A stretch of 64,000 nucleotides of DNA from an uncultured Eubacteriales bacterium (GTDB lineage Bacteria > Bacillota > Clostridia > Christensenellales > Aristaeellaceae). The notes below the pieces were generated by a model. The model did not search any database. It worked only from the letters and a program-made list of their open reading frames with translations, and was not told where the DNA came from. The DNA lies in the NCBI GenBank assembly GCA_902793325.1, contig CADBCY010000013.1, forward strand, positions 1-64,000, written 5' to 3'. Position numbers and translations under genes: made by a program. The first letter of the stretch is position 1. Every line of letters starts with the position of its first letter. Below are positions 1-64,000 of this stretch, piece after piece.

Positions 1-214
1 AACCTTTGCGGTTTTCAGCTTCGCTGAAAACTGGAAATCCCTTCGGGATTTCCACCTCTGCAAGGCAAGGAAGGCCGTCCTGCGGATGCGGGAGCTTACT
101 TAAACGTAAGTGACCAAATCCGCAGGGCGGCCTGACGCAGCAAGCGGAGATTCCCTCCGCGTCAGCGGTGTCTTTCAGGGAATCTCCGCGGTTGCGGCCT
201 TTATCGACGCTCTG
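1..214. repeat. Dispersed structured repeat, copy 1
   Basis: The segment is built from nested inverted repeats and shares most of its sequence with 14370-14544. Visible stems: TTTTCAGC/GCTGAAAA and GGAAATCCC/GGGATTTCC, both with TTC loops; a 16-bp stem with one G-U pair, AGGCCGTCCTGCGGAT (72-87) with ATCCGCAGGGCGGCCT (118-133), enclosing a CTTAC/GTAAG hairpin; and GCGGAGATTCCCT with AGGGAATCTCCGC, enclosing CCGC-gtca-GCGG. It starts about 20 bases beyond the spoIVA stop and may extend past the window edge. No ORF in it looks real. It could be a non-autonomous mobile element or a structured 3' RNA. Confidence 0.8.
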
Positions 215-233
215 GGCGGGGCGCGCCGCGGAA

Positions 234-1712
234 TCACAGCATGATGCAGATCACGCCGCCGTTGCCCTCGTTGACCACCTTCTCCAGCGCCTCGCGCAGC
301 TTCTGGCGCGCGTCGTCGGGCAGGCGGGCAAGCTTGCCGCTCATGCCCTCGCGCACCAGGGCGTTCAGCGTCTTGCCGAAGATCTCCGTCTCCCACATGC
401 CCTCGGGGTCGGCGGCGAACTGGGCCTTCAGCGTTTCCGCCAGCTCCTTCGATTGCTTCTCGCCGCCCACGATTGGGTTGATCTCCGTCTGCAAATCCAC
501 GCGGATCATGTGCAGCGACGGCGCGGTGGCCCGCAGCCGCACGCCGTAGCGGCCGCCCTGCCGGGCCAGCTCCGGCTCCTGCAGCACCAGCTCCTCCGTG
601 GCGGGCATCACCGTGCCGTAGCCGGTGCTGCGCGCGCTGGCGAGGGCGTCGGCCACCTTGTCGTAGGCGCGCCGTGCCGCGACCAGCTCCTTCATCAGCT
701 CGAACAGGTGCGCCTCGCCCTCGATCTCCTGCCCGCAGGCCTCCCCCAGCACGCGGTAGAACAGCCCGTCCTTCAGCGCCAGCCGGTACTCCAACGCGCC
801 GTCGTTCAGGCTGGCCTTCAGCGGCAGCAGGTCCTCGACGTACTCGTTTTCCGCCATCGCCCGCTCCAGCGCCGCGCGGTCGCGCACGCGCCGCATCTGC
901 CCCACCGCCGCCCGCACGCTGCCCATCACCGACTCGCTCAGCCAGTGGTCCTCCGGCAGCGCCGTGAGCCACGCCGGGGTCTGCACGCGGATCTCCCGCA
1001 GCGGGAACTCGAACAGCAGGCTTTCCAGGATGCCGTTCAGCGCCTCCAGGCCCATCTGGGCGACGTTCACCGCCTGGACCGGCACGCCGTAGCGCTCCGC
1101 CAGGGCGTCCCGCAGCCGCAGCGTGTCCGGGGAGGTCGGGGACGTGGTGTTCAGCACCACCGCGAACGGCTTGCCCAGGGCCTTCAGCTCCTGCACCACC
1201 CGCTCCTCCGCCGCCTCGTAGGCCGAGCGCGGCAGCTCCACGACGCTGCCGTCGGTGGTCACCACCAGGCCCAGCGTGGCATGCTCGCGGATGACCCGGC
1301 GCGTGCCGACCTCCGCGGCCTCCTCGAAGGGGATGTCGTGGTCGTACCAGGGCGTGCGCACCATGCGGGACGCCTCGCCCTCGCTGAGCCCCAGCACGCC
1401 GGGAATCAGGTAGCCCACGCAGTCCACCAGCCGCACGCGGGCGGTGGCGGCGTCCTTCAGGCGCACCTCCGCCGCCTCGTTGGGCACGAAGCGCGGCTGG
1501 GTGGTCATGATCGTTCGCCCCGCGCCGCTCTGGGGCAGCTCGTCCACCGCCCTGGCGCGGGCGTCCTCGTCCGCCATGCCGGGCAACACAAGCAGTTCCA
1601 TGAACCGCTTGATGAACGTCGATTTGCCGGCGCGCACCGGCCCAACGACGCCGAGGTAGATATCGCCGCCGCACCGGCCCGCGATATCCCGGTACAAGGT
1701 ATTCTGATCCAT
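234..1712 (-). CDS. spoIVA: Stage IV sporulation protein A (spore coat basal-layer ATPase)
   Basis: In known members this cytoskeletal ATPase assembles on the outer forespore membrane in the mother cell and forms the platform for the spore coat. The 492-residue length equals that of the Bacillus protein. A Walker A motif, GPVRAGKS, lies at residues 24-31, followed by a Thr-rich switch region around residues 62-77. The protein ends in the family's hydrophobic tail (GGVICIML). The ATG is preceded by GGGAGG at 8-base spacing, and a sigma-E-like promoter lies just upstream. It is divergent from the sortase gene. Identification is firm, and it is the best evidence that the organism sporulates. Confidence 0.97.
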   Translation of the reverse strand: MDQNTLYRDIAGRCGGDIYLGVVGPVRAGKSTFIKRFMELLVLPGMADEDARARAVDELPQSGAGRTIMTTQPRFVPNEAAEVRLKDAATARVRLVDCVGYLIPGVLGLSEGEASRMVRTPWYDHDIPFEEAAEVGTRRVIREHATLGLVVTTDGSVVELPRSAYEAAEERVVQELKALGKPFAVVLNTTSPTSPDTLRLRDALAERYGVPVQAVNVAQMGLEALNGILESLLFEFPLREIRVQTPAWLTALPEDHWLSESVMGSVRAAVGQMRRVRDRAALERAMAENEYVEDLLPLKASLNDGALEYRLALKDGLFYRVLGEACGQEIEGEAHLFELMKELVAARRAYDKVADALASARSTGYGTVMPATEELVLQEPELARQGGRYGVRLRATAPSLHMIRVDLQTEINPIVGGEKQSKELAETLKAQFAADPEGMWETEIFGKTLNALVREGMSGKLARLPDDARQKLREALEKVVNEGNGGVICIML

Positions 1713-1744
1713 GGAACACGCCTCCCGCTCGGTTTTTCACGTCC

Positions 1745-1773
1745 AGCTTATGAGGCGCGTTTCCGGGATATGC
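1745..1773 (-). promoter_or_regulatory. Candidate sigma-E promoter of spoIVA
   Basis: On the minus strand, GCATATC (-35-like) and CATAAGCT (-10-like) are 14 bases apart. This resembles the sigma-E consensus (KMATATT, 14-15 bases, CATACAMT). It ends about 33 bases before the spoIVA start codon, and spoIVA is a sigma-E gene in Bacillus. This is a match by eye only. Confidence 0.5.
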
Positions 1774-1777
1774 GCGC

Positions 1778-1806
1778 TTGCATTTCCGCGCCGTTGGCCT
1801 TATAAT
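1778..1806 (+). promoter_or_regulatory. Sigma-A promoter of the sortase gene
   Basis: TTGCAT and a perfect TATAAT are separated by 17 bases, about 40 bases before the sortase start. The -35 overlaps the end of the divergent spoIVA promoter candidate. Confidence 0.65.
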
Positions 1807-1845
1807 AGGGAGCAGACGGTCGGCATACCGACTCCGGAGGTTTTC

Positions 1846-3057
1846 ATGAAAGAGCCCAGACGCGACGGCGGTTCGTTCCTCACCACGTTTATCATCACGC
1901 TGGTGCTGTTGATGTCGGTGCTGACGGTGTACATCGTCAACTGGTACGTCGACCGCGCCCGCGTGCAGGCCAAGGGCGCGCGCTACCAGGCGCTGTACGT
2001 CACCGCCGCGCCCACGGCGGACGACGCCCCCGAACCCGAGGCGGACGATCAAGCTACGCCCGGGCCGGAAAGCGCCGAAGCGGAAACGGAAGCTGCAACC
2101 GAAACGGCAGCGGCAGAAACGGAAGAAACGGAAGCGCCGGCAGCGACGGAGGCGCCGGAAACAGAGGCGGCAGAAACGGAAGCGCCGGAGGTCGGCGACC
2201 GTGACGCCGCGGCGGTCGGCGCGGTTCCCGAACCCGGGAACGTCGGCGCAGCGACCCCGGAAGCGACCGTCCCGCCGACGCAGAACCCCGCCGCCGAACC
2301 CACGGCGGAGCCGACCGCGACGCCGGAGCCGACCACAACGCCGGAACCCACCGCGACGCCCACGCCCGAGCCCACCGAAGCGCCCCTGGAGACGCCCGGC
2401 CCGGACACGCTGATCTATGCCCTGCCCACCGCGCCGCCGGTGCAGGAATCCTTCAAGGCGCTGCTGGAGGTCAATCCCGACACCGTGGGCTACCTCACCA
2501 TCGGGGACATGGTCTCCCTGCCGGTCGTGCAGCGGGTGAACAGCAACGGTTACTACCTCTTCCACGACTTCGACCGGCTCAAGACGCGCGAGGGCACGCT
2601 GTTCCTGGACGGCGTGAACCGCCTCGTGCCGGAGGACGACTGCCTGATCATCTACGGTCACAACATGCGCAACGGCACCATGTTCGGCAGGCTGGACGAG
2701 TTTGAAAAGCTCTCCACGCTGAAGGCCAACGCCGTGGTGCACTTCGACACGCTGTACGCCAACCACCTCTACGTGCCCTTCGCCGCCTTCACCGCGAGCA
2801 TGGACAAGACGAGCAGCCGCTACTTCGAGGTGCGGCGCTTCCTGATGACGCCCGAGGAATTCACCGGCTTCATCTCGGAGCTGAAGCAGCGCTCGAAGTT
2901 CGACATCCCCGTGGACGCCGTGCAGGGCGACTCGATCCTGCTGCTGGTGACCTGCGACTACACGAACACCGACGGCCGCTTCATACTCGCGCTGCGCCGC
3001 CTGCGCGACGGCGAGACCGAGGCGGACGCGAAGGCCATGGTGGCGAAGGCAAAGTAA
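1846..3057 (+). CDS. Class B-like sortase with long acidic/Pro-Thr stalk
   Basis: This is a membrane-anchored cysteine transpeptidase, expected to join sorting-signal proteins to peptidoglycan or assemble surface polymers. From the ATG at 1846 (GGAGG 5 bases upstream) it has 403 residues: a short cytoplasmic tail, one membrane segment around residues 10-31, a very low-complexity Glu/Thr/Ala then Pro/Thr stalk to about residue 205, and a C-terminal sortase domain. His272 (YGHNM), Cys370 (LVTCDY) and Arg378 (GRFIL) are in the positions of the catalytic triad. No sorting-signal substrate gene was noticed in the window. Class B is inferred from the motif context; the stalk is much longer than usual. 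Confidence 0.88.
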   Translation: MKEPRRDGGSFLTTFIITLVLLMSVLTVYIVNWYVDRARVQAKGARYQALYVTAAPTADDAPEPEADDQATPGPESAEAETEAATETAAAETEETEAPAATEAPETEAAETEAPEVGDRDAAAVGAVPEPGNVGAATPEATVPPTQNPAAEPTAEPTATPEPTTTPEPTATPTPEPTEAPLETPGPDTLIYALPTAPPVQESFKALLEVNPDTVGYLTIGDMVSLPVVQRVNSNGYYLFHDFDRLKTREGTLFLDGVNRLVPEDDCLIIYGHNMRNGTMFGRLDEFEKLSTLKANAVVHFDTLYANHLYVPFAAFTASMDKTSSRYFEVRRFLMTPEEFTGFISELKQRSKFDIPVDAVQGDSILLLVTCDYTNTDGRFILALRRLRDGETEADAKAMVAKAK

Positions 3058-3096
3058 AGCCGCGCCCGCCGAAGCGGACACGGCAATCAAGGACGA

Positions 3097-3158
3097 GGGG
3101 TTGTTCCGACGCGCCGGCGGCGGTTTGCCGCGCGGCTTCAGCGCTCCGGGACAACCCC
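3097..3158 (-). terminator. Inverted repeat spanning the ogg stop codon
   Basis: GGGGTTGTTCCG (3097-3108) pairs with CGGGACAACCCC (3147-3158), with one G-U, around a GC-rich inner hairpin. The stem includes the last codons of the glycosylase gene. There is no T-tract, so terminator function is uncertain. Confidence 0.35.
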
Positions 3159-3989
3159 TTCTTCGAGCGCCATCGCCCCGGTGCGGGCGGCGTGGAACAG
3201 GAACTGCTGCATCAGCCCCGCGTGCGGGCCGAGCCTTTCCCGGGCGGCCCGCGCCATGGCGCGGCGGGACATCTCCCCGAAGCCGAACCAGCACCGCAGC
3301 AGCCGCGCCACCCACACGTCCACCGGGAAGGCCTCCGCGTGGCCACAGCCGAACAGCAGCACGCAGTCGGCCACCTTGTCCCCCACGCCCGGCAGCGTCG
3401 TCAGCGCAGCGTGCGCGGCGTCGTAGTCCATCGCGCGCAATGCGTCCAGCGGAAAGCCCTCCGCCACCCGGCGCGCCGTATCGACGAGGAACGGCGCGCG
3501 ATAGCCCACCTTCATCGCCCGCAGGCGCTCCTGCGGGCACGCGGCCAGCGCCTGCGGCGCGGGAAAGCCGAAGAGCGTCCCCCGCGGCGTGTCGAAGCGC
3601 GGGCCGAGCTCCCGGCACAGCGCGCCCACGAGGCCCCGGATGCGCGCGACGTTGTTGTTGGCGGACAGTATGAAGCTCACCAGCGCCTCCCACGGCGGCT
3701 GGTTCAAAACGCGCAGCCCCGGGAACATCGCCATGGCCTGCCGCGCCGCGGGGACGCCGTCGAACGCCCCGGCCACGGCGTCGTAGTCGCGGTCGAGGTC
3801 CAGGTAGCGGCGCAGCGCGGCGGGGTCGGCGTCGCCCTCGGCCAGGATGCCCCCGTCCGCCCGCGACAGCCACACCGGCGCGCCGCCGACGACCGCGCCG
3901 TACCACGCGCCCGCGCGCGCCCAGTGAAAGCACTGTGCGCTGTCCATGAGCGTCAGCGACAGTTCCAGCGGCTCGCTTCCGATGCGCAT
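3138..3989 (-). CDS. ogg: 8-oxoguanine DNA glycosylase/AP lyase (OGG1 family)
   Basis: Base-excision repair enzyme that removes 8-oxoguanine and nicks the strand by beta-elimination. The 283-residue protein has an N-terminal OGG-type domain followed by the helix-hairpin-helix-GPD module: LPGVGDKVADC with catalytic Lys205 and FPVDVW with catalytic Asp224. The start has GAGG 7 bases upstream. It stands alone, convergent with the sortase gene and downstream of the rpmA terminator. The N-terminal domain makes the OGG1 family more likely than AlkA or MutY. Confidence 0.9.
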   Translation of the reverse strand: MRIGSEPLELSLTLMDSAQCFHWARAGAWYGAVVGGAPVWLSRADGGILAEGDADPAALRRYLDLDRDYDAVAGAFDGVPAARQAMAMFPGLRVLNQPPWEALVSFILSANNNVARIRGLVGALCRELGPRFDTPRGTLFGFPAPQALAACPQERLRAMKVGYRAPFLVDTARRVAEGFPLDALRAMDYDAAHAALTTLPGVGDKVADCVLLFGCGHAEAFPVDVWVARLLRCWFGFGEMSRRAMARAARERLGPHAGLMQQFLFHAARTGAMALEEGVVPER

Positions 3990-4021
3990 AGGCGTTCCTC
4001 TTTCGTGTAAATCGGATATAT

Positions 4022-4049
4022 AAAAGGCGCTGTCGAGACAGCGCCTTTT
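4022..4049 (-). terminator. Rho-independent terminator of the rplU-prp-rpmA operon
   Basis: A near-perfect 28-base palindrome with AAAAGGCGCTGTC and GACAGCGCCTTTT arms lies 18 bases beyond the rpmA stop. The minus-strand transcript ends in TTTT followed by AT-rich sequence. The symmetric A/T ends could also allow termination in the other direction. Confidence 0.85.
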
Positions 4050-4067
4050 CGCTCATTGGGACTCTTG

Positions 4068-4364
4068 TTATTCCGCCGCAGCTTCCGTCTTGGGATAGAT
4101 GCTGACCTGCTTGCGGGTCTTGCCAAGACGCTCGAACTTTACGACGCCATCCAGCTTCGCGTACAGGGTATCATCGTCGCCGATGCCCACGTTCTTGCCG
4201 GGATGGAACTTGGTTCCGCGCTGACGAACGAGAATGTTGCCCGCGAGCACGAACTGACCGTCCGCGCGCTTCACGCCCAGGCGCTGCGCATGGCTGTCAC
4301 GGCCGTTGCGGGAGGAGCCCATTCCCTTCTTATGAGCGAAGAGCTGAAGATTCATCATGAACAT
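4068..4364 (-). CDS. rpmA: 50S ribosomal protein L27 with cleavable N-terminus
   Basis: Large-subunit protein whose N-terminus reaches the peptidyl transferase centre. The 98 residues begin [14 protein letters not shown]. The LQLFA/HKKG junction after Ala10 is the Firmicutes-type processing site cut by Prp, which is encoded immediately upstream, and cleavage is needed before L27 can function. GGAGGT lies 7 bases before the ATG at 4364. It is the last gene of rplU-prp-rpmA. Confidence 0.97.
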
Positions 4365-4369
4365 GTGCT

Positions 4370-4723
4370 TTACCTCCGTTCTTCGAAGAATATGCGAACG
4401 TTTCGAGGATAACTCCTCTCAATTGCCTGAAGCCCCTGAAGGAGGGTCTCCAGCAGGAGCTGCGCCTGCTGAAGCTGATTCTCGGTGGCTTCGGGCGTAA
4501 GTCTCGCCTCCAGAAAGGCGGACCGGTCGTCGATCTCGTACATGAGGGGCGCCTTCAGGACCTCTTTGAGGCCGTTCAGCGTGGTCTGGGTCAGCGCGGA
4601 GACGGCGGCGCAGACGATGTCCTCGCCCGCCGCGGCGTAGCCCGTGTGCCCCTCCGCCCGATAGCCGACCAGCTTGCCGTCGCCGCGCCTATAGAACGTG
4701 ACGGCGTTGCCAGGGCTTTTCAT
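4370..4723 (-). CDS. prp: Ribosomal-processing cysteine protease Prp
   Basis: Small cysteine protease that removes the N-terminal extension of L27. It has 117 residues, with the His26 (GHTGY) and Cys38 (DIVCAAVS) dyad in the spacing known for the family. It sits between rplU (1-base overlap) and rpmA (5-base gap), the usual position for this gene in Firmicutes. The presence of both protease and cleavable substrate makes the assignment secure. Confidence 0.95.
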
Positions 4724-5043
4724 CAGGCGTTGATGGCCGTGATCTCAACCTTGGTGTAGGGCTGACGATGGCCCTGCTTCTTGCGCTCGTTCTTCTTGGC
4801 CTTGTACTTGTAGACCACGATCTTCCTGCTCTTCACCTGAGCCAGCACCTTGCCCTCGACCTTGGCGCCCTCCACCACGGGAGTGCCGATCCTGGACTGG
4901 TCCGCATCGCCGACGAGCAGAACCTCATCGAAAGTAACCGCTTCGTCCGCCTGCGCGCTGAGCTTCTCAACGAAGATCACGTCGCCCTGCTGAACGCGGT
5001 ACTGCTTACCACCGGTCTTAATGACTGCGTACACGCGTTGCAC
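4723..5043 (-). CDS. rplU: 50S ribosomal protein L21
   Basis: Large-subunit protein that binds 23S rRNA. The 106-residue length is typical, with the family start ([13 protein letters not shown]) and the basic C-terminal signature ([14 protein letters not shown]). It is the first gene of the rplU-prp-rpmA operon, preceded by a structured leader and a near-consensus promoter. AGGAGG lies just upstream of the start. Confidence 0.98.
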
Positions 5044-5124
5044 CTCCTAACAAAAAAATCTCGCCGAAACTGGGCAGCATGCCCGTTCGAAGCATGCATT
5101 TGAAGCCGGTTTCGAGCGGCTTAC
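5044..5124 (-). ncRNA. Structured 5' leader of rplU (L21-leader-like)
   Basis: The stretch between promoter and rplU can fold into a long hairpin: CTCGAAAC near the 5' end pairs with GTTTCGG..CGAG near the start codon, and two GCATGC blocks pair inside. L21 leaders that bind the ribosomal protein are known in Firmicutes. Assignment to that family is inferred from position and shape only. Confidence 0.5.
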
Positions 5125-5130
5125 CGATAA

Positions 5131-5159
5131 ATTATATCGAAATTTCACGCCATTGTCAA
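5131..5159 (-). promoter_or_regulatory. Near-consensus sigma-A promoter of rplU operon
   Basis: Minus-strand TTGACA and TATAAT are separated by exactly 17 bases, consistent with very strong constitutive expression of a ribosomal operon. Confidence 0.9.
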
Positions 5160-5190
5160 TCGGCGCGGGCGGTCGCATGAAAATATAACA

Positions 5191-5964
5191 TTACCTGCCC
5201 AGCCAGTCACAGATGCCCTCCACCATGCCGTCGGCCAGCTTCTGCTGGTAGGCGGGGGTATTGAGGTTGAAGTCCTCTTCGCGATTGCTCATGTAACCGC
5301 ACTCGACCATGATGCACGGCACGACGGACCAGTTCTGGCCGGTGTAGGTGTCCCGCTGGAAGATGCCGCGCTCGGCCGCGCCGGTGGCCTCCAGCATCCG
5401 GGGCAGTATGCACTTCGCCGCGGCCAGGCTGGACTCTGCGATCGGCCCGGTCTTGGTCACGTACAGGCCGATGCCGTGGACGGAGGACTTCTCCGCGCCG
5501 TCGCAGTGGATGCGCAGCACCAGGTCCACGCCCAGCTTGTTCATCATCATGGCGCGCTCCCGGTTGGAGATGTCCACGTCGTGGCTCTCACGGGTCATGT
5601 AGACCTCCGCGCCCTCGGCCAGCAGCGCGTCCCGCAGCTTGAAGGCGATCTCCAGGTCGGTCACGTACTCGGCGATGCCGGTGGCGCGGCCGCTGGTGCC
5701 GGAGGCCACCTTGGGCTTCGTCTCCCGGCTGCCCGGCGCGATGGGCTCCTTTTCGCTGTTGGCGTGGGCCTGGTGGCCGGGATCAATGCCGATTCTGACG
5801 CCGGTCAGGCGCAGCGCCGGGTCTTCCACGGGCTCGTCCTCCGCCACGGGCATGGTCGCCGCGGGCGGCGCCTCGGACGCGGCGGGCGCCGGCGTTCCCT
5901 CCGCCAGGCACGCGGCGCACGGCAGCGCGAGGGCGAGCAGCAACGCGAGGATCCGCTTCATCAT
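5191..5964 (-). CDS. N-acetylmuramoyl-L-alanine amidase (Amidase_3), secreted
   Basis: Zinc amidase that cuts the bond between MurNAc and the stem peptide. It has 257 residues: a signal peptide (about residues 1-21), a Pro/Ala-rich linker to about residue 50, then the Amidase_3 domain. The zinc ligands His64 (DPGH), Glu105 (TDLE) and His153 (RIHCD) and the catalytic Glu221 (MVECGYMSN) are all present, so it should be active. It starts 3 bases after the TetR gene stop, with its RBS inside that gene's end, so the two are probably co-transcribed. In a spore former it could act in germination, sporulation or cell separation; the sequence does not decide. Confidence 0.93.
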   Translation of the reverse strand: MMKRILALLLALALPCAACLAEGTPAPAASEAPPAATMPVAEDEPVEDPALRLTGVRIGIDPGHQAHANSEKEPIAPGSRETKPKVASGTSGRATGIAEYVTDLEIAFKLRDALLAEGAEVYMTRESHDVDISNRERAMMMNKLGVDLVLRIHCDGAEKSSVHGIGLYVTKTGPIAESSLAAAKCILPRMLEATGAAERGIFQRDTYTGQNWSVVPCIMVECGYMSNREEDFNLNTPAYQQKLADGMVEGICDWLGR

Positions 5965-5967
5965 CGC

Positions 5968-6669
5968 TCACGCTCCTTCCCGGGCCTGCATGGCGGCGGC
6001 CGCTGCGCGGCAGTTGGCCACCAGTCGGCCGACGTCCTTCAGCTCAAGCGCGCCGTGCGGCGCGCCCACCAGCAGCTCCGCGGCCTCGCGGCAGGCGTTC
6101 AGCAGCTCGATGGCGGGGATCAGCCGGTCGGGGTTCTCCGGGTCGCCGGCCAGCAGCGCGCAGACCTCGTCGTCGGCGTCGAGGGCCAGCAGAAGCAGCA
6201 GCCGTCCCGCCTCCGCCGGGCGGCGCATGAAGAAGCTGCCGTCGGCGATGCCCGCTTCCAGCACCTCGTCCAGCGCGGGCAGCAGCAAGTCAATCAGGAT
6301 CCGCCGGCGCTGCGCTGTCAGGGAGTAGTCCCTCTCCACGCAGGCCAGGCGCATCAGCGTGCCCGCGAAGCCGGGCTCCTCCGTTTCGAACAGGCTCGCC
6401 TGCACGAGCAGCAGGTTCAGCCGCTCCAGCGGGCTGCGCCGCCCGTCCCGCACGTCCGAAAGCGCGCGCTCGACCCGCGCCGCGGTGCGACGCTCGCTGA
6501 CCGCCCGCAGCACGCTCTCCTTGGATTCGAAATAGTGGTAGAAGCCGCCCTTCGACATGCCCAGCGCGTCCAGCACGTCCTGCACCGAGGTGCGCTCGTA
6601 GCCGCGCCCGAGGAACAGCCGTTCCGCCGCGTCCAGGATCTGGGTTCGCTTCATATCGCCCTTTTTCAT
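5968..6669 (-). CDS. TetR/AcrR family transcriptional regulator
   Basis: The 233-residue protein has the N-terminal TetR DNA-binding domain (ILDAAERLFLGRGYERTSVQ, then MSKGGFYHYFESKE, about residues 10-55) and a helical ligand-binding domain of unknown specificity. GGAGG lies 8 bases before the ATG. It lies between the YgiQ gene upstream (20-base gap) and the amidase gene downstream, all on one strand. Its target is not evident; autoregulation of this small operon is a guess. Confidence 0.9.
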   Translation of the reverse strand: MKKGDMKRTQILDAAERLFLGRGYERTSVQDVLDALGMSKGGFYHYFESKESVLRAVSERRTAARVERALSDVRDGRRSPLERLNLLLVQASLFETEEPGFAGTLMRLACVERDYSLTAQRRRILIDLLLPALDEVLEAGIADGSFFMRRPAEAGRLLLLLALDADDEVCALLAGDPENPDRLIPAIELLNACREAAELLVGAPHGALELKDVGRLVANCRAAAAAMQAREGA

Positions 6670-6688
6670 GGGATCGTCCTCCTGTGTT

Positions 6689-8587
6689 TCAGCGCTTGCG
6701 CGCGTTCTTTTTCTGGGGTTTTCCGCGGTCGGTCGGCCGCTTCTGCGGGCTCCGCGCGCCGCCGCGGGGCTTTTGCCCGCCCGCCTCGGGCTTCGGCTTG
6801 CGCTCGAAGGGCGGAACCAGGCAGTCGCCGCCCCAGCCGATCAGGTCCTCCCGGCCCGCCTTCTTCAGCGCCTTCAGCACCAGCGCCCGGTTGTAGGGCT
6901 TGAAGTAGTGCATCAGCGCGCGCTGCATGGCCTTCTCCTCCGGGTCGCGCGGCACGTACACCGGCGTCATGTCCCTGGGATCGAGGCCCGTGTGGAACAT
7001 GGCGGTGGACAGCGTGCCGGGCGTGGGATAGAAGTCCTGCACCTGGTCGGGATGCTGGCCGGTGCGCTTCATGTACACCGCAAGCTGGATGGCGTCGTCC
7101 AGCGTGCAGCCGGGGTGGCTGGACATGAAGTAGGGCACCAGGTACTGCTTCAGCCCCAGGCGCTCGTTGACCTGCCGGTAGCGCCGCACGAACTCGTCGT
7201 ACACGGACGCCTCGGGCTTGCCCAGGTAGTACAGCGCCCGCGGGCTCACGTGCTCCGGAGCCACCTTCAACTGCCCCGACACGTGGTGCTTCACCAGCTC
7301 CGTGAGGAAGCCGCTCTTCCTGTCCGCCAGCAGGTAATCGAAGCGGATGCCGGAGCGGATGAACACCTTCTTGACCCCCGGGAGCTGCCGGAGCGCGCGC
7401 AGGATGTCGATGTACTCGCGGTGGTCTGCGACCAGGTTCGGGCAGGGCTTGGGGAACAGGCACTGGCGGTGCACGCAGGCCCCCGCCTTCAACTGCTTCG
7501 TGCAGGCGGGCTTGCGGAAGTTGGCCGTCGGGCCGCCCACGTCGTGGATGTAGCCCTTGAACCCCGGCTGCTTCGTGAGCAGCCGCCCCTCTTCCACGAT
7601 GGATTCCTTGCTGCGGCTGGTGACGATCCTGCCCTGGTGGAAGGTCAGCGCGCAGAAGTTGCACGCGCCGAAGCAGCCCCGCACCGAGGCGATGGAGAAC
7701 TTCACTTCCTCGATGGCCGGGATGCCACCGTCGCGCTCGTACATGGGGTGGTACGTCCGCATGTAGGGCAGGGCGTACACCGCGTCCAGCTCGGCCTCGG
7801 TCAGCGGCAGGTCGGGCACATTCTGCAGCAGCACCTTCCTGCCGTGCCGCTGGGCGATGGGCCTGCCCCGCACCGGGTCCTGCTGGTCGTACTGGACCTT
7901 GAACGCCTCGGCATAGGCGCGCCTGTCCTTCGCCACGACCTCCATCGGCGGAATCTCGAGGAAGCCCTCGGGCACGTCGCCGGCCATCGCGCAGGTGCCG
8001 GGGACCCGCATTTCGGAAAAATCCCGCCCCGACTGCATCCACTCGGCCACCCGCAGGATGCTGCGCTCCCCCATGCCGAACATCAGCACGTCCGCGCCGC
8101 TGTCCACCAGGATCGAGTTGCGCACCCGGTCGTCCCAGTAGTCGTAGTGGGCGAAGCGCCGGAGCGACGCCTCCACCCCGCCGATGGCGACGGGCACGCC
8201 GCCGTAGGCCTCGCGGATGCGGTTGCAGTACACGATGGTGGCGCGGTCGGGGCGATGGCCCGCCCTGCCGCCGGGGGAATAGGCGTCCTCCGAGCGGCGC
8301 TTCTTCGCGGCGGTGTAGTGGTTCACCATGCTGTCGATGACCCCCGCCGTCACCAGGAAGCCGATCCTTGGACGTCCGAATTCCCTGAACGGTTCACAGG
8401 AGTGCCAGTCCGGCTGGGGCAGCATGGCCACGCGGTACCCGGCATTCTCCAGCACGCGGGAGATGATCGCCAGCCCGAAGGAGGGGTGATCCACGTAGGC
8501 GTCGCCGGTGACGTACACGAAATCCGGCGCGTCCCAGCCCAGGGCGCGCATCTCCTTCATGTTCACGGGCAGAAAGCCCTTGGCCAC
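6689..8587 (-). CDS. YgiQ family radical SAM protein
   Basis: Member of the UPF0313/YgiQ radical SAM family, function not established. The iron-sulfur cluster motif is RGCFGACNFC with Cys305, Cys309 and Cys312, preceded by a large N-terminal domain and followed by a basic, Lys/Arg/Gly-rich tail. A GTG at 8587 is chosen over the GTG three codons upstream because GGGAGG then lies 8 bases away instead of overlapping the start. The length of 632 residues fits the family. Confidence 0.9.
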   Translation of the reverse strand: MAKGFLPVNMKEMRALGWDAPDFVYVTGDAYVDHPSFGLAIISRVLENAGYRVAMLPQPDWHSCEPFREFGRPRIGFLVTAGVIDSMVNHYTAAKKRRSEDAYSPGGRAGHRPDRATIVYCNRIREAYGGVPVAIGGVEASLRRFAHYDYWDDRVRNSILVDSGADVLMFGMGERSILRVAEWMQSGRDFSEMRVPGTCAMAGDVPEGFLEIPPMEVVAKDRRAYAEAFKVQYDQQDPVRGRPIAQRHGRKVLLQNVPDLPLTEAELDAVYALPYMRTYHPMYERDGGIPAIEEVKFSIASVRGCFGACNFCALTFHQGRIVTSRSKESIVEEGRLLTKQPGFKGYIHDVGGPTANFRKPACTKQLKAGACVHRQCLFPKPCPNLVADHREYIDILRALRQLPGVKKVFIRSGIRFDYLLADRKSGFLTELVKHHVSGQLKVAPEHVSPRALYYLGKPEASVYDEFVRRYRQVNERLGLKQYLVPYFMSSHPGCTLDDAIQLAVYMKRTGQHPDQVQDFYPTPGTLSTAMFHTGLDPRDMTPVYVPRDPEEKAMQRALMHYFKPYNRALVLKALKKAGREDLIGWGGDCLVPPFERKPKPEAGGQKPRGGARSPQKRPTDRGKPQKKNARKR

Positions 8588-8606
8588 GGCACTCACCTCC
8601 CCCCGG

Positions 8607-9074
8607 TCATCTGTGGATATAGACCCGCGACGGCTCCGGTTCGCCGTCGCACCGCGCCATGCAGAAAAAGGACCAGCCGTATCGCTCGTAAAACCCGATG
8701 CGGTCCGTGACCAGATACACGGGTGAGATCCCCGCAGCCCGCAGGTCCGCCACGGCCATGTCCAGGAGCCTCCCGGCGATGCCCCTGCCGCGATGGCCCG
8801 CCTCCGTGTACACGGCGCAGACGTTCGGCGTCAGGTCCCTGCGGTCGTGGAAGTCGTTTTCGACGACGCCCAGCCCGCCGACGATGGCCCCGTCGTCCAG
8901 GCAAAGATACCATCCGTATTCCGTCTCCCCCGCAAGGTACGCGGCCATGCGCCGGCGATACGCCTCCTCCGGCACGCCCCATTTCCCGTGGAACCACGCG
9001 GCCGCGGGCCCGATCAGCGCCGGCCTGTCCCGCAGGGAGATGGCGCTGAGCGCTCCGGTCCGATCTTCCGTCAT
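8607..9074 (-). CDS. GNAT family N-acetyltransferase
   Basis: 155 residues with the acetyl-CoA-binding signature (AGHRGRGIAGRLLD, about residues 92-105) and the usual YERYGW C-terminal strand. The substrate is unknown. It overlaps the mfd stop by 4 bases (ATGA), so it is translationally coupled to the repair helicase. Acetyltransferases of this type often modify small molecules or protein N-termini; nothing here narrows it. Confidence 0.85.
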   Translation of the reverse strand: MTEDRTGALSAISLRDRPALIGPAAAWFHGKWGVPEEAYRRRMAAYLAGETEYGWYLCLDDGAIVGGLGVVENDFHDRRDLTPNVCAVYTEAGHRGRGIAGRLLDMAVADLRAAGISPVYLVTDRIGFYERYGWSFFCMARCDGEPEPSRVYIHR

Positions 9075-12000
9075 GGGTTCCCTTCCGCCGCTTCCGCGGC
9101 CTCGAACGCCGCCACCACCTGCTCCATCACCTTCACGCAGCCCCGGACGAGCTCCTCCGGCTCCTTGTGGCGGTCATAGTAGACGAGCGAGGGCGGATTG
9201 CCGCCGCGCACGGTGAGGTAACGGGGAAACGCCTTCACGGCGGTGAGCACGCGCACGAGATCGATGTCCGCGGCCATGCTGAACCGCAGGTGCAGCTCGT
9301 CGCCCCGGCCCTGGGCGTAATCGATGCCCAGCCGCGCGCACAGCGCCTTCAGCCGCGCCACCTCGATCAGGTTCAGCACCGGTCTCCCGGGGTCGCCGAA
9401 GCGGTCGATCAGCTCGTCGATCAGGTCGTCGCGGTTCTCGCGGCTGCGGACGGAGGCGATTTTCTTGTACATCTCCACGCGCAGCAGGTCGTTGGCGATG
9501 TACTCCTGCGGGATGTAGGCGTCCACCTTCACGTCCACGCGCGTCTCGATGTCCTCCAGTTGCACGTCGCCGCGGAGCTCGCGCACGGCCTCCTCGATCA
9601 TCTTGACGTACAGGTCGTAGCCCACCGTGGCCATGAAGCCGCTCTGCTCCGAGCCCAGCAGGTTGCCCGCGCCGCGGATCTCCAGGTCGCGCATGGCCAC
9701 GCGGAAGCCGGAGCCGAACTCCGTGAACTCGCGGATGGCCGCCAGCCGCTTGTCCGCCGCCTCGGTGAGCACCTTGTTGGGGTTCACGGTGAGGTAGGCG
9801 TAGGCCAGCCGGTTGCTGCGCCCCACGCGGCCGCGCAGCTGATAGAGCTGGCTGAGGCCGAAGCGGTCGGCGTCGCAGACGATCAGCGTGTTCGCGCGGG
9901 GCACGTCCAGCCCCGCCTCGATGATGGTGGTGCACAGCAGCACGTCGAACTTGCCGTCGTAGAAGTCCAGCATCACGTCCTCCAGGGCGTGCTCGCGCAT
10001 CTGGCCGTGGCCGATGGCGATGCGGGCCTCGGGCACCAGCTTTTTGAGGCGCGCGTACATCACCTCGATGGTCTGCACGCGGTTGTGCAGCACGTACACC
10101 TGCCCGCCGCGGCTCAGCTCCCGCAGGATGGCGTCGCGCACCAGGCCGTCGGAGTACTCCACCACGTAGGTCTGCACCGGGTAGCGCTCCTCCGGCGGGG
10201 ACTGGAGCAGCGACATGTCCCGGATGCCCACCATGGACATGTGCAGCGTCCGCGGGATGGGCGTAGCGGTGAGGGTGAGCACGTCCACCGTCTGCTTCAG
10301 CTTCTTGATGGCCTCCTTGTGGGTGACGCCGAAGCGCTGCTCCTCGTCCACCACCAGCAGGCCCAGGTCCTTGAACTTCACGTCCTTCGCCAGCAGGCGG
10401 TGGGTGCCCACGATCACGTCCAGCTCGCCGTTTTCAAGCTGCCGCAGGATCTCCTTCTGCTCCGCCGGGGTCTTGAAGCGGCTCACCGTCTCCACGCGGA
10501 TGGGAAAACCGGCGAAGCGGTTCAGCATCGTGGCGTAGTGCTGCTGCACGAGGATGGTGGTCGGGGCCAGCATGGCGGCCTGCTTGCCGCTCATCACGCA
10601 CTTGAAGATGGCCCGCAGCGCGACCTCCGTCTTGCCGTAGCCCACGTCGCCGCACAGCAGCCGGTCCATGATCTTCGGCTTCTCCATGTCCCGCTTGATG
10701 TCCTCGATGGCCGCGAGCTGGTCGGGCGTCTCCTCGTAGGGGAAGCTGTCCTCGAACTCGCGCTGCCAGGGGGTGTCCGGATCGAAGGCGAAGCCGGGGA
10801 CGGCCTCGCGCCGGGCGTAGAGCTTCAGCAGGTCCCCGGCGATGGCCCGTATGGACTGGCGGACCTTGCTCTTCTGCCGCTGCCACTCCCCGCCGGAGAG
10901 CCGGTTCAGCCTGGGCGTCTCGCCCTCGCTGCCGATGTACTTCTGCACGCGGTCCAACTGGTCCGTGGGCACGTACAGCTTGTCCGCGCCCTGGTAGCGG
11001 ATGTGCAAAAAGTCCCGATAGGTCCCCTCGCTGGCCAGGCGCACCATGCCCATGTACTGGCCGATGCCGTGGTTTTCGTGGACGACGTAATCGCCGACCT
11101 TCAAATCGGTGAACGCCGCCAGCTTCTCGCCGGACTTCGCCCGCGCGCGGCTCTTCTGGCGGTTCACGCCGTAGATGTCCGACTCCGCCACCACCGCCAG
11201 GCGCAGCTCCGGGTACAGGAAGCCCCGGTTCAGCGTGAAGGGCAGGATCACCGGCTGTCCCGGCTCCAGCGCGCGGGGCGGCTCGGGGAGGAAGGGCGCG
11301 GGGCTCCCCTGCGTCTCGAGCGCGCCCTTCAGGCGCTCGCCTCGGGCCGCGCCGCCCGCCAGCAGCGCCACGCGCCAGCCCTCGTCCTTCCACTTGGCCA
11401 GGTCGCGGGCCAGCTCGCGGATGTTGGTCTGGTAGCCTGTGGCGTTGCGGCACTCGAACTTGACGAGGGCCTTCGGCGCAAAGTCCTGCTCCGTGCGCAA
11501 AAACAGCTCGGTGAGCAGCACGCTGCGCTTCTCCAGCTTCGCCAGCAGCGCGTCGTAGCCCAGCAGCAGCTCCGCCTGCGCCGGCAGCGCTTCCTGGCGC
11601 TCCAGCGCGGCGGCGAAGTGCTCCCTGAACTCCAGGAAGCGGTTCTCGCAGCGCTCCCGCAGCCGCTCGGGCTGGTCGAACACCACGATGGGGTCGTCCA
11701 GGTAGTCGGCGGGCGTGTGAGCGTAGTCCAGCAGCACCGGCAGCAGCGATTCCGCGCCGTCCGGCATCCTTCCGGTGCGCAGCGCCTCCGCCGCGCCGCC
11801 GTAGTTGCGCCGCAGCGCCGAACCCGCCGTCACGCGCGCGGGCATCTGCGCCACGCCCCGCGCGGGCCGCTTCGCGCGCCGGGCCTTCCGGGGCTCGTCG
11901 GTCGCGTCCTCCCCTTCCTCCTCCTCGGTCATGCGCAGGAACTGCTCGAAGGGGATGAGGTCGAACTCCTGCTCGATCTTCTGCTGGCGGTCGTCCGCGG

Positions 12001-12778
12001 CCTTCGCCGCGCCGCCGCGCTCCAGCATCGCCTCCAGCCGCGCTGCGGCGGTCTCGCGGGCTTCGGCATCCGGCAGCATCTCCTGGGCGGGGTACACGCG
12101 CGCCGACGCCCTGCGGGAGATGGAGCGCTGGGTCATCACGTCGAAGGAGCGGATGGAGTCGATCTCGTCGTCGAAGAACTCCACGCGCAGCGCGCCCGGC
12201 CCGCCCACGGGGTACACGTCCAGTATGCCGCCGCGCAGCGCGCACTGGCCCTTCGCCTCCACGATGTGCTCGCGCTCGTACCCGGCGGCGGTGAGGCGCG
12301 CCATCAGCTCCGCGGGCTCCATGCGCATGCCCTCGGTCAGCTCGATCACGCGCGCCCGGAACGACTCGGGCGGGGCCAGGCGGAACAGCATGCCGTCCGC
12401 GGCCACCACCAGCGCGCGCACGTTGCCGCTGAGGCAGTCGCCCAGGGCGTCGATGCGGCGCATGGAAAGCTCCCGGCTGGAGGCGGCGGTCCTGAGGAAG
12501 GTGACGTCCCGCCCGGGCAGGTAGCGCGCCGCGCCGTCAAGCAGCACGCCCAGGTCCTCCACCATGCGGGCGGCGGCCTGGTCGGTGGGCGCGATCACCA
12601 GCAGCGGCCGGTCCAGCCTGCGGGACAGCGCCGCCAGCAGGTGCGCCCGCTGGCTCTCGTCCGGGCCGTAGGCCAGGCAGGCCCCCGGCGTCTCGAGGCC
12701 GCGGGCCAGCTCCTCAAAGGCGGGCAGCGCCGCCATCGGCGAAAGCAGGCAATCAACGCGATTATTCTGGTCTTGCAT
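9071..12778 (-). CDS. mfd: Transcription-repair coupling factor Mfd
   Basis: ATP-driven translocase that removes RNA polymerase stalled at DNA lesions and recruits UvrA. The 1235 residues carry the N-terminal UvrB-like region, a central RNA-polymerase-interaction (CarD-like) domain (KVGDYVVHENHGIGQY), the superfamily 2 motor with Walker A GDVGYGKT (about residue 708) and DEEQ box (VVDEEQRFG), motif III TATPIPRTL, and the C-terminal TRCF domain. AAAGGA precedes the ATG. Pth-mfd adjacency is common in Firmicutes; here an acetyltransferase gene separates them. uvrC, a partner in the same repair route, is at 58191. Confidence 0.98.
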   Translation of the reverse strand: MQDQNNRVDCLLSPMAALPAFEELARGLETPGACLAYGPDESQRAHLLAALSRRLDRPLLVIAPTDQAAARMVEDLGVLLDGAARYLPGRDVTFLRTAASSRELSMRRIDALGDCLSGNVRALVVAADGMLFRLAPPESFRARVIELTEGMRMEPAELMARLTAAGYEREHIVEAKGQCALRGGILDVYPVGGPGALRVEFFDDEIDSIRSFDVMTQRSISRRASARVYPAQEMLPDAEARETAAARLEAMLERGGAAKAADDRQQKIEQEFDLIPFEQFLRMTEEEEGEDATDEPRKARRAKRPARGVAQMPARVTAGSALRRNYGGAAEALRTGRMPDGAESLLPVLLDYAHTPADYLDDPIVVFDQPERLRERCENRFLEFREHFAAALERQEALPAQAELLLGYDALLAKLEKRSVLLTELFLRTEQDFAPKALVKFECRNATGYQTNIRELARDLAKWKDEGWRVALLAGGAARGERLKGALETQGSPAPFLPEPPRALEPGQPVILPFTLNRGFLYPELRLAVVAESDIYGVNRQKSRARAKSGEKLAAFTDLKVGDYVVHENHGIGQYMGMVRLASEGTYRDFLHIRYQGADKLYVPTDQLDRVQKYIGSEGETPRLNRLSGGEWQRQKSKVRQSIRAIAGDLLKLYARREAVPGFAFDPDTPWQREFEDSFPYEETPDQLAAIEDIKRDMEKPKIMDRLLCGDVGYGKTEVALRAIFKCVMSGKQAAMLAPTTILVQQHYATMLNRFAGFPIRVETVSRFKTPAEQKEILRQLENGELDVIVGTHRLLAKDVKFKDLGLLVVDEEQRFGVTHKEAIKKLKQTVDVLTLTATPIPRTLHMSMVGIRDMSLLQSPPEERYPVQTYVVEYSDGLVRDAILRELSRGGQVYVLHNRVQTIEVMYARLKKLVPEARIAIGHGQMREHALEDVMLDFYDGKFDVLLCTTIIEAGLDVPRANTLIVCDADRFGLSQLYQLRGRVGRSNRLAYAYLTVNPNKVLTEAADKRLAAIREFTEFGSGFRVAMRDLEIRGAGNLLGSEQSGFMATVGYDLYVKMIEEAVRELRGDVQLEDIETRVDVKVDAYIPQEYIANDLLRVEMYKKIASVRSRENRDDLIDELIDRFGDPGRPVLNLIEVARLKALCARLGIDYAQGRGDELHLRFSMAADIDLVRVLTAVKAFPRYLTVRGGNPPSLVYYDRHKEPEELVRGCVKVMEQVVAAFEAAEAAEGNP

Positions 12779-12807
12779 GGGTTCCTTTCATTCTGACAGA
12801 CCGGCGC

Positions 12808-13461
12808 TCAGCGAACCACCGAAGAATGGCTGTAGATATAGAATTCCTCCTGGCTCGGCATCCACTTCTTCTCCCTGGGCGGAAAGAGGCGGTCGAACGC
12901 TTCCACCGCGGCGGTATCCTCGCAGCAATCGGCGGCGGCGCTGGGAATGAACATCCACTTTTTGCCGTCCAGGGCGCCGGGAACCAGCTCGCACACGAGC
13001 AGCGCGGTCGGGTAGTTGCCTTCCGCACCGAAGCTGACGTTTTTCCTCTTGCAGCTGACAAATCCCCTGCTGACATAATTCCCGGGATTCCCGAAGTTGA
13101 CGTTCACGTCGTACCCCATCCGGCGCGCGACGTCGAAGGAATGCTCGATGAGGCGCTTCCCCAGCTTCTGCCGCTGAAATCCCGGCGCTACGCACAGGGG
13201 GCCGAAGGAGACGATCTCCCTGCGGCTGCCGCTCTCATCCTCAAGCCACGCCCGGGTGTACATGATGCTGCCGACGATTTTGCCGTCTTTTTCCAGCACA
13301 AAGTCGAGCTCCGGGATAAAGTCAGGATGACTTCGCATCATGTGCACGAGGTAATGCTCGTCCGCCCCCGGCTTGTATACATTCCAAAATGCCTCGCGCG
13401 TCAGCTCCTCCACCGCGCGATGGTCCTTCCCGGTCTCTAACCGTATTGCGATATCCTGCAT
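12808..13461 (-). CDS. GNAT family N-acetyltransferase (YhbS-like)
   Basis: 217 residues from the ATG at 13461, chosen because GGAGG sits 8 bases upstream; an in-frame start 8 codons earlier has no such site. The acetyl-CoA signature LCVAPGFQRQKLGKRLIEHS and the downstream DVNVNFGNPGNYVSRGF segment resemble YhbS-type acetyltransferases. The substrate is unknown. It sits between pth and mfd on the same strand, 29 bases before the mfd start, so it is probably part of that operon. Confidence 0.85.
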   Translation of the reverse strand: MQDIAIRLETGKDHRAVEELTREAFWNVYKPGADEHYLVHMMRSHPDFIPELDFVLEKDGKIVGSIMYTRAWLEDESGSRREIVSFGPLCVAPGFQRQKLGKRLIEHSFDVARRMGYDVNVNFGNPGNYVSRGFVSCKRKNVSFGAEGNYPTALLVCELVPGALDGKKWMFIPSAAADCCEDTAAVEAFDRLFPPREKKWMPSQEEFYIYSHSSVVR

Positions 13462-13513
13462 CGTGCGTCCTCCCCGCAAATCCAATTTGTCCGCCCGCCC
13501 GGAAGGACCGCCC

Positions 13514-14089
13514 CTACCGGTTCCCCAGCTTCGACAGGAGCTGTCGCGCGGCGTCGGGGCCGCCCTCGATCAGCTCCGCGATCACGTCGGCGGCGTTCAT
13601 GTAGGCGTCGAACATGGTCTGCCTGAGCTCGGGCGTGTCGTAGGTGGCCAGCACCCAGTCCTTCATGTTCCAGCCCGGCGCGGGGCGGCCGATGCCCACG
13701 CGCACGCGGGGGAAGTTGTCCCGGCCCAGCAGGTAGATGATGTTCCGCATGCCGTTGTGGGTGCCCGCGCTGCCGCCGGGGCGGAAGCGCAGCTTGCCCT
13801 CGGGCAGGTCCACGTCGTCATACACCACGATGAGCCGGTCGTCCTCAGGCTTGTACCAGTTGCAGAGCTGCACCACGCTCTCCCCGGAGAGGTTCATGAA
13901 GGTCTGCGGCTGGGCCAGCACCACGCGCTGCCCGCGGATGCGCCCCTCGCCCACCGCGGCCTTGCAGCGCAGGCGCTGGATGGGGATGTCATACTTCTGG
14001 CTGAGCACCTCCACCACGTCGAAGCCCACGTTGTGCCGGGTGTGCATGTACTTCCTGCCCGGATTGCCCAGGCCCACGATCAGGTACAT
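13514..14089 (-). CDS. pth: Peptidyl-tRNA hydrolase
   Basis: Releases peptides from prematurely dropped peptidyl-tRNA. The 191-residue length is standard. Signatures: GLGNPGRKYMHTRHNVGFD (catalytic His in the TRHNVGF segment), PQTFMNLSG, and YDDVDLPEGKLRFRPGGS with the conserved Asp. GGAGG lies 8 bases before the ATG, and a consensus-like promoter is about 40 bases upstream. It is the first gene of a run continuing into the acetyltransferase and mfd. Confidence 0.97.
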   Translation of the reverse strand: MYLIVGLGNPGRKYMHTRHNVGFDVVEVLSQKYDIPIQRLRCKAAVGEGRIRGQRVVLAQPQTFMNLSGESVVQLCNWYKPEDDRLIVVYDDVDLPEGKLRFRPGGSAGTHNGMRNIIYLLGRDNFPRVRVGIGRPAPGWNMKDWVLATYDTPELRQTMFDAYMNAADVIAELIEGGPDAARQLLSKLGNR

Positions 14090-14124
14090 CGCTTCGTCCT
14101 CCAGGAATTCATCGCTATCGCTTC

Positions 14125-14154
14125 ATTGTACCAATTCCCCGGGGGGATTGTCAA
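14125..14154 (-). promoter_or_regulatory. Sigma-A promoter of pth
   Basis: Minus-strand TTGACA and TACAAT with 18-base spacing, ending 36 bases before the pth start codon. Confidence 0.8.
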
Positions 14155-14269
14155 GGGATAAAATCAGAATTTGGTCTGTTTTCAAGCGGTATTTCCACGC
14201 AATTTCCATACTTTGGTTTGTTTTAACGCGCCCCACCTCCGGAATCCGGTCGGTTTGCCCGGATGAACC

Positions 14270-14297
14270 AAAAAAAGCCCGGTCCAAAGACCGGGCT
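14270..14297 (-). terminator. Rho-independent terminator downstream of ftsZ
   Basis: AGCCCGGTC and GACCGGGCT pair around a 4-base loop, and the minus-strand transcript continues into seven Ts. It lies about 300 bases beyond the ftsZ stop, on the far side of a repeat element. A near-identical stem without T-tract sits at 14544-14567. A second hairpin (14299-14323, 11-bp stem with one G-U pair) abuts it. Confidence 0.8.
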
Positions 14298-14369
14298 CAG
14301 CATGTTGACGAAGTCAGCATGCTGCAGAGGGGCGAGAAAGGCCGGCGCAAAGCTTCGAATTTCAATTCG

Positions 14370-14544
14370 AACCTTTGCGGTTTTCAGCTTCGCTGAAAAC
14401 TGGAAATCCCTTCGGGATTTCGGAGCTTACCCAGACGTAAGTGACCAAATCCGCAGGGCGGCCTGACGCAGCAAGAGGAGATTCCCTCCACGTCAGTGGT
14501 CTTTCGGGGGAATCTCCGCGGTTGCGGCCTTTATCGGCGCTCTG
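14370..14544. repeat. Dispersed structured repeat, copy 2
   Basis: Closely matches 1-214 in the same orientation. It lacks an internal segment of about 38 bases that holds the 5' arm of copy 1's 16-bp stem. The TTC-loop hairpins and the CTTAC/GTAAG stem are conserved, with changes confined to the loop. The inner CCGC/GCGG stem of copy 1 is CCAC/GTGG here, a paired change that preserves base pairing. It lies in the 505-base gap between pth and ftsZ; apart from the pth promoter, the hairpins and this repeat, nothing else was seen there. Confidence 0.85.
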
Positions 14545-14567
14545 AGCCCGGTCCGAAGACCGGGCTC
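14544..14567 (-). terminator. Terminator-like stem immediately after ftsZ, no T-tract
   Basis: A 10-bp stem (GAGCCCGGTC/GACCGGGCTC) with a CGAA loop directly abuts repeat copy 2. The 25-base core is the same as at 14276-14300 with one loop difference, suggesting duplication of the ftsZ terminator stem on either side of the repeat. Confidence 0.55.
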
Positions 14568-14594
14568 AGGTTATAGGCGTCGGTTATACAGGAT

Positions 14595-15884
14595 TTACTG
14601 CTCCTTCTTCCGCATGAAGCTGGGCACGTCGGGCGTGAACCCGCGGCGGCTCTGGGAGCGGGGCTCCGGGCCCTCCTCCTGATACACGCGGCTGGGGCGG
14701 CGCGGCTGCTGGGCCGGGCGACGCGGCTCGCGGGCATAGCCCGGGTCGGCGCCGTCGCGGCTGCGCTCGCCGCTGCGGGCGGGCCGGCGCTCAAAGATCG
14801 GGGAGACGGGCTCCTCTTCGTAGCGGCTGGCGGGCCGCGGCGCGGGCGCGGGCTCCTCCTCCTCGTCGGCGAAGCTGGGCACGATGGTGCTCTTGCGGGG
14901 CTCGGCGGGCTTCTCGAAGCCGGTGGCGATGACGGTGATGCGCACCTCGTCGCCCAGGCTCTCGTCAATGGCGGTGCCGAAGATGATGTTGGCCTCGGGG
15001 TCGGCGGCGTCGGTGATCAACTGGGCGGCCTCGTTCACGTCCAGGATGGACATGTCGCTGGAGCCGGTGATGTTGATGAGCACCGCGCGCGCGCCGTCGA
15101 TGGTCGTCTCCAGCATCGGGCTGGAGATAGCCTGCTTGGCGGCCTCGACCATGCGGTTCTCGCCGGTACCGGTGCCGATGCCCATGTGGGCCAGGCCGCG
15201 GGACTGCATGATGGTGCGCACGTCGGCGAAGTCCAGGTTGATGAGGCCGGGCATGGTGATCAGGTCGGAAATGCCCTGGATGCCCTGGCGCAGGGTGTCG
15301 TCGGCGATGCGGAAGGCGTCGTTCAGGGTGGTGCCCTTGGTCACCACGCTCAGCAGGCGGTCGTTGGGCACGATCACCAGCGTGTCGACGCTGGCCTTCA
15401 GCCGGTCGATGCCGCCGTCGGCATTCTTCATGCGCTGCTTGCCCTCGAAGAGGAAGGGCTTGGAGACCACGCCGATGGTCAGTATGCCCAGCTCGCGGGC
15501 GGTCTCGGCGATGACGGGGGCCGCGCCGGTGCCGGTGCCGCCGCCCATGCCGCAGGTCACGAACACCAAGTCGGAGCCCTTGATGGTGTTGGCGATGTCC
15601 TCGCGGTTCTCCTCGGCGGCCTTCTTGCCCACCTCGGGGTCGGCGCCCGCGCCGAGGCCCTTGGTCAGCTTTTCGCCGATCTGGATCTGCGTGGCGGCCT
15701 TGCTCAGCGCCAGCGCCTGCTTGTCGGTATTCACGGCGATGAAGTCGACGCCCTTCAGCCCGGCTTCCACCATGCGGTTGACCGCATTGGTGCCGGCCCC
15801 GCCGACGCCGACCACCTTAATCGCGGCGAAATTGGTTTCTTCGGTATTCACGATGTTCTCCTGTTCCATTTCAAACTCCAGCAC
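14595..15884 (-). CDS. ftsZ: Cell division protein FtsZ
   Basis: Tubulin-like GTPase that forms the division ring. 429 residues: nucleotide-binding glycine motif GGAGTNAVN near residue 28, tubulin signature GGGTGTG at residues 114-120, and a long charged, proline-rich linker ending in the conserved C-terminal peptide DVPSFMRKK that binds FtsA and other partners. Translation most likely starts at GTG 15884, with GAGGGGG 8 bases upstream. It is the last gene of the dcw cluster, 61 bases after ftsA. Confidence 0.98.
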
Positions 15885-15945
15885 AAGGCATCCCCCTCGT
15901 CAGTATAATCTCGGTTCTATGTGCAAGCTCTGCGCTCGTGGGGAA

Positions 15946-17148
15946 TCATCCCCTGCCGGCAAAGAGGTTTTTGAGTCGGTCGCCGAAGCCCGCCGGTTGC
16001 TCCTCCTCGCTCTCGATGGAGCTGAACACCAGGTCGGCCAGGCTCAGGATGGAGGTAAACACGGGGCTGTTCAGCTTGGACGACTTCGCCACCGACACCT
16101 TCACAGGCCGCCCGATGCGCCCGGACAGCGCCTCCCGCGCGCCGCGCATCAGCGCGATGCCGCCGCCGGTGAGGAACACCTGCGAGCGCTTGCTCAGCAG
16201 GGGCGCGGCGTCGTTGGCGATGGTCTGGTCGATCATGTCGGTCAGCTCGTCGAAGCTCTTCTCCACGATGGCGCTCACGCGCTCGCGGCGGAAGGTCATC
16301 CTGCGGCCGCGCTCGTCCACGGCCTCGGAGAAGGAATCCTGCTCGAACTCGTCGGGACTGAACACGTACTCCCGCTTAATCTGCTCCGCCGCGCGCATCG
16401 GTATGCGCAGGCCCATGGCAAGGTCGGCGGTGATGTGTCCGCCGCCGCGGGGCAGCATGGCGTGGTAGATGATGGCGTCGCCCTCCACCACGGAGATCTC
16501 GGTGCTGAGATAGCCCACGTCGATGAGGATGGGCACGCGGTCGCGCTCCTCGGGGCTGAGCAGCAGCATCGTCTCGCCCATGGAGCTGGACAGGAAGCCC
16601 AGTATGGCGATGTCCTGCCGCCCGATCATCTCCTTCACGTCGTCGATGAACACCGGGTCGGCGATGATGAACGTCACCTTGGCGCGGAGCACGGTGCCGC
16701 GGCCGCTGGGCATCATGGTGTGCTTGCCCTCGTCCACGGAGAACCAGGACGGGGAGCGGTGCATCACCAGCCCGCCCTCGGCGGCGATGTGCAGCTCGTC
16801 GGCGGCGGCGTCCTGCACGGCGTTCATGGCCTCATTGGTGACCTCGCCCTCGGGCAGCTCCACCTCGGCCTCCGCCGTGCGCACGTGGATGTATTCCCCG
16901 GGAACGCCCACGTAGATCTCCCGGATCTTGGTATTGGCCTCCAGCTCCGCAGCGGCGATGGAATCGCGCACGCGCTGCATCATCTGGCCCGGCGTATTCC
17001 AGTCGCCGTCGGAATAGCCGTCGTAGGGCACGGTGCCGGAGCCGATGATGTCCAGGCGGTCCATGCCGCTGTTCTGCGCAATCACCGTGACGATTTTGGA
17101 GGTTCCAAACTCAATGGCAGCAATTTGCGTCTTCATGGTAGTCGTCAT
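15946..17148 (-). CDS. ftsA: Cell division protein FtsA
   Basis: Actin-like protein that tethers FtsZ to the membrane. 400 residues with the N-terminal phosphate-binding segment (AIEFGTSKIVTV), an SHS2-type 1C subdomain (about residues 80-160), the second phosphate loop (LIDVGYLSTEISVV), an adenosine motif (VFLTGGGIALMRG), and a C-terminal amphipathic helix (FGDRLKNLF) for membrane attachment. An in-frame ATG four codons later is an alternative start; neither has a strong RBS. It is preceded by its own promoter, so ftsA-ftsZ can be expressed apart from the upstream cluster. Confidence 0.95.
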   Translation of the reverse strand: MTTTMKTQIAAIEFGTSKIVTVIAQNSGMDRLDIIGSGTVPYDGYSDGDWNTPGQMMQRVRDSIAAAELEANTKIREIYVGVPGEYIHVRTAEAEVELPEGEVTNEAMNAVQDAAADELHIAAEGGLVMHRSPSWFSVDEGKHTMMPSGRGTVLRAKVTFIIADPVFIDDVKEMIGRQDIAILGFLSSSMGETMLLLSPEERDRVPILIDVGYLSTEISVVEGDAIIYHAMLPRGGGHITADLAMGLRIPMRAAEQIKREYVFSPDEFEQDSFSEAVDERGRRMTFRRERVSAIVEKSFDELTDMIDQTIANDAAPLLSKRSQVFLTGGGIALMRGAREALSGRIGRPVKVSVAKSSKLNSPVFTSILSLADLVFSSIESEEEQPAGFGDRLKNLFAGRG

Positions 17149-17221
17149 TCCATCCTATTCATTGGTCCAGAGGCCGTATGACCGGCTTATGCCTATCATT
17201 ACATACATCCAACTTGCTTGT

Positions 17222-17250
17222 ATTATACATGGATTTTCCAGCAGATGCAA
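17222..17250 (-). promoter_or_regulatory. Sigma-A promoter of ftsA-ftsZ
   Basis: Minus-strand TTGCAT and TATAAT with 17-base spacing, about 75 bases before the ftsA start. The surrounding 328-base gap is AT-richer than its neighbours and otherwise holds only the ftsQ terminator. Confidence 0.75.
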
Positions 17251-17392
17251 ACGCGAAACCGCCGTTTTTTGGGATTTTTGGCAGGTTTCAAAATAGTTTC
17301 AAATTTGCGGCACGTTGCCGTCATAGGCTGGACAACATCCCGACACCGATGTTTCGGGATTGGAAAGTCCCCCTTTTCCGCCCATTTTAACC

Positions 17393-17424
17393 AAAACCGC
17401 CCCCGGCCATGCGGCCGGAGGCGG
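17393..17424 (-). terminator. Rho-independent terminator after ftsQ
   Basis: Minus-strand stem CCGCCTCCGGCC/GGCCGGGGGCGG with a GCAT loop, followed by TTTT and further Ts. It separates the mraZ-to-ftsQ transcript from ftsA-ftsZ. Confidence 0.75.
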
Positions 17425-17476
17425 GTCTTGCGCCACGCTGCGGGCGATGCGCGATCGGCGTCCGCGGGACGGTCCC

Positions 17477-18298
17477 CTAGCTTTCCGCCGGGACCTCCGC
17501 TTCCTCGACGACCGGCGGCTCGGGGGTGGCGGTGGCGGCCACGTAGCCGGGCTTGTAATCGCCCTTGGTGCCGCTGGAGACGTCCAGCGTGCCGCCGGTC
17601 TCCCCGCGGGCCTCGATGTCGGCCACGGCCCCGGCCATCCAGGCGATCTTGCGCGCCATGTCGGAGGTGTCCCCCAGCAGCACCGTGGTGCCCTTGCGGG
17701 TGATGATGCGGATGTCATCGAGGTCCGCGAGGCTCACCTCCGCCACCGCCGAGGTCACGCTCCGCTCCCTCATGGCCTCCAGCACCACGGTCATGGCGGG
17801 GATGCGGCCGTCGGTGGGGTCCAGCCGCCGCCCGATGGCGTACTTCGAGGGGCGCAGGCCCGACACGTAGGGCAGGCTCTGCTGCGGGAGCTGCGTGAGC
17901 ACGGACATCACGTAGCCGTCGGAATCCAGCGCCAGCACCTTGCCCGCCTGCATCGCCAGGGCCTCCATGGTGCGCGGCCGCACGGTGAGGATCATCTCGC
18001 CGGGGTACCTGCGCTCCAGGCGCACGAACGCCAGCCGGCCGTCGCCCTCCACGCCGGTGCGCGCGCGCTCCACGTCCACCCTGCGCATGCGCGTGCCGAG
18101 GCGGATGCCCGACATATGGGCCACCTCCTGCGCGGGGATATCGCCGCTGCCCGTCACCGTCAGCCGGCGCACGGTGAACACCCAGTTCACCAGCACCAGC
18201 GCCACGACGACGACCAGCGCCGCCCCCAGGATGAGGACCAGCCCGCCCGGGAACCGCCCGCGACTCCGGCGGGGACGCCTTCTCCTTCTGTTGCTCAC
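17477..18298 (-). CDS. ftsQ: Cell division protein FtsQ/DivIB
   Basis: Bitopic divisome protein linking septal wall synthesis to the ring. 273 residues from GTG 18298, chosen because GGGAG lies 8 bases upstream: a very basic cytoplasmic tail, one membrane segment (about residues 20-42), then a POTRA domain (VRRLTVTGSGDIPAQEV) and the FtsQ beta domain. The Ala/Pro/Glu-rich tail is unstructured. It begins just beyond the ftsW stop and ends the upstream dcw transcript. Confidence 0.92.
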   Translation of the reverse strand: MSNRRRRRPRRSRGRFPGGLVLILGAALVVVVALVLVNWVFTVRRLTVTGSGDIPAQEVAHMSGIRLGTRMRRVDVERARTGVEGDGRLAFVRLERRYPGEMILTVRPRTMEALAMQAGKVLALDSDGYVMSVLTQLPQQSLPYVSGLRPSKYAIGRRLDPTDGRIPAMTVVLEAMRERSVTSAVAEVSLADLDDIRIITRKGTTVLLGDTSDMARKIAWMAGAVADIEARGETGGTLDVSSGTKGDYKPGYVAATATPEPPVVEEAEVPAES

Positions 18299-18302
18299 GG
18301 TA

Positions 18303-19475
18303 TTATCTCCCAATGGCGGCGTTGTTCGCCGCGGATATGTTCATCAGCAGGGCCGCCGCGCCCATCAGTATGGCGATGGACGTGCCGCCGGCGCTGAAGA
18401 AGGGCAGCGGCAGGCCCGTGGTGGGCATCATGCCGATCACCACCGCCACGTTCAGGCAGCACTGCACGCCGATCATGCAGGTAATGCCCCCGGCCAGCAG
18501 GCTGCCGAAGCGGTCCTCGCAGCGGATGGCCGTGCGCAGGCCGTACCACAGGAACGCCGCGAACAGCGCCAGCACCAGCGTGCAGCCCACGTAGCCCAGG
18601 TCCTCCCCCACCACGGCGAATATGAAGTCCGACTCCGGGTAGGGCAGGAAGCTGAACTTCTGCCGCCCCAGCCCCGGCCCCATGCCGAACCAGCCGCCGG
18701 AGCCGAAGGCCAGCAGCGACTGCGACAGCTGGTAGCCCTCGTTGGTCATGTAGTTGAACGGGTTGCGGAAGGACATCAGCCGCGCGCGGCGATAGTCCTC
18801 CGACAGGGCGTAGAACGCGCCCAGCGCCAGGCCCGCCGCGCCGACCATCCCCAGGTGCAGCCAGCGCGCGCCGGCCAGCATCGCCATCACCGCGGTGACG
18901 ATGAGCACGCTGCCCGCGGTGGACAGGTTCGGCTGCAACAGGATCAGCCCGAACACCAGCCCCGGCAGCAGGAACAGCGGCGCGAGGCCCCGCCAGAAGC
19001 GGGTCACGTCCCGCTCGCGCTGGCTCAGCGCCCGCGCCAGGTACAGAATCACCGCGTACTTCGCCAGCTCCGAGGGCTGGAAGCTCACCGGGCCGAGCCG
19101 CAGCCAGCGCCGGGAGCCGTTCAGCATCCGCCCCACGCCGGGGATCGCCACCAGCGCGAGCAGTATCAGGCTCGCGCCCAGCAGCCCGCCGCACACCCAG
19201 GGCTTCTTGAGGACGTGGTAGTCGATCCTCAGCAGCGGAATCATCGCCGCGGCGCCTACCCCCAGCCCCACGAGCTGGGAGAGCACCTCGGCAAAGGGGC
19301 TGCCGCTGTCCTGGGCATTGTAGTAGCTGGCGGCGTACAGCGTCGCCAGCCCCGTCAGCAGCAGCAGCGCCAGGGTCGTCACGAGCCCCCGGTCCACGTC
19401 CCGCAGCCGTATGGTATTCCTCTTCGCGGCGTCCTGCCGCGCTTCATTGGCCCCGCGAACGGGCCGGAGGATCAA
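18303..19475 (-). CDS. ftsW: Septal peptidoglycan polymerase FtsW
   Basis: SEDS-family glycosyltransferase that polymerises lipid II at the septum with its cognate class B PBP. 390 residues if translation starts at TTG 19475, which overlaps the murD stop as TTGA, a typical coupling overlap. About ten membrane segments are visible, with the signatures RRWLRLGPVSFQPSELAKYA and PTTGLPLPFFSAGGTSI. SpoVE or RodA are possible alternatives, but the dcw position favours FtsW. It may also serve sporulation, as no second copy is in view. Confidence 0.93.
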   Translation of the reverse strand: MILRPVRGANEARQDAAKRNTIRLRDVDRGLVTTLALLLLTGLATLYAASYYNAQDSGSPFAEVLSQLVGLGVGAAAMIPLLRIDYHVLKKPWVCGGLLGASLILLALVAIPGVGRMLNGSRRWLRLGPVSFQPSELAKYAVILYLARALSQRERDVTRFWRGLAPLFLLPGLVFGLILLQPNLSTAGSVLIVTAVMAMLAGARWLHLGMVGAAGLALGAFYALSEDYRRARLMSFRNPFNYMTNEGYQLSQSLLAFGSGGWFGMGPGLGRQKFSFLPYPESDFIFAVVGEDLGYVGCTLVLALFAAFLWYGLRTAIRCEDRFGSLLAGGITCMIGVQCCLNVAVVIGMMPTTGLPLPFFSAGGTSIAILMGAAALLMNISAANNAAIGR

Positions 19476-20845
19476 CTCTCCGCGCTCTCCATGGCGTTCA
19501 CGATGTCCTTGAAGATGCGGCCCCGCGCCTCGTAGTCGGTGAACATGTCGAAGGAAGCGCAGCTCGGCGAGAGCAGCACGTTGCCGCCCGGCTCGGCCAG
19601 CTCGCGGCACTTTTCGACGGCCGCCCTGAAATCATAGCCCGCGCGCGTCCAGCGGTGGTAGCCCACCTTCTCCAGGGTATCCTGCCACTGCTGGGCGGTG
19701 TCGCCGATCAGCACGCAGTGCGTGATGGGGCAGCGCTTGATCTCCTCGCACAGGGGCGTGAAGTCCACGTGCTTGTCGCTGCCGCCCAGGATCAGCACCG
19801 TGGGCCGGTCCATGGCGCGCACGGCCTGGAAGGTGGAGTCGCAGTTGGTGCCCTTGGAATCGTTGATGTAGCGCACGCCGTCCAGCTCGCGCACGAACTC
19901 GATGCGGTGCTCCACGCCCTTGAAGGTGCGCAGCGTGTGGCGGATCACCGGCGCGGGGATCCCCGCCGCCATCGCCATGGCCGTGGCCGCCAGGGCGTTT
20001 TTCAGGTTGTGCTCGCCGGGAATGAACACCTCGCTGGCCAGGCACACGGGCTTGTTGACCGCGGGCGTGCCGAACACGATGCTGCCGTCCGCCACGAACG
20101 CGCCCTCGGGCACGGGATTGCGGCTGGAGAACCACAGCACGCGGCACTTCGCGCGGTCCGCCATGGCGCGGGTCACCGGGTCGTCCCAGTTCAGCACCAC
20201 GTAGTCGTCCTCGCCGCAGTTCTCGAAGATGCGCTCCTTCAGCGCCACGTAGACCTCCATGGTGCCGTGGCGGTTCAGGTGATCCTCGGAGATGTTCAGC
20301 ACCGCGCAGATGGCCGGGTGGAACTCGCGGCTGGTCTCCATCTGGAAGGAGGAGATCTCGCACACGGTCACGTCGCCGGGCTTCATGTCCGGCACCGCGC
20401 CGCTGTAGGGCACGCCGATGTTGCCCACCACAAAGGTGCGCCGCCCGGCGTTCTTGAAGATCTCGCCCAGCAGCGTGACGGTGGTGGTCTTGCCGTTGGT
20501 GCCCGTCACCGCCAGCAGCAGGCCCGTGGACTCCCGGTAGGCGTACTCCACCTCGCCCATCACCTCGATGCCCAGCGCCTTCGCCTTCACGATGGCGGGG
20601 TGATCCACCGGGATGCCCGGGCTGACCACCAGGGCGTCGAAGCCCTCGAGGCGCTCCTCGGGGTGCTTCTCTCCCAGCATGAAGCTCGCGCCGCCGGCCT
20701 TGAGCTCGTCCAGCGCGCCGCCAAAGGCGGCCTCCTCCTTGGCGTCGCACACGGTGACGATGGCGCCCCGCAGCAAAAGCAGCTTCGCCGCCGCGATGCC
20801 GCTGCGCGCCATGCCGAAGACCATGACTTTCTTGTCTTTCATCAT
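19472..20845 (-). CDS. murD: UDP-N-acetylmuramoyl-L-alanine--D-glutamate ligase
   Basis: Cytoplasmic Mur ligase that adds D-Glu to UDP-MurNAc-L-Ala. The 457 residues show the N-terminal Rossmann-like UDP-binding domain, the ATP loop TGTNGKTT (residues 114-121), the central SSFQMET segment typical of MurD, and the C-terminal domain with LILGGSDKHVDF. It overlaps ftsW by 4 bases and follows mraY after 121 bases. Confidence 0.97.
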   Translation of the reverse strand: MMKDKKVMVFGMARSGIAAAKLLLLRGAIVTVCDAKEEAAFGGALDELKAGGASFMLGEKHPEERLEGFDALVVSPGIPVDHPAIVKAKALGIEVMGEVEYAYRESTGLLLAVTGTNGKTTTVTLLGEIFKNAGRRTFVVGNIGVPYSGAVPDMKPGDVTVCEISSFQMETSREFHPAICAVLNISEDHLNRHGTMEVYVALKERIFENCGEDDYVVLNWDDPVTRAMADRAKCRVLWFSSRNPVPEGAFVADGSIVFGTPAVNKPVCLASEVFIPGEHNLKNALAATAMAMAAGIPAPVIRHTLRTFKGVEHRIEFVRELDGVRYINDSKGTNCDSTFQAVRAMDRPTVLILGGSDKHVDFTPLCEEIKRCPITHCVLIGDTAQQWQDTLEKVGYHRWTRAGYDFRAAVEKCRELAEPGGNVLLSPSCASFDMFTDYEARGRIFKDIVNAMESAES

Positions 20846-20888
20846 ATCGCATAACCTCGCTTGGATGATCGAAATCCTCTATAATGCT

Positions 20889-20917
20889 GCTGCCGCGCGG
20901 ATCGTCCGGGCGGCAGC
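20889..20917. repeat. Intergenic hairpin, murD-mraY gap
   Basis: GCTGCCGC and GCGGCAGC arms enclose a second CGGA/TCCG stem, giving a strong hairpin without T-tract between mraY and murD. The function is unknown; a processing or stabilising element is possible. Confidence 0.5.
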
Positions 20918-20929
20918 AAAACACTATTC

Positions 20930-20962
20930 AGCTCATAGCCAATGGCTAAAAGCCAATAGCTC
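20930..20962. repeat. Heptamer-periodic repeat, murD-mraY gap
   Basis: On the minus strand the tract reads in 7-base steps: GAGCTAT, TGGCTTT, TAGCCAT, TGGCTAT, GAGCT. It begins a few bases beyond the mraY stop and is also internally palindromic. It resembles short tandem heptamer repeats known from other bacteria. Confidence 0.6.
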
Positions 20963-20966
20963 TTTT

Positions 20967-21962
20967 TTACGCCACGAAGTTCAGCAGCGCCAGCAAACAC
21001 AGCACCACGGTGACGATGTAGTACATGGCCACGATCTGCGTCTCCGGCATGCCGGAGAGCTCGAAGTGGTGGTGCAGGGGCGCCATCTTGAAGAAGCGCT
21101 TGCCGTGCGTGGCCCGGAAGTAGGCGAACTGGATGAGGTCGGACAGGCTGGACACCACCATCGCCAGCGCGATCACCGGCAACAGCAGCGACAGCCGCGT
21201 CACCGTGGTGACGCCCACCAGCGCGCCGCCGATGAAGAAGGAGCCGACGTCGCCCATGAACACCCGCGCCGGGTGGGAGTTGTAGCGCAGGTAGCCCATC
21301 AGGCCGCCCACCATGGCCCCGGCGAAGATGCCGACGTTCAGGTATTCCCCGGCGTTGGCGGGGTCCGCCGCCGCCATCGCCACGCAGATCAGCGCCATGG
21401 TGGCGAAGTCGAACAGCGAGCAGCCGCCCAGCAGGCCGTCCAGTCCGTCCAGCAGATTGGCGGAGTTCACCGTGCCCACCATCACGAACAGCATCACCGG
21501 GATGTAGAACCAGCCCAGGTTCCAGGTGACGTTGAAGAACGGCACCGTCCAGGTCCCGCCGATGTTGGGGTTCAGGTACGCCCACACCGACAGCGCGATC
21601 GCAATGACGATCTGCGGCAGCATCTTCTGCCTGGGCGTAAGGCCCTCGGCGGCGTGGCGCTTCACCTTCAGGAAGTCGTCCGCGAAGCCGATCAGGCCGA
21701 AGCCCACGGCGCTCAGCAGCACGTAGAGCAGGAAATCCCAGCGACCGTCCTTATAGCAGAACGCCAGCGTCGCGATCAGCGCGGGCACGGCGAATATGAT
21801 GCCGCCCATCTGGGGCGTGCCCTGTTTTTTCTTGTGGGACTGGGGCCCCAGCTCGTAGATCTCCTTGCCGAAGTGCATGCGCTTCAGCCACGGGATGACG
21901 ATGGGTCCCAGCACGATGGCCATGGCGAACGCCGCGATGACCGTCCAAATCAGCCTTTGCAT
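20967..21962 (-). CDS. mraY: Phospho-N-acetylmuramoyl-pentapeptide transferase
   Basis: Integral membrane enzyme that makes lipid I from UDP-MurNAc-pentapeptide and undecaprenyl phosphate. 331 residues with about ten membrane segments and the family motifs GFADDFLKV, NSANLLDGLDGL with paired catalytic Asp residues, and MAPLHHHFE with the conserved His cluster. GGAGG lies 8 bases before the ATG. The 141-base gap to murE holds a heptamer repeat and no murF. Confidence 0.97.
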   Translation of the reverse strand: MQRLIWTVIAAFAMAIVLGPIVIPWLKRMHFGKEIYELGPQSHKKKQGTPQMGGIIFAVPALIATLAFCYKDGRWDFLLYVLLSAVGFGLIGFADDFLKVKRHAAEGLTPRQKMLPQIVIAIALSVWAYLNPNIGGTWTVPFFNVTWNLGWFYIPVMLFVMVGTVNSANLLDGLDGLLGGCSLFDFATMALICVAMAAADPANAGEYLNVGIFAGAMVGGLMGYLRYNSHPARVFMGDVGSFFIGGALVGVTTVTRLSLLLPVIALAMVVSSLSDLIQFAYFRATHGKRFFKMAPLHHHFELSGMPETQIVAMYYIVTVVLCLLALLNFVA

Positions 21963-22070
21963 TTCTTCTTCCTCCGTAGCAGGGCCATGGAAACCGGCCG
22001 GCGGGCGTCGACGCCGCGTTCAGCCGCGCGTTTCCCCGCTTCCCGTTCCGCCTGCCTTCTCCCTTTGACG

Positions 22071-22126
22071 CTTCCCGGTTTCCCGATTTCTGATTCCTGC
22101 CTGTTATTCCCTGTTCCCGATTTCCT
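22071..22126. repeat. Heptamer-periodic repeat running into murE 3' end
   Basis: Plus-strand 7-base steps such as CTTCCCG, GTTTCCC, GATTTCT, GATTCCT, ATTCCCT, GTTCCCG and ATTTCCT run through the murE stop codon and encode its last few residues. Less regular TTCCC-rich sequence continues back to about 22030. Confidence 0.55.
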
Positions 22127-23570
22127 CCAGCAGCTCCGCGACGACGATCTTCTCGTCGAAGGGATGCTTTACGCCCCGGATCTCCTGGTAGGTCTCGTGG
22201 CCCTTGCCCGCCAGCACCACCACGTCCCCCGGCTTTGCCAGGGACAGGGCGCGGCGGATGGCCTCGCGGCGGTTCTCGATGACGATGTACTCGCAGCCCG
22301 TGGGCTTGATGCCCGCCTCGATGGCGTTGAGGATGTCCATCGGATCCTCGTTGCGGGGGTTGTCGCTGGTGAGGATGCAGAAGTCCGACAGCCGGCCGGC
22401 GATCTCGCCCATCAGCGGGCGCTTGGCCGCGTCGCGGTTGCCGCCGCAGCCGAACAGCGCGATCATGCGGCCCTTGGCCGTCTCCCGCACCGCCTTGAGG
22501 ATGTTCTCCAGGCTGTCCGGGGAGTGGGCGTAATCCAGTATGACGCGGTAGGGGGTGTCCGTCTCCAGCAGCTCGATGCGGCCGGGCACGGCGCGCACAG
22601 CCTCGAGCCCGCGGCGGATGGCCTCCGGCCCCACGCCGGCGCAGATGCACACGCCCGCGGCCATCAGCGCGTTGTACACGTTGAATATGCCCGCCAGGCG
22701 CAGGGAGATGCTGATCCTGAACTGCTTGTGCCAGGTCATCAGGAACGAGCAGCCGCGCTCGCCGATCTCGATGTCGTTGGCGTACACGTCGGCGCACTCG
22801 CGGATGCCGGTGCGCAACGCGCGGCGGCCCAGCGCCTCCACGCCCGCCTTCACGCGCTCGTCGTCCACGTTGTAGACGATCTCCTCGCAGGACTCCGGCG
22901 CGAAGAACTTCATCTTCGCCGCGAAGTAGGTGTCCATGCTGTCGAAGTAATCCAGGTGATCCTGGGAGAAGTTCGAGAACGCGCCCACCCTGAACTTCAC
23001 GCCCGCCAGGCGCTCCATGTCCAGCGCGTGGGCGGAGACCTCCATCACCACGCACCCGCAGCCCGCGTCCGCCATGCGCCGCAGCAGCTGTTGCGTCTCG
23101 ATGGGGTCGGGGGTGGTGAGCTGGGTGGGAATGGTCTCGTCGCCGATCATCGAGCACACGGTGCCGATGAGGCCGGTCTTCATGCCCGCCTCCTCCATGA
23201 TGGACTTGATCAGGAAGCTGGTGGTGGTCTTGCCCTTGGTGCCGGTGATGCCCAGCATCAGAAGCGCGTCCGCGGGGTGGCCGTAGAACTCCGCCGCCAT
23301 GTAGGAGATGGCCGCGCGCACGTCTTCGACCAGCACTTGCGGCACGTCGATGTCCAGCCGGCGCTCCACCACCAGGGCCGCCGCGCCCTTTTCCACCGCC
23401 TGCGGCGCGAACTTATGGGCGTCCAGGCGCACGCCGGGCGTGCAGAAGAACAGCGCGCCGGGCTTCACCTTTCGGGAATCGTTGCACAGCGACGCGATCT
23501 CCACGCCCTCCACGTTGCCGATGGCTTGAACTGAACCGGGCAGGCACCCGATCAAGGCACTGAGTTTCAT
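22104..23570 (-). CDS. murE: UDP-MurNAc-tripeptide synthetase (meso-DAP type)
   Basis: Cytoplasmic ligase adding the third residue of the stem peptide. 488 residues with ATP loop GITGTKGKTTT (about residues 109-119), the UDP-binding N-terminal domain, and the SDNPRNEDP motif. DNPR is the signature of enzymes that add meso-diaminopimelate rather than L-lysine, so the wall is predicted to be DAP-type. AGGGGG lies 7 bases before the ATG. The C-terminal residues are encoded by the heptamer repeat that continues past the stop. Confidence 0.96.
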   Translation of the reverse strand: MKLSALIGCLPGSVQAIGNVEGVEIASLCNDSRKVKPGALFFCTPGVRLDAHKFAPQAVEKGAAALVVERRLDIDVPQVLVEDVRAAISYMAAEFYGHPADALLMLGITGTKGKTTTSFLIKSIMEEAGMKTGLIGTVCSMIGDETIPTQLTTPDPIETQQLLRRMADAGCGCVVMEVSAHALDMERLAGVKFRVGAFSNFSQDHLDYFDSMDTYFAAKMKFFAPESCEEIVYNVDDERVKAGVEALGRRALRTGIRECADVYANDIEIGERGCSFLMTWHKQFRISISLRLAGIFNVYNALMAAGVCICAGVGPEAIRRGLEAVRAVPGRIELLETDTPYRVILDYAHSPDSLENILKAVRETAKGRMIALFGCGGNRDAAKRPLMGEIAGRLSDFCILTSDNPRNEDPMDILNAIEAGIKPTGCEYIVIENRREAIRRALSLAKPGDVVVLAGKGHETYQEIRGVKHPFDEKIVVAELLEEIGNRE

Positions 23571-23605
23571 TCGGTATCCCCCTGTAATCTTATCTCAATG
23601 GCGGG

Positions 23606-25729
23606 CTACGGCGGCTCAAAGACCACCGTCACCGCCGTGGAAGGAAGCGCTTCTTCCTGGGCCGCGGGCGACTGGGAAACCGCCAGGCCGCTGCCCTCGA
23701 TCCGCAATACGAAGCCGTGCGCCGCGAGCAGGCGGTTGGCCTCGACCACCGGCAGGCCCGTCACGTCGGGCACGCGCGCCGCGCCGTCCTGCCCGGCGCC
23801 GCCGTCCAGGTACAGCATCACCAGCGCGCCCCGGCGCATCTTCGCGCCGCCCGCGGGCAACTGGCGCGCGACCCTGCCGCCCTCGCCGTCCAGCGCGCAG
23901 TCGAAGCCGGCGTCCTTCAGCGCGGCCTCGGCGTCCCGGGCGTCCAGGCCCGTCACGCGGGGCACGGTCGCCTCCGGCGCGGGCGTCTCGTCCGTCTGCG
24001 GGGCGACGCCCAGGTACAAGAGGCTCTTCTCCAGGATCTCCCGCGCGTAGGGCGCGGCGGTGACGGAGCCGAAGTCCACGGCCACGTCCGCCTCGTCCAC
24101 GATCAGGATCACCGCGATCCTCGGGTCGTCCGCGGGCGCGAAGCCCACGAAGGAGCCGATGTGGGTATCCCGGCTCACCTGGCCGTCCACGTACACCTGC
24201 GCGGTGCCGGTCTTGCCGCCCACGCGATAGCCGGGGATGCGGGCGTTCTTGCCGCCGCCCAGCGCGACCACGTCCTCCAGGAGCCTGCGCATGGTGGCGG
24301 AGGTCTCCGCGGAGATGGGCCGCCCCACGACCTCCGGCTCGCCGCGCTCCACGACCGCGCCGTCGGCGTCGGCGATCTCCCTGACCACGTAGGGCCGCAT
24401 CAGTTGCCCGCCGTTCACCACGGCGCACACCGCCGTGAGCAGCTGGATCGGCGTGACCGCCACCGACTGGCCGAAGCCGATGCGCGCGATGTCCACGCGC
24501 TTGACGGCGTTCCTGCCGATGACGATGCCCGGCGCCTCGCCGGGGATGTCCACCCCGGTCCTGCGGCCGATCCCGAAGGCGGACAGGTAATTATACAGCC
24601 TTTCCGTACCCAGGCGCAAGCCCATTTCGACGAAGACTGGGTTACAGGAATTTTGCAATGCCTGCGCGAAGGTCTCCGCGCCGTGGGGTTTGCCCCAGCA
24701 GCGGATCTTCCCGCCGTCCACCGTGACGGCGCCGGAACAGTAGAAGCCCTCGTTCACCGACACCAGCCCCGCGTCCAGCGCGGCGGCGGCGGTGAGGGTC
24801 TTGAACGTGGAGCCGGGCTCGTAGGCGTCGGTGACCACGCGGTTTCGCATCAGGTTCGTCAGCGCCTCCACGTCGTCGCGCGGCGGGTCGTTGAGGTCGT
24901 AGTCCGGCTTGCTCACCATGGCGAGGATCTCGCCGGTCCGGGGGTCCATGGCCAGCGCGCGCACGGCCTTCGCGCCGTTCACGTCCAGCGCCTCCCGGGC
25001 CGCCTGCTCGCAGAAGCTCTGGATGGAGGCGTCCAGGGTCAGGGTCACGCTGCCGCCGTTCACCGCGGGCACGTAGGTGCTCGCGCCGTAGCCGAGCGCC
25101 CGGCCCTTGCCGTCGATCTCCTCCAGCACGCGCCCCGCCCGGCCGGACAGGTAGCGGTTCAGCGCCTGCTCGAGCCCCGCCTGGCCCTCGCCGTCGATGG
25201 TCGTCAGCCCGATGAGCTGCGACGCGAACGCCCCCATGGGGTAGTAGCGCTTGCTCTCCTCCTCCAGGTAGACGCCGCTCAGCGACTTGTCGCCTGCGGC
25301 GGAGTACTCCGCCAGCATGGTCCTGAGCTGCCGCGCCGTCTCCCTCGGAAGCTGCCGCTTCAGCGTGACGCCGCCCTTGCCGGTGTCGGAGGCCTTCCGC
25401 TCGAGGGTCGCGGCCTCGACGTCCAGCACCGGGGAGAGGATTCGCGCCAGCCGCGCGGGGTCCTTCACCTGCCGGGGGCTGACGGAAACGGTATAGGCGG
25501 TGGCGCTCTGGGCCAGCACCGCGCCGTTCCGATCGAGGATCATGCCCCGCACGGGCCGCACGGCGCTCTCGCTGGTCCACTGGGCCTGCGCGCGCCGCTG
25601 CAGCGATTCCCCGGCCACGATCTGCAGGAAGAACAGCCGGGCGTCCAGCGCCGAGAACAGCGCCAGGAATCCCGCCATACATAGCGCAAGGCGGCGACGG
25701 ATGACCGGCCCTGTCAGAACCAAGCGCAT
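23606..25729 (-). CDS. Class B penicillin-binding protein with PASTA domains (FtsI/SpoVD type)
   Basis: Septal D,D-transpeptidase working with FtsW. 707 residues: one N-terminal membrane anchor, PBP dimerisation domain (VRGMILDRNGAVLAQS), the transpeptidase domain with catalytic Ser in GSTFK, SCN in the LQNSCNPVF segment and the KTG box (GGKTGTAQ), then two C-terminal PASTA domains (each VPxVTGL...). The single class B gene in the dcw cluster could serve vegetative division and, like SpoVD, spore cortex synthesis. The ATG abuts its Shine-Dalgarno sequence, so a TTG two codons later is a possible true start. Confidence 0.93.
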   Translation of the reverse strand: MRLVLTGPVIRRRLALCMAGFLALFSALDARLFFLQIVAGESLQRRAQAQWTSESAVRPVRGMILDRNGAVLAQSATAYTVSVSPRQVKDPARLARILSPVLDVEAATLERKASDTGKGGVTLKRQLPRETARQLRTMLAEYSAAGDKSLSGVYLEEESKRYYPMGAFASQLIGLTTIDGEGQAGLEQALNRYLSGRAGRVLEEIDGKGRALGYGASTYVPAVNGGSVTLTLDASIQSFCEQAAREALDVNGAKAVRALAMDPRTGEILAMVSKPDYDLNDPPRDDVEALTNLMRNRVVTDAYEPGSTFKTLTAAAALDAGLVSVNEGFYCSGAVTVDGGKIRCWGKPHGAETFAQALQNSCNPVFVEMGLRLGTERLYNYLSAFGIGRRTGVDIPGEAPGIVIGRNAVKRVDIARIGFGQSVAVTPIQLLTAVCAVVNGGQLMRPYVVREIADADGAVVERGEPEVVGRPISAETSATMRRLLEDVVALGGGKNARIPGYRVGGKTGTAQVYVDGQVSRDTHIGSFVGFAPADDPRIAVILIVDEADVAVDFGSVTAAPYAREILEKSLLYLGVAPQTDETPAPEATVPRVTGLDARDAEAALKDAGFDCALDGEGGRVARQLPAGGAKMRRGALVMLYLDGGAGQDGAARVPDVTGLPVVEANRLLAAHGFVLRIEGSGLAVSQSPAAQEEALPSTAVTVVFEPP

Positions 25730-25753
25730 CCCTCCCCGCCTCGGAAATTGCCC

Positions 25754-26119
25754 TTACCGGATTTCCTCCGCGCCGACGGCCTCGGCGCTCTGCGTGGATG
25801 TATTTTCCGCCAGCACGGGCAGGTTCACCACCCTGAGCTGCGTTTCGTCGGGCATCTCCATGCCCAGTTGCCGCGCCCGCGCGGCGATCCGATCCAGGTT
25901 GTGGAAGCTGTTGATGCTCAGATTCGTGTTGTCCAGCTGGGCGCTCAGCACGCGGATCTCCCGCTCCACGACGGCCTGCTCCTTGCGTTGCCCGGAAATC
26001 CGGGCCAGCATCGTGATCTGCATGACCACGCCCGCGAACACCATCGCCGCCAGGACGACGACCAGGGTTCTGTTCAGCCGGCTGCTCCGCCGCCGGCGGG
26101 CGATGCGCGCTCCGTTCAT
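25754..26119 (-). CDS. ftsL: FtsL-like septum protein
   Basis: Small bitopic divisome protein. 121 residues from ATG 26119 (GGAGG 9 bases upstream): a short very basic tail, a membrane segment at about residues 18-40, then an extracytoplasmic coiled coil (QRKEQAVVEREIRVLSAQLD). Position between mraZ and the transpeptidase gene is where ftsL lies in this cluster. Sequence alone is weakly conserved in this family, so the name rests on architecture and context. Confidence 0.82.
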   Translation of the reverse strand: MNGARIARRRRSSRLNRTLVVVLAAMVFAGVVMQITMLARISGQRKEQAVVEREIRVLSAQLDNTNLSINSFHNLDRIAARARQLGMEMPDETQLRVVNLPVLAENTSTQSAEAVGAEEIR

Positions 26120-26151
26120 AACTCTATTCCTCCACCGGATCCGGTAGAACC

Positions 26152-26613
26152 TCACCCCTGCGGGGTGAAGTAGCGGTCGTTCACGTAGGCCATGATGGCG
26201 GCGAAGTCGGTCTCCGCGGCCTCGTAGGTGGCGCGGAAGCGGTCCTCGTCCCAGATCTCCAGGCACCGGCCCATGCCCGCGAAGCGCACGGCCTTGTCCA
26301 TGCCTGCCTTCTGGCGGAGCACCGCCGGCAACAGCACGCGCCCCTGGCCGTCCAGGCTCTGGCCGGCGAAGGAGAACGCCTTCACCAGTCGAACATAGGC
26401 CATGCCCCGGGCGTCCGTGGCCGGGATGCGGTCGAGCTGTTCGCTGAATTCGCGCCAGCGCTCGGCGGGATAGAGGGCGATGGCGTTGAACTCGTTGTTC
26501 ATGCCGATGGTGAAGCCGTCGCCCAGCGCGTCGCGGAACGCGGCGGGGATGGTGGCCCTGCCCTTGGGATCAATGTTATGCGCATAGTTTCCGGAAAATT
26601 CAGCGCCCGCCAC
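26152..26613 (-). CDS. mraZ: Transcriptional regulator MraZ
   Basis: Ring-forming AbrB-fold protein that binds its own promoter and controls the dcw cluster. The two tandem MraZ/SpoVT-AbrB repeats are visible (HNIDPKGRATIPAAFRDAL near residue 12, SLDGQGRVLLPAVLR near residue 87). GTG 26613 is chosen because AGGGGG lies 8 bases away; the GTG three codons upstream abuts that site. 153 residues. It is first in the cluster; the expected next gene, rsmH, is absent. Confidence 0.93.
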   Translation of the reverse strand: MAGAEFSGNYAHNIDPKGRATIPAAFRDALGDGFTIGMNNEFNAIALYPAERWREFSEQLDRIPATDARGMAYVRLVKAFSFAGQSLDGQGRVLLPAVLRQKAGMDKAVRFAGMGRCLEIWDEDRFRATYEAAETDFAAIMAYVNDRYFTPQG

Positions 26614-26639
26614 CGGCTTCACCCCCTCTTTATCCTATA

Positions 26640-26679
26640 TGTACTCCACATTATACCACATCTCACCCCTATCATCCAC
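26640..26679 (-). promoter_or_regulatory. mraZ promoter with four 10-bp MraZ-type operator repeats
   Basis: Minus strand carries an extended -10 (TGGTATAAT; TATAAT at 26650-26655). Four direct repeats with exact 10-base period overlap it: GTGGATGATA, GGGGTGAGAT, GTGGTATAAT, GTGGAGTACA. Known MraZ operators are TGG-containing direct repeats with 10-base period in front of mraZ, so autoregulation is likely. Confidence 0.8.
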
Positions 26680-26746
26680 TAATTGACACTGAAATTCACA
26701 ATGTTTTCGATTTTTGTCACATTTGGGAGAAAATGCGCGTTTTATA

Positions 26747-26785
26747 GAACATATGTTTGCATTTTGATCGAACATGTGTTATACT
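26747..26785 (+). promoter_or_regulatory. lexA promoter with two SOS boxes
   Basis: TTGCAT (26757-26762) and TATACT (26780-26785) are 17 bases apart. GAACATATGTTT (26747-26758) overlaps the -35, and GAACATGTGTT (26770-26780) fills the spacer up to the -10. Both match the Gram-positive LexA box core GAAC-N4-GTT, so LexA should repress its own gene. Confidence 0.9.
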
Positions 26786-26878
26786 GGAGCTGTTCCAAGC
26801 GGCAATCGGCCGTGCGGCGGGGCGGGATCGGCCGTTCCCCCGCCGTGCGGCGAAGCATTCAATCCCGGAGGTGGTATT

Positions 26879-27475
26879 ATGCGTTCGTCCCACGACAACC
26901 AGCAGCGCATACTGGACTTTATCAAGCGCGAAATCGACCTGAAGGGCTATCCCCCGTCGGTGCGGGAAATCTGCGCGGCGGTGGGGCTGAAATCCACGTC
27001 CACGGTGCACGCCCACCTGAACCACCTGGAGGCGCAGGGGCTCATCCGGCGCGACCCCACCAAGCCCCGCGCGCTGGAGGTGACCGACGGCACCCAGGCC
27101 CGCGGTCGCAGCGTGCCGCTGGTGGGCCGCGTCACGGCGGGCATGCCGGTGCTGGCCGTGGAGAACATCGAGGACTACCTGGTGCTGCCCCAGAGCCTGG
27201 TCGGCCGGGACGACATCTTCTGCCTGCGCGTGCAGGGCGAGAGCATGATCGACATCGGCATACTGGACGGGGACATCGCCGTGCTGCGCCAGCAGCAGAC
27301 CGCCGACAACGGCGAGGTCGTGGTGGCGCTGGTGGAGGACGAGGCCACGCTGAAGCGCATCTTCTACGAGGACGGCCACGTGCGCCTGCAGCCCGAGAAC
27401 CGCACCATGGACCCCATCATCGTCCCCGACGCCCAGGTGCTGGGCAAGCTGGTGGCGCTGGTGCGCCGGTTCTGA
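26879..27475 (+). CDS. lexA: SOS repressor LexA
   Basis: Represses DNA-damage genes and self-cleaves when stimulated by RecA filaments. 198 residues: winged helix-turn-helix ([20 protein letters not shown], about residues 25-44), cleavage site Ala87-Gly88 (TAGMPV), and the Ser122 (GESMID) / Lys159 (EATLKR) catalytic dyad, so it should be autocatalytic. GGAGGTGG precedes the ATG by 4 bases. It is divergent from the dcw cluster. Confidence 0.98.
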
Positions 27476-27511
27476 TCCGCAAAACCGCCCGGGACGATCC
27501 GCATGCAAACG

Positions 27512-27549
27512 CAAAACGCCCCGGCGCTTCGATCGAAGCGCCGGGGCGT
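27512..27549 (-). terminator. Terminator between lexA and sir2 (perfect 34-bp palindrome)
   Basis: 27516-27549 is a perfect palindrome (17-base half ACGCCCCGGCGCTTCGA). On the minus strand it is followed by TTTTGCGTTTG, so it mainly terminates the sirtuin gene, but it also lies directly downstream of lexA. Confidence 0.8.
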
Positions 27550-27565
27550 CGTCCGCATGAATCCG

Positions 27566-28276
27566 CTATTCCAGTTCGCTGAACACCTTGCCGATGGGAT
27601 CGCGGATGATCAGGTCCGCGCGGTCGTCCCTGGGGGTGCGGGACATGTTGATGAGCACCAGCCTGTTCCCCCGGTACAGGTCGATGAACCCGGCGGCGGG
27701 GTACACGTTCAGGCTCGTGCCGCCGATGATGAGCATGTCCGCCCGGGCGATGGCCTCGCACGCGCCGTTGATGGTGGGGCCGTCCAGGCTCTCGCCGTAG
27801 AGCACCACGTCGGGCTTGATGGTGCCGCCGCATTCGCACCTGGGCACGCCCTCGGTGTTCTTGATGAAGTCCATGTCGTAGAACTTGCCGCAGCGCATGC
27901 AGTAGTTGCGCTGCACCGCGCCGTGGAGCTCGTACACCGTCTTTGAGCCCGCCGCCTGGTGCAGGCCGTCGATGTTCTGCGTCACCACGGCGGTCAGTAT
28001 CCCGCGCTGCTCCCACTCCGCCAGCTTCAGGTGGCAGGGGTTGGGCTTCGCGCCGGTCACGAGCATCTTGTCGCGGTAGAAGCGATAGAATTCCTCGGGC
28101 TTCTGCATGAAGAACTCATGGCTCAGTATCGTCTCCGGCGGATAGGCGTACTTCTGCCGGTACAGCCCGTCCACGCCGCGAAAGTCCGGGATGCCGCTCT
28201 CCGTGGACACCCCCGCGCCGCCGAAGAACACGATGCGCTTGCTCTCCTTCACCCATTGCGCCAGCTTCTCATTCAC
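27566..28276 (-). CDS. NAD-dependent protein deacylase (sirtuin)
   Basis: Removes acyl groups from lysines using NAD+. 236 residues with the NAD-binding motif GAGVSTESGIPDFR (20-33), QNIDGLHQ (100-107), catalytic His118 (YELHGA) and a zinc module formed by Cys126, Cys129, Cys147 and Cys149. The start is GTG with GGAGG 9 bases upstream. It follows the small gene at 28314-28556 on the same strand after 37 bases. The preferred acyl group cannot be told from the sequence. Confidence 0.95.
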   Translation of the reverse strand: MNEKLAQWVKESKRIVFFGGAGVSTESGIPDFRGVDGLYRQKYAYPPETILSHEFFMQKPEEFYRFYRDKMLVTGAKPNPCHLKLAEWEQRGILTAVVTQNIDGLHQAAGSKTVYELHGAVQRNYCMRCGKFYDMDFIKNTEGVPRCECGGTIKPDVVLYGESLDGPTINGACEAIARADMLIIGGTSLNVYPAAGFIDLYRGNRLVLINMSRTPRDDRADLIIRDPIGKVFSELE

Positions 28277-28313
28277 GATGGTTCGCCTCCTCGATCGTCC
28301 GAGCGCCGCACGC

Positions 28314-28556
28314 TCAGAATTTGCCCTTGTACTCGTCCCTCAGCCTGACGAACTTCGAAAGGTTCATGCCCTTCCTGACCTCGGTCTTGTAGGATTCCGG
28401 CAGGCCCGCGGCGCGAACCACCTCGCCCGCGCTCGCCTTCGAGGCCTCGATCTCCCCGGCGTACAGCACCCCGAACAGGTGGATCATCGTCGACTGGTTC
28501 TCGCCCTTCCTCGCGTACATCTCCGCCAGCTTCTCGCCCAGCGCCGCAATCGTCAT
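28314..28556 (-). CDS. Small helical protein of unknown function
   Basis: 80 residues, mostly predicted helices, no signal peptide or membrane segment. The C-terminal part (GEVVRAAGLPESYKTEVRKG) has the look of a helix-turn-helix-like fold, but I do not recognise the family. AAGGGGG lies 9 bases before the ATG. It is upstream of sir2 on the same strand and probably co-transcribed with it. Confidence 0.7.
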   Translation of the reverse strand: MTIAALGEKLAEMYARKGENQSTMIHLFGVLYAGEIEASKASAGEVVRAAGLPESYKTEVRKGMNLSKFVRLRDEYKGKF

Positions 28557-28675
28557 ATGCCATCGCCCCCTTCCATTGTTATTCCTATTTTAACATTATT
28601 CGCGCGAAATGTCCACCCCTCCGCCGCCGCTTCCCGGCGGTTCCCCGTCGATTCATGTTAAATCCCCCTCCGCCG

Positions 28676-28704
28676 TTGATGTTTACAAATGAATCTGTTA
28701 TGAT
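28676..28704 (+). promoter_or_regulatory. Promoter of the mgtC pair
   Basis: TTGATG and TATGAT with 17-base spacing in an AT-rich island about 60 bases before the first mgtC start. Confidence 0.6.
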
Positions 28705-28762
28705 AGTAGTATAAAATATAATCAACTCTTCCCCGCCCCCTCCGGGCGAAAGGAGTGATCCC

Positions 28763-29497
28763 ATGATAAGCGGGTTTCAGGCCCTGCGCGGGTTCGGCTT
28801 TGCGTCCGTGGTCGTGCGGCTGCTGCTGGCCCTGGCGGCGGGCGGCGCCATCGGCTACGGCCGCTCCAAGCGCGACCGTTCGGCAGGTCTGAGGACCTAC
28901 ATGCTCATCTGCATCGGCGCGGCCATGAGCGTGCTGCTGACCCTGTATGAATACGAAATGCTCCACGGCGCCTGGGCGGAGATCGCGCAGCAGGTCGGCG
29001 AGAAGTTCGACGCCTCGCGCCTGGCCTCGCAGGTGGTCACGGGCATCGGCTTCCTGGGCGCGGGCATCATCATCAAGGTGGCGCACCAGCAGGTGACCGG
29101 CCTCACCACCGCCACCGGCCTGTTCGCCACGGTGTGCATGGGCATCGCCGCGGGCGCGGGCTTCTACGAGTGCGTGCTCCTCGCGCTGGTGCTGGTGGTG
29201 CTGGTGCTGAACGTCATGTCCCCGCTGGAGGCCGCGTTCAAGCGCCGGCTGCGGAACATCACGCTGAACGTGGAGTTCAACTCGGTGGAGGACATCAGCC
29301 GCATCACCCAGACCATCGAAAACCAGCACGCGCGGGTGTACGACATCGACGTCGAGCGCACCGAGCGCCGGGAGAACAAGTACCCCTCGGCCATATTCAT
29401 TCTTCAACTGAGCAAGCTGAACCACTCCCACTCCGGCATGCTCACCTCCATCGCCGAGCTGCCCTGCGTGCACTCCGTGCAGGAACTGATCTCATAA
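28763..29497 (+). CDS. MgtC/SapB family membrane protein, first copy
   Basis: 244 residues with about four to five membrane segments and MgtC-family signatures: IGYGRSKRDRSAGLRTY, VVTGIGFLGAGIIIK and a TGLTTATGLFATVCMGIAAG helix. A soluble C-terminal domain (about residues 155-244) resembles an ACT-like fold. AAAGGAG lies 7 bases before the ATG. MgtC proteins are linked to Mg2+ limitation, F-type ATPase inhibition and acid or phosphate stress elsewhere; the role here is not shown by the sequence. Confidence 0.9.
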   Translation: MISGFQALRGFGFASVVVRLLLALAAGGAIGYGRSKRDRSAGLRTYMLICIGAAMSVLLTLYEYEMLHGAWAEIAQQVGEKFDASRLASQVVTGIGFLGAGIIIKVAHQQVTGLTTATGLFATVCMGIAAGAGFYECVLLALVLVVLVLNVMSPLEAAFKRRLRNITLNVEFNSVEDISRITQTIENQHARVYDIDVERTERRENKYPSAIFILQLSKLNHSHSGMLTSIAELPCVHSVQELIS

Positions 29498-29510
29498 GGA
29501 GGGTACCGTC

Positions 29511-30194
29511 ATGGTTCCCGCTTTGAACGCGCTGCGGGCGACGAGCTTCCCCGCCGTACTGCTGAAGATGCTGCTGTCCACGCTGTTCGGCACGGTGATC
29601 GGCCTGGAGCGCTCCTCCAAGAACCGCCCCGCCGGCTTCCGCACCCACATCCTGGTGTGCCTGGGCGCTTCGGTGGCGGCGCTCACCGCGCTGTACATCT
29701 ACCTCGACCTGCGCCTGCCCTCGGACATCTCCCGCATCTGCGGCCAGGTGATTTCCGGCCTCGGCTTCATCGGCGCGGGTACCATCATCATCACCAGGAA
29801 GATGACCGTCAAGGGCCTGACCACCGCCGCCGGGCTGTGGACCTCGGGCATCATCGGCGTCGCCGTGGGCAGCGGCTACTACGAGCTGGGGCTGCTGGGC
29901 ACGGTGCTGGTGCTGGTGGTGGAGACCTGGTTCGGCAAGCTGGGCAGCGGCATACAGCACTGCCCGGAGTACACGGTGGAGCTGCTGTACAACGACAAGA
30001 CCAGCCTGGACCAGGTGCTGCGCTTCTGCAAGGACAGCCGCATGGCCATCGTGAACCTGAAGATCCATGCGCTGGAGGACGGCGCGGACGCCAACTACGC
30101 CGCCGAGGTCTTCCTGCGCGGCGTCGTGGAGCGCGACATCCTGCTGGACCGGGTGCGCCAGATGCCGGGCATCGTGCTGGCCATCGGGCTGTAG
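29511..30194 (+). CDS. MgtC/SapB family membrane protein, second copy
   Basis: 227 residues with the same architecture as the upstream gene (IGLERSSKNRPAGFRTH, VISGLGFIGAGTIII, GLTTAAGLWTSGIIGVAVG) and a shorter C-terminal soluble domain. It starts 13 bases after the first copy with AAGGAGGG 7 bases upstream, so both are made from one transcript. The divergence between copies suggests an old duplication and possibly hetero-oligomers. Confidence 0.9.
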   Translation: MVPALNALRATSFPAVLLKMLLSTLFGTVIGLERSSKNRPAGFRTHILVCLGASVAALTALYIYLDLRLPSDISRICGQVISGLGFIGAGTIIITRKMTVKGLTTAAGLWTSGIIGVAVGSGYYELGLLGTVLVLVVETWFGKLGSGIQHCPEYTVELLYNDKTSLDQVLRFCKDSRMAIVNLKIHALEDGADANYAAEVFLRGVVERDILLDRVRQMPGIVLAIGL

Positions 30195-30357
30195 CGCCGC
30201 CCGCCGTACTTCTCCCTGCCGCTTTACGGGAAATACCGGCCCCGGTATCATGGCGGCGGGGAGAATTCTTTTGCAGCCGGAACCGCCCCCGCCGCACCCC
30301 GGCGGCCCCGCGGTATTCCACAAACCCCACAGTATTCTATAAATGGAGGAAAACGAT

Positions 30358-31281
30358 ATGATCCCGCGCATCTGCGACGCCCACTGCGACACACTGTTCG
30401 CCATCGCCATCGAGGGCAAGGCCCCCGAAGCCTGCACCGTCACCCGGGAGCGAATGGCCCGGGGCGGCGTGTCCGTGCAGACCTTCGCCCTGTTCTGCGG
30501 CCGCAAGGGCCCCCAGGGCACGCCCTACCGGGACGCCCTGGACATGCTGGCCGCCGTGCCGCAGGTCGGCGTGCCGATGATCACCGGCGCGCTGCCCGAC
30601 GAGCGCCCCGAGACCCCCTCGGGCATCCTCTCCTGCGAGGGCGGCGAAATGCTGGAGGGCTCCCTTGCCAGGCTGGACGAATTCCAGCAGAAGGTGCGGC
30701 TGCGCATGCTCGCGCTCACGTGGAATTTCGAGAACGAGATCGGCCACCCCGCCAAGGAGGGCCCGAAGGGCGGCCTCAAGCCCTTCGGCTTCGAGCTGCT
30801 GCGGGCCATGGACGACTACGGCATACTGCCCGATGTCTCCCACCTGAACGAGGCGGGCTTCTGGGACGTGTGCGAGCGCGCCGCGCTGCCGCCCATCGCC
30901 AGCCATTCCGACTGCCGCTGGCTGTGCGACGTGCCGCGGAACCTCCGCAAGGAGCAGGCGCGGGCGATCATCGACCGCAAGGGGTTCATCGGCGTGAACT
31001 TCTACGGCTTCTTCCTGAAGGAGGACGGCGTGTCCGCGCTGGACGACGTGGTGCGCCACGTGGACGAGCTGTGCGAGCTGGGCGCGGAGGACGTGCTCGG
31101 CTTCGGCAGCGACTTCGACGGCATCGAAACCTGGCCCGAGGGGCTGGCCCATCCCGGGGACTTCCCCGCCCTCATGGACGCCCTCGCCCGCCGCGGCTAC
31201 GGCGAGGCGCTGCTGGACAAGCTCGCCGGCGGCAACCTCTGGCGGGTGCTGAAGGCGGCGGAGGCCGCGGCGAGGCACTGA
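30358..31281 (+). CDS. Membrane-dipeptidase-like metallohydrolase (peptidase M19)
   Basis: Renal-dipeptidase family zinc enzyme that hydrolyses dipeptides, including D-containing ones. 307 residues from ATG 30358, where GGAGG lies 8 bases upstream (an in-frame ATG 5 codons earlier is part of the RBS). Motifs: DAHCDT with ligands His9 and Asp11, SCEGGE, DVSHLNEAGFWD, SHSDCR, GVNFYGFFL and FGSDFDGIE. No signal peptide is seen, so it is probably cytoplasmic. The GTPase gene starts one base after its stop. Confidence 0.93.
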   Translation: MIPRICDAHCDTLFAIAIEGKAPEACTVTRERMARGGVSVQTFALFCGRKGPQGTPYRDALDMLAAVPQVGVPMITGALPDERPETPSGILSCEGGEMLEGSLARLDEFQQKVRLRMLALTWNFENEIGHPAKEGPKGGLKPFGFELLRAMDDYGILPDVSHLNEAGFWDVCERAALPPIASHSDCRWLCDVPRNLRKEQARAIIDRKGFIGVNFYGFFLKEDGVSALDDVVRHVDELCELGAEDVLGFGSDFDGIETWPEGLAHPGDFPALMDALARRGYGEALLDKLAGGNLWRVLKAAEAAARH

Positions 31282-31282
31282 C

Positions 31283-33241
31283 ATGAACAAGGTCATCGGC
31301 ATACTGGCCCACGTCGACGCCGGCAAGACCACGCTGTCCGAGCAACTGTTGTGCCACGCGGGCGTGCTGCGCGCCGCGGGCCGGGTGGATCACGGGGACA
31401 CCTTCCTGGACCTCCATCCCCTCGAGCGCCAGCGCGGCATCACCATCTTCTCCGACCAGGCGGTGTTCGAGCGCGGCGGCGACCGGATCTTCTGGGTGGA
31501 CACCCCCGGCCACGCCGACTTCACCGCCGAGATGGAGCGCGCCGTGTCCATCCTCGACTGCGCGGTGCTGGTGGTCAGCGGCGCGGAGGGCATCCAGAGC
31601 CACACCGAGGCCGTCTGGGCGCTGCTGGCGCGCCACCGCGTGCCCACGGTGCTGTTCATCAACAAGACCGACCGCGCGGGCAGCGACCCGGACGGCGTGC
31701 TGGCGGAGCTCCGGCGGCGCTTCAGCCCGGACGTCGCGGACGCCTGCGGCTGGTGCGGCGGCGCGCTGCCCGACGCCCTGGCGGAGGCCGTGGCCGAGCG
31801 GGACGAGGCGCTGTTCGAGCGCTGGGCGGGCGGCGACCTGGACGCCGCCGCGGGGCTGGAGGGGCTGCGCCGGCAGGTGCGCGACCGCGCGCTGTTCCCC
31901 GCGTGGCGCGGCTCCGCGCTGAACGACGAGGGCGTATCCCAATTTCTGGACGCCCTGTGCGCGGTGGTCGCCCCCGAGCCGCCCGCGCCGGGCCCCTTCC
32001 GCGCGCGGGTGTTCAAGATCCGCCACGACGCCCAGGGCGGCAGGCTGTGCTTCTTCAAGGTGCTGTCCGGCTCCGTGGCGGCGCGCGAGGGCGTGGAGAC
32101 CCCCGCCGGCCCGGCCAAGCTGAACGAGCTGCGGCTGTACAGCGGCGCGAAGTTCCGGCCCGTCCCCCGCGCGGAGGCGGGCATGCTGTGCTGCGCCCCG
32201 GGGCTGCCGGGGACGCGCGTGGGCGACCTCATCGCGCTGCCCGGCGACGCGACCGCCGACGCGGAGCGAACCGTCCCCGCCGCCGAGCCGATGATGGCCG
32301 CCAGCGTATCCTGGGACGGCGCCGTGCCCGCCGGCAGGGTGCTGGCCGCGCTGAGGGAGCTGGAGGAGGAGGACCCCACGCTGGCGGTGGCGGTAAACGA
32401 GGCCACCGGCGCCATCGACCTGCGCGTGATGGGGCCGATCCAGCTGGAGGTGCTCCGGCAGCTCGTGGCCGACCGCTACGGCATCGCCATCGGGTTCGGG
32501 CCGCTGCGGGTGCTCTACATGGAGACCATCGGCGCGCCCGCCGTGGGCGTAGGGCACTACGAGCCCCTGCGCCACTACGCGGAGGTGGTGCTGCGGCTCG
32601 TCCCCGCCCCCCGCGGCAGCGGCATCGCCTTCGCATCGAAGTGCCACGTGGACGAGCTGGCGCTCAACTGGCAGCGGCTGATCGAGACGCACGTGTTCGA
32701 AAAGGCGCACAAAGGTACGCTCACCGGCGCGCCGCTGACGGACGTGCGGGTGGAGCTGCTGCACGGGCGCGCGCACCTCAAGCACACCGAGGGCGGCGAC
32801 TTCCGGGAGGCCACCTACCGCGCCATCCGAAACGCGCTGATGTTCGCGCCGGGGGTGCTGCTGGAGCCCATCTGCCGCTTCTCGCTGCGCGCGCCGCGGG
32901 AGAGCTACGGCAGGATCATGGGCGACCTCAACCGCATGCAGGCGCGCACGGACCCGCCGGCGCAGGACGGCGACAGCTTTGTGCTGACGGGCGAGGCGGC
33001 GTTCGCGGACTTCTCCGCCTACGGCACGGACTTCCTGGCCGCCACCCACGGCCGCGGCGCGCTGTCCTGCCGTCCGGACCACTACGCCCCCTGCCGGGAC
33101 GCCGAGGCCGTCGTCGCCGCGGCGGGCTACAATCCCCTCGCGGACGACAGCCCCGATTCCATCTTCTGCAGCCACGGCGCCGGCCACGTGGTGCCCTGGG
33201 ACGAGGTCAGGGCGCACGCCCACTGCCCGGTGGAGGAATGA
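31283..33241 (+). CDS. Tet(M)-like translational GTPase (ribosomal protection / EF-G-like)
   Basis: 652 residues with the G1 motif AHVDAGKTT (residues 9-17), LERQRGITI switch I, DTPGHADF (G3) and NKTDRAG (G4), followed by EF-G-like domains II-V and a short tail (DDSPDSIFCSHGAGH) seen in Tet(M)-type proteins. It is chromosomal and co-transcribed with a dipeptidase, with base composition like its neighbours, so it looks like a resident paralogue rather than a recently acquired resistance gene. Whether it confers tetracycline protection or serves another ribosome function is open. Confidence 0.85.
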   Translation: MNKVIGILAHVDAGKTTLSEQLLCHAGVLRAAGRVDHGDTFLDLHPLERQRGITIFSDQAVFERGGDRIFWVDTPGHADFTAEMERAVSILDCAVLVVSGAEGIQSHTEAVWALLARHRVPTVLFINKTDRAGSDPDGVLAELRRRFSPDVADACGWCGGALPDALAEAVAERDEALFERWAGGDLDAAAGLEGLRRQVRDRALFPAWRGSALNDEGVSQFLDALCAVVAPEPPAPGPFRARVFKIRHDAQGGRLCFFKVLSGSVAAREGVETPAGPAKLNELRLYSGAKFRPVPRAEAGMLCCAPGLPGTRVGDLIALPGDATADAERTVPAAEPMMAASVSWDGAVPAGRVLAALRELEEEDPTLAVAVNEATGAIDLRVMGPIQLEVLRQLVADRYGIAIGFGPLRVLYMETIGAPAVGVGHYEPLRHYAEVVLRLVPAPRGSGIAFASKCHVDELALNWQRLIETHVFEKAHKGTLTGAPLTDVRVELLHGRAHLKHTEGGDFREATYRAIRNALMFAPGVLLEPICRFSLRAPRESYGRIMGDLNRMQARTDPPAQDGDSFVLTGEAAFADFSAYGTDFLAATHGRGALSCRPDHYAPCRDAEAVVAAAGYNPLADDSPDSIFCSHGAGHVVPWDEVRAHAHCPVEE

Positions 33242-33259
33242 GGAAAACGCCCCGCAGGC

Positions 33260-33414
33260 ACGCGCAAAGCAAAGGCGCCGACCCTCAGACACGCGCAAAG
33301 CAAAGGCGCCGACCCTCAGACACGCGCAAAGCAAAGGCGCCGACCCGCAGGCACGCGCAAAGCAAAGGCGCCGACCCTCAGACACGCGCAAAGCAAAGGC
33401 GCCGACCCGTATCC
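33260..33414. repeat. Five 31-bp tandem repeats
   Basis: Units start at 33260, 33291, 33322, 33353 and 33384 with exact 31-base period. Each contains CGCGCAAAGCAAAGGCGCC followed by GACCC and a variable tail (TCAGAC three times, GCAGGC once). The last unit leads into the terminator hairpin at 33397-33428, whose 5' arm is part of the repeat unit. It fills the gap between the convergent GTPase and hemB genes. Confidence 0.95.
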
Positions 33415-33428
33415 GCGGGTCGGCGCCT
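33397..33428 (-). terminator. Terminator hairpin between GTPase gene and hemB
   Basis: AGGCGCCGACCCG (33397-33409) pairs with CGGGTCGGCGCCT (33416-33428) around a 6-base loop. The minus-strand transcript continues TTTGCTTTG, a weak T-tract, so it probably serves hemB. The four upstream repeat units carry the same 5' arm. Confidence 0.65.
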
Positions 33429-33452
33429 CTTGTCGATTCAGCGTAAGACCAT

Positions 33453-34436
33453 TTACCCTATCCTGCCCTCGTCCATGCACTTCGCCAGCTCCTCGGCAAA
33501 GTAGGTGAGGTAGATCTGCGCGCCGGCGCGATAGGCCGCGACGGCCATCTCGCACATCACGGAGGTCTCGTCGATCCAGCCCTGCGCGGCGGCGGCCTTC
33601 ACCATGGCGTACTCGCCGCTGACGCTGTAGGTCGCCACGGGCACGTGCACCGCGTCGCGCACGCGGGTCACCAGGTCCAGGTAGGTCATGGCGGGCTTGA
33701 CCATGATGATGTCCGCACCCTCGGCCTCGTCCAGCAGCGCCTCGCGCACGCCCTCGCGGGCGTTGTGAAAGTCCATCTGGTAGCCCTTCCGGTCGCCGAA
33801 GCGCGGTGCGGAGCCCGCGGCCTCCCGGAAGGGGCCGTAGAACGCGGAGGAATACTTCACCGCGTAGCTCATGATGGGCGTATTCTCGAAGCCCGCCGCG
33901 TCCAGCCCCGCGCGGATGGCCGCCACCCGGCCGTCCATCATGTCCGAGGGCGCGACCATGTCCGCGCCGGCGCGGGCGTGGCTCACCGCCGCGCGGGTCA
34001 GCAGCGGCAGCGTCGCGTCGTTGTCCACGCCGTGATCGCACAGCACGCCGCAGTGGCCGTGGTCGGTGTACTCGCACATGCACACGTCGGTGATGCAGAG
34101 CAGCTCGGGCGCTTCCCGCTTCACCACGCGCACGGCGCGCTGCACGATGCCGTCGTCGTCGTAGGCGCCGCTGCCCACGGGGTCCTTGCGGTCCGGGATG
34201 CCGAACAGCATCACGCTGCCCACGCCCGCGTCCGCCAGGCGGTTCAGCTTCTCCGGCAGCGTATCCAGGCTGTAGCGGTACTGGCCGGGCATGGCGGAGA
34301 TCTCCTCGCGGATGCCCTTCCCCTCCCGCACGAACAGAGGATAGATCAGCGAACTCTTGTCCACGCGGGTCTCGCGCACCATGCAACGAAGGCCCGAGCT
34401 GCCCCGCAACCGGCGGGGACGGATCGGCATGTTCAT
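33453..34436 (-). CDS. hemB: Porphobilinogen synthase
   Basis: Condenses two 5-aminolevulinate molecules to porphobilinogen. 327 residues from ATG 34436 (GGAGG 9 bases upstream). Zinc-type cysteine site DVCMCEYTDHGHCG, Schiff-base lysines in the SYAVKYSSAFYGPFREA and MVKPAMTYLD segments, and the substrate loop are all present. It is the last gene of the tetrapyrrole operon, overlapping cobA-hemD by 4 bases. Confidence 0.97.
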   Translation of the reverse strand: MNMPIRPRRLRGSSGLRCMVRETRVDKSSLIYPLFVREGKGIREEISAMPGQYRYSLDTLPEKLNRLADAGVGSVMLFGIPDRKDPVGSGAYDDDGIVQRAVRVVKREAPELLCITDVCMCEYTDHGHCGVLCDHGVDNDATLPLLTRAAVSHARAGADMVAPSDMMDGRVAAIRAGLDAAGFENTPIMSYAVKYSSAFYGPFREAAGSAPRFGDRKGYQMDFHNAREGVREALLDEAEGADIIMVKPAMTYLDLVTRVRDAVHVPVATYSVSGEYAMVKAAAAQGWIDETSVMCEMAVAAYRAGAQIYLTYFAEELAKCMDEGRIG

Positions 34437-35956
34437 GCTTCTTTTCCTCCCTGTGTCCCGTTTTGTTCCGCGTGCATGCGCATCGCCAGCGCCACCAGGC
34501 TCTCGAGGGTGGCCTTCTCCGCGACGCGCACCTGCATGCCCAGCCCGCGGGCGGTGGCGGCGGTCTTTTCGCCGATGCAGCCCGCGCGCACGAGGGCGTA
34601 GTCCAGCTCCGGGTTGGCGGCGGCGAAGGCCCGCACCGCGGAGGAGCTGGTGAACAGCGCGCAGCTCACGCCCTCCTCGAACATCCGCCGCGCGTCCACC
34701 GCCTTCGGGGCGCAGTACACCGTCTCGTAGAGGGGGATGTCGTCCACCTCGAAGGTGGAGAGGCGCTCGAGGATCTCGCGGTTGCCGATCCTCGCCCGCG
34801 GCAGCAGGAAGCGGTCGCCCGGCGCCGCCGCCGCGGCCAGCGCCGCGCCGAGGGCGTCGCCGTCGTACACCCCGGGCATCACGTCTGCCAGTATGCCCCG
34901 CTCCGCCAGCGCCGCGCGGGTGCCCTCGCCCAGCGCGCCGACCTTCAGCCCCGCCAGCCGCCGCACGTCCGCGCCGCGCGCGCGCATCTCGTCGAAGAAG
35001 ATGCGCACGCCGCTGGGGCTGGTCAGCACCAGCCAGCGATAGCGCTCCAGATGCTCCAGCGCCTCGTACAGCCGGGCGTTGTCCGGGATGGGCTCCGTGG
35101 CGATGGCCGGCAGCTCCACCACCTCCGCGCCCAGCGCGCGCAGCTTCTCCGACAGCGCGGAGCAGAGCTCGCGCGGGCGCGTGACCACCGCCTTGAAGCC
35201 CGCCAGGGGCAGGCGCTCGTACCAGGCGAAGTCCTCCGACAGCGCGCACACCCGGCCCACGACGATGATGGCCGGCGCGGACAGCCTCGCCGCGCGCACC
35301 CGCTCCGGGAGCGTGCCGACGGTGGCCGTCACCCTGCGCTGGGCCGCGGTCGTCCCGTGGGAGAGCACGGCGGCGGGCATGTCCGGGGCCATCCCGGCCT
35401 CCAGCAGCCCTTTCACGATGTCCTCCAGCGCGGCCAGGCCCATCAGGAACACCAGCGTGCCGCCGGTCGCCACCAGCGCGCGGAAGTCGATGTCGTAGCT
35501 GGCCCCGGCCCGGCGGTGCCCGGTGACGATGTGCAGCGACGAGGTGAGGTCGCGGTGCGTCACGGGGATGCCGTTGTAGGCGGGCACCGCCACGGGCGAG
35601 GTCACCCCCGGCACGACCTCGAAGGGCACGCCGTGTTGCCGCAGCAGCTCCAGCTCCTCGCCGCCCCGCCCGAACAGGAACGGGTCGCCGCCCTTGAGCC
35701 GCACCACGCGGTTCCCCGCCAGCGCCTCCCGCAGCAGCAGCTCGTTCGTCTCCCACTGGTGCAGGGTGTGATCCCCGGAGCGCTTGCCCGCGTCGATCGC
35801 CCGCGCGCGATCCGGGATCATGGCGAGTATGGCGTCGCCCACCAGGGCGTCGTACACCACCACGTCGGCGTCCGCCAGCACCGCGCGACCCTTCACGGTC
35901 ATCAGCCCCGCGTCGCCGGGGCCGGCGCCCACCAGCCAGACCTTGCCAATACTCAT
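34433..35956 (-). CDS. Uroporphyrinogen-III C-methyltransferase / uroporphyrinogen-III synthase fusion
   Basis: 507-residue fusion. The N-terminal half is a CobA/SUMT methyltransferase ([42 protein letters not shown]), which makes precorrin-2. From about residue 250 it continues as HemD ([19 protein letters not shown], a GVRIFFDEM segment, then an SSSAVRAF segment), which closes and inverts ring D to give uroporphyrinogen III. The fusion is common in Clostridia. Start 35956 overlaps the hemC stop as ATGA and the 3' end overlaps hemB. Together these genes convert hydroxymethylbilane to precorrin-2. Confidence 0.95.
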
Positions 35957-36858
35957 CGCTGCATCTCCTCCTCCGCGGCGCGCCGCTTCAGTTCGTCTGC
36001 CATGGCCTCCGCCGCCTGCACGGCGTCCTCCGCCGTCAGCCGCGCCCGGGCGGTATAATACTTCCCCGTCGCATCGTGCCAGTACAGGCCGCGCAGGGTG
36101 AAAGCATCCCCCTCCCGCAGCGCGCAGGCCGCGATGGGCGACGCGCAACTGCCCTGGAGCCTGCGCACAAAGGCGCGCTCCGCCCGCGCCGAGACCATGG
36201 AATCCGGGTCCGCGAAGCCCTCGAACAGCTCCGGTTCGGACCGCAGCGTGCCCTGGACCGCCAGGATGCCCTGGCCCGCGGCGGGGATCATCTCGTCCAC
36301 GCCGAACAGCCGGCTGATGCGGTCCTGGAGCCCCATGCGCTTCAGCCCCGCGGCGGCCAGCACCAGCGCGCCGAACTGCCCCTCGTCCAGCTTCCGCAGG
36401 CGGGTCTGCAGGTTGCCGCGCACGCTCTCAAACTTTGCCCCTGGGAAGAGCGTCCTCAACTGCACCAGCCTGCGGGGCGAAGAGGTGCCGATGGGCCGCG
36501 AGAAGTCGATCTCCCGCGCGCCCGCGGGCAGCACGAGCGCGTCGCGGGGATCCTCCCGGCGCGAGCAGCACACCAGCGGCAGCCCCTCCGGCAGCTCCAT
36601 GGGCACGTCCTTCAGGCTGTGCACGGAGTAGTGCGTGCGGCCCTCGAGCAGCGCGGCGTCCAGCTCCTTCACGAACAGCCCCTTGCCGCCGATCTCGTCG
36701 AGCTTGCGGTCGAGGATGCGGTCGCCGGTGGTCTTCATCGCCAGCATGGTCACCGGGCGTTCCGGGTACTTCTCCCGCAGGAAATCGATCACCAACTGCG
36801 TCTGTGCCATCGCCAGCGCGCTCGCGCGACTGCCGAGGATCAGTGGTTCATTGCACAA
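35953..36858 (-). CDS. hemC: Hydroxymethylbilane synthase
   Basis: Polymerises four porphobilinogens on a covalent dipyrromethane cofactor. 301 residues with LGSRASALAMAQ at the N-terminus, the conserved Arg-rich segment VRGNLQTRLRKLDEG, and cofactor-binding Cys238 in the LQGSCASPIAACA segment. Translation probably starts at TTG 36858, with AAAGGAG 9 bases upstream. It sits between the NEAT-like surface protein gene and cobA-hemD. Confidence 0.96.
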   Translation of the reverse strand: MCNEPLILGSRASALAMAQTQLVIDFLREKYPERPVTMLAMKTTGDRILDRKLDEIGGKGLFVKELDAALLEGRTHYSVHSLKDVPMELPEGLPLVCCSRREDPRDALVLPAGAREIDFSRPIGTSSPRRLVQLRTLFPGAKFESVRGNLQTRLRKLDEGQFGALVLAAAGLKRMGLQDRISRLFGVDEMIPAAGQGILAVQGTLRSEPELFEGFADPDSMVSARAERAFVRRLQGSCASPIAACALREGDAFTLRGLYWHDATGKYYTARARLTAEDAVQAAEAMADELKRRAAEEEMQR

Positions 36859-36916
36859 GTCGGGCCACTCCTTTGCTTGCTTTTGTGTCGGGTCGGCTTC
36901 GCGGCGCTCCCGCCGC

Positions 36917-37957
36917 CTATCCCGCGGACCTCCGCTTTGCCAGCCAGTTCAGAATCCCGCCCGCGACAATCACGATCAGCGCGGTGATCAGCACGCGCCT
37001 GGCGGCCTCCTGCGGGATGGTGCCGCGGTCGCCGACGGTGCCGGAGTAGAAGGTCAGCGTGTACTCGATCTCCACCGGGTCGCCCATGGCGGTGGTGTCC
37101 GCCACCACCTCGAGCTCCTCGTCGAACGCCTCGATGGGGATGGTGAAGGTGGAATTGGTGCCGTCGGTGGTTTCGTTGCGGTAGGTCACGTCGTCCACGA
37201 TCATGTAGTCGTAGTAGGCGCTGCTCCACAGCAGCCGCGCGTAGGCCCGGCCGTCCCTGACGATGAGCCACGTGGGCGAGGACACGCCGGCCCGGCCGCT
37301 GCCACCCGACAGGGCGACGTCGATGGCGTAGGTGCCGTCCGCGAGCTCGAGCGCCGCGGCCTCCGCCGGCGCGGGCGGCGGGGTCGCCGCGGGCGCGTCG
37401 GATTCCGCCTCCGGTTCGTCGCCGAGCTGCGCCAGGGCGCGCTCGATCCGGTCGTAGTCGGGCAGCGCGAAGTCCAGCGCCTCGGCGGGCAGGGAGGATG
37501 CGTCGAACAGCAGGTAGCGGTTGTACCAGCGCTTCTTGCGCCTGCTCCAGGCGGCGCAGGGCACGGGGGCGTTCAGCGCTGGCACGGGCAGGTTGAAGCG
37601 GTGCTGCTGATCGAAGAATACGTAGTCCGCCTCGTCCGCCTCCGCGGCCTCGTCCCCGGCGCCGGGGTAGACGCAGCCATAGCTGCCGCTGGACAGCGTG
37701 CACTCGGCGGTCATGGCGCCGTCCTTCACCGTCAGCGTCGCCTCTACAACTTTGAAGAAGCCGGAGCTGCTCTTCACCGCGATCGGCCAGGTTCCCTCCG
37801 CCACCTGCGAAGCGGCGATGGGCGTCATGCCGTAGCGCACCACGGCGGCGGGATCGGCCTCGCGCTTGGAAACCTTCTCATACCCCGGCGCGGCCAGGGC
37901 GGGCAGCGCGCCGAGCAGCAGCGCCAGCGCCGCCAGCAGGGGGAAAACCCGTTTCAT
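36917..37957 (-). CDS. Membrane-anchored surface protein with two NEAT-like repeats
   Basis: 346 residues from ATG 37957 (GAGGGGG 6 bases upstream): signal peptide to about residue 22, two related beta-rich domains (about 40-155 and 210-320), a Glu/Ala/Pro linker between them, and a C-terminal membrane anchor (ALIVIVAGGILNWLAKR). Each domain follows the pattern G-T-Y/W...A.L.V.DG..(M/Y)A and ends in an aliphatic IP(V/I)-type strand, resembling NEAT haem/iron-binding domains; domain 2 has WSSAYYDYMIV. Its place between an ABC-2 transporter and hemC suggests a tetrapyrrole-related role. The NEAT assignment is inference from pattern. Confidence 0.65.
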   Translation of the reverse strand: MKRVFPLLAALALLLGALPALAAPGYEKVSKREADPAAVVRYGMTPIAASQVAEGTWPIAVKSSSGFFKVVEATLTVKDGAMTAECTLSSGSYGCVYPGAGDEAAEADEADYVFFDQQHRFNLPVPALNAPVPCAAWSRRKKRWYNRYLLFDASSLPAEALDFALPDYDRIERALAQLGDEPEAESDAPAATPPPAPAEAAALELADGTYAIDVALSGGSGRAGVSSPTWLIVRDGRAYARLLWSSAYYDYMIVDDVTYRNETTDGTNSTFTIPIEAFDEELEVVADTTAMGDPVEIEYTLTFYSGTVGDRGTIPQEAARRVLITALIVIVAGGILNWLAKRRSAG

Positions 37958-37968
37958 GCCGCACCCCC

Positions 37969-38700
37969 TCACAGGTTCTTCTTCCGATAGATGAAGCTCA
38001 CGGAGATCAGCCCGAACACCGCCACGTATCCCAGCAGTATGAGCGCGCCGCCCGCGCCCACCGGCTCGCCCCAGGCGATGCTGCGCAGCATGCCGCTGGC
38101 CTGGGAAAGCGGCAGCAGGGCGATCACCTGCCGGAAGCCGCCGGGCATCTGGTCGAGCGAGAAGAACGTGTTGCACAGGAAGGACATGGGCATGATGATG
38201 AACGACGTGAACCGCGGCGCGTCGGAGTAGGTCTTTGCCAGGAACGACAGCATCAGCCCCAGCGTGGCGAACACGGTGCCGTTCAGGAACATGACGCACA
38301 GCGACCATCCGTTGAACACGAGCCCCGTGCGGATGGGCAGCGTGAGCAGCAGAATCACGGCCCCGGCGTACATGCCGCGGAGGCTCCCGCCGATGATCTG
38401 CCCCAGTATGAACTGCCACAGCGGCGTGGGCGAGACCATGACCTGGTCCAGCGCCTTCTCGTACAGCCGCTGCACGCTCATGTTCTGGGTGATGGCCCCG
38501 AAGCTGCCGTTCATGGTGGACATGGCGACCAGTCCCGGGATCAGGAAGCGCAGGTACGGCTCCCCGTGGGACGTGGTCTGGATGCCCAGGCCGAATATGA
38601 TCAGATACATCAGCGGGGAAATCATGGCGGAGACGGTGATCTTGTAGAACTCCCGCCGGAATTCCACCCACTTTTCCCACAATACGGTGATAACGCCCAT
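37969..38700 (-). CDS. ABC-2 type transporter permease
   Basis: 243 residues with six membrane segments and the ABC2_membrane layout (WEKWVEFRREFYKITVSAMI at the N-terminus, the conserved FNGTVFATLGLMLSF region, and SQASGMLRSIAWGEP). It pairs with the ATPase gene 6 bases upstream. ABC-2 systems are normally exporters; the substrate is unknown, though tetrapyrrole or haem export is conceivable given the operon. Confidence 0.88.
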   Translation of the reverse strand: MGVITVLWEKWVEFRREFYKITVSAMISPLMYLIIFGLGIQTTSHGEPYLRFLIPGLVAMSTMNGSFGAITQNMSVQRLYEKALDQVMVSPTPLWQFILGQIIGGSLRGMYAGAVILLLTLPIRTGLVFNGWSLCVMFLNGTVFATLGLMLSFLAKTYSDAPRFTSFIIMPMSFLCNTFFSLDQMPGGFRQVIALLPLSQASGMLRSIAWGEPVGAGGALILLGYVAVFGLISVSFIYRKKNL

Positions 38701-38706
38701 GGTGCT

Positions 38707-39573
38707 CTACGAACCCGCCGGTCGGCGGGGATTGTCCCGGGTTTCGACGCCGCGCCCGATCCGCTCGACGAACACGTCCTCCAGCGTCGTCGCGCGGAGG
38801 GCGCCGCTGGGGCGCTCGCGCAAAAAGGCGATGGCCGCGTCGCGGTCGCGGAAGTAGCGGCTCTTCAGCGTGTCGTCGCTGGTCTCGTCCACGGCCCAGC
38901 GGCCCAGCCGGTCGACGAGCGCCTCGGGGGCGTCCACGGCGTCCAGCCTGCCGCGGTTGATCAGCGCCACCCGCCCGCACAGGCTCTGCGCCTCGTCGAT
39001 GTAGTGGGTGGTCAGCAGCACCGTGAGCCCCCTGGCGTGGAGCTGGCGCAGCAGGTTCCACATCTGGCGGCGGGACAGCGCGTCCATGCCCGCGGTGGGC
39101 TCGTCCAGCAGCAGGATCTCCGGCTCCGTCAGCAGCGCGCGGCAGATCATCAGCTTGCGCTTCATGCCGCCGGAGAGGTGGCGCACCGTGCGGCGGCGGT
39201 ACTCCGACAGCCCCGCGAACGCCAGCAGCTCCTCCGTCCGCGCGCGGATCAGCTTGCGCGGCAGCAGGTACAGCCGGCCCTGGTATTCCATCACCTGGTC
39301 CAGGGTCATGTCCTGGCGCATGGAGTATTCCTGCGTGATGACGCTCAGCTTGCGCTTCTGGGCGCTGGCGCGGCGGGTCAGCGGCACGCCGTCCAGCAGG
39401 ATCTCCCCCGCCGTGGGCAGCAGCACCGTGGACAGCATGGAGATGGTGGTGGTCTTGCCCGCGCCGTTGGGCCCCAGGAGGCCGAAGAACTCGCCGGTTT
39501 CGATGGTCAGGCTCAGGTCGTCCACGGCGGTGAAGTCGCCGAAGCGCTTGGTCAGGCTGCGGAGCTCAATCAT
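38707..39573 (-). CDS. ABC-2 type transporter ATP-binding protein
   Basis: 288 residues with Walker A GPNGAGKT, Q-loop around SVITQEYS, signature LSGGMKRKL, Walker B ILLLDEPTAGMD and H-loop TTHY, followed by a C-terminal extension of about 80 residues typical of the DrrA/CcmA-like subfamily. It overlaps the cbiL stop by 8 bases and the permease follows after 6 bases, so the two form one transporter. Confidence 0.92.
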   Translation of the reverse strand: MIELRSLTKRFGDFTAVDDLSLTIETGEFFGLLGPNGAGKTTTISMLSTVLLPTAGEILLDGVPLTRRASAQKRKLSVITQEYSMRQDMTLDQVMEYQGRLYLLPRKLIRARTEELLAFAGLSEYRRRTVRHLSGGMKRKLMICRALLTEPEILLLDEPTAGMDALSRRQMWNLLRQLHARGLTVLLTTHYIDEAQSLCGRVALINRGRLDAVDAPEALVDRLGRWAVDETSDDTLKSRYFRDRDAAIAFLRERPSGALRATTLEDVFVERIGRGVETRDNPRRPAGS

Positions 39574-40264
39574 TTTCCGGCTGCCGCTCCTTGGCGATGA
39601 TCAGCGAGAAGTAGCCCGCGTCGTCGGGGATGGCCTCTACGTCGCGGTAGATCTTCTCGTCGGGCAGGCCGCAGTTCTCGACCATGTCGACGCTCCGGCC
39701 GGTGCGGCGCAGCATGTCCTTCACCTCGGCCATGTGGCTGGCGGATTTCATCAGCACGTAGTTGCCCGGCGCGGCGAGCTGTTCGCCGACCTTGTGCACT
39801 GCGGGCACGACGTGCAGCACCTCGTTCCACTCCACCAGCGGGATGTTCAGCCGCGCGGCCGCCGCGATGAAGGAGGGGATGCCGTTCACCAGTTGCGTCC
39901 GGTAGCCGTCGGCCTCCAGGATGGCCTGCAGGTAGGTGAACGTGCAGTACACGGTGGAATCCCCCAGCGTGAGGTAGACCACATTCTTGCCCCTGTCCAG
40001 CCACTCCTCGATCTGCCTGGCGCCGGCGGCATGGGCCGCGCGGATGCCCTCGCGATCCTTCACCATGGGCATGTCGATGGGAAACAGCGTCTTATCCGCC
40101 AGCTCGGGCACCGCCTGCACGGCGATCCTGTAGGCCACGGACTCCCTGGCCACCTTGCCGGGCACGGCGAACACGTCGTTTTCTCGGATCAGGCGCACGG
40201 CCTTCAGGGTCAGCAGTTCGGGGTCGCCGGGGCCGACGCCCACGCCATAGGCAATACCTTTCAT
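39566..40264 (-). CDS. cbiL: Precorrin-2 / cobalt-factor II C20-methyltransferase
   Basis: SAM-dependent methyltransferase of corrin biosynthesis acting on precorrin-2 or its cobalt form. 232 residues from ATG 40264 (GGAGG 8 bases upstream). Family motifs: YGVGVGPGDPELLTLKAV, YLTLGDSTVYCTFTYL and NGIPSFIAAAARL. It is the only corrin-specific gene in the window and sits among genes that make precorrin-2. The rest of the cobalamin pathway must be elsewhere if it exists. Confidence 0.92.
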   Translation of the reverse strand: MKGIAYGVGVGPGDPELLTLKAVRLIRENDVFAVPGKVARESVAYRIAVQAVPELADKTLFPIDMPMVKDREGIRAAHAAGARQIEEWLDRGKNVVYLTLGDSTVYCTFTYLQAILEADGYRTQLVNGIPSFIAAAARLNIPLVEWNEVLHVVPAVHKVGEQLAAPGNYVLMKSASHMAEVKDMLRRTGRSVDMVENCGLPDEKIYRDVEAIPDDAGYFSLIIAKERQPEND

Positions 40265-40423
40265 GATCGTATCCTCCAATCGTCATGCATATATTCTCTC
40301 AAAATCCCGGCCGAAGCCCCGCGGCTCCGGCGAACGCTGCCCGCCGCGCGCGAATCATGCCGTTCCAAGGAAAACCGGACCATGGTCCATGATACATCAT
40401 TTCCCGCGCGTTGTAAAGGCGCA

Positions 40424-40915
40424 TCATCGCCCGGGGTCGCGCTCGTTGTCCGGGGTCGCGTCCAGCATGGCCTCGATGCGTTCGCGCAGCCGCCTCGCGC
40501 GCCGATGGTCGCTGCCGCCGGCGTTCACGCCGACCACCGTCTCCCCGCGGCGCACGATGCCGGGGAAGTAGAAGTCGCACAGGCCGTGGTCGCTGCACAC
40601 GTTGCAGGGGATGCCCCGCGCCGCGCAGGCCGCGTGGACGGCGGCGTTCAGCGCGGGATCGTCGGTACAGGCCAGCGCTATATCCGCGCCGTCAAGGTCC
40701 TCCGGGCGATAAGCCCGGGGCCGCCACGCGATCTCCCCCGCCTCCGCCAGCGGGCGCAGCGCCTCCGCGAGCGCCGGGGCGACCACCGTCACGCGCCCCG
40801 CGAACGGCAGGATCACCCGCGCGCGCCGCGCGGCGATGGCGCCGCCGCCCACGAACAGTATGTGCTTTTCCGACAGGTCCACGAACATCGGGAACCAGGG
40901 CTTGCCCTCCGCCAT
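40424..40915 (-). CDS. Precorrin-2 dehydrogenase (CysG N-terminal / Met8-like)
   Basis: NAD-dependent oxidation of precorrin-2 to sirohydrochlorin, possibly with ferrochelatase activity. 163 residues: Rossmann motif GGGAIAARRARVI, the conserved ACTDDPALNAAV, and NVCSDHGLCDFYFPGIVRRG. GGAGG lies 8 bases before the ATG. First gene of the tetrapyrrole run; a 159-base gap without visible gene separates it from cbiL. No promoter was recognised, so it may depend on read-through from the preceding gene. Confidence 0.92.
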   Translation of the reverse strand: MAEGKPWFPMFVDLSEKHILFVGGGAIAARRARVILPFAGRVTVVAPALAEALRPLAEAGEIAWRPRAYRPEDLDGADIALACTDDPALNAAVHAACAARGIPCNVCSDHGLCDFYFPGIVRRGETVVGVNAGGSDHRRARRLRERIEAMLDATPDNERDPGR

Positions 40916-40943
40916 GCGACGCGCCTCCTCGGGAATACAGCAA

Positions 40944-40974
40944 GCTGGCCGCCGGGATTTGCCCGGCGGCCAGC
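40944..40974 (-). terminator. Hairpin after the peptidoglycan-binding protein gene
   Basis: GCTGGCCGCCGGG and CCCGGCGGCCAGC pair around a short loop, 15 bases past the stop at 40989. The following minus-strand sequence (TTGCTG) is a poor T-tract, so termination may be partial and allow read-through into the tetrapyrrole operon. Confidence 0.55.
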
Positions 40975-40988
40975 AGGGATGTTGGAAA

Positions 40989-42221
40989 TCAGTTCGCGGT
41001 TTCGGGCGCGGGGGTCTCGGCGCTCGCGGGCTGCGCGGCGAACAGCTTCTGCTGGAACTCGTTGTCCGCGACGCCCGTCTCCTCCAGGCCGAACACGCCC
41101 TGGGCCAGCTTGATGGCCGTCTCGGTCTTGCTGCCGAAGTCGCCGTCGGCGCTGCCCTCCAGGTAGCCCAGCTCGATCAGCTTGGTCTGCAGCTCCGCGA
41201 CCGCCTCGCTCTTGTCGCCCTTCTTGAGGCTGTCGTAGGTCTTGGGCACGTCGGTCGCCAGGGGCGCGGCGCCCTCCAGCTCGAACTTGATGAACTTCTC
41301 CACGCCGCCCTCGAAGGTGCTGACGACCAGGTACTTCATCGGCTCGCCGGTGTTGGAGTACTGGTAGCGCTTGTAGAGCAGCTTGGGGGTGTTGGTGGGC
41401 ACGGACACGCCGTAGTCGCCGCCGACGTAGGCGTTCATCAGCTGGTAGCCCAGCTCGCGCGTCTCGCCGGACTCGCTCTCAAAGGCGAACACCATGGTGT
41501 TCTGGGGCACGATGTTGGTGGTGCCGGTGTAGTTGTTCAGCGTCAGCTCGAACTCGGCGCCGGCCTCGTTGCCCTTCAGCTTGTACACGGTGCCGTAGGC
41601 GGCGGCGAAGTCCGCGGGCAGCATGTAGCTCTTCATGGTCTGCGTGAAGCTGACGGTTTCGTAGGCGTCGGCGTCCGCCTCGGTGCGGACGGTGCCGTCG
41701 GCCTTGATCTCGGTGGTGTAGGTATAGCTCTCGCCGAAGGGCACCACGGCCAGCACCACGGGGGTGGGCTCGGGCGTCGCGGTGGGCTCGGGCGTGGGTT
41801 CAGGCGTAGCGGTGGGCGTGGGGGTCGCTTCCAGCGCGATGGTAGAGGCGTCCTCCTCCTCGCCGGCATTGCCCGCGTCCTCGGAATCGCCGGCAAAGGC
41901 GTTCTCCTCGGCGCCGGAATCCTCGGCGTCAAAGTCCTCCTCGTCTAAGCCCTCGACGTCCTCGAAGCCGAAGTCCTCTTCTTCATCCCTGGCCTCGCTC
42001 TTCGGGACGCTCTTCTCGATCGCCGCGGTCGGGGTCACGGCCGGCTGCGCGGGCGTCACGACGGGGCCGAGGTCGGTGCGGTTGTTCAGGTAGCGGCTGC
42101 CGACGAACAGGCCGACCGCCAGGCCGATGATGAACAGGATGATACCGACGACGACGGTGCGCTTCCTGTACTTCTCCCGAAGACGGCGGATGCGGGCTTT
42201 TTCACTGGTAGACTGTCTCAT
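40989..42221 (-). CDS. Membrane protein with peptidoglycan-binding domain
   Basis: 410 residues: basic cytoplasmic tail, one membrane segment (about 22-45), an acidic Glu/Asp stretch, a Thr/Pro/Glu repeat linker (about 130-155), a central domain I do not recognise (about 155-325), and a C-terminal PG_binding_1 domain (KKGDKSEAVAELQTKLIELG). AGGAGG lies 8 bases before the ATG, and a promoter lies upstream. Likely an envelope protein resting on the cell wall; no enzymatic motif was seen. Confidence 0.82.
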   Translation of the reverse strand: MRQSTSEKARIRRLREKYRKRTVVVGIILFIIGLAVGLFVGSRYLNNRTDLGPVVTPAQPAVTPTAAIEKSVPKSEARDEEEDFGFEDVEGLDEEDFDAEDSGAEENAFAGDSEDAGNAGEEEDASTIALEATPTPTATPEPTPEPTATPEPTPVVLAVVPFGESYTYTTEIKADGTVRTEADADAYETVSFTQTMKSYMLPADFAAAYGTVYKLKGNEAGAEFELTLNNYTGTTNIVPQNTMVFAFESESGETRELGYQLMNAYVGGDYGVSVPTNTPKLLYKRYQYSNTGEPMKYLVVSTFEGGVEKFIKFELEGAAPLATDVPKTYDSLKKGDKSEAVAELQTKLIELGYLEGSADGDFGSKTETAIKLAQGVFGLEETGVADNEFQQKLFAAQPASAETPAPETAN

Positions 42222-42268
42222 GGATCGCGCCTCCTGCCATGCAATGGCAATGCATATATATCAGATAT

Positions 42269-42298
42269 ATTATAGCCTTTGGGGGCTTCATTCGTCAA
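42269..42298 (-). promoter_or_regulatory. Promoter of the peptidoglycan-binding protein gene
   Basis: Minus-strand TTGACG and TATAAT with 18-base spacing, about 48 bases before the start codon. Confidence 0.75.
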
Positions 42299-42371
42299 GC
42301 CGGTTTGACAATGAAATGGCAAAAATCCGCGGAAATCATGTAAAATCGATAAGACTTTTTTACACGCGCGT

Positions 42372-42902
42372 CTAGATTCCGATTTCACCCTCGGGCTGAA
42401 GCGCCTCGATGGCGGGCAGGTCCGCCAGCGTCTCCATGCCGAAGTGCTGGAGGAACTTGTCCGTGGTGCCGTAGAGTATGGGCCTGCCCAAGCTCTCGCG
42501 CCGCCCCTGCTCCTCGATGAAGCCCTTGTTGAGCAGGCTCTGCACCGAGTAATCGCACTTCACGCCGCGCACGGCCTCGATGTCGCCCTTGGTCACGGGC
42601 TGGCGATAGGCGATGATCGACAGCGTCTCCAGCACCGCCTGCGACAGCGGCTGCTTCTGCAGCGGTTGCAGGAACGCCTCCACCTGGGCGGCGTAGCGCG
42701 GGTTGATGGACAGGAACACCGTCTCCCCGCTGCGGTTCAGCTGGATGCCGCGGTTCTCCAGCGCCAGGTGGTCGCCCAGCGCCGCCAGCGCCTCTTCCAG
42801 CTCCGACACCGTCAGGTTCATGGCGTGGGCGAGCGCGTCCGTGCGCACGGGATCGCCCGAGACGAACAGGATCGCCTCGATGATCGCGGTCAGGTTTTCC
42901 AT
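42372..42902 (-). CDS. scpB: Segregation and condensation protein B
   Basis: Winged-helix subunit of the SMC-ScpAB chromosome-organising complex. 176 residues from ATG 42902, where AGGGGG is 9 bases upstream (an ATG three codons earlier abuts it). Family features: IIEAILFVSGDPV, LETLSIIAYRQPVTKGDIEAVRGV and RPILYGTTDKFLQHFG. ScpA, its usual neighbour, is not adjacent; the upstream gene is on the other strand. Confidence 0.95.
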   Translation of the reverse strand: MENLTAIIEAILFVSGDPVRTDALAHAMNLTVSELEEALAALGDHLALENRGIQLNRSGETVFLSINPRYAAQVEAFLQPLQKQPLSQAVLETLSIIAYRQPVTKGDIEAVRGVKCDYSVQSLLNKGFIEEQGRRESLGRPILYGTTDKFLQHFGMETLADLPAIEALQPEGEIGI

Positions 42903-42946
42903 CCGAACCATCCCCCTTCGCGGGGTTCCTCCCCCGCAGCACGAAC

Positions 42947-42975
42947 ATATTACCACACCCGCCCCGGGCAATCAA
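42947..42975 (-). promoter_or_regulatory. Promoter of scpB
   Basis: Minus-strand TTGATT and TAATAT with 17-base spacing, about 45 bases before the scpB start. Confidence 0.65.
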
Positions 42976-43105
42976 GGACGATTGTGCTATATTTCGCCCC
43001 ATTCGCCCATTTTCAGCGGTTATTTTTTCCCGCGGGTCATATTTCGCCCCGATTGTGAATAGAAGGGGGAATGTGGGCTTTTGTTTCACATTTATTACAA
43101 ACTGA

Positions 43106-43134
43106 TTGAAAAGTATTACAGAATAATATAAAAT
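43106..43134 (+). promoter_or_regulatory. Promoter of the CwlJ-like hydrolase gene
   Basis: TTGAAA and TAAAAT with 17-base spacing in a markedly AT-rich stretch (about 43080-43145). A sporulation sigma factor could use the same region, but no clear consensus was recognised. Confidence 0.55.
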
Positions 43135-43189
43135 ACACTCGTGCATTGAAATAAACTGCCTTCGGCAGGAGGAAAGAGGCGCATTGACG

Positions 43190-43609
43190 ATGGGGAAGGG
43201 ACTGGCCCTGTTGGGCGTGACGGTGGCTCTGGCCTGCGCGCTGCTGCCCGGCGTCAGCTCCACCGAAGACAGGGATACGGTGTTGCTTGCCCGAACTATT
43301 TACGCCATGGCACGGGAGGAATCCTACGACGCGAAGCTGGCCGTGGGCAGCGTGGCCATGAACCGCGTGGGGAACGCCTGGTTCGGCGATACCCTCGGGG
43401 AGGTGCTCACCCAGCAGCACCAGTTCGCCGCAGGGACGCGCTACGACCAGGACAGCCTGGCCGCGGCCCACGAGGTGCTGGCCGGACGCCGCACCCTCGC
43501 CCCGGACGTGCTCTACTTCCACCCCGTCGACGCCGCCGAGCCCTGGGCCGAACGACCGATAAAGACCGTGGGACACTACAGCTTCTACGAAACGGACGGC
43601 GGCCGGTAG
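43190..43609 (+). CDS. SleB/CwlJ-type cell wall hydrolase, secreted
   Basis: 139 residues from ATG 43190; a TTG two codons earlier is an alternative, and both have purine-rich sites upstream. Signal peptide to about residue 25, then a short Hydrolase_2 domain (ARTIYAMAREESYDAKLAVGSVAMNRV ... TLGEVLTQQHQF, with FHPVDA and YSFYE near the end; quoted in part). Family members degrade spore cortex or vegetative wall. The usual YAEARGE block reads YAMAREE, so one of the two conserved Glu residues is missing. Confidence 0.82.
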   Translation: MGKGLALLGVTVALACALLPGVSSTEDRDTVLLARTIYAMAREESYDAKLAVGSVAMNRVGNAWFGDTLGEVLTQQHQFAAGTRYDQDSLAAAHEVLAGRRTLAPDVLYFHPVDAAEPWAERPIKTVGHYSFYETDGGR

Positions 43610-43662
43610 AAAGCCGACCGCCCCCATCCCCTACTCTTAACACATCCCGCCCCGGCGCGCGC

Positions 43663-43691
43663 TTGAGTCGCCCGGGGCGGCGTGTTATAAT
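43663..43691 (+). promoter_or_regulatory. Promoter of the MATE gene
   Basis: TTGAGT and TATAAT with 17-base spacing, 42 bases before the start codon. Confidence 0.7.
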
Positions 43692-43733
43692 GGCGGCGAA
43701 ACCAGGGGTACGGACGGCGAAGGAGGCGAGGTC

Positions 43734-45139
43734 ATGGCGCGGCGAAGCGGAGGCGCGACCCAGGACATGACCCGCGGCTCCATCGTGCGGCAGGTGATCC
43801 TGTTCGCGCTGCCGCTGATGCTGGGGAACGTGTTCCAGATGCTCTACAACACGGTGGACTCCATCGTGGTGGGCCAGTTCGTGGGCAAGGAGGCCCTCGC
43901 CGCCGTGGGCAGCACGACGATGATCGTGAACATCGCGGTGTTCTTCTTCAACGGCTTCTCCGTGGGCGCGAGCGTATTGATCAGCCGGCACTTCGGCGCG
44001 GCGCAGGAAACGCTGCGCGGCGCGCAGGGCGGGGGCGCCGACGCCGCCCGGGGGGACATGGACCGCCTGCACGTCGCCGTGGAGACCACCATGGCCATGA
44101 CCTTCGTGTTCGGCGCCGCGTTCACCGCGCTGGGCGTGTTGGGCGTAAGGCCGATGCTGCGCTTCATGAACACCCCGGACGATGTGCTGTCGGACGCCTC
44201 CACCTACCTGACCATCTACTTCGCGGGCATCGCGGGGCTGCTGATCTACAACATGGGCAGCGGCATACTGCGCGCCGTGGGCAACACCACCCGCCCGCTG
44301 ATGTTCCTGGCGCTGACCAGCGTGCTGAACATCCTGCTGGACCTGCTGTTCGTGCTGGGGCTCCACGCGGGCATCGCGGGCGTGGCCTGGGCCACCATAC
44401 TCTCCCAGTTCATCTCGGCGGCCCTGACGCTGGCGCTGCTCACCCGCTCGCGGGACATCTACCGGCTCACCTGGCGCGACCTGCGCGTGGACGTGCCCTC
44501 GCTGCGGCGCATCTTCGCCGTGGGCCTGCCCGCCGCGCTGCAATCGGTGATCACGGCCTTCTCCAACGCCTTCGTGCAATCCTACATCAACTTCTTCGGC
44601 TCCGCGTGCATGGCGGGCTGGGGCAGCTACAACAAGCTGGACATGTTCATCATGCTGCCCATGCAGAGCATGGCGCTGGCGGCCACGACGTTCGTCAGCC
44701 AGAACGTCGGCGCGGGCCAGGAGGCGCGGGCCGCGCGGGGCACGCGGATCACCGTGGCGCTGACGGTGGGCGTGACGGCGGTGATCGCCGCGGGGCTGTT
44801 CCTGTTCGCGGAGCCGGCGGTGGGGCTGTTCTCCCGCGACCCGGCGGTGATCGAATACGGCGCGCTGTTCCTGCACTGCAACGTGTTCTTCCTGCTGTTC
44901 AACTGCGTGAACCACACGCTGGCCGGGGCGCTGCGCGGGCGCGGAGACTCCCGCGGGCCTATGTCATTATGCTGCTGTCCTTCGTGGCCGTGCGGCAGGC
45001 GTACCTGTTCGCCGTCACGCGCTTCGTGGCCAACACCCCCGCGCTGGTGGGCTTCGGCTATCCCGTGGGCTGGATGACCTGCTGCGCGATCGAGCTGCTC
45101 TACGCCCGCTGGCGCCGGCGCCCGACGGCGGCCGCGTAG
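43734..45139 (+). pseudogene. MATE family efflux transporter, frameshifted near the 3' end
   Basis: The reading frame from ATG 43734 (AAGGAGG upstream) encodes an MATE exporter with the usual repeats (LFALPLMLGNVFQMLYNTVD, VGLPAALQSVITAFSNAFV) up to ...GALRGRGDSRGPM at about 44963. It then shifts: the expected continuation VIMLLSFVAVRQAYLF is found in another frame and runs to 45139. Loss of one base around ATGTC (44961-44965) explains it. A Gly/Ala-rich insertion of about 20 residues lies in an early loop. Either a real inactivating mutation of the last two helices or a sequencing/assembly error. Confidence 0.85.
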
Positions 45140-45146
45140 CCATTCA

Positions 45147-45193
45147 AAGAAAAGCCCCGGGTCCGCAATGCGCGAACCCGGGGCCTTTTCTTT
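45147..45193. terminator. Bidirectional terminator between MATE gene and hsp20
   Basis: GCCCCGGGT.. and ..ACCCGGGGC arms flanked by A-rich and T-rich tracts on both sides, between convergent genes. Confidence 0.85.
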
Positions 45194-45210
45194 TCCTGTG
45201 ACTTTTTTCT

Positions 45211-45654
45211 TTAGCCTTCGATCATGATGACCTTCTTTTCGGGAACCTTGCGGGCCTCCACCTTCGGGATGCTCAGGCTCAGCACGCCGTGCTCCAGCTT
45301 GGCGGTGATGTCCTGCTCCGTCAGGGTGTCGCCCACGTAGAAGCTGCGCTGCATCACGCCCGCGTAGCGCTCCTGGCGGATGACCTTGCCCTTCTTCTGC
45401 TCGTCCTCGTCCAGGCCCTTGGCGGCGGTCACGGTCAGGTAGCCGTTCTCCAGGCTCAGCGTGATCTCGTCCTTCTTGAAGCCGGGCAGATCCACGTCCA
45501 CCTCAAAGCGATCCTCGTGCTCGCGCACGTCGGTCTTCATTTCACGCGCCGCGTTCCGGCCGTACAGCCTGCGGTCGATGTTGCGGAATTCCCGCGGCCA
45601 ATCCTCGAAAAACTCGTCGAACAGGTTTTCACCAAAGATACTCGGCATCAACAT
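45211..45654 (-). CDS. Small heat-shock protein, Hsp20 family
   Basis: ATP-independent chaperone that holds unfolding proteins. 147 residues: short N-terminal region with FEDWPREFRNIDRRL, alpha-crystallin domain from about residue 38 (MKTDVREHEDRFEVDVDLPG), and the C-terminal GVLSLSIPKVE strand. The promoter carries a CIRCE-like operator, so HrcA-type heat control is expected; that is unusual enough for hsp20 to note. Confidence 0.95.
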   Translation of the reverse strand: MLMPSIFGENLFDEFFEDWPREFRNIDRRLYGRNAAREMKTDVREHEDRFEVDVDLPGFKKDEITLSLENGYLTVTAAKGLDEDEQKKGKVIRQERYAGVMQRSFYVGDTLTEQDITAKLEHGVLSLSIPKVEARKVPEKKVIMIEG

Positions 45655-45771
45655 AATGAACCCTCCTTTGACCCGCCGCGCGCGCCCGTCGCCGGGATCG
45701 ATCGCACCGGGCCGATCATTGATGCTGAACTCCGGGGGCCCGTGTTTCCGTTCTCCCTCTGTTCGACTCCT

Positions 45772-45813
45772 ATTATACTCTTTTTGTTAGCACTGTCAAG
45801 AGGTGAGTGCTAA
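45772..45813 (-). promoter_or_regulatory. hsp20 promoter with CIRCE element
   Basis: Minus-strand TTGACA (45794-45799) and TATAAT (45772-45777), 16 bases apart. 45787-45813 reads TTAGCACTG, nine bases, GAGTGCTAA: the HrcA-binding CIRCE inverted repeat with a single mismatch, overlapping the -35. Confidence 0.9.
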
Positions 45814-45866
45814 TTTGGCGATGAACAATCTGTGAACGTTTTTGCGGCGTTCGATGCGGCCCTGCA

Positions 45867-46448
45867 TCACGGGGTGCATCCGCCCTCGCCGTCGATCTTG
45901 CGGCGGCTCCAGTCGTCCACCGCGGCGCGGATGCGCGCCAGCGTGGGCGAGGCGTCCATCTGCTCCTTGCCGTAGGTGAACTGGAGGTCGTACTCCAGCG
46001 GCAGCCAGGTGGAGAGGTCGGACTCGTTGTGTGCGATCAGCGCCTCCAGCCGGTCCAGCGACTTGTACAGCTTCGCCTCGGGGGTCTGCAGGGCGTCCAT
46101 CTCCTCAAGCAGCGCCTGCCACTCGCCGCGCTGCGGCTCCGGGAAGCCGGCCACCCAGTCGGCGAGCAGCGCGTCCTCCTTCGCCCCGTCGCCCTTCGTC
46201 TTGACGAAGGTGGGGATGTCGCCGGTGAAGGCCTCGCCCAGGTCGTGGATCAGGCACATGCGCACCACGCGGTTCATGTCGCAGGCCGCGAACTCCGCCT
46301 CGCCGGAGAGCAGCATGGCCGTGAGCGCCAGCCGCCAGCTATGGTCGGCGACGCTCTCCCGGCGGTCGGGCAGGGTCCAGCAGTGGCGCGGGCTGGTCTT
46401 CAGCCGCGCCGCCACGTTCAGTATGGACAGGAGCTGTTCAGGGGTCAT
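45867..46448 (-). CDS. HD-domain phosphohydrolase (YfbR/HDDC2-like)
   Basis: 193 residues from ATG 46448 (GGAGG 7 bases upstream). HD-domain motifs: HCWTL, ESVADHSWRLAL, IHDLGEAFTGDIPTF and the later SLDRLEALIAHNE. Relatives of this type are deoxynucleoside 5'-monophosphate phosphatases. It stands alone between hsp20 and the vWA lipoprotein gene. Exact substrate unknown. Confidence 0.87.
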   Translation of the reverse strand: MTPEQLLSILNVAARLKTSPRHCWTLPDRRESVADHSWRLALTAMLLSGEAEFAACDMNRVVRMCLIHDLGEAFTGDIPTFVKTKGDGAKEDALLADWVAGFPEPQRGEWQALLEEMDALQTPEAKLYKSLDRLEALIAHNESDLSTWLPLEYDLQFTYGKEQMDASPTLARIRAAVDDWSRRKIDGEGGCTP

Positions 46449-46542
46449 GGGAAAGCCTCCTCTCGGGGTCGGTGGTAACGTTCCGCCTCTATTCAACCAC
46501 GATCCCGCCCCCGCTGTCAAGCCCCGCCGGACGGCCGGACAG

Positions 46543-46579
46543 AAAAAACCGGGGCCGCCCCTCCACGGGACGGCCCCGG
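46543..46579 (-). terminator. Terminator of the vWA lipoprotein gene
   Basis: Minus-strand stem CCGGGGCCGTCC with GGGCGGCCCCGG around a short loop, then TTTTTT. It begins 14 bases after the stop. Confidence 0.85.
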
Positions 46580-46592
46580 CGCACGGCGTCGG

Positions 46593-48266
46593 TCAGTCCT
46601 TCAACTGCTCCGCCCGCTGGGCGATCTTCACCAGGCTGAACAGCTCTTCCCTGTAGTCGTCGTCCAACTGCGTGCGCTTCAGCAGGTCCAGCACGTCGGC
46701 GTACCCGACGTCGCCGATGAAGTCGCTGCGGCCCAGCAGCATGCCGAACTCCGCCACGGCGGAGGCGAACAGCACGTCCTCCGAGGGAGTCTGGGCGACG
46801 TCGTCCTGGCCCACCGCGCGGGTCTGCAGCTTGCTCTCCGCGCCGCCGGGCTCCTTGTAGCGGATGGACAGCGTCAGCCACTCGTCCCCCGCCGCCGCGT
46901 CGGTCAGCGCGCTGGTCTGGTACTTGAGGCCGGAATCCGCGCCGCCCTCCTTCGCGGGCAGCAGCTCGTACAGCACGGTCACCGTCGCGCCCGCGCCGAC
47001 TTCGCCGGCGTCCTTTTTGTCGTCCTCGAAGTCCTCGTCGGCCAGGGCGCGGTTCTCGTAGCCCACCTGCCGCCAGGCGGCGACCTTCGCGGGGTTGAAC
47101 TCGATCTGGAACTTCACGTCGTCGGCCACGGCGTACAGGGTCTGGGTCATCTCCTCCACCAGCACCTTGCGGGCCTCCAGGATGGAGTCGATATAGTAGT
47201 AGTTGCCGTTGCCGTCGTCGGCCAGGGTCTCCATCTTGGTGTCCTTGTAGTTGCCGTCGCCGAAGCCCAGCACGGACAGGTACACGCCCGTCTCCTTCTT
47301 CTTCGACACGTAGTCGTGCAGGTCGCTCTCGCTGGTGATGCCCACGTTCAGGTCGCCGTCGGAGCACATGATCACGCGGTTGTTGCCCTTCGCGCGGTAG
47401 GAGCGCATCGCCACCTCGTAGGCCTGCTCCAGGCCGCGCTGGCCGTCGGTGTAGCCCATGGCCTCCAGGGATTCGATGGCGGCGATGATCCTGCCCTTGT
47501 CCTTCACCGGGTTCGCGCCCTCGATCAGCACGCGCTCGCCGTCGGAGTAGGTGCAGATGGACAGCGTGTCCTTCTCGGTGAGCTGGTCGGTCAGCATCGT
47601 CAGCGCCCGCTTCACCAGGGGCAGCTTGTTCGGCTCGTCCATGGAGCCGGACACGTCGATGAGGAACACCAGGTTCGAGCCCTCGTCGGCGATCTCCGGC
47701 GCGTCCGCGGCCCGGATGCCCAGCATCAGCAGCTTGGCGTCGGCGTTCCAGGGGCAGTCGGCGATCTGCGCCGTCACGCCGAAGCGGTCGTCCCCGGTGG
47801 GCGCGTCGTAGTGGTAGCGGAAGTAATTCAGCATCTCCTCCACCCGCACCGCGCCGGCGGGGATATCCTCGGGCGTCCAGCCGTTGTTCAGCATGCGCCG
47901 CAGGTTGCAGTAGGAGGCGGTATCGACGTCCGCGGAGAAGGTGCTCAGCGGGCTGGTGCTCACGTTGCGGAAGCCGTTCTCCACCACGCTGGCGTACTCC
48001 TCGGTGTTGAAGTCCGGCTCGGCCATGGCGCCCTTCATCGCGTTGGGCGCCGCCAGGCTGTACATCTCCATCGCGCCGGCGCCGTCCATGGCCTCGTATT
48101 CCTCCACGTCCGCGTACAGATAGCCGTCGTCGACGTCCGCCTCCGCGTCGGTATCATTCGCTTCCGTCGATACTCGTGTCGCACGCAGCACGGGCAACAG
48201 CGCGCAGCCGGACAGCAGCGCCGCGGTCAGCAGCAGCGCCAGGGTCAGCAGGAACCATTTCTTCAC
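46593..48266 (-). CDS. vWA-domain lipoprotein (YfbK-like)
   Basis: 557 residues from GTG 48266, giving a typical lipoprotein signal with lipobox LSGC (Cys near residue 21); a GTG three codons earlier is the alternative. Then a YfbK-type N-terminal region (FSADVDTASYCNLRRMLNNG), a von Willebrand A domain with the MIDAS motif DVSGSM, and the C-terminal DUF3520-like domain (ADDVKFQIEFNPAKVAAWR). Proteins of this family are metal-ion-dependent adhesion or scaffold proteins of unclear role. Own terminator downstream. Confidence 0.9.
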   Translation of the reverse strand: MKKWFLLTLALLLTAALLSGCALLPVLRATRVSTEANDTDAEADVDDGYLYADVEEYEAMDGAGAMEMYSLAAPNAMKGAMAEPDFNTEEYASVVENGFRNVSTSPLSTFSADVDTASYCNLRRMLNNGWTPEDIPAGAVRVEEMLNYFRYHYDAPTGDDRFGVTAQIADCPWNADAKLLMLGIRAADAPEIADEGSNLVFLIDVSGSMDEPNKLPLVKRALTMLTDQLTEKDTLSICTYSDGERVLIEGANPVKDKGRIIAAIESLEAMGYTDGQRGLEQAYEVAMRSYRAKGNNRVIMCSDGDLNVGITSESDLHDYVSKKKETGVYLSVLGFGDGNYKDTKMETLADDGNGNYYYIDSILEARKVLVEEMTQTLYAVADDVKFQIEFNPAKVAAWRQVGYENRALADEDFEDDKKDAGEVGAGATVTVLYELLPAKEGGADSGLKYQTSALTDAAAGDEWLTLSIRYKEPGGAESKLQTRAVGQDDVAQTPSEDVLFASAVAEFGMLLGRSDFIGDVGYADVLDLLKRTQLDDDYREELFSLVKIAQRAEQLKD

Positions 48267-48442
48267 AGTGAACACTTCCCTTCTCGCTTTGTTTTGACCC
48301 TTTGACGCGCCCCCGTGGAAAAAGGTTCCACGGCGCGGAGGGTCGTCGACGCCGCATCATTCTTATAGGAAAAATCCGGCGCCATAAGCGCTGCTTATAC
48401 TCGAATCAATATATTTATTGACAGGAAAACTCGCAGGAAAAC

Positions 48443-48471
48443 TTGCAATATTGCAAATATTTTGTTATAAT
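48443..48471 (+). promoter_or_regulatory. Promoter with palindromic operator for the HPr-like gene
   Basis: TTGCAA (48443-48448) and TATAAT (48466-48471), 17 bases apart. The -35 is half of a perfect 14-base palindrome, TTGCAATATTGCAA (48443-48456), a plausible repressor site. The rest of the 260-base gap back to the vWA gene holds an ATAAGC/GCTTAT hairpin and otherwise nothing recognised. Confidence 0.7.
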
Positions 48472-48526
48472 AAAACTCGCGATAAATACGTTCACTGTGT
48501 AATCAAATCCGACAGGAGGTGATCCC

Positions 48527-48754
48527 GTGCAGACCTTCGACATCCTTCTGGGCGCTACTGACGACGTGCGGCGCTTCGTCAACCTCTCCAACCGCTACGC
48601 GTTTTCCATCGCGCTGCGGCAGGACCGCGCGCTCATCGACGCCAAATCGCTGCTGGGAATCCTCAGCCTGGATCTCACGAAGCCCATCACCGTGGAGGTC
48701 TACTCCTCCCACTGCCAGGAGTTTCTCGACGAGCTCGCCGCCTACGCTCCCTGA
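48527..48754 (+). CDS. HPr-family protein lacking the phospho-histidine
   Basis: 75 residues, GTG start with GGAGGTG upstream. It has the HPr fold pattern with the second-site motif DAKSLLGILSLDL (Ser41 in the position of HPr Ser-46), but the usual HARPA active-site loop is replaced by TDDVR, so it cannot carry phosphate on His-15. Similar to Crh in that it may act only through the regulatory serine. Followed after 40 bases by a Cys-rich small gene. Confidence 0.85.
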   Translation: MQTFDILLGATDDVRRFVNLSNRYAFSIALRQDRALIDAKSLLGILSLDLTKPITVEVYSSHCQEFLDELAAYAP

Positions 48755-48794
48755 CGTTCCCGCACGACCGACCGCCCGAAAGGAGCGACGCGCC

Positions 48795-48929
48795 ATGTTG
48801 GACCGGACCTGCGCCACCTGCCCCGACCGGCAGGAAAACTACTGCGGCTGCTATGACACCTATCTCGACCTGCGCGCCGGAGGCTGGGAGCCCTGCTACC
48901 CCTGCGGCACGGAAACGGACATGGACTGA
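48795..48929 (+). CDS. Cys-rich microprotein (44 residues)
   Basis: Starts at ATG 48795 with AAAGGAG upstream. Six cysteines in three pairs (CATC, CGC, CYPC) with Tyr and Asp between them suggest a small zinc- or iron-binding protein. Its position, ribosome site and the terminator just after the stop support it as a real gene in one transcript with the HPr-like gene. I do not recognise the family. Confidence 0.7.
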   Translation: MLDRTCATCPDRQENYCGCYDTYLDLRAGGWEPCYPCGTETDMD

Positions 48930-48930
48930 C

Positions 48931-48966
48931 GAAAAAACGCAAGGACGCGCGCCTTGCGTTTTTTCG
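48931..48966. terminator. Bidirectional terminator after the Cys-rich microprotein gene
   Basis: AAAAAACGCAAGG and CCTTGCGTTTTTT arms, immediately after the stop codon. Confidence 0.92.
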
Positions 48967-48973
48967 TGAAGGC

Positions 48974-49008
48974 AAAACGCCCCCGGCGCGATGCGTCCGG
49001 GGGCGTTT
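48974..49008 (-). terminator. Terminator of the sugar operon (mtlD end)
   Basis: AAACGCCCCCGG/CCGGGGGCGTTT hairpin, 31 bases beyond the mtlD stop on the minus strand, followed by TTTTGCC. It also works as a second stop for the plus-strand transcript. Confidence 0.8.
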
Positions 49009-49038
49009 CCATTTGTGGTTTCCCATGCTCCGCCAAGG

Positions 49039-50193
49039 CTACTCCGCCCATGCCTCCCGGATGCGCGCGAACAGCGGCTCGTCGGGGGCGAGGCCCATGT
49101 AGCGCTCCAGCACGGCGTCGATGCCGCCCTCCCGCAGCGCCTTCTGCACCTCGGGGGCGGTGGCGTCCTCGGCGCGGTCGAACTTCAGCGCCGCGACGAT
49201 GCCCTTCACGATGGGCGACGGGTCCACGCCCTGCTCCATGGCGAACAGCGCCGCGCCCACGATGCGGTCGTTCCGGCGGAGCTTGCGCACCGGGTCCGCG
49301 CCGACGCGGGCCACGGTGTCCTTCAGCGCCCTGTTCTGGAAGCGGAACAGCAGGTCGGTGACGTTCGATTCCACGTTCTCGCGCACGCCCTCGCCGAACT
49401 TCTTCACCAGGGCCGCCGCGCTGGTCATCATGGACGCCTTCGCCGCGGCGTAGATCTCCGGGTCGGCGATGGCCTGCCAGATGTACTCGTAGCCCTTCTC
49501 ATACCCCAGGTACGCGCACAGCGCGTGGCCGCCGTTGTGCAAAAACAGCTTGCGCTTGATGTAGAATTCGAACGGCGTGTAGGGGATCAGCCCGACGAGG
49601 TCGGGGATCTCGCCCCGGAAGGCGTCCTTATCGACGGGCAGCTCGGCGTAGGGCTCCACGCAGATGAGCAGCTTGTCCTTCGCGCGCATCTCCGGGGTCA
49701 GCGGCGGCACCATCCTGCCGATGGACGCCTCGACCAGCCCGAGGTTCGCGTCCGCCCAGGCGCGCTGCCCGTCGGTCAGCTTCTCGTTGATCCAGCCGCG
49801 CATCAGCTCGTCCGCGCCCAACTGGTTTTCGCAGAGGATGATGTCCAGGGGCCGGCCGGTGCGCTCCATGCGCGCGACCACGCCCTTCGCGATCACCGGG
49901 GCGATCTTCGGCAGCACGTTCACGCCCACCGCCGTGGCCATGATCTCGCAGTTCACGATCTCGTCGATGGCCCGGTCCGTCAGCGAATTTACCGCGCGCA
50001 CGGGCTTCACGGTGGTATCCGTTTCGCCCTCGTTGGACACGATGCGCACCGTGTACTCGCCGCGGGCGTTCATCTCGTCGATGATGTCCTGCATGATGTC
50101 CAGGAAGCAGACCTCGTAGCCCGAGTCCGCGAATACCTTGCCGATAAACCCGCGGCCGATGTTGCCGCCGCCGTACATTACCGCCGTCTTCAT
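49039..50193 (-). CDS. Mannitol-1-phosphate 5-dehydrogenase family protein
   Basis: NAD-dependent polyol-phosphate dehydrogenase of the long-chain mannitol dehydrogenase family. 384 residues with GGGNIGRGFIG nucleotide-binding motif at residues 8-18, the central LFLHNGGHALCAYLGY with the catalytic Lys/His region (YIKRKLFLHNGGHA). GGAGG lies 9 bases before the ATG. It is third in the operon after the isomerase and kinase, so it may act on a phosphorylated ketose other than fructose-6-phosphate; no PTS gene is present. Confidence 0.9.
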   Translation of the reverse strand: MKTAVMYGGGNIGRGFIGKVFADSGYEVCFLDIMQDIIDEMNARGEYTVRIVSNEGETDTTVKPVRAVNSLTDRAIDEIVNCEIMATAVGVNVLPKIAPVIAKGVVARMERTGRPLDIILCENQLGADELMRGWINEKLTDGQRAWADANLGLVEASIGRMVPPLTPEMRAKDKLLICVEPYAELPVDKDAFRGEIPDLVGLIPYTPFEFYIKRKLFLHNGGHALCAYLGYEKGYEYIWQAIADPEIYAAAKASMMTSAAALVKKFGEGVRENVESNVTDLLFRFQNRALKDTVARVGADPVRKLRRNDRIVGAALFAMEQGVDPSPIVKGIVAALKFDRAEDATAPEVQKALREGGIDAVLERYMGLAPDEPLFARIREAWAE

Positions 50194-50208
50194 GACGCTC
50201 TTCCTCCC

Positions 50209-51708
50209 TTATACCAGCGGCCGCACCGCACGGTAGACGTTTTCGTAGCGCTCGTAGATCTTCATGTACTTCTCATGCATCTCCGGGCGGGGGGCGTAGG
50301 TGTGAATCTCCTCCACCATGTGGCCCGCGGCGTCCTGCAAATCCTGAAATACGCCGACGGCCACGCCGGTGAGCATGGCGCTGCCCACGGTGCCCGCGTC
50401 GGCGGTCCTGAGCGCCACGATGGGGATGTTCAGCATGTCCGCCTTCATCTGCATCCACTCGGCGCTCTTCGCGCCGCCGCCGGTGGCGTGGAGCTTCTCA
50501 AAGCGCACGCCGGAATCCTTCAGCGCGCGGGCGTTCAGCACCATCTCGTAGGCCACGCCCTCCATGCAGCCGCGGTAGAGCTCCGGCACGCCGGTGTCCA
50601 CGGTCAGGCCCAGCACCGCGCCCTTCGAGCCGGTGTCCATGTAGGGCGTCGCCGCGCCGGCGAAGTGCGGCAGCACCAGCAGGCCCGAGGGCTCCTCGCC
50701 GTGCTCGGCGCGGTAGGCGTTCTCCAGCAGCTCGTTGGGGGAAATGCCCTGCGCCTTCGCGGCCTTCTTCTCATCCTTCGCCAACTGGCCCACGCACCAG
50801 TCGATCAGCGCGCCGCCGGTATAGGAGAAGGCGTAGGCCACGTACTTGCCGGGCACCACGTAGGGCACCACGGAGAAGTAGCCCCTGTACATGGCCTCGA
50901 TGTCGGGCATGGAATCGTAGATGGGCGTCAGGCACTCCGTGGTGCCGGCGCCGTCCACGGCCACGGAGCCGTCGAAGGCCCCCGCGCCGACCGCCGCCGC
51001 CACCTGGTCGTGGCTGACGGACACCACCGTCACGCCCTCCGGCAGGCCCACGCGCCGCGCGGCCTCCGCCGTCAGGCAGCCCGCCGGGGTACCCGTGGGC
51101 ACGGGCCGGGACATGAGGTTCACGTCGATGCCCGCGGCCTCGAACACCTCCGCGCTCCAGCACAGGTCCCGGATGTCGAGGCCCATGGTGCGGGTGGCGA
51201 GGGAGTAGTCGATCTGCGCGACGCCGGTCAGGTGGAACACCACGTAGTCCTCCATCAGGAACGCATGCTTCGCCTGGGCGTATACCTCGGGCCGGTGGGC
51301 CTTGATCCACATCATCTTCGGGACGCTGTACATCTCGTGGGGGCGCAGGCCGGTGACCCGCGCGATGTGCATCTCGCCCAGCTTCTCCGACAGCGCCTTT
51401 ACCTCTTCCGCGCCGCGGGGATCGGTGTACAGCATGGCGTTGTGCAGGGGCTTTCCCGCGCCGTCGGTCATGACGAAGGTCTCGCCGAAGGAGGTGATGC
51501 CCACGCCGCCGATGTCCGGGTACTGCGCCGCCATCTCCTCGAGCACGCCGTACACGCCGTCCATGATGGTCGATACGTCGATCTCGTGCCCCGTCACCTT
51601 CCGGCGCACCGGGTATTCCCGGTAGGCCTTGCCAAGATATGCCCCGTTCTCATCGAACACCGTGCACTTGCAGCCGGTGGTGCCGATATCGAGTCCTGCG
51701 ATCTTCAT
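50209..51708 (-). CDS. FGGY-family carbohydrate kinase
   Basis: 499-residue sugar kinase (xylulokinase/fuculokinase-like). ATP-binding GLDIGTTGCKC at residues 5-15, the sugar-binding HDQ segment VSVSHDQVAAAVGAGA, the DGAGTTECLTP phosphate loop, and C-terminal ATGGGAKSAEWMQMKADM. GGAGG precedes the ATG. It lies between the isomerase and the polyol-phosphate dehydrogenase genes, so it probably phosphorylates the ketose made by the isomerase. The exact sugar cannot be read from sequence. Confidence 0.9.
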   Translation of the reverse strand: MKIAGLDIGTTGCKCTVFDENGAYLGKAYREYPVRRKVTGHEIDVSTIMDGVYGVLEEMAAQYPDIGGVGITSFGETFVMTDGAGKPLHNAMLYTDPRGAEEVKALSEKLGEMHIARVTGLRPHEMYSVPKMMWIKAHRPEVYAQAKHAFLMEDYVVFHLTGVAQIDYSLATRTMGLDIRDLCWSAEVFEAAGIDVNLMSRPVPTGTPAGCLTAEAARRVGLPEGVTVVSVSHDQVAAAVGAGAFDGSVAVDGAGTTECLTPIYDSMPDIEAMYRGYFSVVPYVVPGKYVAYAFSYTGGALIDWCVGQLAKDEKKAAKAQGISPNELLENAYRAEHGEEPSGLLVLPHFAGAATPYMDTGSKGAVLGLTVDTGVPELYRGCMEGVAYEMVLNARALKDSGVRFEKLHATGGGAKSAEWMQMKADMLNIPIVALRTADAGTVGSAMLTGVAVGVFQDLQDAAGHMVEEIHTYAPRPEMHEKYMKIYERYENVYRAVRPLV

Positions 51709-51724
51709 AGCAAACCTCCGTTAT

Positions 51725-51806
51725 CCGGAACGAGGAATCGGAAACGCGGCGTGGACCTAGCAATCCTCGGGGATTCCCTGCGCCGTTTCCAATTCCTCAT
51801 TCCCGG
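51725..51806. repeat. Long imperfect inverted repeat with heptamer periodicity, kinase-isomerase gap
   Basis: The arm at 51725-51751 (beginning CCGGAACGAGGAATCGGAAA) pairs with 51781-51806 (ending CAATTCCTCATTCCCGG), about 22 of 26 positions. The right arm reads in 7-base steps TTTCCAA, TTCCTCA, TTCCCGG, TTCCCAA. The loop itself can form AATCC/GGATT. It sits inside the operon between isomerase stop and kinase start. Confidence 0.75.
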
Positions 51807-51813
51807 TTCCCAA

Positions 51814-53217
51814 TCAGTCGATCTCCACCCACTCATACCCGAGGTACGTGGTGAACGCTTCCTTCAGGATGGCCTTCATGTGGCCCACGCCCACGGAGGT
51901 GTGGTGCTTGAAGCCGCCGCGGGCCAGCTTGATCATCTTCTCCTGCATGTCGGGCACCTCGCACACGCCCGCGCAGCCGAAGTAGCCGTCCTCGATGGGA
52001 TCGTCGGTGAACGCCGCCTCGGAGGCGTACATGATGATCTTGCCGTCCTTGGTCTGGCAGTTGGCCAGCGTGGTCGGGAAGGCGCGGATGCGGCCCTCGT
52101 TGGTGCCCCAGCCGGAGCCGGGATCGCCCTTGGCGAACATCTTGTGCTCGGTCACGGTGCCACGGCCGGTCATCAGTTGCTGGGCCACGGGGCCGCAGTG
52201 GAACAGCACGACCTTGTTCTCGTCGTCGCCATAGTTGTTGTTCCAGTCCAGCACCGCCGTGGGCATCTCGCTGGCGAGGCTCATGGCGCGCATGGTGAGC
52301 GCGGAGCACATGTCGATCTCGCAGGAGGCCGGGATGCCGCGGTCGTTGAGCTCGCTCAGCAGCACGCACGGGCACACGCGCAGGATGGTCTCCATCTCGT
52401 TCCAGCAGCGCAGCGTCAGCGCGTCCAGGTGGTACTCCTCGATGTACTCGTCGATCACGCAACTGATCTTGGACAGCATCAGCTTGTTCTTCGCGGGCAC
52501 GCCGGAGAAGTCGGTGTACTTCTCGAGCGCCGCCTGCTTGGCGAGCACCTTCGCGTCGTCGTCCGCGAGCTTGCCGACCTTGAACACCAGCTCGGACAGG
52601 TCGAAGGATTCGACGTTGATGCCGTACTTCTGCAGGGTGATCTCGTCGAAGCGCACGGTCTTGAACGCGGTGGTGCGCGCGCCGATGCAGCCCACGTTGA
52701 AGCGCTTCATGCCGTTCACGACGCGGCACACGGCAGCGAAGTCCACCATGTTCTGCCGGAACGCCGGGGTCAGCGGGTGCACCACGTGGGGCTTTAGCAC
52801 CGTGAAGGGCACGCCGTACTGGGTGAACACGTCGGTGACGGAGAACTTGCCGCAGAAGGCGTCGCGGCGGTGCTTGAAGTCCATCTTGCCGATCTCGTCC
52901 GGGTATGCCTGCATCAGGATCGGCACGCCCGCGTCCTGCAGCGCGGTGATGGCGCCGTTCTCGTCGGCGAAGATGGGCATGGAGAAGATCACGCCGTCGA
53001 ACTGCCCCTCGTGCTCCTTGAGCCACTTGGCGTACAGGAGGCCCTCGTCGCGGGTCTCGATGCCGCCGTAGCGGGTCAGCTCCGCGTCCATGGCGATGTA
53101 GTCGTATCCGGCGTCGGTCACGGCCTTGATCATGTCCTCGCGCGCGCCGTAGATCAGCTCGCCCGGCATGAAGCCGCGGTTCGCGAACGCCAGCGCAAAT
53201 GTCATTTTCCTGCCCAT
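51814..53217 (-). CDS. L-fucose/L-arabinose isomerase family protein
   Basis: 467 residues related to the L-fucose isomerase superfamily, with the C-terminal FucIase-type domain around GRGTVTEHKMFAKG and the conserved metal-site candidates Glu and Asp in the CWNEMETILRVCPC and LDWNNNY segments. GGAGG lies upstream of the ATG. First gene of the operon with kinase and dehydrogenase. The family includes several aldose-ketose isomerases, so fucose itself is only one possibility. Its promoter region carries two AraC-type direct repeats. Confidence 0.85.
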   Translation of the reverse strand: MGRKMTFALAFANRGFMPGELIYGAREDMIKAVTDAGYDYIAMDAELTRYGGIETRDEGLLYAKWLKEHEGQFDGVIFSMPIFADENGAITALQDAGVPILMQAYPDEIGKMDFKHRRDAFCGKFSVTDVFTQYGVPFTVLKPHVVHPLTPAFRQNMVDFAAVCRVVNGMKRFNVGCIGARTTAFKTVRFDEITLQKYGINVESFDLSELVFKVGKLADDDAKVLAKQAALEKYTDFSGVPAKNKLMLSKISCVIDEYIEEYHLDALTLRCWNEMETILRVCPCVLLSELNDRGIPASCEIDMCSALTMRAMSLASEMPTAVLDWNNNYGDDENKVVLFHCGPVAQQLMTGRGTVTEHKMFAKGDPGSGWGTNEGRIRAFPTTLANCQTKDGKIIMYASEAAFTDDPIEDGYFGCAGVCEVPDMQEKMIKLARGGFKHHTSVGVGHMKAILKEAFTTYLGYEWVEID

Positions 53218-53283
53218 GATGATGTTCCTCCCTCAATGGTATTGTGTGCGACAACAGCGGGCCTTTTGCCCGTTCATAATCCC

Positions 53284-53355
53284 ATCTTAACAAACCGCCG
53301 GTGTGAAAGATAGGGCCAGTTGTACACTTTTCTTTGAATTTGTACGCACTTTTCT
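53284..53355 (-). promoter_or_regulatory. Isomerase-operon promoter region with paired AraC-type sites
   Basis: Two direct repeats, TTGTACACTTTTCT (53320-53333) and TTGTACGCACTTTTCT (53340-53355) on the plus strand, start 20 bases apart, about two helical turns. They lie upstream of a weak -10-like TAAGAT (minus strand, 53284-53289) with no good -35. That is the pattern expected of an activator-dependent promoter used by an AraC-family protein such as the divergent PocR-like regulator. The rest of the 336-base gap holds the regulator's promoter and small repeats. Confidence 0.6.
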
Positions 53356-53384
53356 GGACATTTACCGCGAGGGCGTAGTATAAT
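53355..53384 (+). promoter_or_regulatory. Promoter of the PocR-like regulator
   Basis: TGGACA (53355-53360) and TATAAT (53379-53384) with 18-base spacing. The -35 touches the second AraC-type repeat, so the regulator could also control itself. Confidence 0.6.
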
Positions 53385-53441
53385 GATTAGGCAACCGGCG
53401 CGAAGCGCGGTTGGCCGGGTCGCCGGGCCGCAAAGCGCGCA

Positions 53442-53532
53442 CGGCGACAATCACAGATATAATAAGTTAGAAATACTTATGTATTCCGGATCGCCGAGGT
53501 AGAAAACGACTGCGCCGACAATCAGACATATA
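53442..53532 (+). repeat. Direct repeat pair in the regulator 5' leader
   Basis: CGGCGACAATCACAGATATA (53442-53461) and CGCCGACAATCAGACATATA (53513-53532) flank an ATAAG/CTTAT inverted repeat in the roughly 160-base leader. They may be regulatory sites or leader structure. Confidence 0.4.
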
Positions 53533-53553
53533 CGGCAGCGGAGGTGCGCCGAC

Positions 53554-54426
53554 ATGTTCTCATCCTTCGATTTCGTCAAGCTGAACGCCATCCTGCGGGA
53601 CTTCTACAACCTGACGGGCATTCGCATCACCGTGTTCGACGACGCCTGCCGGGAGATCACGTCCTACCCCGCGCAGGTAGCGCCCGTGTGCCGGTACATC
53701 CGCGGCAGCGCCGCCGCCGCTTCCGCCTGCCATGCCTGCGACCGGGAAGCCTGCGGCCGGGCGCTGGCGCTGCGCGCGCCCTACGTGTACCGCTGCCACG
53801 CGGGGCTGACGGAGGCCGTGACGCCGGTATTCCGCGGGGATCTCGTCGTGGCCTACGTGGCGTTCGGGCACCTGTTCTGCTATCCCTCCCGGGCGGAGGG
53901 GCGCGCGGCGATCCTTTTGAGCTGCCGGGCCTACGGGCTGGACGAGGCCGCCCTCGCCGCGCTGGTGGACGCCCTGCCGGACACGGAGGAAACTTATATT
54001 TTGTCCGCCGCCCATGTGTTGGAGGCGCTGGCGAATTACCTGTGCATGGACCGCATGATTATGCTCCGCCAGCAGGCGCTGCAGGTGCAGATCGACGAGT
54101 ACATCTCCGGCCACTTCACCGAGGACATCAACGCCGACAGCCTGTGCCGGCGGTTCAACATCGGCCGCACGGCGCTGTACGAATTCGCGCGGCAGAACTA
54201 CGGCATGGGCATCGCGCGGCACGTGCGCCAGCTCCGCATCGAGCACGCCAAGCAGTTGCTCGCCGCCCGCCCGGAGCTGAACATCAGCGAGATCGCCGAT
54301 GCGTGCGGGTTCTCCGACTACAACTACTTCATCACCGTATTCAGCCGCACGGTGGGCATGTCGCCGAGGAAGTACCGGGTGCGGGAGGGCCGGGCGGCGC
54401 CCGAAGGAACGGAAAACAGGGCGTAG
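53554..54426 (+). CDS. AraC-family regulator with PocR sensory domain
   Basis: 290 residues. The N-terminal PocR domain (about 5-150) has the LNAILRDFYNLTGIRITVFD start, the Cys-rich CRYIRG..CHACDREACGRA segment and the YRCHAGLTEAVTPV core; PocR domains sense small diols or sugars-derived ligands. The C-terminal AraC domain (about 180-280) has both helix-turn-helix motifs (INADSLCRRFNIGRTALYEF; ISEIADACGFSDYNYFITVF). GGAGGT lies 8 bases before the ATG. It is divergent from the isomerase operon, its probable target, and convergent with a cobalamin riboswitch. Confidence 0.9.
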   Translation: MFSSFDFVKLNAILRDFYNLTGIRITVFDDACREITSYPAQVAPVCRYIRGSAAAASACHACDREACGRALALRAPYVYRCHAGLTEAVTPVFRGDLVVAYVAFGHLFCYPSRAEGRAAILLSCRAYGLDEAALAALVDALPDTEETYILSAAHVLEALANYLCMDRMIMLRQQALQVQIDEYISGHFTEDINADSLCRRFNIGRTALYEFARQNYGMGIARHVRQLRIEHAKQLLAARPELNISEIADACGFSDYNYFITVFSRTVGMSPRKYRVREGRAAPEGTENRA

Positions 54427-54438
54427 CACGCGGTTCGG

Positions 54439-54473
54439 GACGGCGCCGCTGCCCTGCGGCAGGCGCCGTCTTT
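54439..54473 (+). terminator. Terminator of the PocR-like regulator gene
   Basis: GACGGCGCC..TGCC with GGCA..GGCGCCGTC, then TTT, 12 bases after the stop. Read from the other strand there is no T-tract, so it should not stop antisense transcription. Confidence 0.75.
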
Positions 54474-54677
54474 CGCATGCTGCTCCCTGTTCGCTCAGAA
54501 TCCCGGGTTCCCGGCGCGCCGGGCGACGGACCGCGTCCAAGGGGGAAGGACGTTCGGCCCGCACAGGGCGGCACCCCTCGCCGTCCGCCGGGAACCCCGT
54601 GGCCGGATCGCGCCCTTACCGGGGGCGCTCCGCGGCCGGATCGCGCGAGCGACGGGTACCAGCCGGCGTCCGCGCGC

Positions 54678-54715
54678 AAAAAAGCAGGATCGTTCGACCG
54701 CCGTCGATACGTCCC
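54678..54715 (-). terminator. Candidate expression-platform terminator of the cobalamin riboswitch
   Basis: Minus-strand hairpin 54715-54687 (GGACG..TCGAC, GGCG loop, GTCGA..CG..TCC, with small internal loops) followed by TGC and six Ts (54683-54678). It lies about 90 bases beyond the aptamer and before the regulator gene. The imperfect stem makes the call moderate. Confidence 0.5.
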
Positions 54716-54806
54716 GCATCATGCGCACCGCCGGGGCATACCTCTCCCCTGTCGCGACGCTCAGGAACATATCTTTCTTTAGGCCGAAGAAATCGATACG
54801 CTTGTC

Positions 54807-54966
54807 CACGGGCAGGTCTTCTGACTCAGCATCCTCGCCGTCGCCCGCCTTCTCGGCTCTCGCCAATGGCTTCGGGCGCGGCTCCGCATCACAGCAGCGG
54901 TCCTGTCGGGGATTTGCACCCCGTTCCCGTATTCTCCCGGGCCGCCGAAGCGCCCGGGCACCCGTG
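54807..54966 (-). ncRNA. Cobalamin riboswitch aptamer
   Basis: Minus strand shows the conserved features in order: P1 strand CACGGG, GGGAACGGGGTGCAAATCCC, GACAGGACCGCTGCTGTGA, the B12-box-like GCCATTGGC, and AGTCAGAAGACCTGCC, closing with P1 strand CCCGTG. The 5' end has the expected promoter. Downstream there is no recognisable gene on this strand; the transcript would run into the 3' end of the PocR-like regulator gene in antisense. Within 54474-54806 I see only the candidate terminator, GC-rich direct repeats (GCGCGATCCGGCC twice) and weak ORFs. Confidence 0.9.
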
Positions 54967-54996
54967 GATTTCCCACTATCAAATTGTCACGAATAC

Positions 54997-55025
54997 ATGA
55001 TACCATACTTTCCGGGATTTGTAAA
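54997..55025 (-). promoter_or_regulatory. Promoter of the cobalamin riboswitch transcript
   Basis: Minus-strand TTTACA and TATCAT with 17-base spacing, about 30 bases ahead of the aptamer. Confidence 0.75.
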
Positions 55026-55090
55026 GGTTTTTTTGCAGCGGAACAAGGCGTTTCGCGATTTCGTCCAATCGGAAAAAGGAGGTGCTTTCC

Positions 55091-55336
55091 ATGGAGAAGG
55101 ACCGGTTCATCCCCCGCGAAAAGCTGGGAAAGAAGGCGCGCAAGGCGCTGGACCGCGAGGGCCGCGCCACCTGGGGCATCCGCCCCGTGACCCGCCGGGT
55201 ACAGAGCGGCAAGCTCTACGACCGGAAAAAGCGGCCCCATGACCGTTATGACGACGGCATGGGGCCTTTTCGCGCGCGGGAATCTTCCATGGAATGTCAC
55301 GGCAGTTGCGTTGACAAAGCCCCGCGGGCGGGGTAG
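55091..55336 (+). CDS. Small basic protein of unknown function
   Basis: 81 residues from ATG 55091, chosen because AAGGAGGT lies 7 bases upstream. The basic N-terminal half (FIPREKLGKKARKALDREGR, then a TWGIRPVTRRV segment) looks like a short conserved family seen in Clostridia. The C-terminal half overlaps a terminator-like hairpin (GGCCCCATG/CATGGGGCC, 55231-55265) and the promoter of the next gene, so the true protein might be shorter or the end unconserved. Function unknown. Confidence 0.65.
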   Translation: MEKDRFIPREKLGKKARKALDREGRATWGIRPVTRRVQSGKLYDRKKRPHDRYDDGMGPFRARESSMECHGSCVDKAPRAG

Positions 55337-55339
55337 AAT
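55311..55339 (+). promoter_or_regulatory. Promoter of the radical SAM gene
   Basis: TTGACA and TAGAAT with 17-base spacing; it overlaps the 3' end of the preceding small gene, whose TAG stop is part of the -10. Confidence 0.8.
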
Positions 55340-55374
55340 GATGCTATCCCATCCACGAGATCGGAGGCATGGCC

Positions 55375-56499
55375 ATGTACATATCCAAGCGGGACGCCCT
55401 CAGCTGGTTCGAGTTCTTCGCGCAGCTCCCCGAGGAGGAGGGGCTCAGCCCCCGGCAGCAGGAGATCGCATGGGCGGTGATCGCGCAGATCGAGTCCGCC
55501 GAGGAGTCGCGCATCCGGGCGCTGGAGGAAGCCGTCCCCGGGCTTCGCAGCCTGGAGGGCCGCACGCGCTATGTGGGCGACGACGCGCGCTTTCCCCGCG
55601 GCTGCCGGTCCTGCCTGCTGGGCACGGGCCTGAGCGCCGTGCGCCGCACCAACCGCTGCAACCTGCGCTGCCCGTTCTGCTATGACTACGGCGAGATGGA
55701 CGACCAGCCGCCCATCGGCGCGGGCTACTGGGAGATCGGCGGCAGCCGCTTCCGCGAGGAGGACGTCGAGCTGCTGCTCCGCGTCCACGAGCCGCCCACG
55801 GGCATATGCTACGTGTACCTGGAGCCCTTCCTGGAGATCGAGCAGTACTACGGCATCATTGCGCGCTTCCACGCCGCGGGGGTGCACCAGCACCTGTACA
55901 CCAACGGCACGCTGGCGACCGAGGAGAACCTGCGGGCGCTGGGCGCGGCGGGGCTGGACGAGCTGCGCTTCAACCTGGGCGCCTCGGGCGCGGCGGACCG
56001 CGTGATCGAGGCCATGGGCATCGCGAAGCGGTACATCCCGTGGGTGGGCATCGAAACGCCCATGACGCCGGAGTTCTTCGACGCCTTCCACGAAAAGAAG
56101 GACGCGATACTGGCCACGGGCATCGACTTCATGAACTGCGCGGAGCTGCACCTGAACCCCAACAACCTGGGCAACTACTGGGGCGAGCCGCTGTACATGT
56201 ACCGCCACGGCTACGTCTCCCCCATCTGGAGCCACGAGCTGACGCTGCGACTGATGCGCGAGGCCGCCGAGGAGGGCTGGCCGGTGACGCTCCACGACTG
56301 CTGCAACCGCACCAAGTTCGCGCGCGATCTGAACCTGCGGGCGAAGGAGGGCGGCTGGTTCGGCGCCAGCGCCTACGGCAGCGAGTTCCCCGGCATCCCC
56401 TTCGAGGCCTTCCTGCCCATCCTGCGGGACGACACCTTCCGGTTCGTGAAGGAAGCGCCGCTGCCGGTCGGCTACCGGCTGGAGGACGGGGTGATTTAG
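55375..56499 (+). CDS. Radical SAM protein of unknown substrate
   Basis: 374 residues from ATG 55375 (GGAGG 7 bases upstream; the ATG two codons earlier is too close to it). The N-terminal region contains an extra Cys pair (GCRSC), followed by the cluster motif RRTNRCNLRCPFCYDYG. The TIM-barrel part keeps YLEPFLEIEQYYG and HLYTNGTLATEENLRAL, typical of radical SAM enzymes that act on peptides or cofactors. A Cys-Cys pair (HDCCNRT) lies near residue 315. No peptide substrate gene is adjacent except the small basic protein upstream. Function not recognised. Confidence 0.85.
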   Translation: MYISKRDALSWFEFFAQLPEEEGLSPRQQEIAWAVIAQIESAEESRIRALEEAVPGLRSLEGRTRYVGDDARFPRGCRSCLLGTGLSAVRRTNRCNLRCPFCYDYGEMDDQPPIGAGYWEIGGSRFREEDVELLLRVHEPPTGICYVYLEPFLEIEQYYGIIARFHAAGVHQHLYTNGTLATEENLRALGAAGLDELRFNLGASGAADRVIEAMGIAKRYIPWVGIETPMTPEFFDAFHEKKDAILATGIDFMNCAELHLNPNNLGNYWGEPLYMYRHGYVSPIWSHELTLRLMREAAEEGWPVTLHDCCNRTKFARDLNLRAKEGGWFGASAYGSEFPGIPFEAFLPILRDDTFRFVKEAPLPVGYRLEDGVI

Positions 56500-56667
56500 C
56501 GCGTTTCCACGCCCTGCGGGCGCGGTTTGGTCGCACGGACGCGCCGCATTAAAGGCTTCGGAAGCGCGCGTTTGCGCGCCGGAGTGCGCGGTTTTGCCGT
56601 AGAAAGCCAAAGGAGCATGCCCACCGCGGCATGCGCATGATTTGTCACGAAGAAAGGAAACCTGTCT

Positions 56668-57384
56668 ATGCTTACGCTCGATCACGTCACGCGCAGGTAT
56701 CTGCGCCGCACGGCCCTGCGCGAGGTGTCCCTCACGCTGGACGCGGGAAAGATGTGCCTGCTGCTCGGCCCCAACGGCAGCGGCAAGACCACCATGATGA
56801 AGCTGATCGCCGGGCTGGCCCAGCCCACCTCGGGCCGGATCCTGTTCGAGGGCATGCCCATCGGGCGGGAGAGCAAGGCGTGCATCGCCTACATGCCCAC
56901 GGAGAACTACTTCTACAATTACATGACCATCCGCGACGCCGGGCGCTACTATGCCGACTTCTTCGAGGATTTCAGCCTCGGCGACTTCCGCCGCCAACTG
57001 ATCGACATGGGACTCGACCCCCGGGACCGCATCCGCCAGTTGTCCTCGGGCATGGCGGCCAAGCTGCGGCTGGCGCTGATCCTGAGCCGCGACGCGCGGC
57101 TGATGATGTTCGACGAGCCGCTGAACGGCGTGGACATCCTCACCCGGACGCAGGTGATCGACGCGCTGCTGAAGGGCCGCAAGGACGGCCGCACGCTGCT
57201 GATCTCCACCCACCTGGTGGACGAGCTGGAGGACGTGGTGGACGAGGCCATCCTGCTGAAGGAGGGCGAGCTGATGGGCAGCGGCGCGAAGGCCGAGCTG
57301 TGCGGGGGCGGCACGCTGAAGGACCTGTACCTTCGCGTGTACGGGCGCCAGTCCGTGGAGGAAGGGGTGCAGGGCAATGCTTAA
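56668..57384 (+). CDS. ABC transporter ATP-binding protein
   Basis: 238 residues with Walker A GPNGSGKT, signature LSSGMAAKL (a variant of LSGGQ), Walker B LMMFDEPLNGVD and the His switch STHLVDE. AAAGGA lies upstream of the ATG. It overlaps the permease gene by 8 bases. YtrB/YtrE-like exporters of this shape often have a GntR regulator first; none is present here. The 168-base gap before it has only GC-rich hairpins (for example GCGCGC..GCGCGC at 56571-56586). Confidence 0.9.
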   Translation: MLTLDHVTRRYLRRTALREVSLTLDAGKMCLLLGPNGSGKTTMMKLIAGLAQPTSGRILFEGMPIGRESKACIAYMPTENYFYNYMTIRDAGRYYADFFEDFSLGDFRRQLIDMGLDPRDRIRQLSSGMAAKLRLALILSRDARLMMFDEPLNGVDILTRTQVIDALLKGRKDGRTLLISTHLVDELEDVVDEAILLKEGELMGSGAKAELCGGGTLKDLYLRVYGRQSVEEGVQGNA

Positions 57385-58189
57385 GCTGATGAAATACGAA
57401 TTCCGCAAGCTGCGCACCACGCTGGTGGGGCTGCTGCTGGCGATGGTGGTGCTGGAGCTGACGTTCGTGCTGGGCAACAGCCTGGGCAAGGACGGCATGG
57501 TGATCACCAGCGTGGTGCTGCTGAGCCTGCTGGCGTTCGGGGCCTACGTCTACATCCTGATCAGCGGCGTGGTCAGCTATTCCCGCGAATTGAAGGACCG
57601 CACCGGCTACCTGGTGTTCATGACGCCCACGCGGCCCATCTCCGTGGTGCTGTCGAAGCTGCTCTGCACGCTGCTGGCGGGCGTGGCGCTGACGGCGATC
57701 CTCTCGCTGGCGGCGGTGCTGGACTACGCCTACCTGGCCCGCAGGCTGGGCCTGACGGAAAACCTCGTCGACCAGTTCAACCGCTTCGTGCGCTTCACGA
57801 TCGGCGACATGAGCTTCAACCTGCAGGGCACGCTGCGGGTGGTCGCCTTCACCGGCCTGTCGGTGCTCATCGAGGTCATGCTGGCCATGTGCACCGCCTA
57901 CCTGGCCATCACCGTCAGCGCCACGGTGCTGCAGAACCGCAAGGGCTTCCTGCGCGGGCTGGTGAGCCTGGTGCTGTTCTTCCTGCTCAGTTGGGGCTCC
58001 ACCTGGCTCAGCGGCAAGGCCGTCGAGCTGGTGCCCGGCGCGTTCGGCACCGGCATCGACAACCCCGCGTCCATGGACATGCAGACCTTCAGCTACATGC
58101 TCGGGGTCTCGCTGTGCCTGCACCTCGCGCTGGGCGCGGTGTTCGCCGTGCTGTCGGCCTCCCTGCTGAAGCGAAAGGTCAGTCTGTAA
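57377..58189 (+). CDS. ABC-2 family permease
   Basis: 270 residues with six membrane segments, the conserved KDRTGYLVFMTPTRPISVVLSK-type segment after the second helix (quoted in part), and a large first extracytoplasmic loop. It is translationally coupled to the ATPase gene and followed one base later by uvrC, so all three may be on one transcript. Substrate unknown. Confidence 0.85.
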   Translation: MLKLMKYEFRKLRTTLVGLLLAMVVLELTFVLGNSLGKDGMVITSVVLLSLLAFGAYVYILISGVVSYSRELKDRTGYLVFMTPTRPISVVLSKLLCTLLAGVALTAILSLAAVLDYAYLARRLGLTENLVDQFNRFVRFTIGDMSFNLQGTLRVVAFTGLSVLIEVMLAMCTAYLAITVSATVLQNRKGFLRGLVSLVLFFLLSWGSTWLSGKAVELVPGAFGTGIDNPASMDMQTFSYMLGVSLCLHLALGAVFAVLSASLLKRKVSL

Positions 58190-58190
58190 C

Positions 58191-60155
58191 ATGAGCGATC
58201 TGTTCACCGAATTCATGGGCGAGGCCGCCCCCGTCCCCTACTCCGCCGCGGACAAGCGGCCCTGGAACGGCGCGCGCATGAACCCGCAGCTCGAGTTCAA
58301 GCTCAGGAACCTGCCGGATTCGCCGGGCTGCTATTTGATGAAGTCCGAGGGCGAGATCATCTACGTGGGCAAGGCCGTGAACCTGAAGAACCGCGTGAGC
58401 CAGTACTTCCACTACAGCGCCCAGCACAGCCCCAAGGTGCGGGCCATGGTGGAAAAGATCGACGACTTCGACATCATGCTGGTGGACGGCGAGCTGGAGG
58501 CCTTCACGCTGGAGTGCAACCTCATCAAGCTGCACATGCCCCGCTACAACATCCGGCTGAAGGACGACAAGGCCTACCCCTACATCCGCGTGGACCTGCG
58601 CCAGCCCTTTCCCCGCGTGGAGCTGGCCCGGCGGCAGGAGAAGGACGGCGCGAAGTACTTCGGCCCCTTCCAGGGCGCCACGGTGGTGCGCGAGGTGCTG
58701 GACGTGGTGCGCATGGTGTTCCCCATCCGCTGCTGCGCCTGGGCCATCAACCCCGACAAGCCGCGCCGCCCGTGCGTCCACCACCAGGTGGGCCAGTGCC
58801 CCGCCCCGTGCGCGGGGCTGATCCCGGAGGAGGACTACCGCGCGACCATCCTGAAGGTGATGGATTTCCTGAACGGCCGGTACGACCCGGTGCTGGACGA
58901 GCTCCGGGCGCGCATGGCGGAGGCCTCGAAGGCGATGAACTACGAGCGCGCCGCCGTGTACCGCGACCGCATCCGCGCCGTGGAGGCGGTGATGCAGAAG
59001 CAGAAGGCCATCTCCACAACCCAGGGAGACCAGGACATCATCGCCATGCTGCCCCACGACGCCGACGCGCTGGTGCAGCTGATGTTCGTGCGCTCCGGGC
59101 GGCTGATCGGCTCCGAGCGCTTCACGCTGGAGGGCGCGGCGGACGAGCCGCCGGGCGAGGTGCTGACGCAGTTCATGCTGCAATACTACGGCCCGGAGAT
59201 CACCCCGCCCCACGAGATCCTGCTCTCGGCCACGCCGCCGGAGCAGCCGGTGGTGGAGGAGCTGCTCAGCGAGCAGCACGGCCGGCGCACCTACATCCTG
59301 GTGCCCCGGCGGGGCGAAAAGCTCAAGCTGGTGCGCATGGCGGTGAAGAACCTGAAGGACGAGGCCCAGAAGCTCGACCGCCGCAACGCCAACAGCTACG
59401 CCCGCACGCAGGGCGCGCTGGAGGAGCTGCAGCGCGTGCTGTGCCTGGAGAAGCCGCCGCGGCGCATCGAGGGCTACGACATCTCCAACACCCAGGGCGC
59501 GCAGAGCGTGGCCAGCGAGGTGGTGATGGTGGACGGGAAGAGCGCCAACAAGGAGTACCGCCACTACCGCATCAAGACCGTGGAGGGGGCGAACGACTTC
59601 GCCAGCATGTACGAGGTCATTACCCGCCGCCTGTCCCACGGGCTGGACGAGCTGGCCGAGCGCCGGGCGCAGGGGCTGGACCCCGAGGGCGGCCGGTTCT
59701 CCTGGCTCCCGGACCTCATCCTGGTGGACGGCGGGCGCGGCCAGTTGAACGCCGCCCGCGAGGCCATGCTGGCGCAGGGGCTGGACATCCCGATGATCGG
59801 CCTGGCCAAGCGCATCGAGGAGATCGTGCTGCCGGACGAGGAGGAGAGCATCCTGCTGGACCGCCACTCCGGCGCGCTGCACCTGATCCAGCGCGTGCGC
59901 GACGAGAGCCACCGCTTCGCCATCATCCACCACCGGACGCTGCGCGCGCGGGCCAGCATTTCCTCGAAGCTGGATGGCGTGCCCGGCGTGGGCGAGAAGC
60001 GCAAGCGGGCCATACTGAAGCACTTTAAGACCGTGGAAGCGCTGCGCGCCGCGTCGCTGGAGGACATCGAGCAGGTGCCCGGCCTGCCCGCCGCGGTGGC
60101 CGCGTCGGTCTACCGCTTCCTGCGCGCAGAGGAAGCCGGGCAGAAGGAAACGTAA
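58191..60155 (+). CDS. uvrC: Excinuclease ABC subunit C
   Basis: Makes both incisions in nucleotide excision repair. 654 residues: GIY-YIG domain (GCYLMKSEGEIIYVGKAVNL, from about residue 44), Cys-rich linker (CCAWAI..CVHHQVGQCPAPC), UVR domain (AMNYERAAVYRDRIRAVE), RNase H-like C-terminal nuclease (EGYDISNTQG; LVDGGRGQLNAA) and helix-hairpin-helix end (GVPGVGEKRKRAILKHF). The N-terminal extension of about 29 residues is unusual; an ATG at 58278 gives a standard length but has no clear RBS. Confidence 0.97.
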   Translation: MSDLFTEFMGEAAPVPYSAADKRPWNGARMNPQLEFKLRNLPDSPGCYLMKSEGEIIYVGKAVNLKNRVSQYFHYSAQHSPKVRAMVEKIDDFDIMLVDGELEAFTLECNLIKLHMPRYNIRLKDDKAYPYIRVDLRQPFPRVELARRQEKDGAKYFGPFQGATVVREVLDVVRMVFPIRCCAWAINPDKPRRPCVHHQVGQCPAPCAGLIPEEDYRATILKVMDFLNGRYDPVLDELRARMAEASKAMNYERAAVYRDRIRAVEAVMQKQKAISTTQGDQDIIAMLPHDADALVQLMFVRSGRLIGSERFTLEGAADEPPGEVLTQFMLQYYGPEITPPHEILLSATPPEQPVVEELLSEQHGRRTYILVPRRGEKLKLVRMAVKNLKDEAQKLDRRNANSYARTQGALEELQRVLCLEKPPRRIEGYDISNTQGAQSVASEVVMVDGKSANKEYRHYRIKTVEGANDFASMYEVITRRLSHGLDELAERRAQGLDPEGGRFSWLPDLILVDGGRGQLNAAREAMLAQGLDIPMIGLAKRIEEIVLPDEEESILLDRHSGALHLIQRVRDESHRFAIIHHRTLRARASISSKLDGVPGVGEKRKRAILKHFKTVEALRAASLEDIEQVPGLPAAVAASVYRFLRAEEAGQKET

Positions 60156-60212
60156 GGGCAAAACGATTTCCGGCGAAGCCCTGAGGGCGTTTGCCTGATC
60201 GTGTACAATATC

Positions 60213-60251
60213 AAAAAAACGGCGCCGCGTCCGTACAGGACGCGGCGCCGT
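60213..60251 (-). terminator. Terminator of the trmN6 transcript
   Basis: Minus-strand stem ACGGCGCCGCGTCC/GGACGCGGCGCCGT, 5-base loop, then seven Ts, directly after the trmN6 stop and between convergent genes. Confidence 0.9.
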
Positions 60252-60255
60252 CTGT

Positions 60256-60999
60256 TCATCGTTGCGCGTAGATGCGCTGCCATTCCTCGGTGTAGCTGCC
60301 GTCGCGGTTCCGCAGCACCAGCGGCTCCAGCCAGTGCAGGCCCTCGCCGCCGTCGCGGACGCCCTCGACCAGCACCAGCTTCGGCGGGCGGCCCTCCACG
60401 CCGTGGACGGTGCGCACGCGTTTGGGGGCGATGCGGTGCTCGTCCATGGCCCGCATCAGCTCGTAGGCCCGCGGCGCAGGGTACACCGCGCAGAAGCGGC
60501 CGCCGCACTTGAGCAGCAGCTCCGCCGCGCGCGCCAGCTCCCCGGGGGTCAGGTCGCCCTCGTGCCGGGCTACGCGCTTCGCGGCGCCCTCGCTCTCCAG
60601 CGCCGCGCCGCGGCGACCGTAGGGCGGGTTGCACACCACCAGCGACTTTCGGCCCAGCCCCAGCGCGCGCCAGGCGTCCCGGAGGTCCATGTTCCACACG
60701 CGCACGGCGTCCTCCATGTGGTTGAGCGCCGCGCTGCGCCGCGCCATGTCCGCCAGCTCCGGCTGGATCTCCACGGCGTCCACCGTCAGGCCGGGCCGGT
60801 GCGCCGCCATCAGCAGCGCGATGGCCCCCGTGCCGCAGCCAAGATCCGCGGCGGTGTCCTTCCTGCGCGGCGCGGCGAAGTCCGCCAGCAGCACGCTGTC
60901 CGTGCCGAAGCGGAACACATCCGGCCGCTGGATCACCGCCAGCCCGCCGCACTGGAGGTCGTCCAGCCGCTCGCCGGGCCGGAGCAGCGGCTCCGTCAC
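60256..60999 (-). CDS. tRNA1(Val) (adenine-37-N6)-methyltransferase family protein
   Basis: 247-residue SAM-dependent methyltransferase: SAM loop DLGCGTGAIALLMAA, acidic loop AVEIQPELADMA, and the amino-methyltransferase motif NPPYGRRG. The TrmN6/YfiC subfamily methylates A37 of tRNA or related substrates. The GTG start overlaps the stop of the upstream peptidoglycan-binding protein gene (GTGA), so the two are coupled. Family certain, exact tRNA target inferred. Confidence 0.9.
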   Translation of the reverse strand: MTEPLLRPGERLDDLQCGGLAVIQRPDVFRFGTDSVLLADFAAPRRKDTAADLGCGTGAIALLMAAHRPGLTVDAVEIQPELADMARRSAALNHMEDAVRVWNMDLRDAWRALGLGRKSLVVCNPPYGRRGAALESEGAAKRVARHEGDLTPGELARAAELLLKCGGRFCAVYPAPRAYELMRAMDEHRIAPKRVRTVHGVEGRPPKLVLVEGVRDGGEGLHWLEPLVLRNRDGSYTEEWQRIYAQR

Positions 61000-62435
61000 G
61001 ACGCGCCTCCCGCGGCGTCCGCGGCGCTCCAGCGGTAGGCGTTGGTGCTGTTCATGGCGTCCAGGTAGCCCAGCACCACCCAGCCGCCCTCCTCGGTGGC
61101 GTAGTACAGCTTGCCCTCGCCCGCGCCGACGCCCAGCAGGATGCTGACGCTGCCCGACGCCTCGCTCTGCAGGGTCACGATGTCGCCCGCCTGCACCTCG
61201 GCCGGATCGCTCACCGGCACGGCGGCCATGGCGGCCAGCGTCTCGGGCTGGCGGACGGGCAGGCCCGCCGCGGCGCAGACGTACTGCACGAAGGCGAAGC
61301 CGGGGTAGAGCTCGTCCTCGGGCGTGCCGAAGCCGCTGCCCAGCAGGCCCTCCGCCGCGCTCGCGATGGCCGCCTGGGTGTCCGCGTTCGCCGCCTCCAG
61401 CAGCGCCTGATACGCCGCCTGCACCGATTCGTCGCCGATCGCCGCCGCGTCCTCGGCCAGCAGCGCCTGCTCGTCCTCCTCGTCCAGCATGCCGGTGCCC
61501 TCTCCGCCCGCGCCCAACTGGAACAGCCGCACGGCGGTCTCGGTGGCGTAGTCGAAGCTGCCCGACGCCTCGCCGGACAGGTAGCCCAGTTCGATCAGCC
61601 GCGCCCGGACCTTGGTCACGCGCGCGCCCTCGTCGCCGCGCTGCAGCGCGTCCGGCCGGCGCAGCGCCACGGCCTCGCCACCGTAGAGCTTTTCCCAGGT
61701 CGCCGCGTCGGCGACGCCCGTCTGGTCCAGGCCGTTGGCGCCCTGGAAGCGCTTCACCGCCTGCTGCGTCAGCTCGCCGTAGCTGCCGGTCACGTCGCCG
61801 TCGAAGTAGCCCAGCGCCGCCAGCTTCTTTTGCAGCGCGGACACGGTCAGCCCCGTGTCGCCCGGCACGCAGCTCATCTCGGTGAGGAAGGCCGCCCAGG
61901 TGATGGAGGTCTCCGCCATGAGCCGCATGCGGGTGGAGGCGTCCACCACGCCCGTCTGCTCCAGACCGTTGGCGAGCTGGAACAGCTTCACGGCCTGCTG
62001 GGTGCCCTCGCCGAACATGCCGTCGCTGCGCACGTTGCCGTAGCCCAGCTCCTTGAGCCTGCGCTGCACCTCCTGCACGTCCTTGCCGCTGCTGCCCACC
62101 TGCAGCGAATCCTGCGAGGTATGCTCCAGCACGAAGCCCTTCAGGTAGACCTGGCGGCTGACGATCTCGTCGCTGTTCAGCGCGTTCAGCGTGGCCTCGT
62201 CCACCGCGCCGGTGACCTCCAGGCCGTTGGCCTGCTGGAAGCCCTCCAGCGCCGTGCGGGTGTCGGCGTCGTAGGTGCCGTCGCTCTTGCCGGAGAAATA
62301 CCCCAGCGCCGCCAGCCGCAGCTCCAGGTGGTAGACGGTATCGGAGGACAGGCCCTCCCCGCCGGAGGTCTCCGCCGCCGCGCCGCAGAGCAGCAGCAGC
62401 GCCAGCGCCGCGCTAAGCCATCGGACGTGCCGCAT
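60996..62435 (-). CDS. Secreted multi-domain peptidoglycan-binding protein with degenerate NlpC/P60-like end
   Basis: 479 residues: signal peptide to about residue 21, then four PG_binding_1 repeats (about 35-90, 115-175, 195-250, 265-330, each with ...LGY..G...DG.YG..T..AV..FQ), and a C-terminal region (about 390-470) whose pattern FAFVQYVCAAAGLPVRQPE and VQAGDIVTLQ resembles NlpC/P60 peptidases. The DCSGF catalytic block reads YPGFAF, and the HVGIYLG block reads VSILLG, so both Cys and His are lost. Probably a wall-binding or regulatory protein without activity. Confidence 0.8.
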   Translation of the reverse strand: MRHVRWLSAALALLLLCGAAAETSGGEGLSSDTVYHLELRLAALGYFSGKSDGTYDADTRTALEGFQQANGLEVTGAVDEATLNALNSDEIVSRQVYLKGFVLEHTSQDSLQVGSSGKDVQEVQRRLKELGYGNVRSDGMFGEGTQQAVKLFQLANGLEQTGVVDASTRMRLMAETSITWAAFLTEMSCVPGDTGLTVSALQKKLAALGYFDGDVTGSYGELTQQAVKRFQGANGLDQTGVADAATWEKLYGGEAVALRRPDALQRGDEGARVTKVRARLIELGYLSGEASGSFDYATETAVRLFQLGAGGEGTGMLDEEDEQALLAEDAAAIGDESVQAAYQALLEAANADTQAAIASAAEGLLGSGFGTPEDELYPGFAFVQYVCAAAGLPVRQPETLAAMAAVPVSDPAEVQAGDIVTLQSEASGSVSILLGVGAGEGKLYYATEEGGWVVLGYLDAMNSTNAYRWSAADAAGGAS

Positions 62436-62583
62436 GGGACCGTCTCCTTTCCGGACGCGAACGGGGGAGCATGCTCCCCCGCGCGATGGTCGATGGGGAC
62501 CGCCGGTCCCCGGGGTCTGTATTGCAAAGCTCTATCCAGAGGCGACAGGATGCCCGCATAGGATCGCCCTTCGGAGCGGAGTC
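62436..62583. other. Intergenic hairpins upstream of the multi-domain wall protein gene
   Basis: The 148-base gap holds two compact hairpins, GGGGGAGCATGCTCCCCC (62465-62482) and GGGGACC/GGTCCCC (about 62497-62513). Neither has a T-tract. They may end the upstream SH3-protein transcript or shape the leader. No gene seen. Confidence 0.5.
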
Positions 62584-64000
62584 TCACTTCCGCTTCAGGT
62601 ACGCCACGGCCAGGTAGCCCTTCATGTTGTTGTACTCCACGCAGGCGGCCTGGTGGTCGTAGCTCAGCACGCGCACCGTCTCGCCCTTCTCCACGGTGGC
62701 GAGGGCCGCGCCCATCATGCTGTCGTCCGGGTACAGCTTGAGATCCACCAGCGTCTCGGCGTCGAACCCCGGGCCGCCGCGGCTGGCGCCGGCATCGCTC
62801 GTCGCCGCCTGCCCGGTGATGGCGGACATCTGCACGTAGCCCTTCTGTTTGCCGTTGTTCACGTAGGCCCACTCGGTATTGTAGGCCAGCAGGCGCACCT
62901 TGTCGCCCTTTTCCAGCCAGGCCAGCTGCTGGGAGCCGGTGCTCCAGGAGCTGTACAGCACGGTCAGGTTTTCCTTGATGGCGACGATCTTCTTGCCCTT
63001 GACCTTCTTCACCGGGCCGCCGGACGGGCCCGCGAGCGATTCCTCGCCGGGGAGCGGTTCCCCCGCGGGCGCGGCGTCGACGCTCGGCTTCGAGGCGGTG
63101 AGCCCGCTGCGCAGCGCGAAGCCCTTGCGGTCGCCGGCGCTCACGTAGGCCCACTTGTCGTTGTAGGCGCGCAGCAGCAGCTTCTGGCCGCGGGACAGCG
63201 TCGCCACCAGCCCGGAGGACTCGCTGTAGTGCTCGTACAGCGCGAGGTCGTCCGCGTCCGCGTAGACGTAGCGCTTCTTCTTGCCCTTCAGCTTGGTGAA
63301 CCGGCCGCCCTCGCCCGCGGTGTCGTCGGGCTTGGGGGTCTTGAGCGTCACCGCCGTCAGCACGCTGCGCTGCACGAAGCCGCGCTCGCCGTCGGGCCGC
63401 TGCACGTAGGCCCACTGGTCGGATTCCGCCAGCCGCTGCACGTAGCTGTTGCGCTCCAGGATGGCGATGGACTCGGTGCCGTTGACGCTTCGGTACAGGC
63501 TGGCGCTCTCCGTCAGTTGGGCGTACTGCTCGCCCTCCACGGGCGTCATATCCTCGGGCAGGTCCGCCTCCTCCAGCGAGAACGTCGGCGCGGGCGTCGG
63601 CGTGGCCTCGGGCGCAGGCGTCGGGGTTGCCGTTTCCTCGAGCTCCGGCGCTTCGAGCCCCAACGCCTCAATCTCCGGCGCCTCGATCAGCGCCTCGCCG
63701 GCCAGCGCGTCCTCCTCGCCCATGGCGTCCGCGGGCAGGAAGCCCGTCAGGCCGTCCGGCGCGGCGACCTCCAGCCAGTCGTCCGTGCGCGCGGTGAGGC
63801 TCAGCTCCTCGCCCGCCGGCAACTGGCGGAGCGCGGTCGCGCCGTCCATCGGCAGCTCCAGCAGGTCCCAATCCTCCGAGAGGACCAGTATATCCGGCGG
63901 GTTGAGGCGCGTCAGGTTCGGCCCCGCCAGCAGGAAGCCGGGCATCAGCGCGGACAGGGGCAGGTAGCCCACCTGGCCGCCGCTGCCCACCGCGGCCCAC
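62584..64000 (-). CDS. Multi-SH3b-domain cell wall protein (N-terminus beyond window)
   Basis: At least 472 residues; the reading frame is open to the window edge, and the first residues visible (WAAVGSGGQVGYLPLSAL) are the middle of an SH3b domain, so the start lies outside. SH3b-like repeats follow at about 45-95, 155-215, 240-295, 330-385 and 410-465 of the visible part, separated by Glu/Thr/Pro linkers (ATPTPAPEATPTPAP). Each shows W..V....G.G(Y/F)(V/A/L). Such repeats bind peptidoglycan; no enzymatic domain is visible. Confidence 0.85.
   Translation of the reverse strand, partial: WAAVGSGGQVGYLPLSALMPGFLLAGPNLTRLNPPDILVLSEDWDLLELPMDGATALRQLPAGEELSLTARTDDWLEVAAPDGLTGFLPADAMGEEDALAGEALIEAPEIEALGLEAPELEETATPTPAPEATPTPAPTFSLEEADLPEDMTPVEGEQYAQLTESASLYRSVNGTESIAILERNSYVQRLAESDQWAYVQRPDGERGFVQRSVLTAVTLKTPKPDDTAGEGGRFTKLKGKKKRYVYADADDLALYEHYSESSGLVATLSRGQKLLLRAYNDKWAYVSAGDRKGFALRSGLTASKPSVDAAPAGEPLPGEESLAGPSGGPVKKVKGKKIVAIKENLTVLYSSWSTGSQQLAWLEKGDKVRLLAYNTEWAYVNNGKQKGYVQMSAITGQAATSDAGASRGGPGFDAETLVDLKLYPDDSMMGAALATVEKGETVRVLSYDHQAACVEYNNMKGYLAVAYLKRK

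Follow-up and report, generated by a model that had tools for sequence, protein, structure and literature searches.

A cobalamin riboswitch with its own promoter, located in the 64-kb stretch of Clostridia DNA analysed here (hereafter the window), leads into a conserved structured RNA element. The architecture and the conservation of this locus are established at the level of sequence, and the element is very probably a conserved noncoding RNA (ncRNA) under riboswitch control. The best overall explanation is a free-standing structured ncRNA controlled by the B12 riboswitch, which we consider likely to act in trans.

The riboswitch and its termination switch

The covariance search with RF00174 matched positions 1-189 of 189 of the model at 96.7 bits (gathering score 31.5; E 7e-23), and this was the sole match at gathering scores across the whole window. 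The complete minus-strand aptamer described in an earlier note on this DNA was thus confirmed, with its edges placed at 54980-54794. The promoter proposed there also held up, and a TTTACA...TATNAT box was found upstream in 12/12 homologous loci, a count made without a shuffled control. The candidate terminator, formerly placed at 54678-54715, was recovered as a hairpin followed by UUUUUU, its energy being computed on the 42 nt preceding the U-run; a simple terminator scan missed it and a separate folding script gave it. Similar terminators were present at the same stage in relatives.

The segment GAUAUGUUCC, located 3' of the aptamer, can pair with GGGACGUAUC in the 5' arm of the terminator over 10 bp (-13.8 kcal/mol). 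According to the script, an antiterminator/terminator pairing of 8-10 bp exists in 6 of the 11 relatives, with both sides changed in G001, and the antiterminator partner is weaker or misplaced in the other five. Sequence analysis thereby supports a riboswitch of the transcription-termination type that leads into a noncoding stretch; from the same data we infer how it responds to B12 and where the RNA ends.

Table 1. Features of the riboswitch locus and its surroundings in the window.
Feature	Position	Strand	Evidence or remark
Promoter of riboswitch RNA	54997..55025	-	TTTACA-17-TATCAT, TG before -10
Cobalamin riboswitch aptamer	54794..54980	-	RF00174, 96.7 bits, full length
Antiterminator left arm GAUAUGUUCC (predicted)	54764..54773	-	pairs with 54715-54706 GGGACGUAUC
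Switchable intrinsic terminator (predicted)	54678..54717	-	GCGGGACGUAUCGACGGCGGUCGAACGAUCCUGC + UUUUUU, -18.9 kcal/mol
Conserved structured noncoding RNA element	54506..54670	-	hold-out model R2; homologues in 11 more genomes
Hairpin 1 of element	54661-54655 (loop)	-	loop UGGUACC
Extra hairpin in element	about 54629-54609	-	only in the window copy (1/12)
Closing stem of element		-	GGUUCCCGGC/GCCGGGAACC
Hairpin 3 of element	54574-54569 (loop)	-	loop GUGCCG
Hairpin 4 of element, C-rich	54547-54539 (loop)	-	loop UUCCCCCUU
Candidate 3' end of ncRNA, long hairpin	54412..54492	-	GAACAGGG...CCCUGUUUUC; overlaps last bases of pocR
PocR-domain AraC-family regulator, convergent to riboswitch	53554..54426	+	PF10114 E 3e-30, PF12833
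Fucose-isomerase-like gene, divergent from pocR	51814..53217	-	PF02952

Coding potential downstream of the riboswitch

No protein gene was recognised on the minus strand of the window between the riboswitch and pocR. The earlier note had reported no recognisable downstream gene; this stands as far as proteins are concerned, but the conserved noncoding element in the same gap had been missed. A 123-aa minus frame was rejected as a hidden gene, as its tblastn matches cover the aptamer and the stretch that follows it, at loci where the riboswitch precedes ordinary genes; one of these matches, L042 at 30% identity, continues into the element. A 112-aa minus frame, which matched only the window's own loci, was rejected as well. 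Stop-free frames mean little here because the region is so GC-rich, and among frames started by ATG none that runs through the element was common to the 12 homologues.

Structure and ends of the element

In the window the element begins about 8 nt behind the terminator. Model R2, a hold-out model built with the window copy left out, scored 46.8 bits (E 2e-5) for 54629-54506, which was the top match of the 64 kb, the runner-up reaching 15.6 bits. Most unguided folds of the core returned the closing stem and hairpins 3 and 4. The proposed structure was obtained from the 94-nt core of the window copy and from a longer stretch; the full 165-nt window element alone folds into a different structure, and the best fold of G019 is without hairpins 3 and 4. 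The folding z-scores were uneven, seven of nine being -1.7 or lower and two being +0.3 and -0.5, and the stems were modestly unusual in comparison with shuffles (hairpin 1 was reached by 50/5000 and hairpin 3 by 34/5000). An unconstrained MAFFT run over the full set of copies put the closing stem into wrong registers, so the pairs of hairpins 1 and 3 were tallied at set offsets after the sequences had been positioned manually; this tally scores the shifted-register pairing of hairpin 1 in G003, G004 and G005 as mismatched. For hairpin 4 and the closing stem the comparison across copies was purely visual. Neither of the conserved loops, UGGUAC and GUGCCG, varies among the copies, an invariance that is partly built in, as the motifs GGUACCCG and GUGCCG had served to select them. 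These two loops might kiss (-6.4 kcal/mol), but GGUACC is also self-complementary (-8.2 kcal/mol).

On the 3' side, the folding energy of 54505-54410 is -52.8 kcal/mol, and a home-made terminator scan, run without a control, placed a site with its end at 54416 (-18.7 kcal/mol). The minus-strand transcript would stop near 54413, within the last 14 bases of pocR, at a predicted hairpin with UUUU behind it. A terminator-like site at most 60 nt past the 3' end of the element is present in 10/11 relatives, one of the sites being weak.

Distribution and neighbourhood of the element

The element was recognised in 12 of the 28 genomes of this Clostridia genus, one copy being found per carrier, and every copy lies 150-286 nt behind an RF00174 match (from the aptamer end CAGAAGACCUGCC to the first loop). 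A whole-genome model search returned 8/12 copies at E ≤ 0.1; the remaining four, in G001, G003, G004 and G005, were identified through DNA similarity and motifs. With stricter filters, model R1 found seven of 300 genomes of the family, all belonging to this genus. When GTDB r220 was scanned with a pattern, 11 of the 44 matches were members, all of them Clostridia/Clostridiales records with a riboswitch upstream. The remaining 33, spread over many groups, revealed no riboswitch by a quick motif search, which overlooked two of the 11 true members too, and they were treated as chance. On the UvrC tree the element occurs in both deep clades, with 3 label changes versus 8.1 in shuffles.

The Rfam 15 search of 54400-54800 gave no matches up to E 5, and that of eight relatives gave none on the strand of the element; a single sub-threshold match overlaps the L044 element on the opposite strand (E 0.2, 22.8 of 80 bits). 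Since no Rfam family matches, assignment to a known RNA family was rejected. The C-rich leader hairpins of other riboswitches in the genus (L002, L050, L169) had no model R2 match and were rejected as homologues.

The 3' neighbour of the element is acsE in two genomes, G021 and G025. Elsewhere, convergent 3' neighbours of four kinds were seen, namely a pseudouridine synthase, TrkH, a phosphoesterase and, in the window, pocR; in one genome an unnamed frame follows, and in two the contig ends. In G006 a long same-strand frame without a Pfam match begins about 330-360 nt further on, behind two terminator-like sites. The conservation of the element beside unrelated neighbours is what points to action in trans.

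A possible mode of action

According to the trans-acting ncRNA explanation, binding of B12 would let the terminator form ahead of the element, leaving only a short aptamer transcript. When B12 is absent, GAUAUGUUCC would pair with the 5' arm of the terminator and the polymerase would continue through the element up to the second terminator, located in the window where pocR ends. The C-rich loop UUCCCCCUU, being exposed, could then pair with Shine-Dalgarno (SD) sites AAGGGGGA and lower the translation of B12-dependent functions while the cofactor is missing, the mRNAs of corrinoid proteins being the best candidates. C-rich-loop sRNAs of Firmicutes are exemplified by the UCCC-motif Rsa RNAs of Staphylococcus, whose unpaired C-run could pair with the SD. 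The window hairpin would likewise have an unpaired C-run open to SD pairing; the window RNA differs in that its expression is predicted to be set by a metabolite riboswitch. This mode of action, with AAGGGGGA sites of corrinoid-protein mRNAs as targets, is in our view the likeliest one, though by itself still rather improbable. Quite unlikely in its entirety is the fuller proposal of a new class of B12-riboswitch trans sRNA, in which at low B12 the C-rich loop would block the SD of corrinoid proteins of methyltransferase systems while the UGGUAC and GUGCCG loops may kiss and hold the fold.

The search for targets provided a lead only. The sequence AAGGGGGA precedes ATG at corrinoid-protein genes of G000 (two copies that agree at all 32 residues compared), G025 (one) and G006 (one), PF02607 being tested for those of G025 and G006, and the C-rich loops of these three genomes contain UUCCCCCUU. 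In G000 there are 27 such sites before ATG versus 7 for the reversed pattern, and all 27 were read. The reading covered all listed sites in G005, G025 and G006, 9 of the 23 listed in G003 and 5 of at least 33 in G004. Sites were taken from the listed loci and 80 stretches, of which 76 frames (at least 60 aa or running off the stretch) were kept and shorter ones dropped; four of the 76 came from G000 loci that had already been read. The sites read in G003, G004 and G005 included no corrinoid proteins, and other genes also recur among the AAGGGGGA sites. The target idea is weak because SD sites in this genus commonly read AAGGGGGA, those of genes resembling valS and clpB by eye included.

To our knowledge, few metabolite riboswitches drive trans-acting ncRNAs instead of genes. 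A further cobalamin-controlled ncRNA with a fold of its own, in Clostridia of the gut that have not been cultured, would hint at more than one origin of the riboswitch-plus-sRNA design. If the ncRNA reading is true, B12 supply would be connected with corrinoid-dependent one-carbon metabolism in a way that experiments can probe, and orphan riboswitches in metagenomes are worth reading for hidden RNAs; with the proposed targets, a cell low in the cofactor would stop making proteins that need B12.

Alternative explanations

ANTAR sites follow an A1/G4 rule for their 6-nt loop. EutX/Rli55 of Enterococcus and Listeria, according to PMC5821096, is a trans-acting ncRNA under a cobalamin riboswitch with its own promoter, and it reaches full length only when B12 is absent. 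The window locus resembles it in having a riboswitch and a downstream structured stretch on a transcript with its own promoter, a likeness of sequence architecture alone, and might likewise encode a decoy that titrates an RNA-binding regulator. The conserved loops are compatible with protein binding, and an ANTAR protein is present in 25/28 genomes. However, ANTAR presence does not track the element (11/12 carriers, 14/16 non-carriers). No ANTAR-type hexaloop was seen in the window element, which differs in structure and has UGGUACC, GUGCCG and C-rich loops, and as the GUGCCG loop of hairpin 3 is without A1/G4 no ANTAR dual-hairpin substrate was recognised, although the copies were picked partly by this loop. 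EutX/Rli55 acts on EutV and the eut operon, whereas the element is not known to have a eut context, and it is subject to termination control, which for the window is a prediction. We therefore consider a decoy unlikely.

A leader role is possible in G021 and G025, where acsE lies downstream. That the element should generally be a second regulatory stage of acsE, its orphan copies being remnants after gene loss or rearrangement, is improbable, even though its presence tracks this gene: acsE (E ≤ 1e-40) was found in 11/12 carriers versus 4/16 non-carriers (Fisher p 0.0006, kinship ignored). Behind ten of the 12 copies no acsE was seen, and nine of these ten have the terminator-like site at most 60 nt away, one of the sites being weak. 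Copies of this kind occur in both deep clades. In addition, a riboswitch-acsE copy without the element exists in G015 (L199), and a similar start is seen at a contig end of G023 (L057).

The earlier note had proposed that read-through RNA is antisense to pocR, by the logic known from Listeria. In AspocR/Rli39 a cobalamin riboswitch is convergent to a PocR-type regulator, and the long form of the RNA appears only in the absence of B12 (PMC8079631). The window has the same convergent geometry and a termination-type switch into a noncoding stretch, which upheld that part of the proposal, and the short U-run of the end hairpin (UUUUCC) could permit leakage, so that at low B12 the RNA might run through pocR, or into the sugar operon, and silence pocR. 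Antisense action in this one genome is conceivable, but antisense as the purpose of the locus did not withstand comparison with relatives and is highly improbable: a riboswitch is nearby in 0/4 pocR orthologs of the genus (G012, G015, G021, G023), and in 3/3 other genomes with both parts (G015, G021, G023) the riboswitch and the same ncRNA are on contigs other than that of pocR. Within the genus the convergent arrangement with pocR was seen only in this genome, and the element is retained beside other neighbours. Unlike AspocR, the window has a separate conserved ncRNA and a predicted terminator within the last 14 bases of pocR. The suggestion that it would be a second instance of the device is also dated, since a 2023 survey (PMC9943018) that inferred 292 antisense-acting riboswitch cases reports cobalamin riboswitches beside pocR in other Listeria as well as in Vagococcus.

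Decay of a riboswitch locus after loss of its gene, which would agree with the lack of a recognised protein gene downstream and with the roughly 38 nt inserted in the window copy and its imperfect hairpin 1 pairs, is scarcely credible, as all 12 copies retain the promoter box, the aptamer, the terminator and also the element.

The PocR-domain assignment of the convergent AraC-family gene was borne out (Table 1), as was its position beside sugar genes: it adjoins genes for a sugar isomerase, an FGGY kinase and a mannitol-1-phosphate-type dehydrogenase, whereas pdu/cob genes, the B12-dependent kind controlled by the regulator in the AspocR system, are not adjacent, though its targets here may lie elsewhere. 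The fucose-isomerase-like gene divergent from pocR is also found in L006, L007 and L009.

A conserved noncoding element behind the riboswitch terminator

Comparison of the window's riboswitch with 60 relatives showed that several have common sequence beyond the aptamer, and a conserved noncoding element, missed in the earlier note, was found downstream of the terminator. The components that the earlier note had listed (a minus-strand cobalamin aptamer with its own promoter, a terminator near 54678 and a convergent PocR-domain AraC gene) were all recovered, the aptamer being the only cobalamin riboswitch in the 64 kb at gathering scores. Its statement that no recognisable gene lies downstream held in that no ATG-started reading frame common to the copies was found, but it overlooked the element.

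Features of the riboswitch-pocR locus in the window
Feature	Position	Strand	Remark
Promoter TTTACA-17-TATCAT	55025-54997	minus	sequence box
Cobalamin riboswitch aptamer	54980-54794	minus	RF00174, 96.7 bits
Antiterminator arm GAUAUGUUCC	54773-54764	minus	straight behind aptamer
Intrinsic terminator	54717-54678	minus	
Terminator 5' arm GGGACGUAUC	54715-54706	minus	partner of GAUAUGUUCC
Noncoding element	~54670-54506	minus	
Long hairpin + UUUU	54505-54410	minus	window fold; UUUU at 54416-54413
PocR/AraC gene	53554-54426	plus	convergent to riboswitch
Isomerase gene	51814-53217		adjoins pocR

The element consists, in order, of a hairpin with the loop UGGUACC (hairpin 1), a linker, a closing stem (GGUUCCCGGC/GCCGGGAACC in the window), a GUGCCG-loop hairpin (hairpin 3) and a hairpin with a C-rich loop (hairpin 4). 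The latter loop is UUCCCCCUU in the window and G025, the same within a longer loop in G006, CUCCCCCUG in G003-G005 and GCCCCCUGC in G019. The element was recognised in twelve of the 28 genomes of the genus, with one copy found in each (the window's genome G000, G001, G003, G004, G005, G006, G011, G015, G019, G021, G023 and G025), 150-286 nt behind the aptamer and with a promoter box in every case. RF00174 matches number 89 in 27 of the 28 genomes, so that only some riboswitches bear the element. No Rfam family matched on its strand.

Because the copies were chosen by the motifs GGUACCCG and GUGCCG, the invariance of the loops partly reflects this selection. With E <= 0.1 as the limit, a model of five copies including the window's (R1) found a copy in eight of the 28 genomes; those of G001, G003, G004 and G005 were missed at genome scale, reached 24.9-31.6 bits (E 0.002-0.02) in a search restricted to 12 loci, and are included mainly on sequence and motif likeness. 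Model R2, built from four copies with the window's excluded, ranked the window copy first in the 64 kb (46.8 bits, E 2e-5; runner-up 15.6), placing hairpin 1 on an extra hairpin at 54629 and not on the one at 54670. Most copies, when folded without guidance, formed the closing stem as well as hairpins 3 and 4, the two hairpins being absent in G019; the proposed fold was obtained for the window's 94-nt core and 240-nt stretch, whereas the full 165 nt alone folded differently. Folding z-scores of nine copies were -2.4, -2.0, -3.8, -1.7, -2.2, -3.0, +0.3, -3.4 and -0.5. Hairpins 1 and 3 contain two-sided changes (e.g., C-G to U-A and G-C to A-U), and the observed pairing was reached by 50 and 34 of 5000 shuffles, respectively.

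A GTDB r220 scan for the two loops and their spacing returned 44 stretches. Eleven of them are members, and their titles read Clostridia or uncultured Clostridiales in every case. A ruminant gut is named in four titles (roe deer in two, sheep and goat in one each), and six others have RUG isolate names, which denote rumen genomes. The riboswitch was seen at nine of these members by a quick motif search; the remaining two (L077 and L101) were taken as G015:C61 and G023:C45, where it is Rfam-confirmed. Among 300 genomes of the family searched, the seven in which the element was found all belonged to this genus. On a midpoint-rooted UvrC tree of 24 genomes (G025 and three others had no UvrC match at 1e-60), the element occurs in both deep clades (6/7 and 5/17 genomes), its presence requiring 3 changes vs 8.1 when shuffled.

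The riboswitch-element unit and pocR

The earlier note had proposed a device in which the riboswitch RNA acts as antisense to pocR, as in Listeria. The genus genomes yielded four pocR orthologs (56-64% identity), in G023, G015, G012 and G021, and the convergent arrangement that the earlier note had suggested comparing in relatives was kept at none of them. The pocR contigs of G023, G012 and G021 had no RF00174 match, and that of G015 had one about 105 kb from pocR. The contigs of G023 and G012 are short (3.4 and 5.1 kb), yet contain 1.9 and 4.2 kb behind pocR, compared with the 0.4 kb pocR-riboswitch gap in the window. Moreover, G015, G021 and G023 hold the riboswitch and ncRNA on other contigs. 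The pocR-fucI pair and the riboswitch-ncRNA unit therefore look like two modules that would have met by chance in the window. Divergent from pocR in the window are a fucose-isomerase-like gene, an FGGY kinase and a mannitol-1-phosphate-type dehydrogenase, and fucI was divergent at all three loci with a 5' flank available (L006, L007, L009; at L008 it runs off the contig). The adjoining isomerase matched a fucose isomerase C-domain and, weakly and partially, sulfoquinovose isomerase (77.8 bits vs a cut-off of 700), so that its substrate may be one other than fucose.

With the hairpin and UUUU behind the element as its end, the window RNA would reach no more than 14 bases into the 3' end of pocR. 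A home-made scan without control detected a terminator-like site no more than 60 nt from where the element ends in 10 of the 11 relatives (weak in G011) and none in G021. The 3' neighbours, named by Pfam, are convergent in the window (pocR), G003-G005 (pseudouridine synthase), G001 (TrkH) and G015 and G023 (phosphoesterase); acsE lies on the same strand in G021 (pterin-binding match) and G025 (by near-identity). Long frames on both strands in G006 had no Pfam match, and the contigs of G011 and G019 end 304 and 219 nt past the element.

Predicted control and candidate targets

In a scripted pairing search, GAUAUGUUCC and GGGACGUAUC could pair over 10 bp (-13.8 kcal/mol) in the window. Comparable pairings were detected over 10 bp in G025, G021, G023 and G015 and over 8 bp in G011 and G001, with both sides changed in the latter; in G019, G003, G004, G005 and G006 the best partner was weaker or located elsewhere, although terminators of the same kind were visible. 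From these pairings and terminators the platform looks like a termination type, which should be OFF with B12. Low B12 would thus lead to antitermination and production of the ncRNA and high B12 to a short RNA, and this low-B12-ON logic is the most likely one judging by sequence.

Cobalamin-controlled trans-acting ncRNAs are a known, albeit small, kind. According to PMC5821096 and PMC8079631, the full forms of EutX/Rli55 and AspocR are made without B12 and restrain B12-dependent pathways, a logic that the element would share. Unlike EutX, it has no EutX-type ANTAR loops (by the A1/G4 loop rule); ANTAR proteins are present in 25 of the 28 genomes. The element appears to be a separate RNA. No description of it was found in the literature covered, including PMC9943018, PMC8079631 and PMC5821096, subscription journals lying mostly outside this coverage.

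Having a C-rich loop, the RNA may act by pairing to SD sites. In G000, AAGGGGGA precedes ATG 27 times vs 7 for the reversed pattern (about 4x commoner), and is thus an ordinary SD form. It is used by corrinoid-protein genes of G000, G025 and G006, the latter two with PF02607 matches; the G000 protein has two copies at contig ends, identical across the 32 residues available, one adjoining an AcsE-like gene (32% identity). As free strands, the window loop would pair with the G000 corrinoid site at -17.4 kcal/mol, with the fucI SD at -12.5 and with the pocR SD at -6.0. Since unrelated genes also use this SD, corrinoid-protein mRNAs are a lead rather than a result. At the end of G000:C4 and the start of C46 (L288, L289), the first parts of corrinoid-protein genes have the same coding letters, which probably reflects a gene duplication at which the assembly broke.

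The Wood-Ljungdahl methyltransferase gene acsE (E <= 1e-40) was found in 11 of 12 carriers vs 4 of 16 other genomes (Fisher p 0.0006, uncorrected for kinship). A copy of acsE lies under a cobalamin riboswitch at L199 (G015:C87), L057 (G023:C76), L192 (G021:C264) and L188 (G025:C30), in G015 and G025 on top of another copy.

The G000 genome has three further cobalamin riboswitches. In other cobalamin-riboswitch leaders of the genus (L002, L050, L169), a hairpin with a C-rich loop, e.g., UUUCCUCCCCUUGUUU, follows the terminator and could possibly pair with the SD of its own mRNA as a second stage of cis control. At L037, L042, L045 and L046, in four genomes, two tRNA-Met genes lie upstream of the riboswitch and divergent to it.
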